Assembly (NCBI GenBank): GCA_937138295.1
Contig: CAKZOX010000058.1
Span: 1 to 47,713, forward strand
DNA: 47,713 nucleotides
Origin: an uncultured Campylobacteraceae bacterium
GTDB taxonomy: Bacteria; Campylobacterota; Campylobacteria; Campylobacterales; Arcobacteraceae
Reading direction: 5' to 3'
Made by a program: the position numbers and the translations under genes. The notes beneath the pieces were generated by a model that was not told where the DNA came from, ran no database searches, and saw only the letters and a list, made by a program, of their open reading frames with translations. Positions 1-47,713 of the stretch are shown here, in pieces (within the stretch, counting starts at the first letter, position 1; each line of letters begins with the position of its first letter).

Positions 1-77
1 ATGCTAGGATTTCTGGTGATGCTAGTGTTTCTGGTGATGCTAGTGTTTCTGGTAATGCTAGGGTTTCTGGTAATGCT
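1..77. repeat. Terminal overlap: identical to 47637-47713
   Basis: Bases 1-77 are identical to the last 77 bases. A single exact overlap of 77 is what a circular contig from a de Bruijn assembler using k=77 would show. It also preserves the reading frame of the repeat gene across the join. A real terminal repeat of the virion DNA is less likely, because the ends fall inside a coding tandem repeat. Confidence 0.8.
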
Positions 78-222
78 AGGATTTCTGGTGATGCTAGTGT
101 TTCTGGTGATGCTAGTGTTTCTGGTAATGCTAGGGTTTCTGGTAATGCTTGGGTTTCTGGTAATGCTTGGGTTTTTGGTAATGCTTGGGTTTCTGGTAAT
201 GCTTGGGTTTTTGGTAATGCTA
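1..222 (+). repeat. 18-bp tandem coding repeat (left part)
   Basis: Imperfect 18-bp units (GTTTCTGGTAATGCTAGG and variants with GAT for AAT, ATT for GTT, AGT or TGG for AGG) continue directly from the right end of the window. In frame each unit encodes one six-residue repeat. Variation is mainly at defined codon positions, as expected from unequal crossing-over under selection for the fold. Confidence 0.9.
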
Positions 223-479
223 GATTAATGAGTAAACTTAAATATATAAAAGGCTGGTTTATTGGTTGAGATAATAGCTGAAAAATAACAGATATTACAG
301 ATAAAACTTGAACTGATTATTGGAAAAATCAATATGTATTATGAGATTATCAAATAGAAGAAATAGAAGAAATAGAAGAAGAAAATAAAACAGAACAAGA
401 AACAATAATAATTTGAGAAAATACATATAGTAAAAAAGAATTTGAAGAAGCAGTAAAAAACTTAAAAACAATTAGTTAA
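3..479 (+). CDS. C-terminal part of hexapeptide-like repeat protein (continues from 47285 across the circular junction)
   Basis: This is the 3' part of the gene that starts at 47285. Because bases 1-77 duplicate the last 77 bases of the window, the frame continues without a break; the joined product is about 276 residues. From base 3 it reads six-residue repeats of the form (V/I)SGNAR, VSGDAS and VSGNAW, then a unique tail rich in Lys and Glu ending at TAA 477-479. Repeats of this kind resemble the left-handed beta-helix (hexapeptide) fold of phage and gut-bacterial proteins with a GDLGGYIEKEENLS-type N-terminus. Glycines in the repeat are GGT, while TGA-glycine appears only in the tail. A role in host-surface interaction is inference. 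The copy number may be collapsed in assembly. Confidence 0.8.
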
Positions 480-495
480 GAGTAACTACTATAAC

Positions 496-522
496 ATTAC
501 TAATTCATTACTAGTTAGTAAT
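496..522 (+). terminator. Stem-loop after the repeat-protein gene
   Basis: ATTACTAA pairs with TTAGTAAT (8 bp, 11-nt loop) just downstream of the stop at 479. No clean T-run follows, so termination is only plausible. Confidence 0.4.
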
Positions 523-545
523 ATAATAATTTAATAACTAAATAA

Positions 546-668
546 CTATATGGCAAACCTAGAAAAACTAATAGAGATTTTATATGAATTGAATTAGATG
601 AAGAAATTTTTAAAATAACTAAAGAAAGAATTGAAAAAAACCTAACTTACTTTGTTACACTAATGTAA
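546..668 (+). pseudogene. Small DNA-binding-like ORF apparently broken by a 1-bp deletion
   Basis: The frame 552-668 reads GKPRKTNRDFIG, then IELDEEIFKITKERIEKN and a short tail. This looks like a small ribbon-helix-helix type protein, but the frame has no start codon. The only ATG (550) is in another frame and stops after 15 codons. One extra G after ATG at 550-552 would join the two into a normal-looking protein of about 40 residues. It is either a pseudogene or a base error. A 7-bp hairpin (TGTTACA/TGTAACA) lies at its 3' end. Confidence 0.35.
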
Positions 669-690
669 CACTAATTAATAATAAAAGAAA

Positions 691-1629
691 ATGAAAACAT
701 ATAATTGAAATATAACAATAGATAAATCAAATGAAAAAGAAATGAATGAGTTACTTAAAGATATTACAGAAATAACTTGAAATTTATCTATCTATTCAGA
801 AGCTAAACTAGAAGCTAATAATTTAAAAAGAGTATGATGATATTTATATATCAATTCAGAAGCTAAACTAGAAGCTAATAATTTAAAAAGTGTATGATGA
901 TATTTATATATCAATTCAAAAGCTAAACTAGAAGCTAATAATTTAAAAAGTGTATGATGAAATTTATCTATCTATTCAAAAGCTAAACTAGAAGCTAATA
1001 ATTTAAAAAGTGTATGATGATATTTATCTATCAATTCAAAAGCTAAACTAGAAGCTAATAATTTAAAAAGTGTATGATGATATTTATATATCAATTCAGA
1101 AGCTAAACTAGATAATTTAAAAAGTGTATGATGATATTTATCTATCTATTCAGATATATGAGAAGAATTATCTAAACAATTATATAAATATAATAAAGCA
1201 AATACATATTACCTAACTAATAATTCTCCAGAATATTTATTAGAACAAAATTTAAATTGAGATTATAAAATAAAAGATGTAAGTTTTGAAAAAAAATTAT
1301 TTGATAAAATTAGAAAAGATAAATTAACAGCTAAAGAAGTTTTTGAAATTAGAAATATAGAACAAAGAAGAATTGCTTATGAATTTATGGACAAGATTAA
1401 AATGAAAGAATTAGCTTGATTAAAAATACTTGAAGAAGAAATTGACAATCAAGGAAATGAAATGAAAATAATTACTTTCAATATAGATAATATGGAATTA
1501 AAATATTATAATTGTTTCTGCCCAAGTACAAAAAGAGAATACTTCTTAGAAACAGAAAGTGACACTTGTAAAGAAGCTAAAGCAATGAGCTTTTGAGATA
1601 GTGAAATAAAGTTTGATGAAGAATATTAA
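691..1629 (+). CDS. Leucine-rich-repeat-like protein with 20-residue tandem repeats
   Basis: The product has 312 residues with TGA as Gly. After a short N-terminus (about residues 1-28) come six to seven 20-residue repeats built on SEAKLEANNLKSVGGYLYIN, resembling phage and bacterial LRR-like repeats of the LKSVGGDLYI type. The C-terminal part (about residues 160-312) is unique, mixed charged, and holds two short Cys-containing motifs (NCFCPS and DTCKEA). The two repeat glycines are both TGA. A surface or binding role is inference. It lies at the head of a run of accessory genes with no obvious promoter of its own. Confidence 0.75.
781..1150 (+). repeat. 60-bp tandem coding repeat
   Basis: The unit is exactly 60 bp and occurs about six times; the last copy lacks 9 bp. 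Copies differ by single codon changes (Tyr/Ser, Asn/Tyr, Glu/Lys). It encodes the LRR-like segment of the gene at 691-1629. Confidence 0.9.
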
Positions 1630-1644
1630 TTAATAAAACTAACT

Positions 1645-1980
1645 ATGAAAAATTACAGATGGTGAGATGTGGCTCTTATATCAATTACAGAACTACCAAA
1701 AGATTTTACAGCTACTAATACAAACTTAATAGCTAAAGGTAATAACTGACACGACCACACATTTAAAGGTTGAGTTGTATATATTACAAAAGATGAAAAG
1801 AATTTATGAGATGATTTTGTATTCTGATACTTAGAAGCAAAAGATACAATTCTTTATCACGAAGAACATTGAATAGATGTATGAAATAAACTAAGAGAAG
1901 TAAAGATTGAAGACTGAATATATGAATTAAGAGGGCAAAAAGAATATACAGCAGAATGAATGGTTGCTGTTATAGATTAA
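1645..1980 (+). CDS. Small phage protein with GHDH...HEEH...GQKEY pattern
   Basis: The product has 111 residues and starts GDVALISITELPKD, followed by GNNGHDHTFKG, then LYHEEHGIDVG and LRGQKEYT near the C-terminus. The pattern GD-L-P, G(H)xH, HEEH and QxEY is one I recognise from many small phage proteins of unknown function (typically QGDVLL, GHAH, HEEH, QREY). The clustered His residues suggest metal binding, but this is not established. The start ATG follows the A-rich leader used throughout this genome. Confidence 0.6.
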
Positions 1981-2001
1981 TTAATAATTAAATAAAACAC
2001 T

Positions 2002-2541
2002 ATGAAAATAACTACCTTTAAAGACTTCCAAAAAGAAGCTAAAGATTGAATGGAAATTAAATGTGAAATAGAATGAACTCCTATTGAATGAAAAATTACA
2101 ATAGAAGATTGAGATATTTATATATGTCAAGATGAAAAATATTGAGGCAATTGTAAAGATAAAAAATGATATAAATATTCTTGGGTAATAGATGATAATT
2201 ATGATTTTGCAGAATTATTAGATGTAGAGTTATATAGAAAAGTATATGTATCAGATACAAGTATAGAAGATGCTTTAGAAAAGAAAAAAGATAGAATATT
2301 ATTAGCTGAACTTCCTTGAAAAGCTGATTATAAATATATTGTAGTTCAATACTGAGATGAAGAAAAATTTTTAAAATGAAATAAATATAATACAAGTAAA
2401 TATAATTATATTGCAGAAATACCAACAGAAGAAATAGAAGAAAAAGAAGAAGCTATTGAAATTAAAAGTTGAGATAAAACTTATAAACTTAATTTAGAAA
2501 AAGCTAAAGAGCTTTGATTAATAAAAGAAGAATGAAACTAG
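2002..2541 (+). CDS. Hypothetical acidic protein, 179 aa
   Basis: I do not recognise it. It is a 179-residue acidic protein, with about a dozen TGA-glycines and short repeated phrases such as EGKITIEDG. The C-terminal 50 residues are strongly charged (Glu/Lys). It overlaps the next start (2532) by 10 bases, implying translational coupling in a small-gene operon. Confidence 0.7.
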
Positions 2542-2711
2542 ACTTATCAAATTCAGAAAGGCAAACAGCTAGAGATTTACTAACTATTGTAAGTGAAACA
2601 ACATTCACTTCGCCTAGTATAAACAAACTAATAGAAGAAATAAAACAAAAAGCTAACGATAGATTATATATATTAGCTAAGAGTGAAGAAGATTTAAAAC
2701 TTAAGAAATAG
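2532..2711 (+). CDS. Hypothetical protein, 59 aa
   Basis: The ORF contains no TGA, so it reads the same in either code. ATG 2532 overlaps the upstream stop and is preferred over an in-frame TTG at 2514. The product is helical and charged, with no recognised domain. Confidence 0.6.
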   Translation: MKLDLSNSERQTARDLLTIVSETTFTSPSINKLIEEIKQKANDRLYILAKSEEDLKLKK

Positions 2712-2713
2712 AT

Positions 2714-2923
2714 ATGAAAGAACATATAAAAGAAATATTTGAGAACAACGATACTCAAGCAATAGAACAAACTAGAAATGCTTTAAATAATAACATAGCT
2801 TATTATACAAAGCATATTCAAGAGAGAGTATTTGATATACACGAGGACTTAATAATAATGAGTTTAGAAAAAACAAAAGAAGCTAAGAAATTATTTGATA
2901 AGTTAGATAAACAAAATGACTAA
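2714..2923 (+). CDS. Hypothetical protein, 69 aa
   Basis: A helical, Lys/Glu/Asn-rich small protein starting 2 bases after the preceding stop. It overlaps the next start at 2916. No domain recognised. Confidence 0.6.
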   Translation: MKEHIKEIFENNDTQAIEQTRNALNNNIAYYTKHIQERVFDIHEDLIIMSLEKTKEAKKLFDKLDKQND

Positions 2924-3014
2924 AGAAGAATTTCAAACTCGTATGATAAACTGGACAGATAAAGACACAGACTTACTTAATTATTTAGATACACTATGAC
3001 AGAAAAAGAATTAA
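2916..3014 (+). CDS. Hypothetical small protein, 32 aa
   Basis: A short ORF lodged between overlapping neighbours (start overlaps the stop at 2923, end overlaps the start at 2996). The product is MTKEEFQTRMINWTDKD followed by a short tail. The tight overlaps support translation. No function can be assigned. Confidence 0.5.
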
Positions 3015-3256
3015 TAACACATATAAGATTACTTGATTTATATGATATAGATAAGAATCATAAACAATTCTTATCTCATTCTAAAGCTAACGATATTAAT
3101 CATTGGATTGAATTATGAAAATGATTTATTGAAATGTATTCTAATTCAAGACAAAAAGAATATATAAAAAATAAAATGAAATGGTTGAAGAAAAGTAATA
3201 AAGAATTATATCTTAAAGCATATAAATGAAATACAAATGTAAAAATTGTAAAATAA
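2996..3256 (+). CDS. Hypothetical protein, 86 aa
   Basis: A basic, helical 86-residue protein starting within the end of the preceding ORF; it overlaps the HNH gene start at 3226. The C-terminal half is Lys-rich (KNKMKWLKKSNKELYLKAYK). No domain recognised. Confidence 0.6.
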
Positions 3257-3741
3257 AATGAGATCACTGAACTCAAAAAATCTACTGAATACATAGTTTT
3301 TGTTCCAATACTTGTATTGATACCTTTTTAGAAGAAAATAAGCCTAAAATGCAAAAAAGAGTGCCAATTAAGGCAATTTCTGATAAGAAAAAAAGAAGAC
3401 TTAATGAATTTGGTTGAGAAATGGAATTATTCTATAAAAAAATAGATTCAGAAATTCAAGAAAAATGAGAAATTAGATGTCAAAATCCTTATTGTAATAG
3501 ATTGCTAGATAAAAATAGTTTATGACCTGCAAGCTTTCCTCATCTTTTATCTAAATGAATGTATCCACAATATAGATACTTCTTAAATAATCTAACTATT
3601 GTTTGTAACGACTTGAATATGAATAGTTGTCATACTAAGATAGATGAAATTATATCTTGAAATAAATTACAAATAGAGAAAGATGTATTGGACTGAAAAA
3701 GAATAGATTTTAATAATTATAAAAAACTTGCAAATAATTAA
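3226..3741 (+). CDS. HNH endonuclease / NinG-like zinc protein
   Basis: The product has 171 residues. The N-terminus carries a Cys cluster (CKNCKIKGDHG, then FCSNTC), suggesting a zinc finger. The C-terminal half has the HNH layout: CQNPYCNR, SFPHLLSKG (first His), LNNLTIVC (Asn) and NSCHTKID (last His). The spacing and the His-Leu-Leu-Ser-Lys motif resemble NinG/HNH recombination nucleases. It may act on recombination intermediates or as a free-standing homing nuclease; I cannot decide which. It closes the small-gene operon, and a clear promoter begins inside its last codons. Confidence 0.7.
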
Positions 3742-3755
3742 AAAGTTCTTATAAT
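3728..3755 (+). promoter_or_regulatory. Promoter TTGCAA-N16-TATAAT
   Basis: TTGCAA 3728-3733 and TATAAT 3750-3755 are separated by 16 bp, and the spacer shares AAAAAGTTCT with the promoter at 46766. It sits upstream of the gene at 3785. Confidence 0.75.
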
Positions 3756-3784
3756 GAAATTACTTTATAAATAACCAAGATATT

Positions 3785-4066
3785 ATGTTTAAGAAAAATA
3801 CACAAAAGTATATTGTTATGAAACATTTTCAAGATCATCATTCAGAATGATTTTTGATTAAAGATTTTGTAAAAGAATGAAGATTTTTTAGAAACGCACC
3901 ATTTGTTTGATATTCAGCTACTACAATTATTCCAAAATTGAAAAAAGAATGATATTTAATGGTTGTATGATTTCAAAAGCCAATGAAAATATTTTCTTCT
4001 ATACATAAACCTATGAGTGTTTACTCAATTACCCCTAAAGGACTTAATTTGAAATTATGAAAATAA
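3785..4066 (+). CDS. Winged-helix-like small protein, 93 aa
   Basis: The product has 93 residues. Its pattern of a basic N-terminus, FLIKDFVKEGR, YSATTIIPKLKKEGYL and a hydrophobic wing-like end (VYSITPKGLNLK) resembles a winged-helix fold with the typical end phrase Y-x-I/L-T-P-x-G. It could be a small transcription regulator made from the promoter at 3728. The stop overlaps the next start (4057). Confidence 0.5.
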
Positions 4067-4503
4067 TAATAACTAAACATTTTGAAGAAAGAGTTAAAGA
4101 AAGATACCAAAGAGATTATGTAGATAAACTAGATTGTATAATTAAAAGATTTAAAGAAGCTCAAGAATCAATAAGAAAAAAGCAATTCTTTTTTAAGATT
4201 ACTGAAAAAATCTGATGATTATGACATACTACATATAAAATATATGTCGAAGATCTAGCTTATGTATATTCTAAGAAAAATGGAGAATATACTTTAATTA
4301 CATTATGAGTAAGAAATACAATAAAGAAATCTATATTTTCCGAAACTCTAAAAAACCCAAATTCTGAAAAAATCCAAGATTTGAAAAAAATACAAATCCA
4401 AAAAAAATCAAAAACCAAAAAAATATGAATTCCTAAAAGCTCAAAAAAATGTAAATTAAGATGATTGACTTCTAGGAGAATGAAAGACATTACTAACCCA
4501 TAA
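4057..4503 (+). CDS. RelE/BrnT-like small basic protein, 148 aa
   Basis: The N-terminal phrase ITKHFEERVKER and the later YVEDLAYVYSKKNGEY and LITLG resemble phage- and plasmid-borne toxin-like RelE/HigB-family or DUF4258-type proteins. The C-terminal 60 residues are an unusual Lys/Ser-rich tail, partly encoded by an A-rich segment repeated in the gene at 4902. I see no obvious antitoxin partner; the neighbour at 3785 is a possibility. Confidence 0.45.
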
Positions 4504-4507
4504 AAAA

Positions 4508-4771
4508 ATGAGAACAGCTTACAACCTATTATTTATTATACTTTCACTTCCTTTAATTATAAGTGCATTTCTATTAAGGTTTATATTCGCCACAATATGA
4601 ACTATGTATGTATTAATTAATTGAGTTTTATTTATATTTAATCGTGAAGTGTGATATAAGGTAAATGATATATTAGCTTGATTATTTGCTTGAGAAGTTA
4701 GAAACTGAAAGATAAGCAATATTCAAGAATATAAAACTCCTAAACAAAGAGAATCAAAAGATTTGACATAA
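4508..4771 (+). CDS. Small membrane protein, 87 aa
   Basis: Two hydrophobic segments are visible: about residues 6-30 (NLLFIILSLPLIISAFLLRF) and 33-46 (GTMYVLINGVLFIF). A charged cytoplasmic-type tail follows. It is probably an inner-membrane protein with two spans. The -35 box of the next promoter overlaps its stop codon. Confidence 0.55.
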
Positions 4772-4790
4772 AAAATATATACTATATAAT
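4763..4790 (+). promoter_or_regulatory. Promoter TTGACA-N16-TATAAT of HNH leader 1
   Basis: TTGACA 4763-4768, 16-bp spacer, TATAAT 4785-4790. The predicted start (+7) is G4797, exactly the first base of segment A of the leader RNA. Confidence 0.85.
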
Positions 4791-4796
4791 ATAATA

Positions 4797-4887
4797 GACT
4801 AAATCTAATATATTATATAGGCAAAAAAGAGTTTTTAAGCTATTAGATTTAGTCGTCTATACAATATACTTAAAGACTCTTTTTTGC
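4797..4887 (+). ncRNA. Interleaved (A-B-T-A'-B'-T') leader RNA upstream of HNH gene 4902
   Basis: Pairing segments, in order: A 4797-4810, B 4809-4820, T 4821-4839, A' 4841-4854, B' 4857-4868, T' 4869-4887. A/A' is 14 bp perfect, B/B' 11 of 12, and T/T' 19 bp with one G-U. T/T' contains A6/T6 tracts and so can act as a bidirectional terminator. Its loop is complementary to the RNA 5' end in circularly permuted order. T' ends 14 nt before the start codon at 4902. Confidence 0.8.
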
Positions 4888-4901
4888 TGGAATAAAACAA
4901 A

Positions 4902-5597
4902 ATGAAATATACAAGAAAATCAATTAAATGATATGAATGACTATATTCAGTAGATACTCAATGAAATATTTATATTGATAGAGTTCCCAAAAAAAATAAA
5001 CAACAAAAACCCAAGAAAAGTAAAAACCCAGAATTTGAAAAAAATACAAATCCAAAAAAAATAAATCTCCAAAGTGAGAGAAAAATGAAAAATTGAAAAA
5101 ACTGATGAGGTTATAATTTTGTATGATTTTCAAGAGAATGAAAATCTAAATATTTTTTGGTTCACAGATTAGTTGCCGATGCTTTTTTATATAATAAAGA
5201 AAATAAAACACAAATTAATCATATAAATTGAGTAAAAACTGATAATAGAGTTGAAAATTTAGAGTGGTGTACTTCAAGCGAGAATATAAAACACGCAATA
5301 AAGACCTGATTAATTAAGCATAAAAAATGAAAAGATAGTCCATTGTATTGAAGAACTCCAAAGAATATTCTCAAGTGAAAAGATCATCCATATTTTTGAA
5401 AGAGATGAAAAGAAATGCATAATGCTAGAAAGGTAGATCAATATGATTTAGATTGAAATTTTATAAAAACTTGGGATTCTATAATAGATATTAAAAGACA
5501 TTGATTAACAAAGAGTAATAGACTGTCCGAATGTTGTAAATATAAAAATCAAACTTGTGCTGGTTTTTATTGGAGATACTTCTCGGAAAAATTTTAA
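4902..5597 (+). CDS. NUMOD4/HNH homing endonuclease
   Basis: The product has 231 residues. Residues 1-20 carry a NUMOD4-like start (KSIKGYEGLYSVDTQGNIY). A Lys/Asn-rich insertion follows, then LVHRLVADAFL, NHINGVKTDNRVENLEWCT (the HNH core, with TGA as the motif Gly) and SSENIKHA. A C-terminal NUMOD1-like region (VDQYDLDGNFIKTWDSI) follows. These are hallmarks of free-standing phage homing endonucleases that nick or cut unoccupied sites. The insertion at about residues 35-60 contains a segment also found, in another reading frame, in the gene at 4057. A 36-bp duplication begins at its 3' end. Confidence 0.9.
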
Positions 5598-5646
5598 TTT
5601 CAGGATACAGGAAACTTCTCGGAAAAATACGATTTTCAGGATACAG
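5578..5646 (+). repeat. 36-bp imperfect tandem duplication at the end of the HNH gene
   Basis: ACTTCTCGGAAAAAT, a variable triplet and then TTCAGGATACAG occurs at 5578 and again at 5614, a period of 36 bp. The first copy contains the stop codon of the HNH gene. Confidence 0.8.
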
Positions 5647-5903
5647 AAGAAAGTACTTTTTAAACTATGTATCATTTTTTTTTATTTTATTTTTGTATAT
5701 ATTTTTATATATAAAAAGTATATCTAATTAATGGCTTAAAATAGCTAAAACTTATTTAATTGAGTTTTAAGCAATTTTAAAAAGTTTTATGATATAATAT
5801 AGCTTAGAGTTTTTTAGTAAGTAAAAAAGAATTTACAAAAAAGTTTTGTAAAAAATAAAAAAGTCTTTATAATATATTTACTTATTTACTAACATTTTAA
5901 AAA
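5598..5903. other. Intergenic AT-rich region (306 bp)
   Basis: It contains the second copy of the 36-bp duplication, a long T-rich run near 5670-5705 that could end transcription, several poly-A/T stretches, and a promoter at 5846-5873. A second TATAAT at 5793-5798 has no good -35 box. No gene seen on either strand. Confidence 0.6.
5846..5873 (+). promoter_or_regulatory. Promoter TTGTAA-N16-TATAAT
   Basis: TTGTAA 5846-5851 and TATAAT 5868-5873 with the genome-typical 16-bp spacer, 30 bp before the small ORF at 5904. Confidence 0.6.
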
Positions 5904-6017
5904 ATGAATATTGAAAAATTAGAAAAAAATATAATACAAAAAGAAAAAGAAAAAGAAAAAATTAATAAATTAATAGAATCGAATAATAAAAAATTAATAG
6001 AAAAAAAGAAAAAATAA
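5904..6017 (+). CDS. Lys/Glu-rich small peptide, 37 aa
   Basis: MNIEKLEKNIIQKEKEKEK followed by a similar short tail. Low-complexity charged helix; real only if the promoter at 5846 is used. Function unknown. Confidence 0.35.
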   Translation: MNIEKLEKNIIQKEKEKEKINKLIESNNKKLIEKKKK

Positions 6018-6035
6018 ATAAATTATATTAATATA

Positions 6036-6086
6036 ATGAAATTTAGAATAAAAAAAGAAAAAGAAAAAATAGCTATTAAAAGCTAA
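6036..6086 (+). CDS. Possible micropeptide, 16 aa
   Basis: MKFRIKKEKEKIAIKS. Listed only because it lies in the same transcript and has the usual start context; it may be chance. Confidence 0.15.
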   Translation: MKFRIKKEKEKIAIKS

Positions 6087-6132
6087 AAACTAAAGAATTT
6101 AAAAGAAAAAATAAAAAAAGTAGTAAATTAAT

Positions 6133-6160
6133 TTGCAATTTACAAAATAAATGATATAAT
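6133..6160 (+). promoter_or_regulatory. Promoter TTGCAA-N16-TATAAT
   Basis: TTGCAA 6133-6138 and TATAAT 6155-6160, spacer 16. It drives the small-gene operon 6259-7772, leaving a leader of about 90 nt. Confidence 0.8.
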
Positions 6161-6258
6161 TATTATGTACTTAACAAAAACAACTTTTAACTTTACAACT
6201 CGTATAAAATAAAGACTTGTTTAAATAAGTATAAAAATAATTTAATTTATAATATAAA

Positions 6259-6417
6259 ATGTATATGCAAAATATAATACCAAAAAAGACTTTTAGAATA
6301 AATAAATATAAAAGGCTTTTAAATAAATACTTTAAAATATTTATAGATCTATTTTTACTAGCTAGCTTTTTAATTATTGGATTTACTAGCTTATATTTAA
6401 CTTATTTACCTTATTAA
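6259..6417 (+). CDS. Single-span membrane peptide, 52 aa
   Basis: A basic N-terminal half (residues 1-27) is followed by one long hydrophobic segment at about residues 28-50 (IFIDLFLLASFLIIGFTSLY). First gene after the promoter at 6133. Function unknown; membrane location inferred from the segment. Confidence 0.5.
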   Translation: MYMQNIIPKKTFRINKYKRLLNKYFKIFIDLFLLASFLIIGFTSLYLTYLPY

Positions 6418-6420
6418 AAA

Positions 6421-6744
6421 ATGAGAAAAACCATAATATTAATGATCATAATTTTAAGTTTATTTATAACTTATAATGTAAGTGCTTGTGATACTGATTC
6501 AAATTGTTATGAATACTATTTACAAAATGACAATGATTTTTATTTTAATTATTATATTGACTTTTTAGACAATAATTATATAAATAAAGATTTTAAAATA
6601 ATTGTACCAAAAAACATAAATACTTTTAAAAAATATGATTATATATATAAAAAATGATTATTAAATAATAAAAGTAAATATTATAATACGATTAGATTAC
6701 ATAATGAATTAAAAAAAAGAGGACTTGAAGGACTAATATATTAA
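6421..6744 (+). CDS. Secreted protein or lipoprotein, 107 aa
   Basis: The N-terminus is a classic signal sequence: MRK, a hydrophobic core (IILMIIILSLFI), then YNVSA followed by Cys at about residue 23. VSAC could be a lipobox. The mature part is Asn/Tyr-rich with two further Cys residues near its start. The frame crosses one TGA at 6655. It is exported or membrane-anchored; candidate roles are superinfection exclusion or surface modification (inference). It starts 3 bases after the preceding stop. Confidence 0.6.
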
Positions 6745-6760
6745 TAACTAAAAAACAAAA

Positions 6761-7051
6761 ATGATAATAGTAGACTTTTATACTAGCAATAGTAATGATT
6801 TAAATAATCACGAGATGATTAGAGTAACTTGAAAAGATTTTACAGCTTGCGAACTTAAAGCGATGCAAGTAAATTTTAAATTATATGGCACTTATATACT
6901 ACCTTGAGGTTGTAACTCAGGAACTGCAATAAAATACAGCAATGTAAAATATAATAGTAAATGAATTTATTATATTAATAAAAAAATAAAAGATTATTTA
7001 TATAAAAAAATTTGATTTATAGATAAACTTATAAAAAGCGAGTGATTTTAA
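6761..7051 (+). CDS. Hypothetical protein, 96 aa
   Basis: Unrecognised. It contains a Gly/Cys/Asn turn (LPGGCNSGTAIKY) and a Lys-rich C-terminus. The start is preceded by AACTAAAAAACAAAA, a leader nearly identical to that before the next gene. Confidence 0.55.
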
Positions 7052-7069
7052 TAATAACTAAAAACAAAA

Positions 7070-7192
7070 ATGAAAAATTTAAAATTTATAAAAAAAAGCG
7101 AAAAAGGCTTTAAGATCTGAAAAGCTAACTATTCTGAAAAAAATATGCAACTTGCTATTTTAGAAACTAATTTAATACTTAATAATAAATAA
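7070..7192 (+). CDS. Hypothetical small protein, 40 aa
   Basis: A short basic ORF with the same AACTAAAAACAAAA leader as its neighbour at 6761. Not recognised. Confidence 0.45.
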
Positions 7193-7196
7193 TAAT

Positions 7197-7505
7197 ATGA
7201 ATAACAAAAAATTTGTAGCTTTTGAGGCTAAAAAAACAAAACAAATATACGGAGGTTATAAAGTAACTTTAAAAGTATATAGTATAAAACAAAATAAACT
7301 TTTGTTTTTATGATTAGTAAAATATTATACAGCATCAACTATGTGAGATAATAGCGAGGTTTATAATTTTTTAATAAATAATAAATATATACCAAAAAAG
7401 GCTTTTGATTATTCTATTAATTGAAACTCTTGAGGTTGATATTATTTACAATCGAACCCATATTGTAAAATACAAATAATAAGCGACTATATAGATTTTA
7501 ATTAA
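7197..7505 (+). CDS. Hypothetical protein, 102 aa
   Basis: Beta-rich looking, with alternating hydrophobic segments (GGYKVTLKVYSIKQNKLLFLG) and the Gly-rich phrase NGNSGGYYYLQSN. It starts 4 bases after the preceding stop. No family recognised. Confidence 0.55.
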
Positions 7506-7514
7506 AAACTAAAT

Positions 7515-7772
7515 ATGTTAGATATACTAAACTCGCCATATTTAATTAATGCTTTTAATTCGCAAGCTATATATAAAAAAATAAAGTCTTGTAGTAGTAA
7601 AACTCAAAAACAAGTTATTAAATTTATAATAAACAAAAATAAACTGGATGATATTATAAAACTATTATATAAATACAATACTAATTTTGATTATAGGCTT
7701 GAATTAATACAATTAATAAATAACGAGCGACTAAAAGAGTCTTACTTTAATAAAGTAATAGCAGAATTATAA
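7515..7772 (+). CDS. Hypothetical helical protein, 85 aa
   Basis: A Lys/Asn/Leu-rich helical product with no TGA codon. Last gene of the operon, followed directly by a perfect intrinsic terminator. Confidence 0.6.
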   Translation: MLDILNSPYLINAFNSQAIYKKIKSCSSKTQKQVIKFIINKNKLDDIIKLLYKYNTNFDYRLELIQLINNERLKESYFNKVIAEL

Positions 7773-7778
7773 AATATA

Positions 7779-7809
7779 AACTATACTAAATAAAAGTATA
7801 GTTTTTTAT
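7779..7809 (+). terminator. Intrinsic terminator
   Basis: AACTATACT (7779-7787) pairs perfectly with AGTATAGTT (7795-7803), followed by TTTTATT. Confidence 0.9.
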
Positions 7810-7836
7810 TGACTCTTTTTTGATTAAATATCTAAT
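7809..7836 (+). promoter_or_regulatory. Possible promoter TTGACT-N16-TCTAAT
   Basis: The TTGACTCTTTT motif lies right after a terminator, as in the structural region. The -10 is poor and no gene follows, so any transcript would be non-coding. Confidence 0.35.
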
Positions 7837-8264
7837 TGATTGCTTTTATTATATAATACTTATTAAAATATATTGTATTATACCTTGTTTTATAAACTCT
7901 CGTATAATCATTTTAATTATTGTATATAGATATAGCTTAGTAGTATATAGGATTGCTTAAAAGCTAAATAAATAAGGATTGTATAAAAAGCGATAAATGA
8001 GATTTATTAGATTACTTATATAGAATCTACGCCAAAGAATTATTTAACTACTACTTACACTACTATAACATATACGACTCTATACAATACTTATATAACA
8101 AACTATAACATAATCATATTATTTACTTATTATATTATATAGTAATGATAAGATATAAGATGACAATAGAATATAAATATAAAATAGCTTAGAATAGAAT
8201 AGCAATATAGTAAATAAGATAATAAATAAGCTAAGAGATAAGCTAATAGATAAGAGAAGGAATA

Positions 8265-8300
8265 GAAAAGAAAAGAAAAGAAAAGAAAAGAAAAGAAAAG
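8265..8300 (+). repeat. (AAAAG)n simple repeat
   Basis: Seven to eight head-to-tail AAAAG units, purine-only on the plus strand, inside the gene-free region. Confidence 0.9.
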
Positions 8301-8721
8301 TTTTGGTTGAATTTTAAAACATAAAAGCAATTTTTTTTAAATTAATATATATACTTACTATACATATATGATATATACTTATTATGTAGCATATCTAGTT
8401 AACATATTAATCTTGTTTAATAGCTATTTAAAGCCATTATTTAAAGTATAAATACATCACATAACATATATAATGTTATTATATATTTAAATTGATTCTA
8501 AGAAGTTTTATAATCAATTAGCTATATTGATATATAATAAACTATATATAAGTATATGAGCTAGTTATATACGTAGTATTAGTATATTAGTATGATTAAA
8601 TAGCTATATATAAACATATATTTAAAATAATCCAGCCCCTAACTTGCCCTTTAAAATACAAGACAAAGGTCGTAAATCCTCCCTCTAAAATTTTTCCAGA
8701 TTTTTCCAACCTAAAATCCTA

Positions 8722-8744
8722 GTAGCTTACTACTAAACTACATA
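8722..8744. promoter_or_regulatory. Operator-like repeat, copy 1
   Basis: GTAGCTTAC, then TAC, then TAAACTACATA. The middle triplet is the only difference from copy 2 at 8913-8935. It overlaps the palindrome TAGTAG/CTACTA. Confidence 0.5.
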
Positions 8745-8878
8745 TTTCAATATAATGTTATTGTAAGCATTTTAATACACACAAAATTGAGTAAAAATAT
8801 TAATAATGTTAAGATGGAGTACAAAAAACATTTGGCGATTGTTAAAATATAGAGTATAAAAGTTTTTATAAAAACTTT

Positions 8879-8906
8879 TTGACATACTATTTTTTTTCAA
8901 TAAACT
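8879..8906 (+). promoter_or_regulatory. Promoter TTGACA-N16-TAAACT
   Basis: TTGACA 8879-8884 and TAAACT 8901-8906, spacer 16. The expected start near 8913 coincides with operator copy 2. Confidence 0.6.
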
Positions 8907-8910
8907 ATTT

Positions 8911-8936
8911 ATGTAGCTTACATATAAACTACATAA
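8911..8936. promoter_or_regulatory. Operator-like repeat, copy 2
   Basis: GTAGCTTAC, ATA, TAAACTACATA (8913-8935), with the inverted arms TATGTAG/CTACATA. It lies on the predicted transcription start of the operon beginning at 8970, a position suited to repression. Confidence 0.5.
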
Positions 8937-8969
8937 TAAAAATATTATTCTTGTAATGACTTAAAAAGA

Positions 8970-9164
8970 ATGTGAAATAAGATATGAAAATGAATACCTT
9001 TAAGAGAACAGTTTAAAAAAACTTCTAGATTAGAATTTGGTTTATATATAACTTGAAATAAATCTGCAACTATTAGACAATGGTTTTGGAGAAATTGAAA
9101 AGATATTTTAAATAATGAACACTTTGACGAATATTTAAATAAATTTAAAAAAGATGAAAAATAA
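8970..9164 (+). CDS. Small helix-turn-helix-like protein, 64 aa
   Basis: The product has 64 residues. PLREQFKKTSRLEFG, then ITGNKSATIRQWFWRNGKDIL, reads like a compact helix-turn-helix (specificity phrase NKSATIRQW). As first gene behind a promoter with a palindromic operator it may be autoregulatory (inference). The stop overlaps the next start at 9154. Confidence 0.5.
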
Positions 9165-9699
9165 AGAAATATGGTTAGACATAAAATGATATGAAGAATT
9201 ATATCAAGTTAGTGATTTATGAAGAATTAAATCTTTGAATTATAAAAATTCTTGAAAAGAACAAGTTTTAAAATTAAATACTAATTGATATTGATATATG
9301 ATTATAAGTTTATATAAACAATGAAGTAGGGAGTCTTTTCTTGTGCATAGATTAGTTGCACAAGCATTTATGAGATTTTCTAGTATGGAAATAAATCATA
9401 TAGACTGAAATAGATCAAATAATACATTGAGCAACTTAGAGTATTGCACTAGAAGTGAAAATTTAAAACATAGCTTTAGGGAATTATGAATAGTACAAAA
9501 TAAGCCTATGTCTTGAAGAAGTTGAAAATTACACCCAAAATCAATTAAGATTTGAATGTATAGTGATTTTAGACTTATAAAAACTTTTGATTGAGTAAGA
9601 GAAGCAGCAAGAGCTTTAAATATTGCAGCTACTAATATTTCTAGGATTTTAAAATGAAAACAAAAAACAACTCAAGGCTTTACTTTTAAATATATATAA
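9154..9699 (+). CDS. NUMOD4/HNH homing endonuclease
   Basis: The product has 181 residues. NUMOD4-like start (EIWLDIKGYEELYQVSDLGR), HNH core LVHRLVAQAF, then NHIDGNRSNNTLSNLEYCT and SENLKHSF. The C-terminal NUMOD1 helix-turn-helix is clear (FDGVREAARALNIAATNIS, then RILKGKQKTTQGFTFKYI). All motif glycines are TGA. Unlike the HNH genes at 4902, 33921 and 35342 it lacks the interleaved leader and is instead second in an operon. Confidence 0.9.
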
Positions 9700-9701
9700 A
9701 T

Positions 9702-9854
9702 ATGAGAGAATTAATATTTAGACATAGAAAGGCTTGAAAATCAGTCTTCTATCAAATTATAATACTTAGAAGACTAATTCAAATATATTATTTATTTTGA
9801 ACTAAAATTACATTTTATTATTTATTAAATAACATTAAATTATGAAAACAATAA
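9702..9854 (+). CDS. Hypothetical small protein, 50 aa
   Basis: Basic N-terminal half and a hydrophobic/aromatic C-terminal half (IYYLFGTKITFYYLL), perhaps membrane-associated. It overlaps the start at 9842. Function unknown. Confidence 0.35.
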
Positions 9855-10222
9855 CAATTAATATAGAATCTACTGAATTTTCAAGAGTTGAGAATTGAGA
9901 AGTAATAACTAATTCAAAAATTAAATTAGATGATATTTTAAATTATATAAATACTTGACTTGAAAAGGGTTATGAGGAAAAAATTGATAAATTAAATAAA
10001 ATTATAAATTCTGATTTTATTATAGAGAATTTTCTAGGTAGTACAAAATATTACAAAAAAGACACAAAAGATTGGATTGATGCAGTTTTTTGAAGCAAAG
10101 ATAGAAAAATAGAAAAATTAGAAAAAGAAATTAAGAGATTAGAAACTTGAAATATGATATTATTCTACCTTTCTATTATTTCATTTGGAATAATATGATA
10201 TACATATTTTTATGTTGTATAA
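9842..10222 (+). CDS. Tail-anchored coiled-coil protein, 126 aa
   Basis: The N-terminal 80 residues are soluble, a short coiled coil covers about residues 85-103 (RKIEKLEKEIKRLETGN), and one transmembrane span ends the protein (MILFYLSIISFGIIGYTYFY). The layout resembles small phage coiled-coil membrane proteins of unknown role, sometimes accessory lysis or membrane-tethering proteins. Confidence 0.5.
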
Positions 10223-10241
10223 AAGTCCTTATAAAAATCTT

Positions 10242-10269
10242 TTGACTTATAAAAGTTCTTACATATACT
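10242..10269 (+). promoter_or_regulatory. Promoter TTGACT-N16-TATACT
   Basis: TTGACT 10242-10247, TATACT 10264-10269, spacer 16, sharing AAAAGTTCTTA with the other promoters. Confidence 0.75.
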
Positions 10270-10302
10270 ATTTGTGTATTTTAAAAATTAAATTACAATA
10301 AA

Positions 10303-10548
10303 ATGCAAGAAAAAATAATTACTAGACATTGAAGAATACTCTTATGAGAAGTTAGAAAACAATGAATGAAAGAAACTTTTACTTTAAAAAGAGATATAAC
10401 TTCAAATTTTAACGATTTAGTTACTAAACATTTTTCAGAAACAACTGACATTAAAGATTTTAGATGAAAGAATTACAGAGTAACAGTTGAAAAGCTACCA
10501 GATGACTTATTTAATTGACCTAGGGTAGATAATATAGCTTATTTATAA
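10303..10548 (+). CDS. Hypothetical protein, 81 aa
   Basis: Unrecognised, basic, with TRHGRILLGEVRKQG and a later YRVTVEKLPDDLF. First gene behind the promoter at 10242. Confidence 0.55.
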
Positions 10549-10557
10549 AAAACTAAA

Positions 10558-10866
10558 ATGGAAGCAATTTTTACGCAAGAAGCGATAGATAAATTTAACC
10601 TACCTAAAACTTGAGAGGTTGTCGCATTAGAATCTGAACAAATGTCAGAAGATAATTTACATTACTCAATTAAAGTTCGTGTAGCAGTTGAAAATGAAAT
10701 AGAAATAGATTACTATAATTTAGACTACATAGAAAACTCAAAAGATATCTTAGATTATTTTTACAAACAATTCACTCTTAGGAATTTATTGTGATCAATT
10801 ATTCCGAAACAATGAAAAGATAATCTACAAGATTTTAAAGTTACAGATATAGGATTTAATAATTAA
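10558..10866 (+). CDS. Hypothetical protein, 102 aa
   Basis: An acidic soluble protein with few TGA codons. No recognised domain. Operon member between 10303 and 10876, separated by 9-base gaps. Confidence 0.55.
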
Positions 10867-10875
10867 TTATAAAAA

Positions 10876-11262
10876 ATGGTAAAATTAAATTGAACAAAAA
10901 TTTTTCTTAATTGAGAAGAAATTACTAAAAAAATAGAAAAGATAAGTATTTATAAACCAGAAATTTGATATACTTGAAAAGCTATTGAATATAAAACAAA
11001 ATGAGTATATTTGGTTTCAAATAATGATAGACTAGATATAATAAAAGAAATCCAAGAACCTACTTTTAGAGTTTGAGATTATGCAGTTTATGAAGATGTT
11101 GTAGGAAATTGTAAAACTTTTTATAAAATTCATACAATTAATGTAGAAAATTGAAAAATATACTATAATCCAGTAATTGTAGATTGAGAAATCGAATCTT
11201 CTTTATCAGCTCCTAATCTTAGAAAAGCAACAGAAGAAGAACTAAAACAATATTTTAGATAA
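10876..11262 (+). CDS. Hypothetical protein, 128 aa
   Basis: A beta-rich looking protein. FRVGDYAVYEDVVGNCKTFYKI followed by ENGKIYYNPVIVDG suggests a small beta-barrel or phage YopX-like fold, but this is not firm. The C-terminus is a charged helix (LRKATEEELKQYF). Confidence 0.5.
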
Positions 11263-11268
11263 ATTGAA

Positions 11269-11778
11269 ATGAAAAGAGATAAAAAACCAGAGTACACAAG
11301 AGCTCAAAGAGAAAAAGCTAAAAAAGCCTACCAAGATTGAGAAAATATAACAAATATATGTAAAATAGCAGGAATTACTAGAATAGTGTGTGAATATATG
11401 ATAAATAACATATCTACTTTTAGAATAAGAACTCTTGCGAATTGAGAAGTAGAAAAAAAGTGCTTGTGATGTTGTGCTTGGAAAAATAAAGAAGAAAATT
11501 ACAATAAATCAGGCTTTACTCCTACTTGAACTCAATTATATAAATCTATATGTAAATACTGTACTTCAATTACAATTCATAACGATAGAGTGTTATGAAA
11601 AATAGATTATGAAAAGGCTTATGTTAGAAATAAGAAACGGAGAGATACTAATTGAAAATGATATTTTGCAAAAAGAAAAGCTAGATTAATAGCTGAATGA
11701 AAGCGGGAAAAATATCTATCAGGACAAAGGATTTCTCAAAAGAGATTAAGAAAAAAGAGAAAAGAGAAAAGAAGCTAG
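11269..11778 (+). CDS. Zinc-finger DNA-binding-like protein, 169 aa
   Basis: An N-terminal helix-turn-helix-like segment (GENITNICKIAGITRIVCEY) is followed by a CLGCCAWKNKEENYN zinc-knuckle and CKYC. This is the pattern of phage zinc-ribbon/HNH-associated proteins (C-x2-C, K, F/Y, then CxxC). The C-terminal 50 residues are very basic (QRISQKRLRKKRKEKR), fitting nucleic-acid binding. No HNH triad visible. Confidence 0.5.
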
Positions 11779-11807
11779 ATAAAATATTTAATTAATAAAT
11801 AAAAACT

Positions 11808-12026
11808 ATGAAAACAATATTAATAAATTGGTTAATTGTACAATTAATTATGATATGAATTGCTTATTGAGATTGATTTTATCAATTAAGTAATAAAACG
11901 GTTAATTGTAATGAAATATGACAATGAGATAAAAAAGATTATATGATTTTATGAGCAATGTTTCCATTATTAGCATTCAACACTATGGATTCACAACTAA
12001 TACAATATTGTAATAATAAAAAATAA
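11808..12026 (+). CDS. Small membrane-associated protein, 72 aa
   Basis: N-terminal hydrophobic segment (ILINWLIVQLIMIGIAYG) and a second weak one (YMILGAMFPLLAF). Start preceded by the typical AATAAAAACT leader. Function unknown; it is the last small gene before the packaging module. Confidence 0.45.
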
Positions 12027-12033
12027 ATAAATT

Positions 12034-12834
12034 ATGCTCCTAAAAGACCTAAAAGGCATATCTGATGAGCAAAAAATAGAGTATTTTGATGATTTATTAG
12101 AATATGCAAATGAATTATTGCAAAAAAATGCAGAATTTTTAATATTAAAACATAGATTAAAAGCAGAAAATGCTAAATACCTTAAAGAGCAAGAAAAATT
12201 ACTTGAAAGAGAAATAGATAAAAAAGTAACAGCTAAAATGCAGACTTGGAAAAGACAAAAAGTCAAGGAATTAGACAAGGAAGAATGAAGAGCTATGTAT
12301 CTAAAAACTCAAAAAGAAATATCTAAGGCTAGATGGGACTTTGAAAATGAAAAAGCTGCATACAGAAATTCTATTGTTCAAGAAATGGCTGAAGCTCAAA
12401 AAGAAAAACACCCTATGTTAAAATTATCTTCTAGGCAATGGAAGAGTAGAACTAAAATTTATCCACAAATAATGACTAATCCAGAAAAAACAAATAAATC
12501 GATAGCTCTTGACTTGAAAACAAGTGAATTGACAGTTGAACAAGCTAGAAATGAACTTATTGCATCTTGAGAGATATTAAATAATAAAATATGACTTGTT
12601 AAAAGAATAGTTACTCGTGCAGCTATGTCTACTGAAAAAGCACAAGAAGTTTTATTAGATAGATTAATTAATGCTCCAGATACGATTGCAAATAAGGACT
12701 TAATATCTGCCATCAAGAATAATGCAGCTTTATATAGCTTATTTGTATGAGCAGCAACTGATTCAAATTGATGAGTTATTAAAAAAGAAGATCAGAAAAT
12801 ATTAGATGAAGTTTTATGAAATCATTTAGAGTAA
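12034..12834 (+). CDS. terS: Probable terminase small subunit
   Basis: The product has 266 residues directly upstream of the large terminase. The N-terminal 120 residues are a strongly charged coiled coil. A middle region (RTKIYPQIMTNPEKTNKSIA) suggests a helix-turn-helix, and the C-terminal region follows with about seven TGA-glycines. Position and a coiled coil plus HTH fit a DNA-recognition subunit of the packaging motor, but I recognise no family-specific motif. Translation stops inside a terminator hairpin. Confidence 0.5.
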
Positions 12835-12850
12835 TTTATTTTACTCTTTT
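12828..12850 (+). terminator. Terminator AGAGTAA/TTACTCT
   Basis: AGAGTAA (12828-12834, containing the terS stop) pairs with TTACTCT (12841-12847), followed by TTT. The downstream arm carries the TTTACTCTTTT word common in this region. Confidence 0.65.
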
Positions 12851-12853
12851 TAT

Positions 12854-12880
12854 TTGACTTATTTTAAAAATCCTTATAAT
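12854..12880 (+). promoter_or_regulatory. Promoter TTGACT-N15-TATAAT
   Basis: TTGACT 12854-12859 and TATAAT 12875-12880; spacer 15, the one exception to the 16-bp rule. It gives a leader of about 100 nt before the large terminase. Confidence 0.75.
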
Positions 12881-12940
12881 AACTTATAGACAATCTATCC
12901 TCCTAAAAATGTCTAACTAAACTCCTAATAGTATAAATAT

Positions 12941-12988
12941 ATGGAGAGAAAAACTAAGAGCCATTATTTTAATGACCCTTAGTTTTTT
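12941..12988 (+). promoter_or_regulatory. Leader hairpin abutting the terL start codon, overlapping a 13-codon uORF
   Basis: AAAAACTAAG (12949-12958) pairs with CTTAGTTTTT (12978-12987); the start codon is at 12989. With its T-run it can act as an attenuator or hide the ribosome landing site. A small ORF (12941-12982, MERKTKSHYFNDP) runs through the hairpin, so its translation could melt the stem. Confidence 0.55.
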
Positions 12989-14602
12989 ATGTTTAAGACA
13001 GAAAGAGAGAGAATAAATTATTTATTAAGTAAAAAAGAAACTAGAGTTGCCTTATGTGAAGAAAGATTAGATTTGTTTGCATTTTATTATTTTAGGCAAT
13101 TTTTTACACACAAAACTAAAGATTTTCATTTTGAATGGTATAAAGATGCTTTAGAAGATAAAAATATACTAAATATATGATTCAGGGACTCTTGAAAGAC
13201 AGCGATTCTATGACTTATATATATTATTTATTGTATTTGTTATTCTAAGTATTATTTTATAGTATTCTATGCTTTTGAAAAAGATAAAGCAAAAGCTAAG
13301 ACTTTAAATATAGTAAACTTACTAAAATCAAATAAATTTATAAAAGAAGATTTTTGATATTTATTTAAAGATAATAAAGTTGATACTACTAGAAAAGATA
13401 ATGACTCTATGCAAGAGCAAAAAACAATAGAGGAATTTATTACAACAAATTGAATAAAAGTAAAGGCTATGTCAATGAATATGTCGCCTAGATGAGAACA
13501 ATTTGTAAATAAAAAATGAGAAGTAGTAAGACCTGAATTATTAGTTTTAGATGATATAGATATTAATAAATCAGTTAGAAATATAGAAGTAATAGACAAT
13601 AACTATGCTTTTGTTACTTGAGAAATAATGTGATGAGTGTGAGTATGATGAAAAATTATATTCTTATGAAATATTATTTGAGAAGATTGAGTAATTCCTA
13701 GATTATTAAAATATCAAAAAGATAATGACTCTTGGATTGTTAGAGAAACTACTCTTATAGATGAAAATGAAAGCATTAGATGGCCTGAAAAATTTGTATG
13801 GACTGATGAAGAAGCTAATAGAATTAATGAAGAAATTACAGATAAAAGATACTATGTAGTTTCACTTGAATCTAAAATGAAAGACCAATGATTAAATGCA
13901 TTTAATTCAAATTATAGAAATCAACCATATCAAATAATTTGAGATCCAGTATTTACACAAGAAAATGTAAATAAATTAAAAGAAATATCTCCTATATCTT
14001 GATTTAATATTACAGTTAATTGAATTACAACAAGACTTCAAATTTATAATAATTGTTATAAAGATGAGCCACTTATTGTTTGAATTGATGTGTGATGAGG
14101 TATTTGAAAGGATTTTACTGAATTTACTTTCAAAAATTCTAAAAAGGACTTAGTAGCAACTTGGAGTTCAAATAAAATAAAGCCTTGATTTATATGAGAA
14201 GTTTTAACTGATATTAATGATAGAATATGATTTGACTTTTATAGAAATGCTATCGTAATAGAAAACAATAACCACTGACACGTTGTTATTGATAGATTAA
14301 GAACTGATAATCCATATTTATACAGATTATTATTCAAAAAGAATACAGATTGAAGTGCTAAGTTTAAATCAAGTGTTACATTAGGTTGGACTACTTCTTG
14401 ACCTAGTAAAGAAATTCTTATTTGAGATTTAATAGTAGATATTGATAATTTAGAAACAGTTGTTACTAAAGATATAAAATCACAAATGAAAACATATATC
14501 ATTGATGAAGATTGAAAATATAATGCTCAATATGGTGCTTTTGATGATAAAATCATCTCTTATGCACTTGCAGATCAATGAACTAGATATTTTAGAAATT
14601 AA
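12989..14602 (+). CDS. terL: Terminase large subunit
   Basis: The product has 537 residues, normal for TerL. The ATPase domain has Walker A FRDSGKTAILG (G69 by TGA, K70, T71) and Walker B LLVLDD at 184-189. The nuclease domain starts IVGIDVGGG with Asp367, continues through ENNNHGHVVIDRL and ends with GAFDDKIISYALAD (Asp519/Asp520), the usual RNase-H-like acidic cluster. It packages DNA with the product upstream and the portal. Glycine coding is extreme: 33 TGA against 3 GGN by my count. A strong promoter and a hairpin leader precede it. Confidence 0.95.
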
Positions 14603-14614
14603 AAAAAATATAAA

Positions 14615-14947
14615 GTGCAAACTAATCAAGGTAAAATAGATGTATTAAATCAAGCATTTGCTGTATTAAAAATTTATTTTAGAAATGCTCCTAAAATAAA
14701 AGATGTTAATTATAAAACATCTATGAAAATGCCTGATTTTTTGTTTGAATTATTTTTACAAGAGATTAATAAAATTGAAGTTCAAATAAGAGTTGATTGA
14801 ATTTGTTGAAAATTATGAGTAAAAGAAAGTGAAATTAAAAGAATGATGAAAGATTATACTTTAAAGGAATTAGAAACTGCTTATATGAGAAATTGAAAGA
14901 TAGTAGTAAGAAATTCTTTAAAATATGTTCCTGAATATGAAGATTAA
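14615..14947 (+). CDS. Hypothetical protein between terL and portal, 110 aa
   Basis: The apparent start is GTG at 14615, in the context AAAGTGCAAACT; no ATG is available upstream. It is a helical protein whose frame crosses TGA codons near 14800. Position suggests a packaging or head accessory role, but no domain is recognised. Confidence 0.6.
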
Positions 14948-14949
14948 GT

Positions 14950-14977
14950 TTTACTCTTTTTGAAGTTCTTTTATCTT
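14950..14977 (+). promoter_or_regulatory. Possible late promoter TTTACT-N16-TATCTT
   Basis: The TTTACTCTTTT word is followed 16 bp later by TATCTT, just before the portal gene. One of a series of such words in structural-gene gaps. Confidence 0.4.
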
Positions 14978-15006
14978 TATTTTATCTATAATTAATTAAA
15001 TAAAAA

Positions 15007-16359
15007 ATGGCTAAAACAGGTATTTCATTCAATATACAGCAAGAACTAGCTAATATTAATAAAAACAAACTATTACTTGATTGACATTATCTAAATAAAT
15101 TAGATAATGAAAATTTTAAGGAAATAGTAGAACATCTATACCCTTGACAAGTTCAAAGAGCAAAATTACTTAATCCTTGAAGTTACATCGGAAATGTTAT
15201 TTGAGATAAATTCAAAAACTTTGTATGAGAAGCTAAAACGGATTATGATATTAATTTTGATACTTTAATAGAATCAATTTTAACTAGATGAGAAATTTTA
15301 CTTAAATATGTAAATGCCTGAACTTGAAGATGGGAATTAAAGGCTGTAAGATGAGAAACTTATTGGCAAGACTGATGAGTTGAAAAAATAGCTAAAATTT
15401 ACCCAGTTTATCCAGAAGAATGAAGTTCATATAGTCCTACATATTATTTATATGTACAGACTTATAATTGAAGCACTTTAACTAATTCTTTATACAAACT
15501 TTTTAGTTTAGATAATCTACAAGATTGAGAATTAGTTGACCTTGATACAATTTATGAATTATCTACACTTAAACCAGTTCAAACTATTGCCTGACTTCCT
15601 AGATTAGTTGAAACTCTTGAAGTATCAGATAGACCTATGATGGATACTATTAGAAGTATAATTTATTCAATAGATAGGAAATTAGCAGAAGCTGAAAAGC
15701 ATTTTAACGATTATTCTGAACAATTTAAGTTGTTTCAAAATATAGAAATCCCACACTATGCCTTTACTCCATCTCCTGATTGAAAATGAAGAATTATTAA
15801 TTGGGATAAATTATGAAAAATAGTTAGAACTCAAGAAGATTTTAATACTTGAGATATTAAGATTATTAAAAATGGTAATGAGTTATTAGATAAGGCTTTA
15901 GAGCAAGTTGACAAGCAAATATCTCAAATTTCTGCTATTACAGATATTCCTCTTGAATATTTTGGGTTTCAAACAGTTAGAGATAGTTGAGCTTGAAAAG
16001 AAGTATGAAATGCTCATTTATTTAAAAGAGTTCAAAAATATAGAGATAAAATAGAAACACTACTAAATAAATGTTTTAGTTTCCTATGAGGATTTACAAA
16101 AGTTGATAAAAAAATCATCTGGCCACCAGTTATTAGAATGTCTGAAAATGATATTTTAAATAAGCAGGTAATAATGGTACAAAATAATCTTACATCTCTT
16201 AAAAGAGCTATTATGGAAGTTCATAATACAGATGAACAACAAGCTGAAGAATTAATAGCTGAAATTCAAAAAGATCAAACTAATTGATTACTTGTTTCAT
16301 TAAAAATGTCTAATTCTAATGCAGATGCACTAGCTAAGACAAATGCTGTATTAAATTAA
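15007..16359 (+). CDS. Portal protein
   Basis: The product has 450 residues, typical portal length, directly after terL. Recognisable portal-like features: an N-terminal helical region, DLDTIYELSTLKPVQTIAGL, a long helix pair around SIIYSIDRKLAEAEKHFNDY, the wing/clip phrase QISQISAITDIPLEYFGFQ, and a helical C-terminus (EEQQAEELIAEIQKDQ-like). It resembles SPP1 gp6-type portals. It forms the dodecameric head vertex that docks terminase. TGA is the dominant glycine codon. Confidence 0.75.
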
Positions 16360-16368
16360 TAAAAAACT

Positions 16369-16527
16369 ATGAAAAAATTTATTTGAATTAGTGAGCCAAA
16401 AATGGAAGCATTTAAATATAGAGCAAAAGTCTTTTTAGATAAAGATTATGTTTCTTTATTTATAAAAGCTAATATATTATTGTACTTTATATATTATGTT
16501 GAAAAAATCTTAGGAAAATATCTCTAA
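16369..16527 (+). CDS. Hypothetical protein, 52 aa
   Basis: A small basic protein with a hydrophobic/aromatic C-terminal segment (ANILLYFIYYVEKILG). Starts after AATAAAAAACT. The terminator overlaps its 3' end. Function unknown. Confidence 0.4.
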
Positions 16528-16537
16528 GGTTTTTTTA
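16502..16537 (+). terminator. Intrinsic terminator
   Basis: AAAAAATCTTAG pairs with CTAAGGTTTTTT (one G-U), loop about 9 nt. It overlaps the end of the preceding ORF. Confidence 0.75.
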
Positions 16538-16538
16538 T

Positions 16539-16566
16539 TTGACTCTTTTGTATTTTTAGATAAAGT
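16539..16566 (+). promoter_or_regulatory. Promoter TTGACT-N16-TAAAGT of the scaffold/capsid operon
   Basis: TTGACTCTTTT word, spacer 16, TAAAGT. The leader that follows carries a perfect 5-bp hairpin, CGAGC/GCTCG with a 9-nt loop (about 16583-16601), ahead of the scaffold start. Confidence 0.55.
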
Positions 16567-16632
16567 GCAAATCGTGAGGTACTCGAGCTTCCTAATTGCT
16601 CGTTAAATATTATTTTGTAATTAAAACACACT

Positions 16633-17172
16633 ATGGAAATTTCTGATAACAGATACCAAGAACTATTAGCAGCAGAATCTGATGTAAAAAGATTAAAATC
16701 TGATGCTGAAAATACTGCAACTGCTCTTAAAGTTGGTAGAGAAGAAAAACAAGCATTAAAAGACCAAATAGCTGCATTTGAAACAGAAAAGAAAGACTTA
16801 GAAGCTAAAATTGCTGAAAAAGACACTACTTTAACTGAAAAAGAAACAGAATTAACTTCTGCTAAAGAAATTGCAGACAAATGGGAACAATCTCAACAAG
16901 CTGAAAAACAAGCTAAATTAGATGCCATTGAAAAAATGAAAACTGATTTATGAGATAAATTTGATGATAATGTTAAAAACTTTATAGATGGACTGCCTGA
17001 AGATAAAGTTGAATCTTATTTAAAAGGACTACTTCCTAGTGATCAAAATCCACCAGTTACAACTGATGGTAATAAAGGAGATAATCCTTGATGAAAAGAC
17101 CCAAGTGCATTTGATGCTGCATTAAAATCTTGAAATATTAATGATGCATTATCTGCTTTGGATAATATTTAA
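16633..17172 (+). CDS. Scaffolding protein
   Basis: The product has 179 residues and lies directly upstream of the capsid gene. Residues 1-110 form a continuous charged coiled coil (EEKQALKDQIAAFETEKKD and similar). A Pro/Gly-rich linker (NPPVTTDGNKGDNPGGKDP) and a short C-terminal segment that could bind capsid follow. This is the classic scaffold design. Glycines are split between GGN (5) and TGA (4), intermediate between terL and the capsid. Confidence 0.8.
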
Positions 17173-17189
17173 TAATTAACTAAGTAAAA

Positions 17190-18407
17190 ATGACTTATTT
17201 AGATTCTGGTGCTTTAGATAAAAAAAGACAAGTTCTTGCTTTAACTGAAACAATCGCTCAAGAAAAAGGTATGCTTTCTGCTGTTGCATTAGCAAATGGT
17301 GCAAGAATTGCAAGAGCTAAAAATACTACTGTTGAGAAAAAAATTCAAAAAGAAGGTAGAATTAAAACTACTGTTACTACTTTAGCTGCTTCTGGTTATT
17401 TTGATGAAACTGCAAAAGATTTAGTATTAGGTTCTACTACAAATTTATTAGTATGAGATGTTTTAGAATTTAGAACTTCTGCTAATAAAGTTATTTCTAA
17501 TTTAACTGTTGGGGTTGATTCTATTACTAATGGAACTACTGTAAAAGCTATTAAATTAGGTGGTACTGATGCTGCAATTCCTGCTGGAGCAATTTGTATC
17601 TTAAAAACTTCTGCTAACGAAGAAGCATCTAAATCTGCAAAAAGACCAATGCATTTACCAACTACAATCTTTAATATGACACAAATTATTAGAGAAGCTA
17701 GAGGTGTTACAGGTACAGCTATGGTTGTTAATAACTATGATACTGCATCTGCTAAAGCTGAAGCAAGAAGACAAGTTCTTGAATACTTTGCTAGACAATT
17801 AGATGCAATTTGTACTTCTTCTGTTAGACTATTAACTACTTTAGGTGGTGTAGAAAGAAGAATTGCAGGTTGATTACCATTCTTTTGTGATAATAAATTT
17901 GATACTTCTGGTGCTATTGTTGCAGGTACTCCTGATAATGTTGTAGATAAAGCTGGTGCAGAATTAACTCAAGATATGATCGATGATGGTTTTCAATATG
18001 TTATTGAAAATGGTGGTAGATTAAATACTATGTTACTTTCTCCAGCTAAAGCTAGAGTTGTATCTGGATTTGATTCAGGTAAAATCGTAATTAATTACGA
18101 AGCATTAGCTACTGCTACAACTAGAGGTGGTGCTGTTCAAGTATTAAAATCTCCTATTGAAATCAATGGTAACATTATTGATAAAATGTATGTTTCTACT
18201 GAAGTTGCAAAAAATCAAGTTAGATTATTTGATAGAAGTAAAATGTACTTACTTCCAATGGAAGAAAGAAGTTATATTGAAAAAGTTACTGAATATGCTA
18301 ACTCTGACTCTGCTGAAGATGCGTTAACTGTTGCAATGACTTGAGAATGGACATTCTTCTTTGAAAATGCTGATATTTATTCTTATACAATTAATAATCT
18401 TGCATAA
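17190..18407 (+). CDS. Major capsid protein
   Basis: The product has 405 residues right after the scaffold. It has an N-terminal arm (SGALDKKRQVLALTETIAQE), EGRIKTTVTTLAASGYFDETA, a central TRGGAVQVLKSPIEINGN, and the C-terminal EWTFFFENADIYSYTINNL. The pattern resembles the SU10/DUF5309-type HK97-fold capsid family; that assignment is by memory. Codon use stands out: 27 glycines are GGN (mostly GGT) and only 3 are TGA, the reverse of terL, as expected for the most highly translated gene. A perfect terminator follows. Confidence 0.85.
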
Positions 18408-18412
18408 TCATT

Positions 18413-18445
18413 AAAAAGACTAGACTAATAATCTAGTCTTTTTTT
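18413..18445 (+). terminator. Strong intrinsic terminator after the capsid gene
   Basis: AAAAAGACTAGA (18413-18424) pairs with TCTAGTCTTTTT, followed by T's; 7-nt loop. The same 12-base stem sequence is reused at 36043. Confidence 0.95.
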
Positions 18446-18470
18446 ACTCTTTAATTTTTATATGTATTAT
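18443..18470 (+). promoter_or_regulatory. Possible late promoter TTTACT-N16-TATTAT
   Basis: Begins in the T-run of the capsid terminator; 16-bp spacing; it would restart transcription into the connector genes. Confidence 0.5.
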
Positions 18471-18497
18471 TTATTTAATAATTATTAATATGAATAA

Positions 18498-18974
18498 ATG
18501 GCTAATATATTTGATACAATACCTGTATATATAACATTAAGTAATCTAAGAGATAGTACAACTAATCCTGATTTAAAAGATGATTGAATAGTATCAGATA
18601 CTAATGTTCAAGCATTAATTTCAAAAGCTCAAAATATTATAGATGATATTATATCTGATTATTGAGTTCCAAATATAGAAAATCAAGAAACAATTTTCCC
18701 AGTTAAAAATGATGACTGATCTGATAATGAAACTATTCCTTTATCTATTCAAAAAGCTACATTACTTTTAGTGGAAAATTTGTATGTATGATGAGCTTTA
18801 GACTGAAATGCTTATGAAGTTTGATTTAACTGAAAAGTAAAATCTGAAACTTCAAGATGACATACTGTTTCTTATTATAATTCTGCACAAAATTTCAATC
18901 AATTCACAAATGAAGAAATTTTAATGTATTTAAGACCTTATTTACTTAATTTATCTGCACAATGGTACAAGTAA
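18498..18974 (+). CDS. Head-tail connector (gp6-like adaptor)
   Basis: The product has 158 residues just after the capsid gene. Helical, with VQALISKAQNIIDDIISDYG near the start and a central SIQKATLLLVENLYVGGALDG, as in phage head-tail adaptor proteins that plug under the portal. ATG 18498 (MANIFD) is chosen over 18490, whose frame stops early. The stop overlaps the next start by 13 bases. Confidence 0.65.
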
Positions 18975-19303
18975 CAAGATTTGCAAAAGATATTATTACT
19001 ATAAAAAGGTATGATAAAAATTATACTGAATCTATAATTTATAGTAATATAAAAGCTGATGTTCAACTAAGGGCATATAACATCAAGGATTTTTCTTCAG
19101 AATCAATAGAAATTGAGCCTACTGAAAAATATTACATATTAGTAGATAAAAATAAAACTAACATAAGAGCTTGAGATGAAATAATTTGGACTTCTCCTAT
19201 GTGAGAAAATAAAATCCTATTAATAACTTCGGTTTCACTTGAAAGATTTTTAAGTAGAACTAATTTAATTGAAATAAGAGCTAAGGATTATGCAAAGCAA
19301 TAA
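18962..19303 (+). CDS. Head-closure (stopper)-like protein
   Basis: A 113-residue, beta-rich protein (IITIKRYDKNYTESIIYSNI, then GDEIIWTSPMGENKILLITSV). Size, beta content and gene order (adaptor, then gp10-like) fit a head-closure or stopper protein. It overlaps both neighbours. Confidence 0.55.
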
Positions 19304-19640
19304 GATTGTTTTCGACTATTGAATAATTGATAGTATTGCAGCTAAAGAATTAGAGGCAATAACAAAAGAAGCAAGAGAAAGAATAAAGGAGAGAACTCCT
19401 GTTAAGACTTGAAAATTATTAAAAAACATTAAAGTTTGAAATACAACAAAAACATCTTTTTGATATTCTAAAGAAGTTTATACTGACTTAACTGATGTTG
19501 AGTATGCTTGAATTGTAGAATATTGAGTAAAATGAAAAGAATATAATTACAATACCTGAAAAGGTGTAAAAAGATCAGTATGAGCTAAAATGTATGAAGA
19601 AGTTTATTATATTTATCAAATAATTTTATGAACAATATAA
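19290..19640 (+). CDS. HK97 gp10-like neck protein
   Basis: The product has 116 residues. The phrase ARERIKERTPVKTGKLLKNI followed by DVEYAGIVEYG is the recognisable signature of the HK97 gp10-like family (amphipathic helix, T-P-V-x-T-G-x-L, then Y-A-x-x-x-E-Y-G). Both motif glycines are TGA. It acts at the head-tail joint. It overlaps the next start at 19628. Confidence 0.8.
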
Positions 19641-20005
19641 ATGTACTAAAAATAAGAGATTGGCTAATATCTCAAAACATAGAAAATATATGAGAGGAAA
19701 TATATAATATAAAAAAAAGATGAGTAGATGCTAATAATTATATTATTATGTCTTCTGAAACTATTCAATTCTGAAAAAAAGAACAATTAGATCTTCTAAC
19801 TTTAGAAATTTTTTGAGTAGAAAGTAGATGACCTAATGTAGTTGAGCAAATAGCTGACAATATATTAGATATTTTCCCTTGAGAAGATTTAATTTTTGAT
19901 TGATTTAAGGTGTATCAAATACTTCCTACTTGAAAGACCCCAACATTTACTTTACAAAATCAATTTAAAGTAACTTTATTTTTCCAAGTTAGATATTTAA
20001 TATAA
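19628..20005 (+). CDS. Tail terminator / head-tail completion protein
   Basis: The product has 125 residues, with a helical N-terminus (NVLKIRDWLISQN) and beta-strands toward the end (TPTFTLQNQFKVTLFFQVRY), as in tail-terminator proteins located between gp10-like and tail tube genes. Assigned mainly by position and size. Confidence 0.55.
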
Positions 20006-20006
20006 T

Positions 20007-20034
20007 TTGACTCTTTTATAAAAATAAATATGTT
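20007..20034 (+). promoter_or_regulatory. Promoter TTGACT-N16-TATGTT
   Basis: TTGACTCTTTT word immediately after a stop codon; TATGTT 16 bp later; upstream of the gene at 20069. Confidence 0.55.
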
Positions 20035-20068
20035 AGCAACATACTTTACTAATTAATAAACATATAAT

Positions 20069-20389
20069 ATGTCTAGTAAAAAGAACAAAGTTGCTAAAGT
20101 TGAAGAAACTGAAGTAATTGAAACTCCAACTCCTGAAGTTGAAGAAACTGCAAATGAAGCAGAAGAAGTAATTGAAACTCCAACTCCTGAAGTTGAAGAA
20201 ACTGCAAATGAAGCAGAAGAAGTAATTGAAGCTCCAACTCTTGAAGTTGAAGAAACTATTACTTGAGAAACTACTAAAATAACTTTTCTTGAAGATGTGT
20301 TATTTCTTAATGGTTTACAAAAAAAAGGTACATCTATTGAAGTATCTAGTGATGAATTAGTTAATTTACCTAAAAAATGGTATAAATAA
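20069..20389 (+). CDS. Repeat-containing small virion-like protein, 106 aa
   Basis: The N-terminal 65 residues contain 18-residue repeats (EEVIETPTPEVEETANEA), two full and one diverged, acidic and probably disordered. The C-terminal 40 residues (ITFLEDVLFLNGLQKKGTSI, then a short end with LPKKWYK) match a small beta domain often found in short phage head or tail proteins. It lies just before the tail tube, so a decoration or assembly role is likely but unproven. Confidence 0.6.
20114..20250 (+). repeat. 54-bp tandem coding repeat
   Basis: GTAATTGAAACTCCAACTCC begins at 20114 and 20168 and, with changes, at 20222, a period of 54 bp. Two copies are identical, so the expansion is recent. Confidence 0.9.
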
Positions 20390-20477
20390 TTCATTTTTTC
20401 CTCGATATTATCTTTTCACTACCTCACAATAGAAAAAATAATATAGTTGTAAATTTTACTTATATTAGACTTATAAA

Positions 20478-21275
20478 ATGGCTAAATTTAATTGACAAAC
20501 TTTAAGTTGAGCAAAGAATGAATATAATGTATCTACTGAAGTAGGTGTAGCATTTATTAGAAAGTCTTGAACTGATGGGGAATATGTAGAAATTCCATCT
20601 ACTTCGAATGTTAATATTAACTTCGACCCAACTAATATCGTTGAGATAAAATCAGAATCAAGAGGGACACTTAAAAAAGTAAAACAAGACCAAGCTAATG
20701 TTACATTTGACTTAGCTGAAAATGCTTGATTAACTTTTATGTCTGACATTCTTTGAATAACAAAAACATCTACTGCTGCTTGAGCTAAAACTATCACTGA
20801 TAGAGCTATGACTTTTGCAGATTGAGTTATAGAATTTAAAGAAATTTCTAATGACTGACTAGGTGTAACTTCTATTTTAGTTAAACATTCAGTAGGTGGT
20901 ACTGCTTATGAATTAGGCACTGACTATGAAATTGAATTAATAGGAAATATTACTAGAATTAAAAAACTAGGTGCAGGTATTCCTGTATGAGCTACTGTTT
21001 ATGTTTCAGGTTCAGTAAATCTTAATGCTCAAGAATCAGCTCAATTTGTTGCAGATTATGCTACATTATCAGAATTTGATTTAAGAGTTGCATTTGAAAA
21101 AATTGTAGATTGAGCTCCTAAATATAGAATCTATGATTTAGATCCAGTTACATTAAATTCTACTTATGTATTACCTTTCTTAAATGCTGTTGAAGCTGGA
21201 GGTGCTCAAAACACATCACTTCAATTTGATTTAAATGAATGAGGAACTATTGATATCATAAATGAATTAATATAA
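20478..21275 (+). CDS. Major tail tube protein
   Basis: The product has 265 residues. Repeated beta phrases (EIPSTSNVNINFDPTNIVEI, KVKQDQANVTFDLAENAGL, GTAYELGTDYEIELIGN) and a C-terminal NTSLQFDLNEWGT-like end read as a siphovirus tail-tube protein. (That last Trp is in fact TGA-Gly.) Order, scaffold to capsid to connectors to this gene to chaperone to tape measure, supports the call. Glycine coding is mixed (about 14 GGN, 11 TGA), consistent with fairly high expression. Confidence 0.75.
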
Positions 21276-21303
21276 TTTACTCTTTTAAAAAACTATCTAA
21301 TAT
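21276..21303 (+). promoter_or_regulatory. Possible late promoter TTTACT-N16-TAATAT (overlaps terminator)
   Basis: TTTACTCTTTT directly after the tail-tube stop. The matching -10 falls inside the terminator hairpin, so use is uncertain. Confidence 0.25.
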
Positions 21304-21321
21304 ATTTTTAGATAGTTTTTT
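21287..21321 (+). terminator. Strong intrinsic terminator after the tail tube gene
   Basis: AAAAAACTATCTAA pairs perfectly with TTAGATAGTTTTTT, loop 7 nt. Confidence 0.9.
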
Positions 21322-21333
21322 ATTGTATTAAAA

Positions 21334-21843
21334 ATGAAGTACAGCTTACTAGAACAAGAATATAAGGTAAAAATAAAAGATAAAGAAATTAATGTAAAAA
21401 GTCCAACTATTCGGAATTTTTTAATAATTGAATCAAAAATCAATTCTTGAGATTTATTAGAAATATTAAAGGCTATTGATTTATTAATTCCAGAATCTTG
21501 ATTCACTAAGGCATTTAAAGTAATTAATGCAGAAGAAATTATAGAAAAGGTATTTGGTGCTATTTTTCAAAGTAACAATAGCTGAAAAAGTAAAGAGGAA
21601 TGATTTTTTCCATCTACAATAGATTTTCTATGTCCTGATAGTTCAAGACAAATAGAATATATGAAAAACACTACAATTAATCAAATGATTACTCAATCTG
21701 CTGCAAAAGAGTGGAATATGAACTTACAAAATGGGAAACCAGAAAATAATAGAAAAATTCTAAATAGACAAATCTCTAAAGAAGTTATAGAGGCTGCAAA
21801 AGATAGAATTAGATTAAAACTTAATATGAAAAAAGATGGCTAA
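21334..21843 (+). CDS. Tail assembly chaperone-like protein
   Basis: A 169-residue, mainly helical protein between tail tube and tape measure, the position of the tail assembly chaperone. A beta-like N-terminus (YKVKIKDKEINVKSPTIRNF) followed by helices is typical. I see no clear frameshifted second product. The stop overlaps the tape-measure start (21836) by 8 bases. Confidence 0.55.
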
Positions 21844-24800
21844 TAAAGTATGAATAGAGTTTCAAGCTAGACTTGATAAGGCTAGGGCTAGTATAAAGTC
21901 TTTTTTTACGTGAGTTCAAACACAAAAAGATAATATAGAAAATATAACTTTTAAAACAAATTCTGAAAAATTACTTGATGTCAAAAAGAAGATAAATTCT
22001 TTGACTTGAGATATTGCAATTTTAAAAGGGCAAATAAAAGAAGTCAATCTTGAAGCATTAACTAATCCATCATCTTTATCTAAAATTCCTGAATTAACTA
22101 ATAAATTAACTAAAGCTAAAAATGAATTAGCTGAATTTAGAATTGAATCAAAAAAACTTCAAGATCAAGATATGCCTTGATACTTCAATAAATTATGAAC
22201 TAATATAGGTAATACAATTAAAAGAATTGGTTTATTTACACTTGCATTTACTGCTATTAATCAAACTAAGAATTTAATAGCAAGTTCTGTGAATAATGCT
22301 ATTGAATTTGAAAGTGCATTGGCTTGAGTAAATAAGACTTTAGATATTACGGCTAGTGAATTAAAGTGATTAGATACTGAATTAAAAAAATTAAGTACAC
22401 AAATTCCTTTAACTTATGTAGAATTAGCTAAAATTGCTGAAATAGGTTGACAATTATGAGTTCCAAAAGAGCAAATTATTCAGTTTACTGAAACAATGGC
22501 TCAATTACAAGCCACAACTAACTTAACTTCAGAAGAAGCTATTATTAATTTTGCAAAATTTAATAATGTTTTATGAATTACTTGAGATGAAATTTGAAAA
22601 GTAGGTTCTGTGCTAGTAGAATTAGGTAATAATTCAGCTACAACAGAAAGTCAAATATTAACTTTTGGTAGAAGAATTGCTGCAAGTTGAAAACTTGCTT
22701 GATTATCTGCTTGAGAAGTATTAGCTATTGGTGCTGCTTTTTCTTCAGCTTGAATTGAAGCAGAATCAGGTTGAACTGCTGTACAAAAAGTATTATTAAG
22801 TATAACACAAGCTGTAAAAGAGTGATGAAAAAATCTTGACTTATATGCTGCTGTTTCTTGAAAAACATCTAGTGAGTTTGCTGAATATTGGAAAAATGAT
22901 GCCTGAAATGCTTTTGCAGACTTTGTAACTTGACTAAAGAATGCTTGAGATGATTCATTTGATATTCTAGCTCAATTATGAGAAGATAATGTAAGAACAG
23001 TTAGAGCTTTTCTTGCGACTGCAAACTCTTGACAAGAATTAAAAACAGCTATACAACTAGCAAATAATGAATTCGCTAATTGAGATGCCTTATTAGTAGA
23101 GTTTAATAAAAGAGCTGAAACAACTGCTAGTAAACTAGCTATGCAAAAAAATGAATGGAAATTACTGTGAGCAGAAATAGCAAATTGAACATTGCCTATA
23201 CTTGTAGATACTCAATGAGTTTTAATCAATGTAACAAAAGAAGTTGTTTGATTATTTTCAAATTTAAAAACTCTTATATCAGACATAGTTACAACAACTA
23301 AAGAATCTGAATTACTTAAAACTTGATTTGTATTATTATTATCTGCAATTGCTGTATTAGCTTGACCTATATGAATTTTTATTCTATCATTAGGTGCAAT
23401 AGCAACAGCTATGATAAAAACTGAAAATTGAACAAAAACACTAACTACTTTTATTAAGGCTTTATGAATTTCATTATTAGCTTTACTTTGACCTATATGA
23501 GTAGCAACTTGAGCTATATTAGCATTAGCTAGTGCCTATGCTTCATTAAAAGCAAATAAAGAACTATATGAGCAATGATTTGTCAATACAAACAAACAGC
23601 AAGAAGCTGTATCTAAATCAATTACAGAAAGTGCTGATAAATTAAAAAAAATAAATGAAGACTCATTAGAATTAAGTAAAAGTAATACAAAAGAATCACA
23701 AAAACAAATAATACTTAATGATAAATTAGCTCAAATAGAAGCAGCTAAAATATCTGCATTAAAAATATCAAGAGATTTAGCTTGATGAGATAAAACACAA
23801 GAACAAGTAGCTAAATTAAATCAAGAATTTCAAAACCAAAAATGAATTATAGACTCTCTTAAATGAGAATATAATGAATTAGCTTGAGTTAAAGCAGAAA
23901 TAATCACAACAAATAGTGAGATAGTAGAATCAGATAAAGAGTTATACAAAGATTTAATTTGATGAGCCTGATGATCAGCTGGTAAAATAAAAGACATAGA
24001 AGATGAATTATCTAAACAAATTGAAAAAGATTTAGAAAAAAGATTATCTATTAAAGAGAAATATTGACAACAAGATTTAAAAACTTCTACTGATTTTACT
24101 TTACAAGAATATAAAGATTTATTAAAAATAAATGAAGCTAGATTAAAAGAAGAATTGTCGCAATTAGATAATTATTCGTGAGATGAACTAGAAATTCGTG
24201 AAAAAATAATTCAAAGATTATCTGACGATATTAAAGACTATTCTAGTCTAATTAATAAAGAAACTAAGAAACAAGAAGATGATATCACAGATCTATATAA
24301 GACTATATGAGATGAAGCTGATAATGCAGCAGATTCAGTACAAGGATTATACGATGATATAAAAAGGATTAATGACTTATGAAAAGACAAGGAAACTAAA
24401 TTAGCTGAAGCTAGAGTAGAAGCTGAAAAAGAAATTACTGATTTAAAAGCTGAACAATTAAGGTTAGAAGAAAAATTTAGATGAATAGAAAATCTAAAAT
24501 GAATTACAATTACTTGAAATGCAGAAGATAATGATTTTGGCTGATGAATAAAATGAAGTGACATTAAAGAATATCAAGAGTTATTGGAAAAAATAGCTGA
24601 ACAAAATAAAATAGTAGCTGAAACAGAATGACTTATAAGTGAGTGAATATTAACAAAAGTTACTAATTATGAAAATGCTACTAAGGTTTGAAAAATCTTG
24701 CTAGATAATAATGAAAAAGAAAGTGAATTGCTAGAAAAATTAAATGAGCAATATGAAACTAATTATGAAACAATTTCAGAATTATCTGATTGACTAACAA

Positions 24801-25147
24801 CTAAGTTATGAGAAGAAGAAACTGAATTAAATAGAATTAGAAAAGCTCAAGAATTACTAGAAATTCAATATACTTGAATTTTATGAGAACAATATAAGAC
24901 TAGGGAGGAATATATACAATCATTAATTATCAAGACTAGAGATTTAATTAATGCTCAAAGAGAATTAAATGCCTTATCTTGAACAGCAAATCCTGATTTA
25001 AGTTCAGTGGTTCCAGCAAGTAGCGAACAAACAATTAATTATAATATCATAATTAATGAATCAAATAATTCTAAAGATACTGCAAGAGCTGTTGTAAATG
25101 CCACAAATATAGCGAACAAGAAATCAACACCTAGTTCTAATTCTTAA
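21836..25147 (+). CDS. Tape measure protein
   Basis: The product has 1103 residues, the longest in the genome. An N-terminal helical region of about 120 residues is followed by ERGIESALAGVNKTLDI-like tape-measure phrases near residue 150. Hydrophobic segments around residues 500-560 (LLLSAIAVLAGPIGIFILSL) follow, then a long coiled coil. Length sets tail length (a tail of very roughly 150 nm, inference). Glycines are almost all TGA. It lies between the chaperone-like and distal tail genes, as in siphoviruses. Confidence 0.9.
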
Positions 25148-25157
25148 TAAATAAAAA

Positions 25158-26078
25158 ATGTACAATAATTTATATTGATATTCTACTTATGCAGATGCTT
25201 GACTTACACCTTGAACAAGTGTAGGTTCCGCTATTGTAGAAACTGCAAATATATGAAGTGAGATAAATTCTCCAAAATATGTCTTTATTCAAAAAAAATG
25301 AGATGATGTAATTAGTAAAATTAATCTAACAGACTTTTTTAATAGAACAGATTGAGTTTGAATACATTTTCTATCTGATAATATTAGAGATTTACCAGAT
25401 AAAGAAATTTCTACTTATGTTAGACCATATTGAAATTGATGAAGAATACTTCAAGAAAGACTAACAAGTAAAACAATAGATATTGAAGTTAGAATAAAAG
25501 CAAAAACTCACGAAGCATTAGAAGATACATTACTTTGACTTAAATCAAGACTTAATTATGGTTGACAACTTCAAATAAACGAAAATTGATACCTAAAATA
25601 TATAGATGTTGTCTTAGATAATTTTAAAGTGAAAAATGATTGATGAATATGAAATAAGTGTGATGTTTCAATTTCTTTTCTTTCTATGCAACCTATTAAA
25701 AAATCTTGAACTCAAACATTCTCTAAAAGTGGTTTAATTTGAGATAAGAGCCTTGCAATTTCAATTACGACAAGTAATGAGGCAATCGTTCCTAGATTTA
25801 AAATAATCGCAAATAATGTTAGTTCTGAAAGCATATCTAGTATATCTTTAGTTTATGATAATTATACTATTAAATATACTTGAAATATTACAACTTGAGA
25901 TTATATTGATTTTGATTGAGAAAAATGAATATGTTTATTTAATTGAGTTGAATCTGATTTTGATTGAGTTATAAAAGAAATAGAAATTTTCCAACAAACT
26001 CCTATTGATATAACTTTTGAATGAGATTGAACAATAGAATATACTTTCTATATGTTATATAATAACCTAAGTTTATAA
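25158..26078 (+). CDS. Distal tail protein (Dit-like)
   Basis: The product has 306 residues, first after the tape measure. The pattern of beta-rich segments, RLTSKTIDIEVRIKAKTHE, LGLKSRLNYGGQLQINENGY and a later CDVSISFLSMQPI matches Dit-type proteins, whose N-terminal domain forms the hub ring. The C-terminal half is a second beta domain. Its stop overlaps the next ATG (TAATG). Confidence 0.7.
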
Positions 26079-26896
26079 TGCTACAATACAAGATTACATT
26101 ATATGATTCAAATGGAAACTTTAAGAAAAATCTAGTAAATATACTTCAAAATGTAGTGGATTTTTGAGAAACTATAAACACTTGACAATGAGAGTGTTTT
26201 TTAAGGTTAGAAGAAGATTTTGCAACTACATTTTATACTAAATGAGATATAGTTGAAATTTCTATTTATTCTGAAAAGTATCCAAATTGACTTCCTAGAT
26301 ACACTTGATTAGTTAGATGACTAAGAAGATATATGAACTCAAATTGACAATATATAGAGCTTAAAATAGCTTGAATATTTGACTTTTTAAATGATATCAA
26401 TGTAACTAAAACATATTCTTGACCTTTAAATGAAGTAATAGATGAGATTATAGTTGATATGTGATCTGAAAATCTAATTACAAATGCTACTAAGATTTTA
26501 TGAGGCATAAAATTAAAAAATTTAGTATCTGATACTACTTCTGTCAACTACACTGCTTCTGATGAAAATTTAATATCTATTCTTATAAATATTTTTGAAA
26601 GTATAAATAAAACTTTCTTTATAAATATGAAATGAGAAATAATAGAAGAACAATCTGAAAAAATACTAATTCCAGCTTGAAGAAAATGAATTGAGCTTGA
26701 AATAGATGAAGATTGAGAAATAAATGTAGTTTTAGATAATTCTGTCTTCTTGAATAATTATCAAGTAAATTATCCTATTAAAATACTAAATATTGAATCA
26801 AATCTTAATTTAGATTGACAAATAATTCAACAAATAGACTTTAATGACTTTAAGACCACTTTGAGATTATGACAAGCCTTAATTTTTAAAATATAA
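26078..26896 (+). CDS. Tail hub / baseplate-like protein
   Basis: The product has 272 residues, translationally coupled to the Dit-like gene. Beta-rich (GDIVEISIYSEKYPNG, GLPRYTGLVRGLRRYMN), with the FFxxL and I-E-L repeats expected of gp44/Tal-type hub domains. No enzymatic domain seen. A terminator begins at its stop codon. Confidence 0.6.
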
Positions 26897-26918
26897 GAGT
26901 AATTTATTTACTCTTTTT
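26895..26918 (+). terminator. Terminator AAGAGTAA/TTACTCTT
   Basis: 8-bp perfect stem beginning at the stop codon, then TTTT. The downstream arm again carries the TTTACTCTTTT word. Confidence 0.75.
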
Positions 26919-26934
26919 TAAATTAAGATAAATT
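26907..26934 (+). promoter_or_regulatory. Possible late promoter TTTACT-N16-TAAATT
   Basis: Same word and spacing as the others in the structural module; ahead of the fibre gene at 26965. Confidence 0.35.
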
Positions 26935-26964
26935 CTTATTAACTTATTAATTAAACTTATAAAA

Positions 26965-28521
26965 ATGTCTTTAAATGCAGAAAATTGAGCTTTTGCAAAG
27001 TTAGCAGCTAATTGTTTAGCTGATGATACAACTGCATTAGTTGAAAGTTCATCTTTATTACCAGCTACTGCACCATTCAAAATGAAAATCAAAAAACTTG
27101 ATTCATTAAATAAGATTGTGCAACAAGAAATAGTAAATGTTATAAATGTAGCTTGAACCGTACTTACTATTGAAAGAGCTGCTGAAAAAATACCATATTC
27201 AGAAACTGCTACAACTCATACACAAGCTCCTTTAGATTTTCATACTTGAGATATTCTTGAGTTAGTTTTTACTGCTCAAACTTGAAAAGATTTAGATGCT
27301 AAAATTGATACAAAACTAGACACAGCAACTTACGATGCTGAAAAAGTACAAAAAGGAACTTCTGCAACTTGAACTGATAGTTATCAAGCTACAATTTCTT
27401 GAGTAACTTCTTATGTTCCTTGACAAAGATATCAAATACTTTGTGATGTTTCAAATACTTCAAGTGCAACTCTTGAAATTAATGCTTTATGAGCCGTACC
27501 AATTAAAGTATGAGAAAATGGAAGTCTAGTTGATATTCCAACAAATACAATAACTGCTAATACTTATGCTTATTTTACATATTTAACAAGTAATGAGTTT
27601 CAATTTACAAGTAATGAATGAAATGTAAATGTAGTTGCTGTTGAAGCTACTCAAAAACTAATGACATATTGAGAAGACATAACAGCTTCTGATATTACTA
27701 ATTGATATACAGCACTTTATGTAGATAGTGCAGACTGAAAAGTTTATAAAACTGATGCTTCAAATTCATCTAAAATAAATTTTATATGATTTGCAACTGA
27801 AGAATGATTAGCTGATACACAACATTTAATTAATACAAGTTGAGTAAGTTGATGATTTAGTGGATTAAGTATATGAGATGTTTATCTACAAGATTGATTT
27901 ATTACTAATACAGATAATAGTAATTTAGTAAATAGTAACCCAAATAATGAAAATCAATATTGTTGATATAGAATATATGTAAATAATGATTGTACTTTAA
28001 CCGAAGTAAAGCAAGCAGTTTATACAAATGCTTTAAATGCTAGATTATTAAATGATGCCTGAACACAATTATCTAATGTATCTGTTAGTTGATGAATAGC
28101 TACATTTAATTATAATTTAATAGCTTGAAATTATTATAGAGTTGAAATGTATAATAATAGTGCAAGTTTTACAGCTAGAAAAACAAGTGAAACTTTTCCA
28201 ATTAATCAAACAAACATTAATTATGTATGATGAAGTTATAATTGATGAAATACTACAAACGCATATAATATAGAATATATTAATACAACTATTCCTTGAG
28301 TTGAATGAAGTATATGAAATACCTATTGAGCTAATGTAATTAAAGTATGAAAAGCTATTAGTGCAACTGAAGTTGAAATAGATACTTTTAATAATGATAA
28401 TCTAAATTGAACTTCATCTACTACTGCAACTGCTTGATGATTAACTCCACCAAACATTACAGAATATATTACAATAAAAGTAAATTGAGTTGATAGAAAA
28501 ATAGCAGTTTATGCAGTTTAA
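26965..28521 (+). CDS. Tail fibre / receptor-binding-like protein, 518 aa
   Basis: A large beta-rich protein behind the hub genes, with an N-terminal helical stretch, many Thr/Asn/Ser residues and short Gly turns (almost all TGA). An aromatic/Asn-rich C-terminal half (NYVGGSYNGGNTTNAYNIEY) follows. The composition and position fit a host-binding fibre. No family motif recognised. Confidence 0.6.
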
Positions 28522-28538
28522 TATTTAATTAAAATAAA

Positions 28539-28910
28539 ATGGCTACTTATGCAATCAAAGGAGAAGATAAAATTCTCGTAACAGAACAAAATAGAAATTC
28601 TCTTGAATGATATAAATTCATTCAAGCAGAACTTTCTGAAAAAGATTTAGTTGAACAAGAATTCCAAAATTCAATTAAACAACTTACTGAATGATTTTCA
28701 CAAGCTGAAATAGATAGTTTTGATAAAAAAGTAAGTGAAGCTCAAAAAGTATTAAATGGAGAAACTTCGGTTTTTCTAAATACTTTATGTGTTGAATGAG
28801 AAAAGGTTGAAGATTTAGCTAATTTAATTTTAGCTAGAAATGATGCTTTTGAATTAGCTTATGCACAAGCTGAACAAATTAAAAGAACTAAGTTAAAAGA
28901 ATTAAGCTAG
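28539..28910 (+). CDS. Tail fibre assembly-like protein, 123 aa
   Basis: A helical, Gln/Glu-rich 123-residue protein following a fibre gene. Both halves look like fibre-assembly or DUF4376-type proteins, but this rests on position and composition only. A terminator begins at its stop. Confidence 0.4.
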
Positions 28911-28928
28911 ATTAACTTCTAGCTTTTA
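28904..28928 (+). terminator. Intrinsic terminator
   Basis: AAGCTAG pairs with CTAGCTT (7 bp, 8-nt loop), followed by TT; it includes the stop codon of the preceding gene. Confidence 0.65.
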
Positions 28929-28946
28929 TATAATTAAAACTAACAA

Positions 28947-29405
28947 ATGCCTGATAAAGCTATATTAACAACTAAAATGACTGCTGCAACAACTTGAAGT
29001 TTGAGCTTTAGTACGATTTTTGCAATTACTCACGAATTACAATCAGCGATCACAATTTTATGAGTTATGATTATGATTGACTTCTTTACTTGATTTATTA
29101 AGTCTTGGGTAATGAGAGAAACTTCTAGTAATTGAATAGCTAGAGGCTTTATGAGAAAAGCGACATTAATACTTATTCCTTTGACTCTAATTATAGCTTG
29201 AAGATGAGTTAATGTTGATTTAACAGAATTATCTACTTGGATTGTGTCTGCTCTTGTTTTTTCAGAACTATACTCAATTATAGCGAATGTCTATACAATT
29301 AACACTTGAAAAAAAGCAAAAGAATATGATGTAATGACTATGATAATTAAAAGACTTTGAAATTTTATAGATTTTGTATTAATTTGAAAAAAAGATAATG
29401 ATTAG
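28947..29405 (+). CDS. Phage holin (Holin_4 type)
   Basis: The product has 152 residues. Hydrophobic segments ITILGVMIMIDFFTGFIKSW, FMRKATLILIPLTLIIAG and WIVSALVFSELYSIIANVYT, with the conserved phrase SxxGxxGFxRK between the first two. This pattern (D-x-x-T-G, S-N-G-x-x-R-G, K) matches the Holin_4 family of Firmicutes-type phages. It would form membrane lesions for lysis. A lysin partner is not adjacent; candidates are at 34513 and 36074. Confidence 0.8.
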
Positions 29406-29422
29406 TTATTAAATAAATAAAA

Positions 29423-31246
29423 ATGATATTACTAAGACCACTTTGAAAAAGTCCCTGAGGATGATGAACAGGTGCTACTGACATAAACTGATTAAGTGAT
29501 TGATATACTTCTTCTAATTCATTATGACTATGAACTAATGCATTACTTAATAATATATGAGATTATAATATTTGAATATGACAAAGCTCCTTACAGTCTA
29601 ATACAAGTTGATTTGATAATCTATCGATTGGGTTTCAATCTTCATATAATGTAACAAGTTGATATTATAATCTAGCATTATGAAGTCAGTCTTTCAAATC
29701 TAGTACAACTTGATTTAATAATACAGCCTTCTGAGCATATTCATTAAATAGATTAATATCTTGAAATTGAAATGTAGCAATAGGTTCAACATCAATGCAA
29801 TGAGCAGAAGGTAGTTCTTGAACATTTTCTTCAAATGTAGCTATATGAGTTTGAGCAATGAGTCGTATAGGTAATGCTTGAGATAATATTGCAATATGAA
29901 ATTCAGCTTTACAATGAACATCATTAAATCCATTTAACTGATATTATAATATTGCTATATGAAGTTTAGCTTGAAAAAATGTAACAACTGGATTATTTAA
30001 TATTTTCCTATGAAGAAGTGCTTGAAATTCAAATACATCTGCTAGTAATAATATTGGTATGTGATATGCTTCATTATCTAAAACAGTAACAGCTAGTAAT
30101 AATATCTGATTAGGTTCATATACATTACAATACAATACTTCTTGAACTAATAATGTTTGAATGGGGTATGCTTCATTACAAAATAATACTATATGAAATA
30201 GCAATACATCTTTATGATGAAATAGTTTACAAGATAATATTAATTGAAATTTCAATTTAGCTTTAGGTTGAAGTTCATTAAGAAAAAATCAAAGTTGAAG
30301 TTATAATATTGCATTAGGTTCTGAGTCACTTTATAGCAATACAACTTGACAAAGGAATTTAGCAGTATGATTTTACTCTATGAGAGCTAATACAACTTGA
30401 CAAGAAAATACAGCTATATGAGTTGAAAGTATGTCAGCTTCTATCGATTGAAGATTTTCAGTTGCAATAGGTAAAGATGCTTTAAAATTACATAATTCTC
30501 CACAAAGTAATATTGCTATTTGAGCAAGGTCTATGTATTGAAATACTTGAAATGCTAATACAGCTATATGAGAAAGTGTTATGTATTCTTGAACTTGATG
30601 AAGTAATGTATGAATTGGTTATAGTGTTATGAATGCTAGTAATTGAAGTTATAATGTTTGAATTTGAAGAAGTGTAATGACTAATATTAGTTGAGGTAGT
30701 AACACTTGAATTGGTTGATTTACAATGGAAAGAATGACAACTTGACAAAGTAATACTTGAATATGATATGCTTCTTTAAAATATAGTACAATTTGAACGT
30801 ACAATACAGCAATTTGAAGAGAAGCTTGAGAACAAAATATTGACTGACATTATAATACAGCAATTTGAAATTCAGCATTAAGATATGCAACTAGTTCAAC
30901 TTGAAATGTAGCATTATGAAACTGGGCTTTATTAAATGCTAATACTTGAAATTATAATGTTGCAGTTTGATATATAGCTTGATATAGTTGTGCTTGAGAA
31001 TTAAATGTATTCTTATGAAATAGAGCAGGACAAAGTGAAACTTGAAGTAATAAATTATATATTTCTAATTCAAGTACAGTTGACCCTTTAATTTATTGAG
31101 AGTTTGATAATAAACTAGTTAAAATAAATTGAAGACTAAGAGTAACTGATAATACAGATATTGCTGTTGCTTGAGATATTAGATTTAATAGCACTACTAG
31201 TAAACACGAGGGCTTCGATTGAACAATTTGGAATTCGCTTTACTAA
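29423..31246 (+). CDS. Tail fibre with NTTG/GNNTAxG repeats, 607 aa
   Basis: Nearly the whole protein consists of short repeats of the form SLQSNTTGxNNTAIGxxAL and variants. This is the well-known tail-fibre and adhesin 'head' repeat (GYNNTALGYQALYNNTTG type), which forms a trimeric left-handed parallel beta-roll. About the last 70 residues are a distinct C-terminal domain (SNKLYISNSSTVDPLIYGEF), similar to domains that end such fibres and precede peptidase S74-type chaperones; none is visible here. Most repeat glycines are TGA. Binding to the host surface is inferred. Confidence 0.85.
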
Positions 31247-31294
31247 AAGGGAAATACAGATATAATAAGAATATTAATTAATAAAAAACCAATT

Positions 31295-31432
31295 ATGAAA
31301 ATTGAAAACTTAAAAGTTATGTTAGAACTACTAGCAAGAGTAGATTTAAAAGGAGCAGAAGTTCCAGCTTTTAATGAAGTTGTGAAAGATATAAATAATG
31401 AAATTGAAACTTTAAATACTAAGAAAAAATAA
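31295..31432 (+). CDS. Small helical protein, 45 aa
   Basis: An amphipathic helical peptide (KVMLELLARVDLKGAEVPAF); its phrase ELLxRVxLKGxEVPAFxEV is often seen in short proteins beside phage fibres. Start after AAAAAACCAATT. Confidence 0.55.
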   Translation: MKIENLKVMLELLARVDLKGAEVPAFNEVVKDINNEIETLNTKKK

Positions 31433-31433
31433 T

Positions 31434-31787
31434 ATGTATATTAAAAAAGACTATGAATTAGCAACTTGAATAACTGCTAACACTTGGATTATAAAAAATA
31501 CAAACTATGTAAATAATCCACAATGAGAAGACACTATTTCTTGAAGCTTATGTTTATATAAAGATATAACAGCTTTCAGAGAATGAAAATCAGAACTTTG
31601 TTCAGCTTCTTTTAGTTATGCAATTACTGATGAAGAATTAACTCAAAATCTATTATTATTATTAATGACTAGATTACACGATAGTATGTTAGATGAAAAT
31701 TTAGTAGAAACTAATTTACTAAGAATTATGGAAAACAATTGAGAAGATAAACAAATTGGATTTCAAACAGCAGAAATTATTTCTTAA
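31434..31787 (+). CDS. Hypothetical virion-region protein, 117 aa
   Basis: Unrecognised; one base after the preceding stop. Mixed alpha/beta composition, with Cys residues in GSLCLYKD and ELCSASFSYA. Confidence 0.5.
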
Positions 31788-31796
31788 TAAAATAAA

Positions 31797-32513
31797 ATGT
31801 ACATAACAGCTTATTTTTCAAATGAATGAACTCCAGCAGATTGACTTTCTCCATCTGTAACTATTAAAGATGTAACTACAAACGCTGTTGTTGCATCTTG
31901 AACTATGACTTGAATATGAGTTTGATTATATAAATATAACTTCACTTGATATACTATCGATAAAGAATATATAATCTATGCTGATTGATGAGCTACATTA
32001 TCTGATGCTGATAGATACCAAGTATGAAATAATATTACTGAAACTCCTATTGCAGAAAGTGTAAATGCAGTGATACCAACTACTTTAGATAATTATACAA
32101 ATAAAGATAATTGGAAAGCTGATGTTTCAAATATACCTATAAATCCTTTATTAGATAATGATATAAGACTAAATCATTTAGATGCTGACATATCTAGTAG
32201 AAGTACTTTTGATAATACAATTGATACAGTGGAGGCTAATAATATGAGAGGTACAGACAACGCAAATACAATAGCTCCTGACAATACATCTATACTAGAA
32301 ATTAAAAGTAAAGTAAATACATTAGAGAATTTTGATAGTACAAATATTGATAATAAACTAATACTATTAGAAAGACTTACAAAATCATCGGTTAAAATAG
32401 TTTGAACAGAATTAATTATGTATGATGAATTATGAGAATTGCAAAAATGGGATTTACAAGATGAAAATAATTCTCCGAATAATGAAAATGTGTATTTTAG
32501 AATTAAAAAATAA
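31797..32513 (+). CDS. Tail/fibre accessory protein, 238 aa
   Basis: N-terminal beta domain (MYITAYFSNEGTPADGLSPS, VTIKDVTTNAVVASGTMTG) resembling carbohydrate-binding or Ig-like modules at the start of phage fibre proteins. A linker with ISSRSTFDNTIDTVEANNMR follows, then DNANTIAPDNTSI, a phrase seen in fibre-associated proteins. The C-terminal part is a helix followed by beta-strands. Function beyond virion association unknown. Confidence 0.6.
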
Positions 32514-32516
32514 ACT

Positions 32517-32747
32517 ATGGTGTTCGATATAACTTTTTGACTCTGAAAAAAAATAAATTATAATAATCTATATTACAGGAATATAGATACAATTGTAAAA
32601 ACAGATACAACATTAAATGTTGAAAGCAATACTATTATTATCAATAATACTAATAATAGTATAAAATTAAATACAGATACTATCAATATACAAACTGATA
32701 ATAAAGTAAATATTTCACTAAATTTAAAGGCAAATGGAAGCAATTAG
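32517..32747 (+). CDS. Hypothetical Asn/Thr-rich protein, 76 aa
   Basis: A low-complexity beta-repeat composition (TTLNVESNTIIINNTNNSI) suggesting a small fibre segment. It overlaps the next start at 32734. Confidence 0.45.
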
Positions 32748-33045
32748 AATTAAGCAATGATTTCAAACTGATTTTTCTGCAACAGTTAAAGTTAATGGTA
32801 AGATATTAGATTTAACTTGATATACAGCAGAATTTATTATGATCAACAATAATTCTGTTATAAAAACTCAAAAAGCTGTAGCAATAGATAATCCTACATC
32901 TTGAATTATAACATATATTCCTGATGCTAATGATGTTGATGAAATATGACTATTTAAAGCATATTTTGCAATATCAAAAAATTGAGTGAAAAAACTATCA
33001 GCACCTACTGATTTTTTTCAAGTAGAAATTATAAAAGATGTATAA
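32734..33045 (+). CDS. Baseplate BppU N-terminal-like protein, 103 aa
   Basis: GFQTDFSATVKVNGKILDLT, then GYTAEFIM and GIITYIPDANDVDEIGLFKA resemble the N-terminal domain of BppU-type baseplate proteins (F-x-A-T-V-x-x-N-G-x-x-x-D-L-T-G). Short for the family, so probably only the adaptor domain. The stop overlaps the next start (TAATG). Confidence 0.6.
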
Positions 33046-33482
33046 TGAAAGTTAAAATCCTTAAAAATTGAATGCTACAAAAAGTAATCTGAACTAAATA
33101 TTTTATAGTTACAGATTATTTTCTGTTTTTAGTTATAATTTGAAAGAATAAATATAATATAAAAGTTCCTAATTGATTTATTACTGATTTTGGAAGTATT
33201 CCATCTCCTTTTTTCTTTTTTGATAAAACTAAATATGTAAGTTATATTTTGCACGATTATCTTTATTCTCTTATTTGAGAAATTACAAATATAGAATGAT
33301 ACTTAGAATATAATCAAGCATTATCAGATGAAATTTTATATCATTGACTTGAAGAAGAATGAATGAATAATATTTGAAGAATACTTGTTTTAATTTGACT
33401 TGATATTTGATGAAGATATAATTATAAAAAATACAATAAAGAAATTTCAGATTTGAAAAAGATTTTACAATCTAATAAGTAA
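33045..33482 (+). CDS. DUF1353 family protein
   Basis: The product has 145 residues. The phrase IKVPNGFITDFGSIPSPFFF, then VSYILHDYLYS and ALSDEILYHGL, is diagnostic of DUF1353, a small phage protein family of unknown function usually near tail or lysis genes. The N-terminal part is hydrophobic. Glycines mostly TGA. Confidence 0.85.
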
Positions 33483-33484
33483 TT

Positions 33485-33757
33485 ATGAAAAATACTAGAC
33501 ATCATTTATACCCTAGGCATTTATGAGGTTGTAATACTTGAAATAACTTAATTTTTTTAAAAGAAAATGTACATCAAGCATTGCATCTTATTTTAGATAA
33601 AGACCACAAAGCACAAGCACCTAGAGAACAGATAATAACTTTATTTAATATATTATCTCCTGCTTTAACTTCTGAATTTAAGAGTGATGTTTATAAGATA
33701 TTATTAGAAACTGATAATAAATATTATTATAAAGACTGAATTTATTTACCTAAATAA
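33485..33757 (+). CDS. HNH-like small protein, 90 aa
   Basis: RHHLYPRHLGGCNTGNNLIF followed by LKENVHQALHLIL has the His-His, Asn and His spacing of a reduced HNH nuclease (HHxYPxHxGG, NNLIFL, HQALHLIL). No zinc cysteines seen. It may be a homing nuclease or a decayed one. Confidence 0.55.
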
Positions 33758-33762
33758 AAACT

Positions 33763-33792
33763 ATGAATAAATTATTCCAATGGTATAAATAA
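33763..33792 (+). CDS. Possible 9-codon ORF
   Basis: MNKLFQWYK after a good AATAAAAACT leader; possibly the truncated start of a lost gene. Very low confidence as a product. Confidence 0.15.
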   Translation: MNKLFQWYK

Positions 33793-33793
33793 T

Positions 33794-33821
33794 TTGTTAT
33801 TATATAAAAATTAAGTATAAT
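33794..33821 (+). promoter_or_regulatory. Promoter TTGTTA-N16-TATAAT of HNH leader 2
   Basis: TTGTTA 33794-33799, TATAAT 33816-33821. Predicted start G33828 is the first base of segment A. Confidence 0.75.
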
Positions 33822-33827
33822 CTAAAA

Positions 33828-33912
33828 GCATAGAATTAAATGATTTGCTATTATAGCTTTTAGTTGAGTAGGTTTCTATGCAAATCAGCCTATTCTACTA
33901 AGAGCTTTAATT
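33828..33912 (+). ncRNA. Interleaved (A-B-T-A'-B'-T') leader RNA upstream of HNH gene 33921
   Basis: A GCATAGAA (33828-33835), linker TTAAA, B TGATTTGC (33841-33848), T 33855-33872, A' TTCTATGC (33874-33881), B' GCAAATCA (33880-33887), T' 33889-33906. T/T' is 18 bp with two G-U pairs and one mismatch. A' and B' overlap by GC in the T loop. T' ends 14 nt before the ATG. A frame without ATG (33835-33942) also crosses here and is probably chance. Confidence 0.75.
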
Positions 33913-33920
33913 TTTATAAT

Positions 33921-34493
33921 ATGGAAATATGGAAAGATATAACTTGATATGAGTGATTATATCAAATCAGCAATTTTTGAAGAGTTAAAAGTTTAGAAAG
34001 ATATATCATTAATTCATTATGAAGAAAATGCTTTATTAAAGAAAGAATATTGAGAATAACAATTAATAAATGATACGAATGTATTAATTTTACTATTAAT
34101 AATAAAACTCATAGTAAAAAAATACATAGATTAGTTGCTAAATCTTTTATTATTAATCCTGAAAATAAGTCAGATGTAAATCATATAAACTGAATAAAGA
34201 CAGATAATAGAGTTGAAAATTTAGAGTGGGTTACAAAATCAGAAAATGAATTACATAAATATAATATTTTGTGATATAAAAATTTTTTTCAAACTAATCA
34301 CCCTTTTAAAGGTAAGTTTTGAAAAGATAATCATTTAAGTAAAAAAGTATGATTATATAAAAATTGAAAATTAATACATATATATTATTGAATTAGGGAA
34401 GCTGTTAGAGAAAGTAACTTTTGTGAGAATTCTATAATAAAAAGTTTAAAAAAATGAATTTTAATTAAAGGTTGCAAATGGAATTATTTATAA
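33921..34493 (+). CDS. NUMOD4/HNH homing endonuclease
   Basis: The product has 190 residues. NUMOD4 start EIWKDITGYEGLYQISNFGR, HNH core KKIHRLVAKSF, then NHINGIKTDNRVENLEWVT and SENELHKY, and a C-terminal NUMOD1-like segment (GIREAVRESNFCENSIIKSL). The central GIKTDNRVENLEW stretch is almost identical to that of the gene at 4902, so the two are close paralogs. It is preceded by the interleaved leader RNA. Confidence 0.9.
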
Positions 34494-34512
34494 TATTTAT
34501 TAAATAAAAACT

Positions 34513-35205
34513 ATGAATTTTAAGTGGTACAATCAAAATTTAGAAAGATATAGTAGGTCGGGTTGTTCAGTCTATACCTTATTTAATATTATACAGCTAC
34601 AATGGGGTATTAAATATACTAATGATTTTATTATAGAAACTTTAAAAATAGCAGAAAAAGATAAAGCTTTTTTTGAAACTTGGTGAGCTTACTTTGATAT
34701 AATATATAATTGGTTTTCTACTAAAATATTTGAATACACTTGACTAAAAACTAAAATAAGAGTTGTTAATATCAATAATGATGACTTTGAAGATTTACTT
34801 GAAAAAGGTTACTACTTCTGATTATGATTATTAAATGCTTGACTATGGTATAGAAAAGCAAGAGAAGATTGAATAATAGATGAAAAAGATTTTATTATTG
34901 ATAAAGGTTCTACATTCTGACATAATCATACATATTGAAAACTAGGTAATAAATATGCTATATTTGATAGCCTATGAAGTGTTTGAGCTAAACCTATCTA
35001 TATGGATTTAAAAACTCTTAGAGAGCTAGTTAATAAGTGAATTTACTATGCTAATGCAAGAACAATAGTATTAGAAGACCAAAGATTAGATAATCGGTTA
35101 AGATTTTTTAAGACTTGATGAGTAGTAAAAGATATTACTAAAGAAAATAAAGTAAATCAAAAAGCTATTGAAAGAGCTTTGAAATTAAGAGTATTCCATA
35201 AATAA
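34513..35205 (+). CDS. Candidate C39-like cysteine peptidase (possible endolysin)
   Basis: The product has 230 residues. SGCSVYTLFNIIQ places Cys18 at the start of a helix, followed much later by FGHNHTYGKLGNKYAIFDSLG with His139 and Asp152. The order Cys, His, Asp and the G-C-x-x-x-x-x-x-N helix resemble papain-like C39/CA-clan peptidases. It lies beside fibre and lysis-region genes and could cleave peptidoglycan cross-links. Alternatives: a head-maturation or structural peptidase. No signal peptide. Confidence 0.5.
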
Positions 35206-35206
35206 C

Positions 35207-35234
35207 TTGCAATAATAATTAAAAGTTATATAAT
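35207..35234 (+). promoter_or_regulatory. Promoter TTGCAA-N16-TATAAT of HNH leader 3
   Basis: TTGCAA 35207-35212 (just after a stop codon) and TATAAT 35229-35234. Predicted start 35241-35242 is the beginning of segment A. Confidence 0.85.
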
Positions 35235-35240
35235 AGATAG

Positions 35241-35332
35241 AGCTAAAGGAATTAAATATCTCGCTCTCAATTTAAAACTCATATTTATCGGTTTCCTTTA
35301 GCGAGATAGCCGATAAATATGAGTTTTTTAAT
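35241..35332 (+). ncRNA. Interleaved (A-B-T-A'-B'-T') leader RNA upstream of HNH gene 35342
   Basis: A GCTAAAGGAA (35242-35251), linker TTAAA, B TATCTCGCT (35257-35265), T 35275-35291, A' TTCCTTTAGC (35293-35302), B' AGCGAGATA (35300-35308), T' 35310-35326. T/T' is 17 bp perfect and followed by TTT, a strong terminator. Its 18-nt loop contains A'B', the reverse complement of the 5' segment in permuted order. T' ends 15 nt before the start codon. Confidence 0.85.
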
Positions 35333-35341
35333 AATATAATT

Positions 35342-35917
35342 ATGAAAAAATTAATTATCAGACAATGAGAAATATATAATATGGTTAAAATTATTAATGA
35401 AGTTGAACCTAAATGAAGCCAAAGAATATTTCAGTGTCAATGTGAATGTTGAAATATAAAAAATATACAATTATGAAATTTAAGAAATTGAAAAACTAAA
35501 AGTTGTGGATGTTTTCAGTGAAAAACACACGGTATGGAATCAAGCAGAATTTATTACATTTGGCATAGTATGAAACAAAGATGTAAAAATATTAATAATA
35601 TTGGTTATAGTAATTATGGTTGAAGATGAATTACTTATGATAAAAAATGGGAAAATTTTGTATGATTTTATGAAGATATGAAAGACTGATATGAAGAACA
35701 TTTAACAATAGATAGGATAGATAGCAACTGAAATTATTCTAAAGAAAATTGTAAATGGGCAACAAGTAAAGAACAAAATAGAAATAAAAGAAATAATATA
35801 TTATTTAAATGAAAATGTTTATCTGAATGGAGAGAATTTTTATGAATAACAAAGGGAAGATTTGATTATTTAAGATATAATAGAAAATTATCTCTAGAAG
35901 AAATTTTCTATATTTAA
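35342..35917 (+). CDS. AP2/HNH-type homing endonuclease
   Basis: The product has 191 residues. FQCQCECGNIKNIQLGNLRN then SCGCFQGKTHG forms a zinc-binding N-terminus. HGMESSRIYYIWHSMKQRC, NYGGRGITYDKKWENFVGF and LTIDRIDSNGNYSKENCKWA, then EQNRNKR, are the signature of phage homing nucleases of the AP2/HNH (I-TevI-like finger) group. It is a different family from the NUMOD4 genes but shares the same type of leader. Confidence 0.85.
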
Positions 35918-35942
35918 AAACTTAGAACTTTTAAAAAATAGT

Positions 35943-36053
35943 ATGAAGTGTATAAATCAAAATGAGAATTATTCTCATAATAAATTCAATAAATCTGATT
36001 ATATTATCTGATATAAAGAATTTCAGCAAAATGGAGATATAGAAAAAGACTAG
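35943..36053 (+). CDS. Hypothetical small protein, 36 aa
   Basis: MKCINQNENYSHNKFNKSDY and a short end; it terminates inside the bidirectional terminator. Function unknown. Confidence 0.35.
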
Positions 36054-36072
36054 ATTTTATTCTAGTCTTTTT
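36043..36072. terminator. Bidirectional terminator between convergent genes
   Basis: AAAAAGACTAGA/TCTAGTCTTTTT, the same stem as at 18413, serves the plus-strand operon and the minus-strand cell-wall hydrolase. Confidence 0.9.
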
Positions 36073-36073
36073 A

Positions 36074-36508
36074 TTACATTTTATTGTAAAAATATAATAC
36101 ATTATCTAACCAAATTTGACTTCTGTCGTTTCAAGTCCAAGTGATAGCTTTATTTTTATTAGGCAATTCTCAATACCACTTAGTCCAAATTATTTTAAAT
36201 GCTTCATAACTTTCTTCTGGGGTATCAAATTTACACATAGCCATTTTAGGCACTCATAAACAAGGTACTGTATTTCAATGTTTTATTCAAAAACAATTAT
36301 TATGAGTTTTTCAATATCATTCTGTACAATTTTTAGTTTCTTGCATAGCTACTGCATAAGCTAATTTATTTAAATCAAACTCATTTAAATCGTTTTTGAG
36401 TGATTGTTTTTCATCTTGCTTAACATTTGTAGTAAAAACTTTTACTTCTTCTTTAATGACTATTTTTTGGTTAGTTTCAACTCTTTTCGGAGCAACTATT
36501 TTTCCAAT
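36074..36508 (-). CDS. Lysozyme-like cell-wall hydrolase domain (expressed by -1 frameshift from 36496-36828)
   Basis: The frame reads ...LAYAVAMQETKNCTEGYGKT, then HNNCFGIKHGNTVPCLGVPK and AFKIIWTKWYG. An E-T-x-x-C helix followed by N-N-x-F-G-I-K is the layout of lysozyme-like muramidase/glucosaminidase domains (catalytic Glu in MQET). It has no ATG in a useful place; the first possible codon is ATT at 36508. It overlaps the end of the upstream signal-anchor gene in the -1 frame at GGAAAAATAG, so the natural product is probably a fusion: membrane anchor, coiled coil, hydrolase. It could act as lysin, virion wall-piercing enzyme or host surface enzyme. Confidence 0.55.
36496..36505 (-). promoter_or_regulatory. 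Candidate -1 frameshift site GGAAAAATAG
   Basis: On the minus strand the 0-frame GAA AAA TAG can slip to ATA GTT in the -1 frame because five A's allow AAA to re-pair. No classical X XXY YYZ heptamer is present. Confidence 0.35.
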
Positions 36509-36828
36509 CCTAGCATTTCATTTCTTTTTTGTCTAATTTTTTCTTCAATTTCAGGTTTTTGTAATTCTAATGATTCGATTTCTTTACTTGTTTCTAAAAT
36601 TAATTCTCTTTTTAGATTTAATTGATTTTCTGTTGCTCTCCAATTAGATTCTAATTCGAATAATTCTTTTTGTTGTATTTCAACTTTACTTGGTTTCTTT
36701 GCTTCTATTAATTCTTTTTGTGTATTTTCTAGTGTATAGGCATTTACAATATAATTATATCAAATAAAAATAGTAAGTAATATAATTCATATTTGTAATG
36801 TTTTTTGTTTATCAAATTTTAATTTCAT
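36496..36828 (-). CDS. Signal-anchor coiled-coil protein (0-frame part of the frameshifted hydrolase)
   Basis: The product has 110 residues: a hydrophobic segment at about residues 12-28 (LQIGIILLTIFIGYNYIV) followed by a charged coiled coil (LESNWRATENQLNLKREL, ILETSKEIESLELQKPEIEE). It ends GLEK at TAG 36496-36498. A one-base slip back on AAA in GGAAAAATAG leads into the lysozyme-like frame. Without slippage it would be a short anchored protein. Confidence 0.65.
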
Positions 36829-36838
36829 AGGTTTTTAA

Positions 36839-36979
36839 TTAGTAATTAATATATCTTTTATTTATTTCTTCATATCATTTTGAGAAATTCATAAGATGTT
36901 TATATTCTATATTTTCAGATTTTATGATTTTTCAATCTATTTTAGCTATTAGTATTTTATTTTCGTTTATTTTAGTCAT
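36839..36979 (-). CDS. Hypothetical small protein, 46 aa
   Basis: MTKINENKILIAKIDGKI and a short charged tail; third gene of the minus operon. Not recognised. Confidence 0.45.
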
Positions 36980-36988
36980 TTTCAACTG

Positions 36989-37123
36989 TTATATATATAT
37001 TATGGTATCTATAAGTTCAAATTTTTTGTTTTTCTCAAGTAATATGAGCTTTTTTATTTCTTCAAATAATTCTTCTGTTTGGTGTAATGCTTCCCTTCAG
37101 TTAGTTGTATTTAAAAATTCCAT
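36989..37123 (-). CDS. Hypothetical small protein, 44 aa
   Basis: A helical, acidic peptide (EALHQTEELFEEIKKLILLE), 3 bases after the preceding stop. Confidence 0.45.
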
Positions 37124-37126
37124 TTA

Positions 37127-37453
37127 TTATTTATTAAAATATAAAGATGCTCTATTATAAAGATTTGTGTTTTTTATATGCAACTCTGTCCAGAATTTAT
37201 TGTATTCTTCAGATTTAATTGCTTTTAAAAAACCTTCTTCTGACATTTTCTTTTCAATTCTAAATTGTTCAAATCATTTTCTACAAACTTCTTTATACAT
37301 TTTAGATCATATATCATTTATTCCTTCTTTTGTATAAGTTAATTGCTTCATTCTTTGAATTTGAATATCAGCTTGCCTTACTAATTTTTGCAGAACATTT
37401 AATAACTCTTTTTCGTGAGTATAAATCTGCCTACTTCTTTGTCTTATATTCAT
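37127..37453 (-). CDS. Hypothetical basic helical protein, 108 aa
   Basis: First gene of the short minus operon. Basic helical N-terminus (MNIRQRSRQIYTHEKELLNV) and charged helices throughout; no recognised domain. Confidence 0.5.
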
Positions 37454-37485
37454 TTTTCTCTTGGTTAAAAATATAATGTATTATC

Positions 37486-37513
37486 ATTATAAGAACTTTT
37501 CTAATAAATGCAA
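37486..37513 (-). promoter_or_regulatory. Minus-strand promoter TTGCAT-N16-TATAAT
   Basis: Read on the minus strand: TTGCAT (37513-37508), 16 bp containing AAAAGTTCT, TATAAT (37491-37486). It drives 37453 down to 36074. Confidence 0.8.
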
Positions 37514-37524
37514 ATATTTTGTAT

Positions 37525-37562
37525 AAAAAAATGTAATAAAAATTAATTTATTACATTTTTTG
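37525..37562. terminator. Terminator after the motor-nuclease gene
   Basis: AAAAATGTAATAAA pairs with TTTATTACATTTTT around a 7-nt loop. It lies between the minus-strand stop at 37569 and the next minus-strand promoter. Confidence 0.85.
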
Positions 37563-37568
37563 TTTATT

Positions 37569-39641
37569 TTAAGCTATATAGTAACCTTGTAACCTTTGAA
37601 TATCTGCTCAATTTTTAAATAACATATCTCATTTACCTAATAATTTTTCAGCTCAATCTACATCTATCATAACTCTACTATCAACTGAACTTCAAGTTTT
37701 TAATGCAATTCTTGTAGTTATGTTATTTTTAAGTCTTCAAGATAATGTTTTTGTGTCAAATCTTTGACTTGCTAAAACTAAATGTATTCAAGCACTTCTT
37801 CATATATTAGATATTTTTTCTAATAATTTTTCAATTTCTTTTCAAAAATCACTTAATCTTAAATCTGCAACTTCATCTATTATTATAACTTTATGATATA
37901 GTTTATCCTTTTTAGATACTTTTTGATTATAAGATTCAATATCGTTTATAGTTTTATCTCATTTTGCTTTTGAAAATGCCTTAATAGTATTATTTCTCAT
38001 TTTTATATCAAAATACTCTCTTTGAAGCATTATAAATACATCTTCTTCATCTGTTATATATTCTCAATCATCTTCATCAAATTCAGTAGTTTTTGGATCT
38101 ACAATTATGAGATTAGCTTTTCATTTTAAACTCTCTATTACTACTCTTAGCATTTCAGTTTTTCAACTTCAAGTAGTTCAAGATATTAATAGATGTGGAA
38201 AATTTGAATCAGTTAAATTTATTTCAATAGTTTCTCCATTTAATGTTTTTCAAACAGGAACTTTTAATCATCTAACTTTTTTCTTGTATTCTTTTAAATC
38301 TAAAAATATTCTTTCTTTTCTAGGAACTTCTATTCATAAATATCAAGTTCATCATACAACTCATACGACTCTTATATTTTCAGTCTTAGTTGCTATTGAT
38401 AGTTCTTGTTCCTTATTTTTAATATCATTTATCTTAACTCATCTTCATAATTCAAATAACATTTGATTAAAAGCATATCATTCAATAGTTTTTACGAATT
38501 TTACATCTATTCAAAATTCTCTTAATTTACTTCTTACTTTATCTTCTATTGTAATAATTTCTGCAATTTCTCATTTTTCTAACTTTTGTCCTTTATCTAA
38601 CAAATTAAAGTTATGTCAAGAAATATTATTTCAAGAAACCTTGCTTCTGTTAGAAACTGACATCTTTGTTTTTAATTGTCCTACTTCAACTGATTGATAG
38701 AAAGCTAATTGTTTTTTCCAGTTTTTAGTTCAAGATATAAAATCGAAAACATTATAAATTACATCTGATTCTTGTAAAAATTCTATATATTTAAATGCTC
38801 ACATAAGATATCTCCAAAAGAATGTTTTATTAACTTCAAAGTCTTCTCAAGAAAATAAAAATGTAATCACTTGGTGTTGTGAACTTCAATCTCTATTTTT
38901 TGTAGTCTTAATTTCTCTAAAATTCATAAAAGCTGGTGCTTCGCCAAATTCTTTTTGTAAACAATAAAAATTAAACATAGCTTGAAAGAAATATTGAGGA
39001 TTATCAAAATTCATATCAGAATATTTTTCCTTAAATTTATAATCTTCTACATATAAACTTCAAGCAGGTATAGTTAAAACTTCTTTATCAGCTGTTATTA
39101 TTTGTCTATCTTCAGTTAACCTACAAACTACATCTGAAATTGCTTTAAAAGGCACTGGACTTTCAAATTTATAATCAAGTATTTGTTCTGTAATATCGTG
39201 AGTCATACTAATTTCAACTCATTCTACATTTCAGTAGTTAATCTTTTCAGATAAATATCACTCAATAGCTCATTTTAATCATTTTAAAAGTGCTTCTTTA
39301 CTTCAAGATTTACCAAAATCTACTAATTTTGTTCAAAAATTTTGTAATATTTCTAATTCAGTAGATTGATTAAGTGGTTTTTCTAATCTATCTGGATTAA
39401 TTATATATGTTTCTCAATTATAATCCCATATACAATCATAAGTAGTATTTGTTGCATAAGTTTCATCTCATCAACTTCTAAGTAGATTTTCACAAAATCT
39501 ATGTGCCAAACTTCATATAGCAGCAGATTGAGGCATAGTATTTTCATATTCATTAAATAAATATTGATTTTGCCAACTACCTCAATCTCTAATTAAAGTT
39601 CCTAATTGACTAACAGAAATGTTTTTCGTAAATAAATTCAT
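37569..39641 (-). CDS. PD-(D/E)XK (RecB-like) nuclease fused to FtsK-type DNA translocase, 690 aa
   Basis: Domains in order. Residues 1-250 form a RecB/Cas4-like nuclease: SVSQLGTLIRDGGSWQNQY, GSLAHRFCENLL (His47, Glu51), FKAISDVVCRL (Asp170), YVEDYKFK (Asp200, Lys202) and a QAMFNFYCLQ helix. A helical linker follows. Residues about 400-690 form an FtsK motor: alpha-domain phrases GVKINDIKNKEQELSIAT and GYLGIEVPRKERIFL, Walker A GTTGSGKTEM (488-497), IIVDPK, Walker B VIIIDEVADL (Asp589), GRSAGIHLVLASQRFDTKTL, NNITTRIALKTGS and GKGDMLFKNG. All Walker A glycines are TGA. It sits in an operon with RecT, so it probably processes DNA ends for recombination or replication, like an independently evolved RecBCD-like motor-nuclease. 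An FtsK-type gamma domain is absent. Confidence 0.85.
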
Positions 39642-39653
39642 AGTTTTTTATTA

Positions 39654-40313
39654 TTAATTATTAATTCTATCTTTTGCAATTTTAAAATAGTTTTCATCAA
39701 TTTCTATTCATATGAAATCTCTGTTTAGATTTTTACAGGCTACTCAACAACTTCAAGTTCACATAAAAGGATCTAAGATTACATCTCATTTACTTGAACT
39801 ATTATTTATTAATTGCTCCAATAAGCTAACTGGTTTTTCAGTTGGGTGCGTTTTATTTCATAAAATATTTTTATGTTTTAATATTTGTCAATCACTAGAA
39901 TTTATTTTTTTAGCTTTTCACTTTCTTAAAAATACTATATATTCTATGTTTTTCATATACCATCTATTTGGTGTCTTGTTGTTTTTCTCCCATATTAACA
40001 AATTATGTAATTTAAAACCTGCTTTTTTAGATTCTGCTAATAAATTTTCTAAATTTATTAAATTGATCATTATATAACAATGAGTTCATTCTTTTAGTAT
40101 TCTATATAATTCTGAAATATAATCTGAAATATTTATATTATTATGTTCAAAGATTTTTCAGTCATTTTTTAATAAAATTCATCAAGGTTGTCATTTATGT
40201 TTAGGTTTTCATCAACTAATTACTTTATAAGGAGGATCTGTAATAATTAAATCAATGCTATTAGTTTTTATTTTAGATAATTCTTCAAGTGTATCTCAAT
40301 ATATTAAGATCAT
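39654..40313 (-). CDS. DNA methyltransferase (DPPY type)
   Basis: The product has 219 residues. Catalytic motif DPPY at 26-29, SAM-binding DPFMGTGS at about 181-188 (both loop glycines TGA), and HPTEKPVSLLEQL. The DPPY-early, FxGxG-late order is that of beta-type N4-cytosine/N6-adenine methylases. The C-terminal part ([17 protein letters not shown]) is nearly identical to that of the gene at 46025, so they are paralogs. No restriction partner seen; likely protective DNA modification. It lies between RecT and the motor-nuclease. Confidence 0.9.
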
Positions 40314-40331
40314 ATTATATTTTAGTTAAAA

Positions 40332-41063
40332 TTATTCAGTTTCAGCTTCTATAATTTCAGCTTCTTCTTTTTTATTTCACATTAATTCTTGTTCTCTTTT
40401 TTCAATCGCACTTAATGTAGTTTCTTTATTTACATCATTTGAGTTTGCGATTTGTGTAGAATCCATAACTTTTTCCATTTCTTCCATTCAATATAAACCA
40501 TCTAATCATAATGCTTGCCTAAGAAGTACACTTATGGCTGTTTTTTCAATCATTGCTGATGATTGATTATCCCAAGGTGTCGCAAAACTTTTTTTAACAT
40601 AATATTCGTCCCAATTTACCCATTTTACTTGTGGTTCTTTTCACTCCATTTCTAATCTAGCATAGGCTCATAATGGTTTTTTTCAACTTCTAATAGCTGG
40701 ATTTATTTTATGAGATACTATTCAGCTACCTGTGTCTAATGAAAAGTCTTCATCTGGATATACGCTATGAGCAGAAATAGATATGAATCACTTTTGAGAA
40801 CGAGCAATTTTCATAAATCAAGCAGCAGATGCTATACAAACCATATTTCATCTATTATCTTTCCAAGCAAACATTTGCTTCATAGCAGGATCTAAATTGT
40901 ATTTAGCAGCTAATTGAAACGCTACAACTGCTTCTTCAACACTTTCAAGAGTGGGAAAACTTGTTTTAATTAAAGTATTAATCATTCAAGCAGAGTATTT
41001 TCATTCAGTAGACTTAGATATTAAATCTAAATTATCTTTTGTTATAGTTAATGTTTTCGTCAT
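40332..41063 (-). CDS. RecT/Bet-family ssDNA-annealing protein
   Basis: The product has 243 residues. LAAKYNLDPAMKQMFAWKDN, then ASAAGFMKIARSQKGF, GAYARLEMEGKEPQVKWVNW, MIEKTAISVLLRQALG and an acidic C-terminal tail are the hallmarks of the RecT/Bet annealing family. It loads on single strands made by a nuclease; the partner here would be the fusion protein downstream in the operon. It is recognised with fair confidence, although no alignment was run. Confidence 0.85.
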
Positions 41064-41074
41064 TTTTATTTAAA

Positions 41075-41452
41075 TTATTTAATAAATTTATTAAACCATT
41101 CTTTAAAATTAGGTTTATTTGTATATTCTTTTAGTTGGGTATATGTAAGTATCTTTTTCTCTACTCAATCCATAGATTTTTCAAATTCTTCTAAACTAGG
41201 TTTTATATCATCTTGTTTAGAAAATTCAAAAGTTTCCATATTTTGCCTTATTGAATTTTTATAATCTTCAGGCAATTTACTATAAATCCAGCTTCATATA
41301 GGTTTATTTGTAGACTTTGATTTAAAATATCAGTCTGTAAATCAATCGTCTATTGCTCTTTCTACAAAACATTTAAATCATTCTCAAAAAGTAAATCATT
41401 CACGAAGCCTAACTTCAATATCAAATCAACGAACTTCAAAAAGTTTCATCAT
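41075..41452 (-). CDS. Hypothetical protein at the head of the recombination operon, 125 aa
   Basis: Unrecognised. Starts at 41452 (or the next ATG at 41449). Aromatic/Gly-rich N-terminal half (REGFTFGEGFKCFVERAIDD) and an acidic/basic helical C-terminal half. First gene after the promoter at 41484. Confidence 0.55.
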
Positions 41453-41483
41453 ATATGTATTTATTAAAATATAAAGTAATGTT

Positions 41484-41511
41484 ATTATAAGAACTTATTT
41501 TGTTTAATCAA
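41484..41511 (-). promoter_or_regulatory. Minus-strand promoter TTGATT-N16-TATAAT
   Basis: TTGATT (41511-41506), 16 bp with AAGTTCT, TATAAT (41489-41484) read on the minus strand. It drives the recombination operon. Confidence 0.8.
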
Positions 41512-41531
41512 ATCTTTTTTATATTTTGTAT

Positions 41532-41559
41532 TTGACTTATGATTTAAAATCTATATATT
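41532..41559 (+). promoter_or_regulatory. Promoter TTGACT-N16-TATATT
   Basis: TTGACT 41532-41537, TATATT 41554-41559; it makes a transcript of about 40 nt. Confidence 0.6.
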
Positions 41560-41565
41560 GAACTT

Positions 41566-41605
41566 ACTCTTGGTTTAGCCTCTCTTTTTTGAGAGGTTTT
41601 TCTTG
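41566..41605 (+). ncRNA. Short non-coding transcript 1
   Basis: Predicted from promoter 41532 to the terminator CCTCTC/GAGAGG with loop TTTTTT (41579-41596) and its T-run. No other structure; it may be a decoy or a pause RNA. Confidence 0.45.
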
Positions 41606-41679
41606 CTTTATTTTTATTTATATTTATAGTAAATATACTAATATTCACATAGAGATTTATCTGACTTGTGAATTTTTTT

Positions 41680-41707
41680 TTGACTTATTTTTATAAATAT
41701 ATATAAT
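41680..41707 (+). promoter_or_regulatory. Promoter TTGACT-N16-TATAAT
   Basis: TTGACT 41680-41685, TATAAT 41702-41707. Confidence 0.75.
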
Positions 41708-41713
41708 GTATTT

Positions 41714-41766
41714 GCTATTATTTCTATTCACACCAAAAAGGTCCATAAGGGCTTTTTTGGTTTTTC
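41714..41766 (+). ncRNA. Short non-coding transcript 2
   Basis: About 50 nt from promoter 41680 to terminator ACCAAAAAG/CTTTTTTGGT (41732-41761) plus T's. Confidence 0.5.
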
Positions 41767-41800
41767 TTATTTTATTTTTATATGAATTTATAAAAAAGTT

Positions 41801-41828
41801 TTGACATTATCTTTTTTTTAAATAAGAT
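41801..41828 (+). promoter_or_regulatory. Promoter TTGACA-N16-TAAGAT
   Basis: TTGACA 41801-41806, TAAGAT 41823-41828. Confidence 0.6.
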
Positions 41829-41834
41829 TTAATC

Positions 41835-41920
41835 AAATAAAACTTGTATTAAGGCTACAAGATAACTGGAAATATAAGTTTTTCCCCCTATCTAGCCTTA
41901 ATAGATAGGGGGTTTTATTT
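41835..41920 (+). ncRNA. Kissing-loop non-coding RNA
   Basis: Hairpin 1 is CTTGTA/TACAAG (41843-41848, 41856-41861) with loop TTAAGGC. Hairpin 2 is the strong terminator CCCCCTATCTA/TAGATAGGGGG (41884-41912) with loop GCCTTAA. The loops are perfectly complementary over all 7 nt, and the complementarity extends to 11 nt counting closing pairs. About 85 nt in all. Confidence 0.7.
41884..41920 (+). terminator. Strong intrinsic terminator
   Basis: An 11-bp GC-rich perfect stem with a 7-nt loop, followed by TTTTATTTT; the strongest in the window. Confidence 0.95.
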
Positions 41921-41929
41921 TAATGAATG

Positions 41930-42330
41930 AACGTAATATATAATAATTGCAATGATATAATTGCTGAAAAGGTTAAACTGATTATATGTTGCGTCTATTT
42001 ATTAAAATAGTAGCTACTAGGTATAAACTAGAGGGTATACTCCAAATAACTTACACTGAGGAGATTAAATATACTGACAAGTGCTAATTCAAGTCGCAGG
42101 AGTGTAAGGCTAGTCAACGATAAGACATACGAAATGTTTATTAAATCTAGTTAAGTATTGATGTTTTATAGAGATATAAACAAGCAATAAGTTATTTAAG
42201 ATAACTGAGTGGTAATGGCTAATTTATAGTTTCCTAGCTTAGAGTTGTTTCTTATAGAGGTTTGTTATTCTAGGCAGGATTTAACTATATCACTCTAGAA
42301 ACCGAAAGTATTTTATAAATTACTATAACT
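41930..42330 (+). ncRNA. Candidate structured RNA upstream of the HNH gene
   Basis: CTCC (42040-42043) pairs with GGAG (42060-42063), and its loop contains CTTACACT, which pairs perfectly with AGTGTAAG (42101-42108): a pseudoknot. Further hairpins include CTAG/CTAG around 42017-42031, AGTTAT/ATAACT near 42190-42206 and TTCTAG/CTAGAA near 42268-42299. A group I intron would explain the HNH pairing, but I cannot find its core P7 elements. Confidence 0.4.
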
Positions 42331-42633
42331 ATGTATAAAAATTACTTACAATCTAGTAAATGGAAAGATAAAAGAGAGCTAGTATTTGAATCTAAATGAA
42401 AGTGTTGTGAAAAATGCTGAATTGATAAATACTTAAATATACATCATTGAAGCTATAAAAAGAAATATAAAGAACCCATAACACACTTATTTATTTTATG
42501 TTACTGATGTCATAAAGACTTTCATACTAAATATAAGATGTGAAAGAGTATGTTAAATAAAACACTAAACTTTATACATTGAAAATGATGGAGGAAAATA
42601 AAACCAGACTTATCATTATTATATCCTATTTAG
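42331..42633 (+). CDS. HNH endonuclease, 100 aa
   Basis: YLQSSKWKDKRELVFESKGK, CCEKCGIDKYLNIHHGSYKK and LFILCYGCHKDFHTKYK form a small zinc-binding HNH nuclease (CxxC, HHG, CxxCHxDFH). This type is common as free-standing or intron-borne homing nucleases. It directly follows the structured segment and precedes the Dam gene. Confidence 0.85.
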
Positions 42634-42717
42634 AGGGAATGCAGTAGGTAAGATATAAAACTTGAACTGAAAGTAAATATACATAAAAAAATAAAATTAA
42701 TTAACAATTATTTTAAT

Positions 42718-43197
42718 ATGAAAAAACAAAGTAAAGAGAATTGAGTGAAAAATAATAATTGGGAAACTCCTGAATATTTATTGAATTATATAAAAAGGGA
42801 ATTTTTTAATGGATTTGATTATTTTGATCCTTGTCCATATAATCCTAATTTTGAAATAGATTGAACTAAAATTGATTGGGGGAAATATACTTTTGTAAAT
42901 CCACCATATACAGAAAAAGATAAAGCAGCTTTTGTTAAGAAAAGTTATGAAGAATATTTAAAATGAAATGTTGTCGCATTATTAATTCCTGCTGCAACTG
43001 AAACTCAAATATTTTTTAAATATATATATCCTTATGCTAGAGTATTTTTACTTGAAAAAAGAATAAAATTTAAGTGAATAAATACTAAATGAGAATATGT
43101 TACAAATAAAACGGGTCAAAGTTGAAGTGCCTTATGTATTTTTGATAAAAATTATAAACCTTTTATTAAATGATTAAGATATGATGAGTATAAATAA
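42718..43197 (+). CDS. dam: Phage DNA N6-adenine methyltransferase (Dam family)
   Basis: The product has 159 residues. NNWETPEYLLNYIKREF, FDYFDPCPYNPNFEIDGTKI, FVNPPYTEKDKAAFVKKSY (NPPY at 61-64) and VVALLIPAATETQIFFKYIY match the phage Dam-like family (PF05869): W-x-T-P, D-x-C, NPPY. It methylates adenines in phage DNA to avoid host restriction. Only partial use of TGA. Confidence 0.85.
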
Positions 43198-43198
43198 T

Positions 43199-43226
43199 TT
43201 GCAAATCATACAAAAATCCTTATAAT
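43199..43226 (+). promoter_or_regulatory. Promoter TTGCAA-N16-TATAAT
   Basis: TTGCAA 43199-43204, TATAAT 43221-43226, spacer with AAAAATCCT as in the promoter at 12854. Confidence 0.8.
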
Positions 43227-43256
43227 AACATATATTACTTATTAAAAGATAAAAAA

Positions 43257-43721
43257 ATGAAAATAAGAACTACTTATAGAATTATGAAATGGTTTGATGA
43301 ATTTCAATGAGATCAAGATGAAACTAAAATGCTTGAATTATATCTAAAATTAATAGAAGAAGAAGTTGATGAACTAGATGAAGCTATTAAAAATAAAGAT
43401 TTAGTTGAAATATTAGATGCTATTTGAGATATAGTATTTGTCGCAAATTGATATATGTTTTTTGGTTGAGAATGAAGAAAATGAATGGAAACTGTGCAAT
43501 TCGCATTTAATACATTATCTTTAACTAATTTAGAACAAAATAAATATGCTGACTTTTTAGATGAACTTATGAATGTAATTTGTGATTCTAATTTTACAAA
43601 AACTAAAGATAAGCAAACTGAATGAGAAAAAGTTGGTAAAATTATTAAATGAAATAATTTTCAAGAACCAAAAATAGTAGAATTAATTGAAAAATATTCT
43701 TTAAAATTAAATGATGAATAA
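43257..43721 (+). CDS. MazG-like NTP pyrophosphohydrolase
   Basis: The product has 154 residues. LKLIEEEVDELDEAIKNKDL then EILDAIGDIVFVANGYM has the all-alpha NTPase signature (E-E-x-x-E followed by E-x-x-D with the D-I-V-F-V helix). These hydrolyse nucleoside triphosphates, often cleaning up modified or alarmone nucleotides in phage infection. The C-terminal half is an unusual helical extension. Its stop overlaps the HAD gene start. Confidence 0.75.
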
Positions 43722-44154
43722 AATAATTTTTCTCGATATTGATTGAGTATTAATTACATCTGAACAAGATATGCAAGAGTGAATTTTTAATCAAAACTCT
43801 TGCAATAATCTTATGTATATATTAGAAAAAACTTGAGCAAAATTAGTTATTTCATCATCTTGGAGGCATAATTTAGAAAAATTAAAAATAGCTTGGGAAA
43901 ATAATTGATTAGATTGGAATTTAATTATATGAGTTGCTCCAAGTAAAACTGGCTGATGAAGAGATGAAGAAATATTACAATGGTTAAGGTGGAATGAAAT
44001 ATATCAGCCATATAAACGGCTTGCAATAGATGATTGTTATTTTAAAATGAATCAAATAGATATGTTGTGATCATTAGTTAGAACTAATTTTTCTGAATGA
44101 ATAACTAGAATTGTTGCAGAATACGCTATACAAAAATTAAATACTTCTTATTAG
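43714..44154 (+). CDS. HAD-like phosphatase, 146 aa
   Basis: IIFLDIDGVLIT is HAD motif I (Asp nucleophile, Gly by TGA), VISSSWRHN motif II, RDEEILQWL a conserved HAD-like helix, and LAIDDCYFK motif IV. This resembles the phage HAD group linked with nucleic-acid repair or nucleotide processing. Overlaps the MazG-like gene. A terminator spans its 3' end. Confidence 0.8.
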
Positions 44155-44166
44155 GAGTATTTTTTT
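44139..44166 (+). terminator. Intrinsic terminator
   Basis: AAATACT pairs with AGTATTT, 10-nt loop with the stop codon inside, followed by TTTT. Confidence 0.8.
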
Positions 44167-44167
44167 A

Positions 44168-44195
44168 TTGACAAAAAAGTAAATAACCTTATAAT
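44168..44195 (+). promoter_or_regulatory. Promoter TTGACA-N16-TATAAT
   Basis: Consensus -35 and -10 with 16 bp, immediately after the terminator. Confidence 0.9.
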
Positions 44196-44226
44196 GACTT
44201 TACTTTAATACTAACGAAATAAAAAT

Positions 44227-44427
44227 ATGGTAATAAATAGAAAATCTGTAAGGATTTCTATGGAGGATAAGATAAAAACAATTTTAGATAAATGAGAAAC
44301 ATTGTCATTTTGAAAAACTGAAATGGGAACTAGAACAAATCAATATGTAATTGAAATTAAATGACAAAAACATTTTTGAAGAATGCTAGCTAGACTTATG
44401 TGAAATGTTTATAATAAACATAAATAA
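44227..44427 (+). CDS. Hypothetical basic protein, 66 aa
   Basis: Basic with a short Gly-rich middle (DKGETLSFGKTEMGTRTNQY). First gene behind a consensus promoter. Function unknown. Confidence 0.5.
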
Positions 44428-44433
44428 AAAAAT

Positions 44434-45126
44434 ATGATAGAATACTACTTTGTAGATAAAAATACAGTATCTTGAACTGCAAAAGATATAATAATAAAAG
44501 CAGGAACTAAAGACTGGATTTTTACTTGAGAAATAATGTGAGAATTAGTTTTTTATAAAAAAGTTTCTAAAAGTATTCCTAGATCAGAAGTCTTAAAAGC
44601 AAAAGAACAAGATTGGTATAATAAATGAAAGGTATTCTGATTATGTAAATATGCTTTTGATAAAGACTTTGAAGAAAAATACCTTGAATGGAGAGAAGAA
44701 AGAAAACTGAATCCAAAAGCTAAGATATTTTCTGAAAATTCTGAAAGACTACTTTTTTGAAAATTTAGTAAACACACGAAAGTAGTAGCTATGGCTATGC
44801 TAGATAATGCTATTGAAATGAAATACTTATCTGTTTATGAATTACAGGAATCTGAAAAAACAAAACTATTAGATATAGAAAGGAAAAGAAAGAAAGCTGA
44901 AGAAGAAAGGTTGCAATGATTAAAAAATGAAGAAGAATTAATGAAAGCGAAAGCTGAAAAAATAAAAATAGAGAAAATTTTAGCAAAATATCCAGAAATT
45001 AAAGAACAGGCTATATTGGAAGTTGAAAAAAGTACACCTAATGTAAAATGATGATTTAAAGAGGCTTTAATAAATGCTAAAATGAAAGTTATAGCAAAAA
45101 ATAATCCAAAATATTATGGCGAATAA
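44434..45126 (+). CDS. Hypothetical replication-region protein, 230 aa
   Basis: N-terminal alpha/beta part (YYFVDKNTVSGTAKDIIIKA) and a strongly charged coiled-coil C-terminal half (KTKLLDIERKRKKAEEERL). No recognised domain; its position before the DnaA-like gene suggests a replication role. Confidence 0.5.
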
Positions 45127-45550
45127 TTTAGAAGATCTTTTACTTAAAAAAAGACAAAAATTAATACAAAAAAATAAATTAATAAAAGGTATTGAAATAT
45201 TGAATAGAGAAATATATTCACTAAATAAGACTTTTTATTATAAAGATTCTGATATATTGAATGATTTATTGGATATATCTTTAAAAGTATTGAATATAAA
45301 TAAAGCAGATTTGATTTTAAGTTCTAAAAAACAAGAAATAGTTGAATTAAAAATGATACTGTCTTTAATATTAAAAGATGTATTCAATTATACATTTGAT
45401 AGAATTAAGGTTTTCTTGTTTGCTACTAATCATTCTTCTATTTTATACTTAGTTAACAAATGAAGAAAAAGATTAAAAGAAGACAATTTATTTTTTAATA
45501 AATACAATACTATTTTAGCTGAATATAAAATAAAATATGACATATCTTAA
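45116..45550 (+). CDS. DnaA domain-IV-like DNA-binding protein
   Basis: The product has 144 residues. The C-terminal half (INKADLILSSKKQEIVELKM, LSLILKDVFNYTFDRIKVFL, FATNHSSILYLVNKGRKRL) has the pattern of DnaA domain IV: R/K-rich helix, I-x-x-x-F, then (N/D)H-S-S/T-I/V-L-Y-x-V-x-K (His106). The N-terminal half is a helical, charged linker. No AAA+ domain, so it could bind an origin or compete with host DnaA (inference). It overlaps the next start. Confidence 0.6.
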
Positions 45551-45674
45551 TATTGAAAAAGATTTTAATTTAATTGATTACTTACAATTTGATAATGTTA
45601 GAAAACAATATAAAAGAAGTTCTAATAATTCCAATGGAATGAATATGAGCCAAAAGAAGTACAAGATGAGGTAG
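45537..45674 (+). CDS. Hypothetical small protein, 45 aa
   Basis: MTYLNIEKDFNLIDYLQFDN and a short basic end; it overlaps both neighbours, and most of it lies inside the RusA-like gene in another frame. Weak candidate. Confidence 0.25.
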   Translation: MTYLNIEKDFNLIDYLQFDNVRKQYKRSSNNSNGMNMSQKKYKMR

Positions 45675-46023
45675 GTTTAACGATACAGCTGAAAAGTACC
45701 ATAACTCTATGAATCAATTAAGGTTACTTGTAGGCTCAAATAAAGATAGAATAATAGAAGCTTTAATTAATTGAAAGTACCAAATAAACTTTTTTTATAA
45801 AATGCCTGAAAGTTGGAGTTTAAAGAAAAAGAAAAAGTATGCTTTGACTTTTAAATCTACAAAACCTGATATAGATAATTCTTTTAAATTTTTTACAGAT
45901 ACATTATTTTATAAAACAAAATATAATGATTCTGCAATTTTTAGATGTAATTGCTTAAAATGGTATGCAGATGTTTGAGAAAAATCATTTATAGAATTTA
46001 TATTTTTAAAAGAATTAAAGTAA
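45595..46023 (+). CDS. RusA-like Holliday junction resolvase
   Basis: The product has 142 residues. The central phrase STKPDIDNSFKFFTDTLFYK with a downstream NDSAIFRCNCLKWYAD is the RusA signature (K-P-D-x-D-N-x-x-K-x-x-x-D-x-L, then D-D-x-x-I and K). The acidic residues bind the metal. It resolves branched recombination and replication intermediates, fitting the recombination genes on the opposite strand. Confidence 0.8.
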
Positions 46024-46024
46024 T

Positions 46025-46747
46025 ATGAAACTAATAAATTGAGATTGTTTAGAAGAAATGAAAAATATAAAAGATAAAAGTATAGATATGATTTTGTGTG
46101 ATTTACCATATTGAACTACTCAAAACAAAGCAGACATAGTTTTGCCTTTTGATTTATTATGGGAACAATATGAAAGAATAATAAAAGATAATTGAGCTAT
46201 AGTTTTATTTTGACAATGATTATTTTTTATAGATTTAGTAAATTCTAATAGAAAGTTATTTAGATATGATTTAGTATGGAATAAAGAACTTACTACTTGA
46301 TTTTTAAATGCTAAGAGAATGCAATTAAGACAACACGAGCAGATAGCTATTTTTTATAAAAAACTTCCTACATATAACCCACAATTTAAGCAAGGTAAAC
46401 CATTGCATTGAAGATGAAATAGTTATTTAAAAAAAGAAAATGTAAATAATAATTATTGAGAATTTAAACAATTAGAAGATAATAGAAAATGAACTACTGA
46501 AAAATATCCAACTTCTATATTATCCTATAAAAAACCACACCCTAGTATAGCTTTGCATAGAACTGAAAAACCAGTTGAATTATTAGAAGAATTAATACTA
46601 ACTTATACTAATAAATGAGATTTAATATTAGATAATTGTATGTGAGCTTGAAGTTGTGGGGTTGCTTGTAAAAACCTAAACAGAGATTTTATCTGAATAG
46701 AATTAGACAAAGAATATTTTAATATAGCTAAAAATAGACTAAAATAA
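46025..46747 (+). CDS. DNA methyltransferase (DLPYG type), paralog of 39654
   Basis: The product has 240 residues. Catalytic DLPYG at 26-30, [27 protein letters not shown] and SAM motif DNCMGAGS; C-terminus [21 protein letters not shown]4-cytosine/N6-adenine class. It shares nearly the same last 40 residues with the minus-strand gene at 39654, while the N-terminal target region differs. Starts 1 base after the RusA-like stop. Confidence 0.9.
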
Positions 46748-46765
46748 AAAACTTTTAAAATAAAT

Positions 46766-46793
46766 TTGCAATCTATTAAAAAGTTCTTATAAT
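46766..46793 (+). promoter_or_regulatory. Promoter TTGCAA-N16-TATAAT
   Basis: TTGCAA 46766-46771, TATAAT 46788-46793, AAAAAGTTCT in the spacer as at 3728. Confidence 0.85.
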
Positions 46794-46823
46794 AACTTTA
46801 TATTAGTAATTAACCAATTAAAA

Positions 46824-47102
46824 ATGAATGATAAACATTATATATCTGGTTCAATAAAAGAAATTGAATCAAATGGAGGAAAATTTTACTCAATGAGCTT
46901 AAAATTAGATGATTTAGCTTCTTGTGAAGTAAATGATAAATGATATATTAGATTAAATATGTCTAAAAGAAAAGAAGTAGACCAATATTGAAATAGTCAT
47001 TATTTAGTAGAAAATGATTGGAAACCTACCTGAAATAATAATCAATCAAAACAAGAAATAAAAAAAGAAGACGAAATTTCGGTAGAAGATATACCCTTTT
47101 AA
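46824..47102 (+). CDS. SSB-like protein with acidic DIPF tail
   Basis: The product has 92 residues. A short OB-like beta core (YISGSIKEIESNGGKFYSMS, LKLDDLASCEVNDKGYIRLN) is followed by a Gln/Lys-rich linker and the acidic C-terminal tail EDEISVEDIPF. A terminal D-I/D-x-P-F is the partner-binding tip of bacterial SSB. The core is smaller than canonical SSB, so it may be a diverged phage SSB or a tail-mimic protein. It would supply single strands to the RecT/motor-nuclease system. Confidence 0.6.
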
Positions 47103-47172
47103 GGACTTTTCTAACTACTTAATTGTAGTTTCTAGTATATAATAAACTTTAAAAAATATAAAAACACTTTAT

Positions 47173-47272
47173 ATGCTAGAATTTATAATTAATTAAACTA
47201 ATAACAGAAAGCTGACAAGTAATAGAAATAGAAGAAGCTAAACTTATTGAGCTTTGATTTAATATTTTATAA
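47173..47272 (+). pseudogene. Possible frameshifted micro-ORF
   Basis: ATG 47173 opens MLEFIIN then stops. A second frame ending at 47272 reads LITESGQVIEIEEAKLIELG plus FNIL and lacks a start. Joined by a one-base shift they would make about 33 residues. Either degenerate or non-coding. Confidence 0.25.
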
Positions 47273-47284
47273 TAATATAGAAAT

Positions 47285-47713
47285 ATGAAAAATGATAAAT
47301 ATGAACTTACAAAAGTAAGTATAGATTTTATGTGAAAAAAATTATTTCAAATTAAAGCTTTAAAAAGTTTTTGAAATGTAAATAAATGAGATTTAGGTGG
47401 GTATATAGAGAAAGAAGAAAATCTTAGTGTTTCTGGTGATGCTAGTGTTTCTTGTAATGCTTGGGTTTCTGGTAATGCTTGGGTTTCTGGTAATGCTAGG
47501 GTTTCTGGTAATGCTAGGGTTTCTGGTAATGCTAGGATTTCTGGTGATGCTAGTGTTTCTGGTGATGCTAGTGTTTCTGGTAATGCTAGGGTTTCTGGTA
47601 ATGCTAGGATTTCTGGTGATGCTAGTGTTTCTGGTGATGCTAGGATTTCTGGTGATGCTAGTGTTTCTGGTGATGCTAGTGTTTCTGGTAATGCTAGGGT
47701 TTCTGGTAATGCT
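47285..47713 (+). CDS. N-terminal part of hexapeptide-like repeat protein (continues at 3-479)
   Basis: First 143 residues of the roughly 276-residue protein. The N-terminus (YELTKVSIDFMGKKLFQIKA, LKSFGNVNKGDLGGYIEKEE) is the recognisable cap of a phage and gut-bacterial family whose C-terminal part is made of (V/I)SG(N/D)A repeats. This fits a left-handed beta-helix. The start follows A-rich DNA (AATATAGAA). The gene is cut by the window edge but is intact across the circular join. Confidence 0.8.
47424..47713 (+). repeat. 18-bp tandem coding repeat (right part)
   Basis: Units of GTTTCTGGTAATGCTAGG and variants, encoding (V/I)SG(N/D)A(R/S/W); continuous with the left-end array. The true copy number cannot be read from a contig that breaks inside the array. 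Confidence 0.9.

Follow-up and report, generated by a model that had tools for sequence, protein, structure and literature searches.

The CI immunity RNA of phage P4 is a processed RNA, the complementary part of which lies in a loop called seqB, and it has a second target, seqC, located downstream. As far as the portion of the literature used here describes it, this RNA is derived from an operon leader, pairs with that same leader and terminates transcription before the replication genes (PMC4825925). The leaders reported in this work share with P4 CI an RNA segment that is complementary to the upstream leader of the same operon. By position, some of them precede replication genes, while the leader of primary interest (W33) precedes an HNH gene. 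They differ from P4 CI in that some 60 nt at most contain both the 5' end and the loop complementary to it, and in that processing would be unnecessary because the hairpin carries its own U-tail. The likeness is one of organisation.

In pT181-type attenuators, the antisense RNA is a separate transcript from the opposite strand. RNA–RNA pairing chooses between a terminator and read-through in those systems, as proposed here, whereas target and effector would here be two parts of one RNA. Engineered pT181 sets, in the partial account consulted, gave orthogonal regulators when pairing segments were swapped on one frame (PMC3753616). For homing endonucleases, leader hairpins or internal terminators limit expression in T4 (I-TevI-III, segB, mobE, segF, seg43), and a very stable predicted hairpin is found directly upstream of the RBS of seg43 of Aeromonas phage 25 (PMC2988022, in part). 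These structures sequester the RBS, adjoin it upstream or sit inside the ORF, and complementarity between a 5' end and a loop is unmentioned in the portion of that source used here (PMC2988022). No description of complementarity between the 5' end and the terminator loop of phage leaders was found in the literature searched, from which most subscription papers were absent, and the terms HNH, noncoding, terminator and intron were all absent from a paper on Gracilibacteria phages (PMC10746230).

The window, which is the whole stretch of 47,713 nt that was analysed, is a 47.7-kb phage contig of 24% GC whose genes are broken under translation table 11 and open under table 25 (TGA = glycine). Code 25 is the code of Gracilibacteria and Absconditabacteria. 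The bin that contains the window (G000) comprises 2.8 Mb in 222 contigs with a contamination of 6.33, and because it may be mixed, the host of the phage is uncertain. The coordinates of the features are collected in Table 1.

Table 1. Parts of the four leader RNAs of the window and the genes adjoining two of them.
Feature	Position	Strand	Details
W33 promoter-like site	33794..33821	+	TTGTTA-16-TATAAT; 33794 is the start of the -35 hexamer
W33 pairing segment A	33828..33835	+	GCATAGAA; close to the predicted RNA 5' end
W33 linker	33836..33840	+	TTAAA; core common to W35 and L117
W33 pairing segment B	33841..33848	+	TGATTTGC
W33 T hairpin	33850..33911	+	23 pairs with two mismatches; terminator-like, then T-run
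W33 loop A'/B'	33874..33887	+	TTCTATGCAAATCA; complementary to A and B
NUMOD4 + HNH_3 homing endonuclease gene	33921..34493	+	genetic code 25
W35 promoter-like site	35207..35234	+	TTGCAA-16-TATAAT; 35207 is the start of the -35 hexamer
W35 pairing segments A and B	35242..35265	+	A GCTAAAGGAA, 35242-35251; B TATCTCGCT, 35257-35265
W35 T hairpin	35274..35327	+	20 pairs; loop TTCCTTTAGCGAGATA, 35293-35308; then T-run
HNH endonuclease gene after W35	35342..35917	+	phrog_374, 2.1e-58; no Pfam match
Third leader, W49	4797..4885	+	A GACTAAATCTAATA, 4797-4810; T arms 4823-4839 / 4869-4885; A' in loop
Fourth RNA	41801..41921	+	TTGACA-16-TAAGAT (by eye); 5' hairpin CTTGT(ATTAAGGCT)ACAAG, 41843-41861; second hairpin; T-run

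The analysis of W33 upheld the observation that two segments, A and B, are both complementary to the loop of the downstream hairpin; a promoter-like site precedes them. The coordinates confirm the predicted order of A, TTAAA, B and T, with A' (33874-33881) and B' (33880-33887) sharing the GC at 33880-33881, and the loop complements B and A joined end to end, its central GC serving both. The U-tail of the hairpin, the place of A at the predicted RNA 5' end, the presence of the design in W49 and at 41801-41921, and its occurrence before replication genes elsewhere go beyond the original prediction. The two innermost pairs of the T hairpin involve bases adjoining and at the ends of A'/B'. The original prediction that T' ends 14 nt before the ATG at 33921 holds if the stem stops at AGAGCT (33906), whereas only 9 nt are left when the AU-rich outer pairs are included. 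The 190-aa gene product, with TGA read as Gly, carries NUMOD4 (PF07463, 2.6e-16) and HNH_3 (PF13392, 5.9e-11).

W35 presents the order of parts of W33 with different letters, and W49 stands ahead of an HNH_3 gene at 4902-5597, the protein of which found no relative when used in a search. The HNH gene at 9154 in the window has no leader of this design. The fourth RNA is the simplest form of the design, in which the loop of the 5' hairpin faces the loop of the U-tailed hairpin, CCCCCTATCTA(GCCTTAA)TAGATAGGGGG, at 41884-41912. No long ORF follows it directly, and an HNH-like gene is found at 42331 (phrog_119, 7.1e-9). The best weak Rfam matches near 41852 were PyrG_leader (28.4 bits against a gathering threshold of 65, E 0.18) and BTnc231 (E 0.25). 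The ∼400 nt between this RNA and the HNH-like gene (41922-42330) hold no long ORF and gave no Rfam match up to E 1; a group I intron suspected at 42.0-42.3 kb was rejected, as Rfam gave it no support.

The stems with T-runs in the window comprise 23, 20 and 17 pairs with long loops and are AU-rich, as are several of the T stems, and a consensus terminator scan, which considers loops of 3-8 nt only, reported none. Promoter-like matches in the W33/W35 region numbered 22 against 24.4 expected, i.e., there was no overall excess. Duplex energies of the cognate pairs in the window ranged from -11.0 to -14.9 kcal/mol and all non-cognate pairs were weaker (-3.1 to -9.4), with the reservation that the W49 loop piece was off-register and took in part of T'.

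When the upstream stretch was resampled 50,000 times under a first-order Markov model, 7-mers matching both loop halves arose in seven resamplings for W33 and in 70 for W35, and a single 8-mer match to the loop was obtained 757 times (W33) and 1627 times (W35). The linker was also claimed to be common to W33 and the leader at 35207, and to suggest a fixed framework with variable pairing segments. The 9-mer GAATTAAAT occurs seven times in the window against 5.0 +/- 2.1 expected; as this count is at chance level, the 9-mer by itself is no evidence and was rejected as a signature. The part of the claim that stands is the core TTAAA(T), which, together with the GC overlap of A' and B', is found at the same place in W33, W35 and L117, the last being the leader of another code-25 phage. 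The core was seen only in these three, and the other leader classes inspected have different linkers.

The comparison of W33 with L117 showed 67% identity over 135 nt. The W33 stretch reads AGC[ATAGAA]TTAAATGATTTGC and that of L117 AGC[TTGTAG]TTAAATAGATTGC, each being complementary to its own loop, so that AGC...TTAAAT...GC is kept while the loops and their partners differ and are matched within each RNA. The same pattern of a kept frame and a changed pair was observed for L121/L162, where a 12-nt pair is exchanged (TGCAATGTTAAA, GCTAATTGATTA) in a common frame, for L009/L142, where the frame has TATGAAAACATTTAAAAAATCC in common and the L142 pair includes one G-U, and for L141/L143. These four cases support the predicted fixed framework with variable pairing segments, and complementarity and joint replacement of the paired segments are shown. 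Across the four homologous pairs, which are those with delimitable segments (L003/L270 and L156/L175 were left out), identity was 40/94 in the paired segments, 78/127 in the T arms and 155/226 elsewhere. The contrast stems from the other three pairs, as W33/L117 alone exhibited no extra variability (paired segments 17/32, T arms 21/41). In L115/L122 and L141/L172, which are closer homologues, the pair is retained and A is unchanged. Furthermore, L160, L179, L449 and L435 all carry AGTAGTGC or at least its core, GTAGTGC, in different frames and before different downstream genes, which is unexpected under strong diversification; either shared specificity or common descent may lie behind it.

The extent of the design was determined on leaders drawn from viral contigs and bin G000. 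The anchors comprised 262 of 328 result rows, the omitted ones being mainly repeated contigs, and 11 others, and the alignment offset served to estimate the start codons. Once truncated leaders and near-identical copies had been taken out, 198 were retained, a count that is without the true L004 leader. Hairpins were then picked without regard to complementarity, and the longest exact match between each loop and its own upstream 75 nt was recorded. A U-tailed hairpin was present in 58 of the 198 non-redundant HNH-anchored leaders. Own-loop matches of at least 7 nt were obtained in 27/58, against 285/3306 swapped pairings, and matches of at least 9 nt in 11/58, against 23/3306; the observed sum was reached in none of 10,000 permutations. 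Some of the weaker matches of at least 7 nt (L045, L106) look random. The feature is absent from most HNH leaders, as 140/198 have no qualifying hairpin and 31/58 no match of at least 7 nt. Three leaders (L270, L162 and L447) were identified by visual inspection alone, the last having a loop match and no U-run.

A position control returned matches at 39/175 anchors against 13/568 control windows elsewhere; it covers the first 175 anchors with redundant copies kept, one anchor (W34) being a non-HNH gene, and anchors with too short an upstream stretch are unscored yet counted in the 175. When the retrieved loci were scanned blind on both strands (4.35 Mb with repeats), 51 matches were obtained, of which 28 were located directly before HNH genes (by eye), two before replication genes and one at window position 41848. 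Among the remaining 20 are hairpins already counted that were read again from the opposite strand and, probably, chance matches. A promoter-like motif ends 0-20 nt upstream of the paired segment in 23/27 leaders, compared with 24/162 control offsets, the motif being a permissive one (TATAAT-like or TAnnTTTG) and the distance being taken from B for W33 and L117. TAnnTTTG is the promoter motif of Bacteroidota. The paired segment is therefore predicted to sit at the 5' end of the RNA.

Two earlier scans were dropped and replaced by these blind tests. The exact-arm hairpin scan gave about equal numbers of matches in simulated sequence and in the window and missed W33, while the -10-anchored scan was blind to Bacteroidota-type promoters. 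Framework-pattern searches of viral contigs retrieved, in the first round (99 stretches), the L009 leader again, in L435, along with two AT-rich matches, and in the second, three stretches that were all on contigs already in the set. The genome-contig scan gave three relatives, none of which had the feature by eye, and leader DNA matched named phages over short stretches only.

The design is not restricted to HNH genes. The viral contig L435 has the design twice, each time with its own pair (minus strand, 1087 and 5504): one leader is of the L009 type and precedes an HNH gene, and the other carries AGTAGTGC and stands before a gene with matches to replication-initiation and primosomal families. 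In the Cellulophaga phages phi19:1 and phi10:1, a leader with an identical pair stands before genes leading to a primosomal-like protein and a primase/helicase. Ten records held a relative of the phi19:1 primosomal-like protein, and five phages were inspected, namely these two, Nekkels_1, morran9-1 and Arctus_1. Nekkels_1, also a Cellulophaga phage, has a different, weak pair (7 nt, two of them G/C) at the homologous place, where the protein is 53% identical. Flavobacterium phage morran9-1 displayed a strong two-hairpin version before replication genes, and Leeuwenhoekiella phage Arctus_1 gave no match in the scan. The HNH gene of the cultured Flavobacterium phage FCV-1 is likewise preceded by the design. 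Among the HNH loci of named phages, the U-tailed scan detected it before the HNH gene at 2/13 (L449, L458).

No Rfam family reached its gathering threshold in the window, W33 and W35 included, and the matches on 33760-35360 were weak, mainly of microRNA type and far below gathering. Among the HNH leaders, L047 passes the threshold of int-alpA RNA (RF02996; 37.5 against 35.8 bits), with P1 formed by the predicted 5' end. The int-alpA consensus ends in a U-run, whereas the aligned tail of L047 has none, and P1 of int-alpA is nested while the W33 pairing is interleaved with T. There was no int-alpA match in the window or in the 19 other loci scanned beside L047, nor any up to E 10 in 33760-35360. 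By eye, the HNH leaders L103 and L104 resemble int-alpA/C4-type RNAs, with a closing stem around two hairpins and then a U-run. Two further candidates were rejected. No group I intron carrying an HNH gene was found in the window at gathering or, up to E 10, in 33760-35360, and a HEARO/OMEGA guide RNA with IscB is at odds with a W33 protein of 190 aa that has NUMOD4 and HNH_3 only, and with the lack of an Rfam match.

Given that P4 CI is the best-fitting known system and that L047 passes the int-alpA threshold, we favour an autogenous, element-specific transcription attenuator that acts like the P4 CI immunity RNA, and assign this reading a probability of roughly 45%. The promoter, the terminator and the short RNA are predictions made from the sequence, from which we infer the transcription start, termination and the trans step. 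The RNA would start at about A, and most transcripts would end at the T-run, giving a short RNA of ∼90-110 nt with an exposed loop. In a new transcript, pairing of A/B with its own emerging loop would hinder the T hairpin and allow the polymerase to enter the gene, while capture of A/B by the loop of an earlier short RNA would let the T hairpin form and turn the gene off. The gene would be on at entry into a naive cell and shut down later. The pairing would set who silences whom, with A and A' changing together on a kept scaffold, and because these changes are in concert between elements, the elements within one phage would be expected to avoid cross-silencing. The leader may thus let each element recognise and silence itself.

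The full hairpin and cis pairing of the loop are hardly compatible in W33, where a single nucleotide separates B from the base of the 23-pair stem, or in L023, where a 30-pair stem directly adjoins A; there, either the two are alternative folds of one RNA or the pairing joins two RNAs. That the two halves of the pair are replaced jointly speaks for recognition between molecules. A trans step is not needed, since by simple reach the linker is long enough for cis pairing in 24/27 leaders. A purely cis-acting attenuator, in which the A/B–loop pairing serves as an antiterminator or folding timer that sets low read-through with no trans RNA, is a serious though rather unlikely alternative. A lies upstream of A' and could pair first, and L133, L174, morran9-1 and the window at 41843-41912 present a two-hairpin kissing geometry. 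In W33, the 5' CTAAAAGC (33822-33829) is exactly complementary to GCTTTTAG in the T arm (33857-33864), a possible antiterminator particular to this leader. Such an attenuator alone leaves the joint replacement of pairs on kept scaffolds unexplained, and its pairing would be sterically awkward in W33, L117, L136 and L023.

It is improbable that the leader mainly controls RNA stability or translation, whereby the hairpin and paired 5' end would protect the mRNA or restrain ribosome loading in the manner of the T4 RBS-sequestering hairpins. T4 intron and free-standing endonucleases do have leader hairpins according to the part of the source used (PMC2988022), and T' ends 6-30 nt before the gene start in 24/27 leaders; yet the start codon lies outside T, a T-run follows the stem, and the T4 cases come with no mention of 5'-end/loop complementarity in that same part. 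A guide-like RNA, with the loop as a short guide for the HNH protein and A/B mimicking the DNA target, would account for the variable segment within an otherwise conserved scaffold of a predicted non-coding RNA that lies directly upstream of an HNH gene. We consider it very improbable, as the joined target TGATTTGCATAGAA is exact only in the loop itself across bin G000 (the true target phage may be outside the bin), the window holds no other match within 1 mismatch, and replication genes, too, have leaders of this design. Fortuitous complementarity in AT-rich DNA, to which the 24% GC, the chance-level count of GAATTAAAT and the random-looking matches of L045 and L106 would lend themselves, is practically negligible in view of the swap and permutation tests, the position controls and the recurrence in related leaders with co-replaced segments.

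It is quite possible, if short of probable, that these leaders belong to a class of RNA that is widespread in phages and undescribed in the literature searched, and in which recognition depends on a variable pair, the 5' end and the terminator loop, that co-evolves. They would be natural orthogonal 'self/non-self' attenuators, comparable to incompatibility groups, that govern homing endonucleases and replication operons, and could therefore decide which co-infecting element is silenced. If the trans step of the favoured attenuator is true, orthogonal RNA attenuators that follow a simple pairing code would exist in phages as a large natural family. This would further explain the joint silence of several selfish endonuclease genes in one phage, and would represent an RNA form of superinfection immunity in phages of Bacteroidota and candidate phyla.

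Two observations concern the contig and the surroundings of W33. The contig ends (1-228 and 47427-47713) both encode the same short GNARVSGNA-type repeats, and the contig may therefore be a circle or have its break within a repeat gene. The W33 leader and its HNH gene lie between two direct copies of a 17-bp repeat, AAATAAAAACTATGAAT, at 33752-33768 and 34502-34518. Both copies include an ATG, and the first opens a 9-codon remnant, MNKLFQWYK, that is similar to MNFKWYNQN, with which the gene at 34513 begins. The cassette of leader and HNH gene looks as if it had been inserted at the start of gene 34513, supplying it with a new start.

Follow-up and report, generated by a model that had tools for sequence, protein, structure and literature searches.

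Leaders with three interleaved, conserved pairings upstream of HNH endonuclease genes in phages that read TGA as glycine: an RNA family with the layout of an attenuator

Attenuators that combine an intrinsic terminator with a 5' antiterminator, such as those of the trp/pyr, T-box and preQ1 types, consist of a promoter, a short leader with two competing pairings, a U-run and a gene, and the phage leader described here has this arrangement too, its two pairings being predicted to compete. However, the putative antiterminator of the latter is the 5' end of the RNA, it pairs with the loop of the terminator rather than with an arm, it does so in permuted order, and it comes with no known ligand, leader peptide or protein. 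The P4 CI and P1-P7 C4 immunity RNAs are phage leaders with two short complementary segments, located upstream of early genes, which cause premature termination; they are processed and then work in trans on copies further downstream. The present leader has similar segments and a similar position before putatively early genes, but here it is the terminator's own loop that contains the complement. A structured RNA directly 5' of an HNH gene is also known from HEARO (omega RNA), which precedes the IscB HNH nucleases; different from that case, the proteins encoded here are homing endonucleases of the NUMOD4/HNH_3 and AP2-HNH types, the RNA is about 90 nt long, and replication genes carry it too. 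Lastly, H-type pseudoknots and kissing loops show the same interleaving of two helices, whereas our leader has three interleaved helices, a contiguous X'Y' segment and a conserved UUAAA strap.

The window, i.e., the whole stretch of DNA that was analysed (47,713 nt, positions 1 to 47713), decodes TGA as glycine. The leader under study occupies the following positions, where X and Y are the segments that the earlier note had called A and B, and a prime marks the complement of a segment:

35207 to 35234, plus strand: promoter-like TTGCAA-16-TATAAT, a consensus match only, with the -10 hexamer ending 7 nt 5' of X
35242 to 35251, plus strand: X, GCTAAAGGAA, at the predicted 5' end of the RNA
35252 to 35256, plus strand: linker TTAAA, conserved within subtype A
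35257 to 35265, plus strand: Y, TATCTCGCT
35274 to 35293, plus strand: T, 5' arm of a terminator-like hairpin capped by an invariant GG and a U.G pair
35293 to 35302, plus strand: X', inside the T loop
35300 to 35308, plus strand: Y', inside the T loop, with AGC common to X' and Y'
35308 to 35327, plus strand: T', 3' arm of the hairpin, containing an invariant GCC
35324 to 35329, plus strand: six consecutive U where the hairpin ends
35342 to 35917, plus strand: AP2-type HNH endonuclease gene (191 aa, TGA read as Gly) without a Shine-Dalgarno sequence

The two loop pairings reported earlier, of 10 bp for X (35242-35251 with 35293-35302) and 9 bp for Y (35257-35265 with 35300-35308), are perfect and lie where they had been placed, and their complement is indeed circularly permuted, with TTAAA separating the two segments and GCT common to both. 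As for the hairpin, the perfect pairing of T with T' stands, and its length has to be revised from 17 to 18 bp (35274-35291 with 35310-35327; 20 with wobbles); T' ends at 35327 and the ATG lies at 35342, with a spacer of 14 nt rather than 15. The gene matches PHROG 374, HNH endonuclease (E 2.1e-58), and no Pfam family, so that its HNH assignment derives from PHROG profiles only. Downstream of it, near the turn from plus- to minus-strand genes, positions 36043-36072 hold a further terminator-like hairpin (AAAAAGACTAGA..TCTAGTCTTTTT).

The same layout had been said to recur, with other sequences, at 33794 and 4763, where we find these elements:

33794 to 33821, plus strand: promoter-like TTGTTA-16-TATAAT of the second leader
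33828 to 33906, plus strand: second leader, subtype A, with X GCATAGAA, TTAAA and Y TGATTTGC
33855 to 33872, 33874 to 33881, 33880 to 33887 and 33889 to 33906, plus strand: T, X', Y' and T' of the second leader
33921 to 34493, plus strand: NUMOD4 and HNH_3 homing-endonuclease gene (PF13392 and PF07463 over cut-off)
4763 to 4790, plus strand: promoter TTGACA-16-TATAAT of the third leader
4797 to 4888, plus strand: third leader, subtype B, without TTAAA and with TATTA linking X to Y
4797 to 4810 with 4841 to 4854, plus strand: X and X' of the third leader, 14 bp
4809 to 4822 with 4855 to 4868, plus strand: its weaker Y and Y' (12 Watson-Crick pairs, one G.U, one A.C)
4820 to 4839 with 4869 to 4888, plus strand: its T and T'
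4902 to 5597, plus strand: HNH_3 endonuclease gene, 231 aa (PF13392 over cut-off)

The gene after the second leader begins at ATG 33921 (NUMOD4 start MEIWKDI) and not at TTG 33864. This leader has one internal mismatch in T/T', and part of its T can also pair with a segment 5' of X. From T' to the ATG there are 14 nt at 35 kb, 14 nt at 33.8 kb and 13 to 14 nt at 4.8 kb.

When both strands of the entire window were scanned for the order X-Y-T-X'-Y'-T' without use of gene positions, the three highest scores fell on precisely these loci (57.7 at 35242, 53.6 at 4797 and 38.7 at 33828), which bears out the recurrence. Six dinucleotide shuffles of the whole window, the control proposed in the earlier note, reached at most 34.6, below all three loci and at the level of the next-ranked real matches (about 33 to 35); the three loci are the sole outliers of the scan, their minus-strand images being the identical pairs. 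All three leaders lie on the plus strand, with a TATAAT promoter ahead of them and an HNH gene directly after them.

Further contigs were gathered by means of DNA patterns that spell HNH/NUMOD4 motifs with TGA for glycine, and also via a Gracilibacteria genome, and were scanned in the same way without gene positions. About 20 distinct leaders of the X-Y-T-X'-Y'-T' plan were found in phage contigs that read TGA as glycine. The main subtype, A, has the form GC-X-TTAAA-Y-GC and is present in L243, L374 (the same place in L382), L109 (L380), L107, L127 (L390), L334 (L384), L339 and L346, and additionally, via the covariance model described below, in G379 and L119; subtype B, with an A-rich T and no TTAAA, is found at 4797 of the window and in L101, L339 (two copies) and L348; a third form is present in L386 and L162. 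A single phage may hold several different leaders, with three in the window, three in L339 and several in L384. A scan match at 6609 of L101 was set aside, as no gene follows it. At 10925-11004 of L384, equal to 8115-8194 of L334, a promoter and a U-run accompany a leader-like element that scores 38.3; no ORF follows for about 450 nt and no tRNA was found there, just as a tRNA search of the window and six other loci gave no match. No leader of this plan was found with HNH relatives from other phages, a protein search of viral contigs with the 33.8-kb HNH protein gave no match, and a DNA search of named phages returned chance-level matches only. Where an HNH gene overlaps its upstream neighbour or directly adjoins it (9154 in the window, L105, L108, L141), there is no leader.

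The earlier note had proposed that the pairing is conserved while the sequence is not, and the comparison of the leaders agrees with this. In the 11 subtype-A leaders, 98.6% of the X and Y positions are paired with the leader's own loop versus 45.9% with swapped loops, the former value being partly due to construction, as the segments were picked for pairing, so that the shuffles and the blind matches are the independent tests. In the T stem, RNAalifold finds 13 of 16 pairs changed on both sides; at its top, two G-C pairs are invariant and one U.G pair is nearly so. Conservation extends to the UUAAA linker and to T's cap, GGU...GCC. A covariance model was built from the T stem alone, without X/Y pairing, and run blind. 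Among 353 genomes of the Gracilibacteria class it identified one new member, G379:C107, with both helices intact (X GCTAAACGA / TCGTTTAGC, TTAAA, Y TTAAGTCGC / GCGACTTA). Run on another 0.6 Mb of HNH flanks and phage loci, the model recovered the new member L119; its one other match, L134, duplicates a leader of the training set. L119 has the same X as the 33.8-kb leader, Y and T covary, and the X and Y helices are intact. A covariance search, as had been suggested earlier, yielded in all two further members, each with both helices preserved. Moreover, the helices that are interrupted contain 17 G.U against 4 A.C oppositions (binomial p ~0.007), an excess that favours pairing as RNA of the leader strand. 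The comparative evidence supports the view that the leader is a structured RNA under selection; it represents a real RNA family, which probably tunes the output of the gene that follows.

With regard to the genes served, a hairpin with a paired loop scoring at least 28 lies upstream of 22 of the 59 HNH-like ORFs, of 11 of the 939 others and of 0 of 998 shuffled sequences (998 ORFs; Fisher p ~2e-21), figures in which the HNH-like label, taken from a regular expression, is rough, with some of the 59 being false, and many of the contigs had been fetched through HNH genes. The link to HNH genes is strong. It is not exclusive, and a specificity for HNH genes was not borne out: the subtype-A leader of G379, in a Gracilibacteria genome, precedes a 209-aa gene without HNH match, and looser relatives, in which the loop of a 5' hairpin complements that of the terminator, stand before a primase gene (L381), a replication initiator gene (L388) and a YopX gene (L389). 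We accordingly take it for a leader type of phage units, presumably early ones to judge by their functions, and HNH cassettes carry it too.

TTGxxA-16-TATAAT, as a consensus match only, is present at all three loci of the window, and TATAAT ends 5 to 8 nt 5' of X in 9 of the 11 subtype-A leaders. This spacing predicts X at or next to the 5' end of the RNA, in line with the transcription start expected there in the earlier note. Furthermore, at least five consecutive U lie at the 3' end of the hairpin in 27 of 29 leaders, the exceptions being a weak run in L107 and four U only in L243, compared with 2 of 54 control genes in the window, and the layout of promoter, terminator and gene is thereby well supported.

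On this basis, the best reading, to which we give even chances, is that the 5' leader of the HNH mRNA is a phage attenuator in which the start of the transcript serves as antiterminator. Its own promoter would give rise to a structured RNA of about 90 nt, starting at X and leading to an intrinsic-terminator-like hairpin (T/T' and U-run) about 14 nt before the start codon. X, and then Y, would pair with the emerging X'Y' before T' is transcribed, and this pairing would tie up T and its loop in another fold, allowing some polymerases to read past the U-run into the gene; timely strand invasion by T' would instead produce the more stable T/T' hairpin and end transcription after about 90 nt. The balance of the two folds may set a low, tunable output of early genes, with mobile HNH genes carrying the control inside the cassette. 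Both termination at the U-run and an anti-terminating role of the X/Y pairing are what this layout leads us to infer. In growing transcripts of five leaders, the computed folding is dominated by X/X' (-12.6 to -16.8 kcal/mol) until about 10 to 15 nt of T' have been made, and thereafter by T/T' (-20 to -35 kcal/mol); the X and Y duplexes together amount to -17 to -24 kcal/mol, comparable with T/T' near the stop point. These computed energies fit a co-transcriptional switch in which X/X' would form first and T/T' would displace it late; together with the folding order they fit a mutual exclusivity of the alternative pairings, which itself comes from geometry only. The folding switch suggested in the earlier note finds agreement, then, in energies, folding order and the terminator-like T/T', while several observations speak against it, the weak U-run of L107 and the four U of L243 among them. 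T/T' is the minimum-free-energy fold and the clear winner at equilibrium, because of which a simple strong terminator is also conceivable; moreover, the invariant GG/CC and U.G cap beside the loop, like the fixed UUAAA, points to a definite docked fold that contains the T hairpin, in place of a switch between exclusive states or in addition to it.

Such a fold, in which T/T', X/X' and Y/Y' would coexist as a compact knot with the UUAAA strap against the GGU/GCC cap, could stabilise the terminator or protect the 5' end, and the outcome would be a short, stable RNA with hardly any HNH mRNA. The cap and the strap lie at the same end, the RNA is predicted to begin at X, T/T' is the preferred fold, and in the primase and replication-initiator relatives the loop of a preformed 5' hairpin could kiss the terminator loop with its stem unopened. 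The spacer between Y and T of L109, however, is just CC, which by geometric reasoning would not let both helices form in full at once, save with T opened at its base; the coexistence of all three helices at full length was dropped for L109 on account of this linker, and we consider the docked arrangement unlikely. Quite unlikely, in our judgement, is an element of translation or mRNA stability, with a hairpin just beyond the ribosome footprint that would shield the 5' end or delay initiation. The distance from the end of T' to the ATG is mostly 13 to 16 nt and Shine-Dalgarno sites are practically absent from the window phage (1 of 57 genes), as this would have it, but distances of 7 to 9 nt occur in L109 and L334 and of more than 20 nt in the replication-gene leaders, and the U-run is a terminator hallmark for which such an element has no need.

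The resemblance to the immunity RNAs raises a further alternative, namely that X'Y' of the terminated leader of about 90 nt pairs in trans with X-Y of the nascent leader that this unit makes next, and halts its transcription, the units within one phage being kept apart by their differing sequences. Each leader does combine two short complementary segments with a termination-like site, one phage can carry several different leaders, as seen in L384 and L339 and in the window with its three, and pairing between leaders and one another's loops is poor. Against this, the T stems diverge too, so that the divergence requires no role in specificity, intramolecular pairing is expected to win, and there is no Rfam match; self-recognition in trans is, to our mind, very unlikely. 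We are as doubtful of a phage-wide attenuator family that would unite these features, with the 5' end threaded in permuted order into the terminator loop, a hitherto undescribed three-helix knot and, in addition, silencing of its own copies in trans; if it were true, the trans-acting knot would give each early unit or HNH cassette its own RNA specificity. An element acting as DNA, such as a cruciform, a nuclease target or an insertion scar, would suit the position at the edge of mobile HNH genes and the inverted repeats, which are present on both strands, but it sits poorly with the fixed promoter spacing, the constant use of the gene's strand, the 17:4 ratio of G.U to A.C, the U-run and the occurrence before non-HNH genes, and we regard it as extremely improbable.

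At the gathering threshold, the Rfam models, those of HEARO and P4 CI/C4 included, gave no match to the window, to the leader or to related contigs. A group I intron remnant, a HEARO/omega RNA and a known ribozyme were dropped for this reason, and the earlier remark that no described RNA class was known with this layout agrees with the Rfam result. A search of full-text literature, mostly without subscription papers, found no description of such a leader. The leader would thus be a new RNA class among the transcription attenuators, apparently undescribed.

The contig is probably a binning contaminant of its metagenome-assembled genome, since the HNH genes of the bin's own order (299 genomes) mostly read without in-frame TGA, which also makes that order uninformative here. 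The same bin contains a second phage contig that reads TGA as glycine, C144 (34.6 kb), with its own leader. Phages and prophages with code 25 of Gracilibacteria/Absconditabacteria have already been described (PMC10746230), and from the genetic code these bacteria would be the hosts of the phages considered here. They are largely uncultured and their gene regulation is hardly known, and the leader represents a defined, testable RNA family in phages that would infect them. It would show selfish HNH genes matching their expression to the early replication genes of the phage, and the permuted pairing of the 5' end with the terminator loop, the UUAAA strap and the GGU/GCC cap pose a clear structural question.

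Other leader types occur in the contigs that read TGA as glycine. A second type lies before HNH genes in L335 (minus strand, gene 4074), L340 (plus, 712), L341 (minus, 2510), L343 (minus, 8599), L316 (minus, 1467) and L391 (minus, 10769 and 12345). It consists of a short hairpin, GTAAT and then a hairpin with a loop of 7 to 9 nt that pairs with a segment some 10 nt ahead of the ATG, while conserved TCCCA and TTTATA lie in between; five of its loci had no Rfam match. A further type is found in L101 at 5722 (equal to L007), L162 (near 2140, minus), L392 at 3148 and 9475, L351 at 9876, L386 at 17733 (minus) and L390 at 1675 (minus), and features a conserved TAAATATTT..AAGTATTTA pairing and a terminator hairpin whose loop of 8 to 9 nt pairs with a segment 5' of it; the gene after one copy is a DUF7487 gene instead of an HNH gene. 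Finally, at the HNH genes 461 and 2348 of L389 (minus strand), one strand of the 5' hairpin TAATACAGG/CCTGTATTA can alternatively pair with AATATAGGG directly before the start codon, and in the leader of gene 461 the loop complement runs in linear rather than permuted order.
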